From contig NHIU01000022.1 of the NCBI GenBank assembly GCA_002169755.1, forward strand, positions 1-7,943: a stretch of 7,943 bases of DNA, written 5' to 3'. The first letter of the stretch is position 1, and every line of letters begins with the position of its first letter. Shown here one piece after another: positions 1 to 7,943 of the stretch. This stretch comes from Candidatus Pelagibacter sp. TMED197. GTDB taxonomy: Bacteria > Pseudomonadota > Alphaproteobacteria > Pelagibacterales > Pelagibacteraceae. A model generated the notes under the pieces. It saw only the letters and a program-made list of their open reading frames with translations, was not told the origin of the DNA and ran no database searches. Position numbers and translations under genes: made by a program.

Positions 1-26
1 ACGCTCTACCACTGAGCTATGCCCGC
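1..26 (-). tRNA. tRNA, probably tRNA-Gly, 5' part only (runs off the left edge)
   Basis: Read on the minus strand from position 26, the sequence gives a 7-nt acceptor strand (GCGGGCA), TA at positions 8-9, a D-stem of GCTC paired with GAGC around the loop AGTGGTA, and the first base of the anticodon stem. The D-arm is canonical. The anticodon, T-arm and 3' end lie outside the window, so the identity is inferred: a GCGGG acceptor strand with this short D-loop is typical of bacterial tRNA-Gly. The tRNA class is secure; the amino acid is less so. Confidence 0.85.
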
Positions 27-37
27 AAAATATAACA

Positions 38-67
38 AGTATATTATAATAATTTGAATACGGTCAA
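38..67 (-). promoter_or_regulatory. sigma-70-type promoter for the tRNA
   Basis: On the minus strand there is a -35 box TTGACC (67-62), an 18-nt spacer and a -10 box TATACT (43-38). Each box matches the consensus at 5 of 6 positions. The -10 box ends 11 nt before the tRNA 5' end at 26, so transcription would start just ahead of the mature tRNA. A perfect TATAAT also lies at 48-43, but its spacing to TTGACC is only 13 nt, so I prefer TATACT. No experimental support. Confidence 0.6.
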
Positions 68-120
68 CCTTAATAAATTGTCACTATTCATAGACGATTT
101 TTTCGATTAATATTCATTAT

Positions 121-738
121 ATGAAAAATTTTCCTGATAAAATTCCGGTTTTTCCGTTAAGTGGAGTAATCTATTTTCCTAAAACCAACCTTCCGTTGAA
201 TATATTTGAAGAAAGATATGTAAATTTAGTTAATGATGTTTTTAATAAGGACAAATTGATGGGGATGATTCAATCTAAAAGAAAAGAAGGAGATGTTTTT
301 AATGTTGGGTGTTTGGGTAAAATTAGTGATTTTCAAAAACTTAAAGATGGTAAAATTTTAATCAATCTAACAGGAATTACTAGATTTGAAATTTTGACAG
401 AAATTAAAAGTTCTAAATTATATAGAGAATTTAAAGTTGATTATAGTAAATTTGATCTGGATTTAAATCCTATATCACAAAAAATTAATACTGAAATTTT
501 AATGAAAAAAGCTCAGACTTTTTTGAATAAAAATGGCCTTTTACTAAATTGGAATGAATTTGATAAATTAAAAGAAACTCAGAAAGTCGATACTTTAGCA
601 ATGATAGCTCCGATTACTAATGAGGAAAAACAAAAGCTTTTAGAGTCTGTTTCATTTGAAGAGAAAATAAAGTCTTTAGAGGATATAATAAATTTTTACT
701 TGCATGAAGTCGAATTCAATAACGATACTTTGCAATAA
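121..738 (+). CDS. Stand-alone Lon N-terminal (LAN/PUA-like) domain protein
   Basis: A 205-residue protein of the family annotated as 'LON peptidase substrate-binding domain-containing protein' (COG2802). It carries only the N-terminal domain of Lon, with no AAA+ ATPase and no Ser-Lys protease domain, so it should not be a protease. The diagnostic part is residues 8-35: I-P-V-F-P-L near the start, then L-P-L-N-I-F-E-E-R-Y, which is the family signature. The segment around 45-95 (M-G-M-I, then G-C-L-G-K-I, then a G-[KR]-x-L-I-N-L-x-G-x-x-R-F pattern) matches the rest of the domain. The remaining ~100 residues form a charged, probably helical tail. The cellular role is not established; adaptor or substrate-binding roles are only proposed by analogy with Lon. 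The ATG at 121 has no clear Shine-Dalgarno sequence. The gene is convergent with rho; its stop lies 6 nt from rho's stop. Homologue recognition is confident, function is not. Confidence 0.88.
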   Translation: MKNFPDKIPVFPLSGVIYFPKTNLPLNIFEERYVNLVNDVFNKDKLMGMIQSKRKEGDVFNVGCLGKISDFQKLKDGKILINLTGITRFEILTEIKSSKLYREFKVDYSKFDLDLNPISQKINTEILMKKAQTFLNKNGLLLNWNEFDKLKETQKVDTLAMIAPITNEEKQKLLESVSFEEKIKSLEDIINFYLHEVEFNNDTLQ

Positions 739-744
739 GATATA

Positions 745-2019
745 TTAATTTGAAGACTTGTTCATAGAGTCAAAAAAGTCAGCGTTATTTTTCGTATTTT
801 TTAGTTTTGAAATCAAAAACTCTATTCCATCCATAGTTCCCATGGGACTTATAATCCTTCTTAAAACGTTCATTTTTGATAAATCATCTTTTTCGAAGAG
901 CAATTCTTCTCTTCGAGTTCCTGATCTAGTTATATCTAGAGCAGGATAAATTCTTTTATCTGCAACTTTTCTATCAAGAATAAGTTCTGAATTTCCTGTT
1001 CCTTTAAATTCTTCAAATATTACTTCGTCCATTCTGCTTCCAGTATCTATCAGTGCAGTAGAAATAATTGTTAAAGATCCACCCTCCTCTACATTTCTTG
1101 CAGCTCCAAAAAATCTTTTTGGTCGTTGAAGAGCATTTGCATCCACCCCTCCAGTTAATACCTTGCCTGAGCTCGGTATCACCGCATTATATGCCCTGCC
1201 TAATCTAGTAATTGAGTCTAAAAGTATTACAACATCTTTTTTATGTTCAACTAATCTTTTAGCTTTTTCTATCACCATTTCAGCTACTGCAACGTGCCTG
1301 GAAGCTGGTTCATCAAAAGTTGAGGCAACAACTTCTCCTTTAACAGATCTTTGCATATCAGTAACTTCTTCAGGTCTTTCATCAATTAATAAAACCATTA
1401 AATAACATTCAGGGTGATTTGCTGTAATTGATTGAGCAATATTCTGTAAGATAATCGTTTTTCCTGCTCTTGGTGGAGATACAATTAAAGATCTTTGTCC
1501 TTTTCCAATAGGACTTACTAAATCTATTAGTCTAGCGGTGTTATCTGGTTTTTTTTCAACTTTAGTAGTCTCAACTTCTAATTTAATTCTTTCATTGGGA
1601 TATAAAGGAGTTAAATTGTCAAAAGCGATTTTATTTTTACCTTTTTCAGGATCATCAAAATTAATTTTATTTACTTTTAACAAAGCAAAATATCGTTCAG
1701 CATCTTTTGGGCCTCGAATTTCACCTTCGACTGAATCACCGGTTCTTAGTCCAAATCTTCTAATTTGACTTGGGCTAACATAAATATCATCTGGTCCAGG
1801 TAAATAATTTGACTCTATTGCTCGTAAGAAACCAAAACCATCTTGTAATACCTCCAACACCCCTGTTGCTGTTATTTGTTCATTTTTTTCTGCTAATTTT
1901 TTTAAAATCGCAAATAATATTTCTTGTTTTCTTAAAGTACTTGGGTTTTCAATACCAAGTTTTTCAGCTTCACTAATAAGTTCTGCAGGATTTTTTTGCT
2001 TTAACTGTTGTAAATTCAT
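745..2019 (-). CDS. rho: Transcription termination factor Rho
   Basis: Hexameric RNA-dependent ATPase/helicase that terminates transcription by translocating along nascent RNA. At 424 residues it is full length for a compact Rho. An N-terminal helical Rho_N domain (about 3-45) is followed by the cold-shock-like primary RNA-binding domain (about 51-118, with G-F-G-F-L-R and [13 protein letters not shown]). The RecA-like motor domain has Walker A P-P-R-A-G-K-T (182-188), the [10 protein letters not shown] segment (213-222), Walker B V-V-I-L-L-D-S (263-269), the Q-loop [11 protein letters not shown] (287-297) and [11 protein letters not shown] (350-360). All expected motor motifs are intact and no extra RNA-binding insertion is seen. 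It is the last gene of the hemE-hemH-hemJ-rho run, 68 nt beyond the hemJ stop, and may also have its own promoter. No leader peptide or attenuator is evident. Confidence 0.99.
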
Positions 2020-2041
2020 GTGATTGTTATTTAAGGAAAGT

Positions 2042-2075
2042 ATTATAAATATATGTTTTTTTAAAAGAATTTCAA
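2042..2075 (-). promoter_or_regulatory. Candidate rho promoter between hemJ and rho
   Basis: In the hemJ-rho gap the minus strand has TTGAAA (2075-2070) as a possible -35 box, then TATATT (2053-2048) at a 16-nt spacing and a perfect TATAAT (2047-2042) just after it. Either hexamer could act as the -10 box, placing the start roughly 15-25 nt before the rho ATG. In DNA this AT-rich such matches are common, so this is a suggestion that rho may be transcribed independently of the haem genes. No clear Shine-Dalgarno sequence precedes the rho ATG. Confidence 0.35.
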
Positions 2076-2085
2076 CCCCTTTTAA

Positions 2086-2517
2086 TTATAATGGTTTAAA
2101 AATTACAGTAAATATTACAACAATTAGTATAATCGTCGGAATTTCATTGTAAATTCTGAAAAATTTAGAAGTTTTTTGATTATTATCAACTGCAAAATCA
2201 TTAAGATATTTGCCTAACGAAAAATGATAGTAGGTAAGTATAACAACAGAAACAGTTTTTACTTGCATCCACAATTCTGAAAAAGTTTGTAAACCTAGGC
2301 TATGAATAAGCAAAATACCAAAAAGCCAGGACAGCAACATAGCCGGCATCATAATATAATTGTAGAGTTTTCTTTCCATTTTTTTAAACACTTCTTTTTG
2401 AGAGTCGTGGTCTGCTTCAGAATGATAGACAAAAATTCTTGGTAAGTATAAAAGTCCTGCCATCCATGATATTACAGAAATTAAATGCAACGATTTAAAT
2501 AGTAAATACAAATTCAT
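2086..2517 (-). CDS. hemJ: Protoporphyrinogen IX oxidase HemJ (UPF0093 membrane protein)
   Basis: Membrane haem enzyme that converts protoporphyrinogen IX to protoporphyrin IX, the step just before ferrochelatase. From the chosen start it has 143 residues, the usual size. Four hydrophobic segments are visible at about 5-24, 52-73, 84-101 and 124-141. The family signature H-x-I-S-V-I-S-W-M-A-G-L-L-Y-L-P-R-[IL]-F-V-Y-H spans about 11-32, including both conserved histidines. W-M-Q-V-K (about 83-87) and F-R-I-Y-N-E-I-P-T near the C-terminus are also typical. The frame is open to an ATG at 2553, but that would add 12 residues overlapping the end of hemH. The family normally begins with a short M-x-x-Y-L-W/L-x-K-x-L-H stretch, so I choose the ATG at 2517, 7 nt after the hemH stop. 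It is directly preceded by hemH, so the two last haem steps before metalation are co-expressed. Confidence 0.95.
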   Translation of the reverse strand: MNLYLLFKSLHLISVISWMAGLLYLPRIFVYHSEADHDSQKEVFKKMERKLYNYIMMPAMLLSWLFGILLIHSLGLQTFSELWMQVKTVSVVILTYYHFSLGKYLNDFAVDNNQKTSKFFRIYNEIPTIILIVVIFTVIFKPL

Positions 2518-2524
2518 ATTTAAT

Positions 2525-3517
2525 TTATAAATATTTAGTAACCAGTTTTTCAAACAGTTTTATGTGGTCTGGTTGAGCATTTAAGCAGGGAATTAAGTCA
2601 AAGTTTTTTCCTCCTTTTTTTAGGAAGCTTTCTCGTCCTTGCATGTTTATCTCCTCCAATGTTTCAACGCAGTCAGAAACAAAACCAGGACAAATAACTA
2701 ATAAATTTTTTATCCCTTTATCAGGCAGGCTCTCTATAGTTTTATCTGTATAAGGAGTTAACCACTCTTGAGGTCCAAATCTAGACTGGAAAGTAGTTTG
2801 AATTTCAATTTTGCTAAATTTTTCTTTCATTAGTCTAGTAGTTTTTTGGCAATAGCATTGATAGGGATCGCCTTTATCAAAATAAGATTTTGGAATGCCG
2901 TGGTAAGAAGATAGTATTAAATCTGGCTTCCAGTTAATTTCCTTAATCTTATTTTCAATGCTGTTAATTAATGCATCGATATACATAGGCTCGCTCTCAT
3001 AATGAGGGATAATTTGCAAACTTGGTTGCCATCTCATCCCCATCAAAGATCTGTAAACTTCGTCACATACAGTTGCTGTTGTTGCTGCTGCATACTGAGG
3101 GTATAAAGGCAAAATTACTATATTTTCGCATCCGCTTTCCTTCAACTTGTAGAGTTTTGATTTTATACTTGGATTACCATATCTCATTGCAAAATCGACA
3201 AAAACTTTTTTGTTTGAAATGTTATTATTAAGTTTGGTAGCCTGCATTTTGGTAAAATATAATAAAGGTGACTCGTTCGTATCCTTCCGCCAAATCTTTT
3301 TATACGCATGGGCTGTTTTAGAAGGTCTAAAGGTTAAAATGAATATATTTAAAATAATTTGCCATAATATTGGATTTACTTCTATGACTCTTCTATCAGA
3401 TAAAAATTCCTTTAGATATTTTCTTATGTCCCACCAACTTGTAGAGTCGGGGGTTCCTAAGTTGACAAGTAAAATTCCAGTTTTACCGTATTTTATATTT
3501 GGGTGGTCTCTATTCAT
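2525..3517 (-). CDS. hemH: Ferrochelatase HemH
   Basis: Inserts Fe2+ into protoporphyrin IX to give protohaem, the last step of haem b synthesis, usually at the membrane surface. The 330 residues match bacterial family length. The N-terminal signature L-V-N-L-G-T-P-D-S is at 17-25 and L-P-L-Y-P-Q-Y-A at 136-143. The active-site S-Y-H-G-I-P is at 204-209 (His206), and C-P-G-F-V-S-D-C-V-E-T-L-E-E-I at 276-290, with Glu285 matching the conserved catalytic glutamate. Cysteines occur at 150, 221, 223, 276, 283 and 311. Some bacterial ferrochelatases, including that of Caulobacter, bind a [2Fe-2S] cluster; whether these residues do so here cannot be decided from sequence alone. Its ATG overlaps the hemE TGA by 4 nt (ATGA), indicating translational coupling. 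Confidence 0.98.
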   Translation of the reverse strand: MNRDHPNIKYGKTGILLVNLGTPDSTSWWDIRKYLKEFLSDRRVIEVNPILWQIILNIFILTFRPSKTAHAYKKIWRKDTNESPLLYFTKMQATKLNNNISNKKVFVDFAMRYGNPSIKSKLYKLKESGCENIVILPLYPQYAAATTATVCDEVYRSLMGMRWQPSLQIIPHYESEPMYIDALINSIENKIKEINWKPDLILSSYHGIPKSYFDKGDPYQCYCQKTTRLMKEKFSKIEIQTTFQSRFGPQEWLTPYTDKTIESLPDKGIKNLLVICPGFVSDCVETLEEINMQGRESFLKKGGKNFDLIPCLNAQPDHIKLFEKLVTKYL

Positions 3518-4524
3518 TTATGATCTCTATAAAATTTTATTAATTTACTTACTTTATCAGGTTCTGTTTCAGGAAGTAAGCCATGGCCTAAATTAAAAAT
3601 ATATGGAATGTCTTTAAAGATTTTTATATATTTTGATGCTTCATTTAACATTTCTTTTTCTGATTTTAATAAAAATTTTGGATCGAGACCACCTTGCAAT
3701 ACTACGTTTTTTAAATGTTTTTTTGCCCACTGAGCTTCTAGCTCATAATCTATGTTTAATCCATCTGGTTTAACTAATTTATTGAATATTTCATAATTTT
3801 TTCTTAATCCCTTTGGGAAGCAAATATTGGGGATTTTTTTATATTTACAAAATTCAATTATTTTTGCATTTGGAATAAAACAGTATTCACTTATGTTGTC
3901 TGAGGGTATTAGTCCTGCCCATGAATCAAAAATTTGCACGACATCTGCTCCTGCATTTATTTGATTTTCTAAATGTATACATAAATATTTTATTAATTTA
4001 TTTTTAATTAATTCTATTTTAGATTTCTCTTTTATTAATTGATTAAAATTAAGTTTATTTTTATTTTTCTTAAGACCCAACATATAAACCATAAGTGTCC
4101 ATGGGGCTCCAATGAAAGATATAAGAGATTTTTTATTATCGAGCGCCTTTCTTGTTTTTTCAATTGCTTTATAGATAGGATTAAGTCTTTTTCTAAAATC
4201 TATTTCGTTATTGTCTTGGAATTTTTCGATTTTAAAATCGCTTAATTCAGGACCACGGTCTTTAATAAATTTTATTTCTTGTCCAAGAGCATATGGAACC
4301 ATTAAAATATCTGAAAAAATGATAGCTGAGTCGACATCAAAACGCTTAACAGGTTGTAGTGTAATTTTTGAACTTAAATCACTGTCTAAACAAAGTTTAA
4401 CAAAATCTTGATTTTGTGATCTTATTTCTCTGAACTCAGGTAAATATCTTCCAGCTTGTCGCATAAACCATATGGCTTTACAAGATGAGTTTTTTTCGAT
4501 TAAAATTTTGTGTAAAGGATTCAT
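3514..4524 (-). CDS. hemE: Uroporphyrinogen decarboxylase HemE
   Basis: Decarboxylates the four acetate side chains of uroporphyrinogen III to give coproporphyrinogen III, in the cytosol. The 336 residues match family length (about 340-355). The diagnostic N-terminal motif I-W-F-M-R-Q-A-G-R-Y-L-P-E-F-R is at 18-32, with the two substrate-carboxylate-binding arginines of R-Q-A-G-R. F-S-D-I-L (70-74) holds the conserved active-site aspartate (Asp72). G-A-P-W-T-L (139-144), F-D-S-W-A-G (199-204) and N-L-G-H-G (311-315, conserved His314) are all present. The ATG at 4524 places the R-Q-A-G-R motif at the normal distance from the N-terminus. It is the first gene of the minus-strand operon and borders the 277-bp spacer opposite ppsR. 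In Caulobacter and Rickettsia this gene flanks the chromosomal origin. Confidence 0.98.
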   Translation of the reverse strand: MNPLHKILIEKNSSCKAIWFMRQAGRYLPEFREIRSQNQDFVKLCLDSDLSSKITLQPVKRFDVDSAIIFSDILMVPYALGQEIKFIKDRGPELSDFKIEKFQDNNEIDFRKRLNPIYKAIEKTRKALDNKKSLISFIGAPWTLMVYMLGLKKNKNKLNFNQLIKEKSKIELIKNKLIKYLCIHLENQINAGADVVQIFDSWAGLIPSDNISEYCFIPNAKIIEFCKYKKIPNICFPKGLRKNYEIFNKLVKPDGLNIDYELEAQWAKKHLKNVVLQGGLDPKFLLKSEKEMLNEASKYIKIFKDIPYIFNLGHGLLPETEPDKVSKLIKFYRDHK

Positions 4525-4557
4525 AAATACATATAATTTAATTATTTTACTTTAGAA

Positions 4558-4586
4558 TTACTAGTAGGATTTGTTATTTACTAGTA
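4558..4586. repeat. Two TTACTAGTA repeats 20 bp apart with a palindromic core
   Basis: The 9-mer TTACTAGTA occurs at 4558-4566 and 4578-4586. Its 8-bp core TACTAGTA is a perfect palindrome. The exact 20-bp period, about two helical turns, would put two dimeric regulators on the same face of the DNA. The distal copy overlaps a minus-strand TATACT (4588-4583) that could be a hemE -10 box, about 60 bp before the hemE ATG. Binding partner unknown. Confidence 0.6.
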
Positions 4587-4592
4587 TAATTA

Positions 4593-4611
4593 TTTATACA
4601 TGTTTTATACA
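4593..4611 (+). repeat. Two TTTATACA direct repeats 11 bp apart
   Basis: TTTATACA occurs at 4593-4600 and again at 4604-4611, one helical turn apart. The TTATACA part agrees with the first seven positions of the relaxed DnaA box TTATNCACA, but the last two bases differ in both copies (TG and GC). They are therefore weak DnaA-box candidates or a paired site for another protein. Confidence 0.45.
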
Positions 4612-4674
4612 GCAGTTATTTAATAAATTATCAAGTTTAGGCTCAAAAAATCTCTAGTTTATTAAAAATATAAA

Positions 4675-4687
4675 CAATGGTTTGATT
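4675..4687 (-). promoter_or_regulatory. IHF-consensus match in the candidate origin
   Basis: CAATGGTTTGATT is a full match to YAANNNNTTGATW, the reverse complement of the IHF consensus WATCAANNNNTTR. IHF bends DNA at bacterial origins, and an IHF site is known in Caulobacter Cori. It sits between the TTTATACA pair and the AATGTTA repeats, where a bend would make sense. By rough estimate from base composition, such a match would arise by chance in about one in ten spacers of this size. Confidence 0.4.
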
Positions 4688-4690
4688 ATA

Positions 4691-4739
4691 ATATTAACAA
4701 TTAATAAAATGTTAGAATAATGTTAATAAATGTTAATTA
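4691..4739. repeat. Helically phased AATGTTA repeats and TATTAACA elements (DnaA-box-like cluster)
   Basis: AATGTTA occurs at 4708-4714, 4719-4725 and 4729-4735, with periods of 11 and 10 bp. The second copy forms TGTTAATAA (4721-4729), whose complement TTATTAACA matches TTATCCACA at 7 of 9 positions. The third forms TGTTAATTA (4731-4739). The octamer TATTAACA also appears on the plus strand at 4692-4699 and again outside this cluster at 4789-4796, just before the ppsR start. Phased short repeats beside an A/T-only stretch resemble DnaA arrays, but the owner protein is unproven. Confidence 0.5.
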
Positions 4740-4740
4740 C

Positions 4741-4770
4741 TTTTTTTTAATTTTATTAATAATGAATAAA
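4741..4770. other. Extreme A/T stretch, candidate DNA unwinding element
   Basis: Only one of these 30 bases is G or C. The segment starts with eight T residues and lies immediately beside the phased AATGTTA repeats, the usual position of an unwinding element relative to an initiator array. Given the overall A/T bias of this DNA, the call rests more on position than on composition. Confidence 0.4.
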
Positions 4771-4778
4771 ACATGTTT
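4769..4778. repeat. Perfect 10-bp palindrome AAACATGTTT upstream of ppsR
   Basis: AAACATGTTT is a perfect inverted repeat centred about 28 bp before the ppsR ATG. The flanks nearly extend it: AATAAA on the left and TTATT on the right would give a 16-bp palindrome if one A were removed. Its right part ACATGTTT also occurs at 4598-4605, between the two TTTATACA repeats. It is a plausible operator for ppsR or a structural element of the origin. Confidence 0.35.
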
Positions 4779-4801
4779 ATTAGAAAACTATTAACAGAGA
4801 T

Positions 4802-5623
4802 ATGAACGAAAAATACAATGTATATCTAGTATCAGATTCCACAGGAGAAACTTTAGATAGAATTTTTCTATCTTTAAAATCTCAATTTGCCAATTTTAAC
4901 TATGACAAAAAAGAGTTTGTTTTTATAAGAACGGAGCAACAAATCGACAAGATCATTAGAGAGTGTTCAAAAGTTAAAAATTCAATAATTTTATATACCA
5001 TTGTAGAAACTAAACTTGCAAAGTACATTTCTAATAAAAGCGAACAAAATCAAGTACCTTGCTTTGGCATTTTAGGAAATCTGATACTTAGTTTTTCTAA
5101 ACTTTTAAACCAAAAAGCAATACACAAGCCTAGCGCTCAACATGTTTTGGATGAAGATTATTACAAAAGGATTGAAGCAATTCAATTTACCATGTCCCAT
5201 GATGATGGCAAAAAGTTAGATGATATTGAAAATGCAGATATTGTTCTCCTTGGAGTAAGCAGAACTAGCAAGACGCCCACGTCTATTTATCTAGCTAATA
5301 GAGGTTACAAAACAATAAACATTCCATTAGTTTTGGATCATGCAATCCCAGAAGTAATAAAACTAAAAAATAAAAAAACTAGTGTAATTGGACTTTTTGC
5401 AGATCCTGAAAGACTGGCTGATATAAGAAGAAATAGAGTGGCGATAATGAGAGAAAATAATGTCACAAAATATACTGACGTAAAAGCTATTAGAGACGAG
5501 GTAACTAAATCTAAAGAACTTTTTAAAAAAAATAATTGGCCCACAATTGATGTAACCCGAAAGTCAGTAGAAGAAACTGCTGCATCAATTTTAAAAATCT
5601 ATGAGATACAAAAAAACAGATGA
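4802..5623 (+). CDS. ppsR: Pyruvate,phosphate dikinase / PEP synthase regulatory protein (DUF299)
   Basis: Bifunctional regulator that phosphorylates a threonine of its target with ADP to inactivate it and removes the phosphate with inorganic phosphate to reactivate it. It thereby controls pyruvate to PEP conversion. The 273 residues match family length. S-D-S-T-G-E-T (11-17) is the N-terminal signature. The ADP-binding P-loop G-V-S-R-T-S-K-T (151-158) is intact and is followed by P-T-S-I-Y-L-A-N-R-G-Y-K. D-P-E-R-L (201-205) and V-T-R-K-S-V-E-E-T-A-A (251-261) are also typical. Whether the target is PPDK or PEP synthase cannot be told here; alphaproteobacterial members usually act on PPDK. 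This is the RP001-type gene that borders the origin in Rickettsia and Caulobacter. The ATG at 4802 has a weak upstream AGAGA, and one TATTAACA element ends 5 nt before it. It is the first gene of the plus-strand operon and overlaps maf by ATGA. Confidence 0.96.
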   Translation: MNEKYNVYLVSDSTGETLDRIFLSLKSQFANFNYDKKEFVFIRTEQQIDKIIRECSKVKNSIILYTIVETKLAKYISNKSEQNQVPCFGILGNLILSFSKLLNQKAIHKPSAQHVLDEDYYKRIEAIQFTMSHDDGKKLDDIENADIVLLGVSRTSKTPTSIYLANRGYKTINIPLVLDHAIPEVIKLKNKKTSVIGLFADPERLADIRRNRVAIMRENNVTKYTDVKAIRDEVTKSKELFKKNNWPTIDVTRKSVEETAASILKIYEIQKNR

Positions 5624-6207
5624 ATATAATATTAGCATCTAAAAGTGGTGTAAGAAAAAAAATTTTAGATAATCATAAAATTACATCAAAAGTAGTAGTA
5701 TCTAATGTAGACGAAGATCAAATCAAAGACTCACTTTTGGCAGAAGGAGCCTCCCCTTTAAATATCTCTAAAAGTTTAGCAGAGATAAAATCTTTAAGAG
5801 TTAGTAATAGATATCCAGGTCAATTAGTTCTTGGAGCTGATAGCGTGATTTCACTTGATAATCAGCTAATTAACAAACCAAAGTCAAGGGAAGAAGCTTT
5901 TGAAATTCTTAAAAAATTAAATAATTCAAAACATTTTTTAATAAGCTCTGTGTGTATATCTAAAAATGGTGCGATGATATGGAATTATTCAGATAGTTCA
6001 GAGTTAAAAATGAAAAATTTGTCGGAAAGCGAGCTTAGAGATTATTTAAAAAAAATTAAAACCGAAATTCTGCTGGCTTATGGTGTTTATCAAATTGAAG
6101 CTGATGGCTTAAAACTCTTTGATTATGTAAAAGGAGACAAAGACTCTATTATGGGTCTACCCATTAAACAAATAATTAACTATATTAAAAGAGAACTAAA
6201 GTTATGA
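5620..6207 (+). CDS. maf: Maf family nucleoside triphosphate pyrophosphatase
   Basis: Maf/Ham1-fold house-cleaning enzyme that hydrolyses non-canonical or modified nucleoside triphosphates to the monophosphate and pyrophosphate. The 195 residues are normal for the family. The N-terminal motif is I-I-L-A-S-K-S-G-V-R-K-K (3-14), a variant of the usual L-A-S-x-S-x-x-R. V-D-E-D (30-33) follows, then G-A-D-S-V-I (72-77) with the catalytic Asp74, N-K-P-K-S-R-E-E-A (85-93) and A-Y-G-V-Y-Q-I-E-A-D-G (153-163). Substrate choice (dTTP/UTP type versus 7-methyl-GTP, YceF type) cannot be settled by eye. The sequence around positions 9-10 (G-V rather than P-R) departs from the textbook dTTP-type motif, as in many alphaproteobacterial members. 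It overlaps both ppsR and aroE by 4 nt (ATGA), so translation is probably coupled on both sides. Older annotations call it a septum formation inhibitor. Confidence 0.95.
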   Translation: MNIILASKSGVRKKILDNHKITSKVVVSNVDEDQIKDSLLAEGASPLNISKSLAEIKSLRVSNRYPGQLVLGADSVISLDNQLINKPKSREEAFEILKKLNNSKHFLISSVCISKNGAMIWNYSDSSELKMKNLSESELRDYLKKIKTEILLAYGVYQIEADGLKLFDYVKGDKDSIMGLPIKQIINYIKRELKL

Positions 6208-7025
6208 ATGAAAAATCTTATGCAATTATTGGAAACCCTGTGTCTCATTCTTTATCTCCAATCCTACATAATTACTGGTTTAAAAAATATAAAATTAGAG
6301 CGAATTACTCGAAACTTAATCTAGAAGAAAAAGATATAGAGCAAGTTGTAAAAAAAATTAGAAATAAGGAGTTAATTGGTGTTAACGTAACTTTACCTTA
6401 TAAACAAAAGATAGTCAGATTTATTGATCGGTTAATTAATGATGCCCAGCTTACTAACTCAGTGAACACAGTCTTCTTAGATAATAATAACAATTTGGTT
6501 GGTGAAAATACAGATGTGTTTGGCTTGCAGGCTGCTTATTTTAAAGAAATTACGAATGCAGAGAATAAGAAAGCTTTAGTTATAGGCGCAGGAGGAGTCT
6601 CGCCTTCTGTAATTTTTTCACTTAGAAAATCTAAAATACGAAATGTTTCAATAATTAATCGAACTCATGAAAAATCTATTTTTTTAAAGAAAAATTTTAA
6701 ATTTTTAAATATTTTAGAATGGAAGAATCTAAAAAAAGAAATTGCTGATTTCGACATAATAATTAACGCTACGAGTTTAGGACTAAAAGAAGGCAATGAC
6801 TTTGAAATAAAATTCGATAATGTAAAGGACAGCTTAATCTATATTGACACAATTTATAATCCAATTGAGACGAAAACTTTGAAATTTCTAAAAGAAAATA
6901 AAATTAAAACATTTAATGGTTTAGACATGTTTATTTATCAAGGACAAAAATCATTTTACCTGTGGAATAAAATAAATCCTGAGATAGATGAAGAATTAGT
7001 CAATTTACTTAAGTCGAATATTTAA
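6204..7025 (+). CDS. aroE: Shikimate dehydrogenase AroE (NADP+)
   Basis: Reduces 3-dehydroshikimate to shikimate with NADPH, the fourth step of the chorismate pathway to aromatic amino acids. The 273 residues match AroE. The substrate-binding N-terminal domain has G-N-P-V-S-H-S-L-S-P (10-19) and N-V-T-L-P-Y-K (61-67), with catalytic Lys67. S-V-N-T-V (86-90) and E-N-T-D-V-F-G (101-107), with catalytic Asp104, are also present. The Rossmann domain has G-A-G-G-V-S-P-S (128-135) and N-R-T (152-154), the usual NADP-phosphate-binding pattern. I-N-A-T-S-L-G-L (187-194) and N-G-L-D-M-F-I-Y-Q-G (238-247) complete the fold. All catalytic residues are present. The ATG overlaps the maf stop (ATGA) and its own TAA overlaps the coaE ATG by one base (TAATG). 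Confidence 0.98.
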   Translation: MNEKSYAIIGNPVSHSLSPILHNYWFKKYKIRANYSKLNLEEKDIEQVVKKIRNKELIGVNVTLPYKQKIVRFIDRLINDAQLTNSVNTVFLDNNNNLVGENTDVFGLQAAYFKEITNAENKKALVIGAGGVSPSVIFSLRKSKIRNVSIINRTHEKSIFLKKNFKFLNILEWKNLKKEIADFDIIINATSLGLKEGNDFEIKFDNVKDSLIYIDTIYNPIETKTLKFLKENKIKTFNGLDMFIYQGQKSFYLWNKINPEIDEELVNLLKSNI

Positions 7026-7591
7026 TGATAAAAATAGGTTTAACAGGTTCTATAGCGTCTGGTAAAACAACAGCTAGTAAGATAATTTCAAGATATAATG
7101 GACCATTATTTAGTGCGGATAAAATTGTAAAAAAGCTATATGAACAATCAAAGTTTAGGTTGATAATATCAAAAACTTTTAAATTGGATATTAATGTAAA
7201 CTTAAAACTACAAATAAAAAATAAAATCAAAAATGATAAAAATATTCTTAAAAGATTAGAAAAAATTATTCATCCTTTCGTAAGAAAAGAAATGCATTTT
7301 TTTGTAAAGAAATATAAGAATCAAAAAATTTTATTTTTTGAAATACCACTTCTTATAGAGAGTAAACTTATGAATTTTTTTGATACAATTATCTTTATTA
7401 AATCAAAAAAAAATTTGAGGCTTAAAAGATATAAATTAAAAGGTGGAAATGAATATTTTTTTAATTTGCTCAACAATCATCAGTTAAAAGATGTTAAAAA
7501 AACCAAGTTTTGTGATCATATTGTTGTTAACAATGGAAGCATTTTAGTTTTAAAAAAAAAATTACGAAATATAATTAAAATTTATGCTTGA
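7025..7591 (+). CDS. coaE: Dephospho-CoA kinase CoaE
   Basis: Catalyses the last step of CoA synthesis, ATP-dependent 3'-phosphorylation of dephospho-CoA. At 188 residues it is slightly shorter than the usual ~200. The P-loop G-S-I-A-S-G-K-T-T is at 8-16. F-S-A-D-K-I-V (29-35) has the conserved aspartate Asp32, I-I-H-P-F-V-R-K-E-M (81-90) is the substrate-side signature, and E-I-P-L-L-I-E lies at 106-112. The C-terminal third is very rich in Lys and Asn. There the segment usually written A-R-Q reads N-H-Q (151-153), a mild deviation; E. coli also varies at this position. No frameshift is seen. The start is fixed by the 1-nt overlap with aroE, and the 3' end overlaps dnaQ by 8 nt, consistent with one transcript. 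Confidence 0.96.
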   Translation: MIKIGLTGSIASGKTTASKIISRYNGPLFSADKIVKKLYEQSKFRLIISKTFKLDINVNLKLQIKNKIKNDKNILKRLEKIIHPFVRKEMHFFVKKYKNQKILFFEIPLLIESKLMNFFDTIIFIKSKKNLRLKRYKLKGGNEYFFNLLNNHQLKDVKKTKFCDHIVVNNGSILVLKKKLRNIIKIYA

Positions 7592-7943
7592 AATATTTTT
7601 AGATACAGAGACAACCGGCATATCTGCTAATGAAGGTCACAAAATTGTTGAAATTGCCTGTATTGAAACCAAAGATCTAATTCCAACAAACAATATTTTT
7701 CATAAAATTATTAATCCTCAGCGGAACGTGCCAGATCAAGCTTTTAAAATCCATGGTTTCTCAACCGAATTTTTAAAGGACAAAGATACATTTGATAAAA
7801 TTGCAGATGAGTTTTTAAATTTTGTTAAAGGAAAAAAAATAATAATTCATAATGCAATGTTTGATTTAGGCTTTTTAAACCACGAGCTCTCTTTGATAAA
7901 AAAGGGATTAGTAGATAGCAAAAATGTTATAGACTCATTAGAT
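7584..7943 (+). CDS. dnaQ: DNA polymerase III epsilon subunit DnaQ, N-terminal part (runs off the right edge)
   Basis: 3'-5' proofreading exonuclease of the replicative polymerase. The ATG at 7584 lies within the end of coaE (8-nt overlap) and the frame stays open for 120 codons to the window edge, about half of a typical 230-240-residue epsilon. The Exo I motif L-D-T-E-T-T-G (6-12) supplies the metal-binding Asp7 and Glu9. G-H-K-I-V-E-I-A (18-25), the F-K-I-H-G-F-S segment (54-60) and Exo II H-N-A-M-F-D-L-G-F-L (89-98, with Asp94) follow in the DnaQ order. The Exo III His/Asp pair and the C-terminal alpha-binding tail are outside the window. The coaE-dnaQ order matches the conserved alphaproteobacterial origin-flanking cluster, which supports DnaQ over a generic exonuclease. 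Confidence 0.95.
   Translation, partial: MLEIFLDTETTGISANEGHKIVEIACIETKDLIPTNNIFHKIINPQRNVPDQAFKIHGFSTEFLKDKDTFDKIADEFLNFVKGKKIIIHNAMFDLGFLNHELSLIKKGLVDSKNVIDSLD

Follow-up and report, generated by a model that had tools for sequence, protein, structure and literature searches.

The window analysed here is the whole 7,943-nucleotide stretch of contig NHIU01000022.1, from Candidatus Pelagibacter sp. TMED197, and its features are collected in Table 1. Names had been assigned to its genes from the sequence alone, in the order rho-hemJ-hemH-hemE on the minus strand and ppsR-maf-aroE-coaE-dnaQ on the plus strand, and NCBIfam models confirmed them, with the Maf-like gene below the cut-off (TIGR00172, 110.5 bits; cut-off 117.15) and dnaQ cut by the window end. 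The protein encoded at 121-738 matches the N-terminal part of Lon models only, far below cut-off. By eye, positions 1-26 resemble the truncated end of a minus-strand tRNA gene; ARAGORN reports none. The hemE-ppsR spacer is indeed the only long non-coding stretch, since all other gaps between predicted genes are 66 bp or shorter. Its two flanks are those of the Caulobacter and Rickettsia origins, as had been proposed: Table 1 of PMC1914354 places both at hemE|COG1806.

The host was suspected to be SAR11-like, and its relatives agree. The best 80 of 168 loci encoding a PpsR relative (76-83% identical to the window's) belong to Pelagibacteraceae, Pelagibacterales or Ca. Pelagibacter, plus one 'Rickettsiales' MAG. 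The window PpsR is 80% identical to that of HIMB058, which passages of PMC9589681 assign to SAR11 clade II. Distant PpsR relatives were also seen in 19 phage records, all at <60% identity and five of them without annotation; these records possibly contain host DNA. Within the heme cluster, HemH of genome G085 is 28% identical to the window's (72% for HemH of G024), and HemE of locus L004 is 36% identical (55-72% in other relatives), so that these two genes may possibly have been replaced beside the proposed origin.

Table 1. Features of the window, with conservation of the aligned sites among 77 window-clade spacers
Feature	Position	Strand	Observation
Lon-N-like protein gene	121-738	+	precedes rho; stand-alone, 205 aa
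rho, hemJ, hemH, hemE	left of spacer	-	NCBIfam names
hemE, uroporphyrinogen decarboxylase, left flank	3514..4524	-	TIGR01464, 308.8 bits (cut-off 302.95)
hemE-ppsR spacer, proposed chromosomal origin (oriC)	4525..4801	.	277 bp, 15.5% G+C
S1, AACA half kept	4572..4580	-	base 6 A 75/77; bases 7-9 ACA 77/77; bases 1-3 variable
S2, TTATACA-type	4594..4602	+	base 6 C 77/77; bases 8-9 variable
S3, TTATACA-type, 11 bp after S2	4605..4613	+	base 6 C 75/77
S4, full variant box TTATNAACA	4668..4676	+	TTATAAACA 60/77; window ATATAAACA; base 5 A 71/77
S5, full variant box	4691..4699	+	TTATTAACA 32/77, TTATCAACA 16/77; window ATATTAACA; AACA at 6-9 77/77
S6, first of three inverted sites, AACA half only	4710..4718	-	base 6 A 76/77; ACA 74/77
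S7, inverted site	4721..4729	-	exact TTATTAACA in window, TAATTAACA 49/77; base 6 A 73/77; ACA 77/77
S8, third inverted site, AACA half only	4731..4739	-	base 6 A 75/77; ACA 77/77
AT-rich stretch adjoining S6-S8, candidate unwinding element	4740..4787		helix stability
S9, full variant box 5 bp before ppsR	4788..4796	+	TTATTAACA 55/77; window CTATTAACA; base 5 T 72/77
ppsR (COG1806/RP001 type; PPDK/PEP-synthase regulator), right flank	4802..5623	+	NF003742, 310.5 bits (cut-off 225)
maf, aroE, coaE, dnaQ	right of ppsR	+	NCBIfam names; dnaQ cut by window end

With the window rather than the genome average as yardstick, the spacer is 84.5% A+T vs 71.7% (15.5% vs 28.3% G+C). Over the window as a whole, helix stability is lowest for the 200-bp span 4569-4768, and within the spacer the least stable 30 and 50 bp are 4733-4762 and 4713-4762; among 50-bp spans of the window, the minimum falls within hemE, outside the spacer. 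The IHF consensus WATCAN5WTR has one spacer match, at 4675-4687 on the minus strand, and 8 in the window vs 7.3 expected. No GANTC was found in the window's spacer; a CcrM homologue is present in SAR11 according to passages of PMC3973325.

Conservation among relatives was borne out for both the length of the spacer and blocks within it. The gap was 263-285 bp (median 271) in the 76 of 80 relatives for which the starts of both flanking genes were measurable; three more (L035, L039 and L048) extrapolate to about 268-271 bp, and the contig of L016 has no hemE. A gap of 261-286 bp was observed in all 22 further SAR11 genomes, hand-chosen from a listing (PpsR 54-73% identical), and this is also the range over all 98 relatives. 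When 77 spacers were aligned (the window and 76 relatives), sharp conserved blocks stood out amid drifting AT-rich DNA.

The spacer had also been described as dense in short repeats, which holds in one sense only. A repeat tool found few, a single direct pair of 20 bp (80%) and four inverted ones. For the 9-mer pattern TTATNAACA, which was picked after looking at relatives, the window spacer has 10 sites with at most one mismatch vs 2.47 expected, and 0 of 2,000 dinucleotide shuffles reached 10. Just one of its sites is exact. Against the textbook DnaA box TTATNCACA, one site lies within one mismatch (0.76 expected, no excess) and 18 lie within two (7.83 expected, p 0.001).

The two patterns are distributed differently across clades. 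The original prediction of an origin lacking textbook DnaA boxes holds for the window, which has no exact TTATNCACA, and throughout its clade (0 of 77 spacers, with 2.75 expected by shuffles), but it does not extend to SAR11 as a whole, as 14 of 22 spacers from other clades carry one. That is a 20-fold excess over shuffles (0.75 expected), and TTATNAACA is about 18-fold enriched in the window's clade (2.32 per spacer vs 0.13 shuffled), although both ratios overstate independence because the spacers are related. TTATNAACA is present in 75 of the 77 window-clade spacers, those of L069 and L076 having none, and in 19 of the 22 from other clades. The spacer is the densest 300-bp cluster of TTATNAACA in the sampled sequence of G002 and G004, and of TTATNCACA in that of G085. 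Exact copies of TTATNAACA number none in the G001 spacer and one in that of G024.

Nine sites, S1 to S9, could be followed through the alignment. At seven of them (S1 and S4-S9), base 6 is A in 73-77 of the 77 spacers and bases 7-9 are ACA in 74-77. TTAT at bases 1-4 is kept by S4, S5 and S9 only, and S1 and S6-S8, with variable bases 1-3, would be half-boxes at best. Base 5 differs among S4, S5 (T in 38/77, C in 33/77) and S9 while bases 6-9 hardly vary, like the N of the DnaA box. S6-S8 are spaced by 11 and 10 bp and S2-S3 by 11 bp, about one helical turn. Conservation was 0.901 in the boxes vs 0.674 in the rest, a comparison that is partly circular because the sites were selected as conserved. 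In other clades, where joint alignment is uncertain in such AT-rich DNA, the place of S1 is taken by the textbook box TTATTCACA in 9/22 spacers and that of S4 by the textbook box TTATACACA in 4/22. At S3, 7/22 have TTATCTACA, one mismatch from the textbook box; at S9 we found the one-mismatch CTATCCACA in 2/22, TTATAAACA in 4/22 and TTATTAACA in 3/22. S6-S8 have no counterpart in these 22 spacers.

DnaA is our favoured candidate for the protein that binds these sites, by a modest preference. A substantial possibility, less favoured and compatible with an origin here, is that the TTATNAACA/TTAACA repeats bind a CtrA-like regulator, HU/IHF or another factor, and that DnaA uses only the TTATACA-type or other weak sites. 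The protein itself gives such a binder some room. In DnaA of the window's clade, aligned to the E. coli DNA-binding domain (1j1v), the RDHTT motif and ARPRQ are intact, and since the recognition helix, NRDHTTVIHA, looks unchanged, the protein does not predict a changed box. In the bacteria covered by passages of PMC5043019, DnaA has less affinity for sites that deviate from TTATNCACA; four of the seven sites here are without the TTAT half. Neither variant nor textbook box lies within 300 bp upstream of the first ATG, our guess at the start, in five dnaA genes (three of the window's clade and two others, from 11 loci).

The CtrA site TTAA-N7-TTAA is 3.2-fold over shuffles in the 77 clade spacers, with at least one copy in 49 (17.4 expected), but the window spacer has none, and none of eight SAR11 genomes passes the cut-off of the NCBIfam CtrA model (best 145.5 of 350 bits), a Rhodobacter-type model passed by 1 of 14 control genomes. 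Seven OmpR-type regulators were scanned, of 19 matches: two match PhoB over cut-off, and five have no over-cut-off model among the matches listed. HU/IHF-type proteins occur in 5/5 genomes, and none of the three scanned passes an HU or IHF cut-off. Two features of the sites themselves speak for DnaA. The A or C at base 5 of S4 and S5 breaks TTAA and keeps the DnaA-box pattern, and the places of S1 and S4 are those that hold textbook DnaA boxes in other clades.

A check for a skew minimum at the spacer had been proposed, and we made it in four single-contig SAR11 genomes (G085, G024, G033, G070) and three partial contigs of the window's clade (G001, G002, G004). The raw skew turn near the spacer within the window was left out of the evidence because gene orientation also turns there, and the skew and symmetry results come from relatives rather than from the window's own genome. 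Each single-contig genome was sampled as 20 stretches of 20 kb (28-31% of the sequence, about one stretch per 65-72 kb), with the spacer-holding stretch split at the spacer. The cumulative GC-skew minimum fell in the spacer-holding stretch in all four, with the maximum on the opposite side, and the left/right contrast at the spacer gave one-sided permutation p values of 0.0042, <0.0002, 0.0010 and <0.0002. In three genomes the contrast peaked at 0, -4 and -3 kb; in G085 the peak was at +73 kb. With an origin at the spacer, 62, 71, 65 and 68% of gene bases would be on the leading strand in the four genomes; this share was highest with the centre at the spacer for G024 and G070, at +78 kb for G085 and at -124 kb for G033.

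The three partial contigs from the clade of the window did not follow this pattern. Their contrast has the expected sign and is weak (one-sided p 0.060, 0.136 and 0.141), and their cumulative minimum is off the spacer, at +220 to +247 kb. Third-position GC skew, leading minus lagging genes, is inverted in them (-0.058, -0.034 and -0.065 in G001, G002 and G004) vs +0.032 to +0.080 in the single-contig genomes. A block of mostly minus-strand, G+C-richer genes lies at about -80 to -40 kb on these contigs, and our guess is that this block and the partial coverage of the chromosome may disturb the measure. In G001, G002 and G004 (stretches L088-L140), AT skew at third positions is greater for the leading strand.

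Gene positions relative to the spacer were compared between each of the three window-clade contigs and G085 and G024, at 72-97 reciprocal best hits per pair. Across the six between-clade pairs, 181 of 198 side-changing hits were strand-flipped. A two-dimensional scan on a 10-kb grid put the best centre of these mirror rearrangements at the spacer in 6/6 pairs, which are not independent because three contigs and two genomes are shared among them. Side/strand concordance was 0.89-0.97 at the spacer, with a grid median of about 0.5, and 0.87-0.97 without genes within 12 kb of it. A distance-weighted score peaked at the spacer in five pairs and at (10,10) kb in the sixth. dnaA is itself mirrored: in G085 and G024 it lies on the hemE side at about 63 kb, and in G001, G002 and G004 on the ppsR side at 72-74 kb. 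A protein with an OmpR-type winged-helix C-terminus and a weak or missing receiver was observed 18-29 kb from the spacer, also mirrored between clades (L241, L299, L301; G024:C1:1135215; G004:C1:124698).

A ParB_N-family gene is found near the spacer in 8/8 genomes: in five it is 9-12 kb distant on the hemE side, in three 19-20 kb distant on the ppsR side. G070 and L004 have perfect matches to the parS consensus, at -7.3 and -6.8 kb, and G085 has a one-mismatch site at -7.4 kb. Near the spacer in the sampled sequence of G001, G002, G004, G024 and G033 there was no site within two mismatches, and just 1 of 80 flanking loci had one within one mismatch.

Taken together, position in relatives, conservation, mirror symmetry and skew support the proposed SAR11-like origin at hemE|ppsR. 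We read the spacer as a chromosomal origin started by DnaA, with a probability of roughly 0.87 that applies to the claim as a whole and to no individual site.

It is improbable that the spacer is a divergent promoter region only, with the blocks serving as hemE and ppsR promoters and operators and the origin lying elsewhere. Diverging genes do require two promoters, TTAACA looks like a -35 hexamer, and positions 4400-4900 hold 9 promoter-like matches vs 5.2 expected from shuffled sequence. Promoters alone would leave the skew minimum, the mirror symmetry and the proximity of ParB unexplained. Seven same-core sites in both orientations, one of them ending 5 bp before ppsR, are also unlike -35 boxes, and the TTATAAACA/TTATCAACA variants do not fit such boxes. 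Promoters may well coexist with an origin in the spacer.

We regard a replication terminus as very unlikely, even though mirror symmetry alone does not separate the two, as inversions centred on a terminus are also mirrored, and the third-position GC skew of the three window-clade contigs has a terminus-like sign. No dif marker is available to place the terminus, because P. ubique is without the dif/Xer system according to passages of PMC2731167. An origin is favoured on the strength of the ParB-family gene lying 9-20 kb away in all eight genomes and of the sign of the raw GC skew and the leading-strand gene bias in 4/4 single-contig genomes; the same address is also an origin in Caulobacter and Rickettsia (PMC1914354). 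A conserved non-coding RNA or riboswitch would account for the kept length and blocks, but the chance of this is negligible given that a search of the window against Rfam, with E values up to 1, gave no match and that the folding energy is like that of shuffles (z 0.29, plus strand only).

The locus is best read as a hemE-type alphaproteobacterial origin with a probable variant box. In the mechanism we propose, DnaA would bind the two TTATACA-type sites 11 bp apart (S2 and S3), the three full TTATNAACA sites (S4, S5 and S9) and the four AACA half-sites, three of which are inverted and spaced by 11 and 10 bp. Bound DnaA would form a filament and open AT-rich DNA, presumably around 4713-4787, and two forks would depart the spacer in opposite directions. 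Whether the DnaA box itself shifted from TTATNCACA to TTATNAACA across the whole origin in the window's clade, bound by a DnaA with an ordinary helix, is a call that we put slightly short of even; the estimate was lowered because four of the seven sites keep the half box only. If the box did shift, the initiator and the origin would have changed in concert to a single-C box under strong AT pressure, and CtrA control was perhaps lost alongside. What is new is that, throughout the clade, TTATNAACA and AACA half-sites have taken the place of the textbook DnaA box.

Coverage in SAR11 is reported to follow one bilinear pattern with a single origin, the locus being unnamed in the passages concerned (PMC9589681), and a Pelagibacter isolate shows an ori-to-ter methylation gradient, again with the locus unnamed in those passages (PMC9516812). 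hemE is listed among origin indicator genes in a passage of PMC2275245, and the hemE-ppsR locus goes unmentioned in the available parts of PMC2031905, PMC2099444, PMC7852909, PMC2704228 and PMC7858055. More broadly, the passages retrieved from open-licence PMC literature held no statement of where the SAR11 origin lies or of a DnaA box in SAR11. A SAR11 origin prediction may be present in databases such as DoriC.

SAR11 bacteria are among the most abundant in the ocean, and metagenome-based growth estimates require the start point of replication to be known. If that point is hemE-ppsR, peak-to-trough measurements would gain an anchor. The variant box, if real, would allow joint change in DnaA and its sites to be tested cleanly, at base 6. 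It would also mean that a free-living alphaproteobacterial origin kept its address while one clade lost the textbook DnaA boxes.

The closest known counterpart is the hemE|COG1806 (RP001) origin of Caulobacter crescentus and Rickettsia, which, in the passages of PMC1914354, has the same two flanks and is likewise intergenic, AT-richer than its surroundings and away from dnaA. The SAR11 spacer is smaller, at 277 bp vs 383-404 bp, and in contrast to those origins the window spacer has no textbook DnaA box, TTAA-N7-TTAA or GANTC, with no match over the cut-off of the one CtrA model used in the eight SAR11 genomes. CtrA sites are not universal among the origins in that source, being absent in E. 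ruminantium. The hemE|COG1253 origins of Wolbachia and Ehrlichia (PMC1914354) also sit on the hemE side in AT-rich alphaproteobacteria, and there the second flank differs, COG1806 being retained in SAR11. Variant DnaA boxes are known from passages of PMC5043019, including the TTCAC-core of epsilonproteobacteria, the I sites and tau boxes of E. coli and the W-boxes of Caulobacter. The sites of the window's clade resemble these as clustered 9-mers near TTWTNCACA with a lineage-specific consensus, the likeness to W-boxes and I sites being one of description, and they differ from the epsilonproteobacterial core in that C has changed to A at base 6, while that core retains the C.
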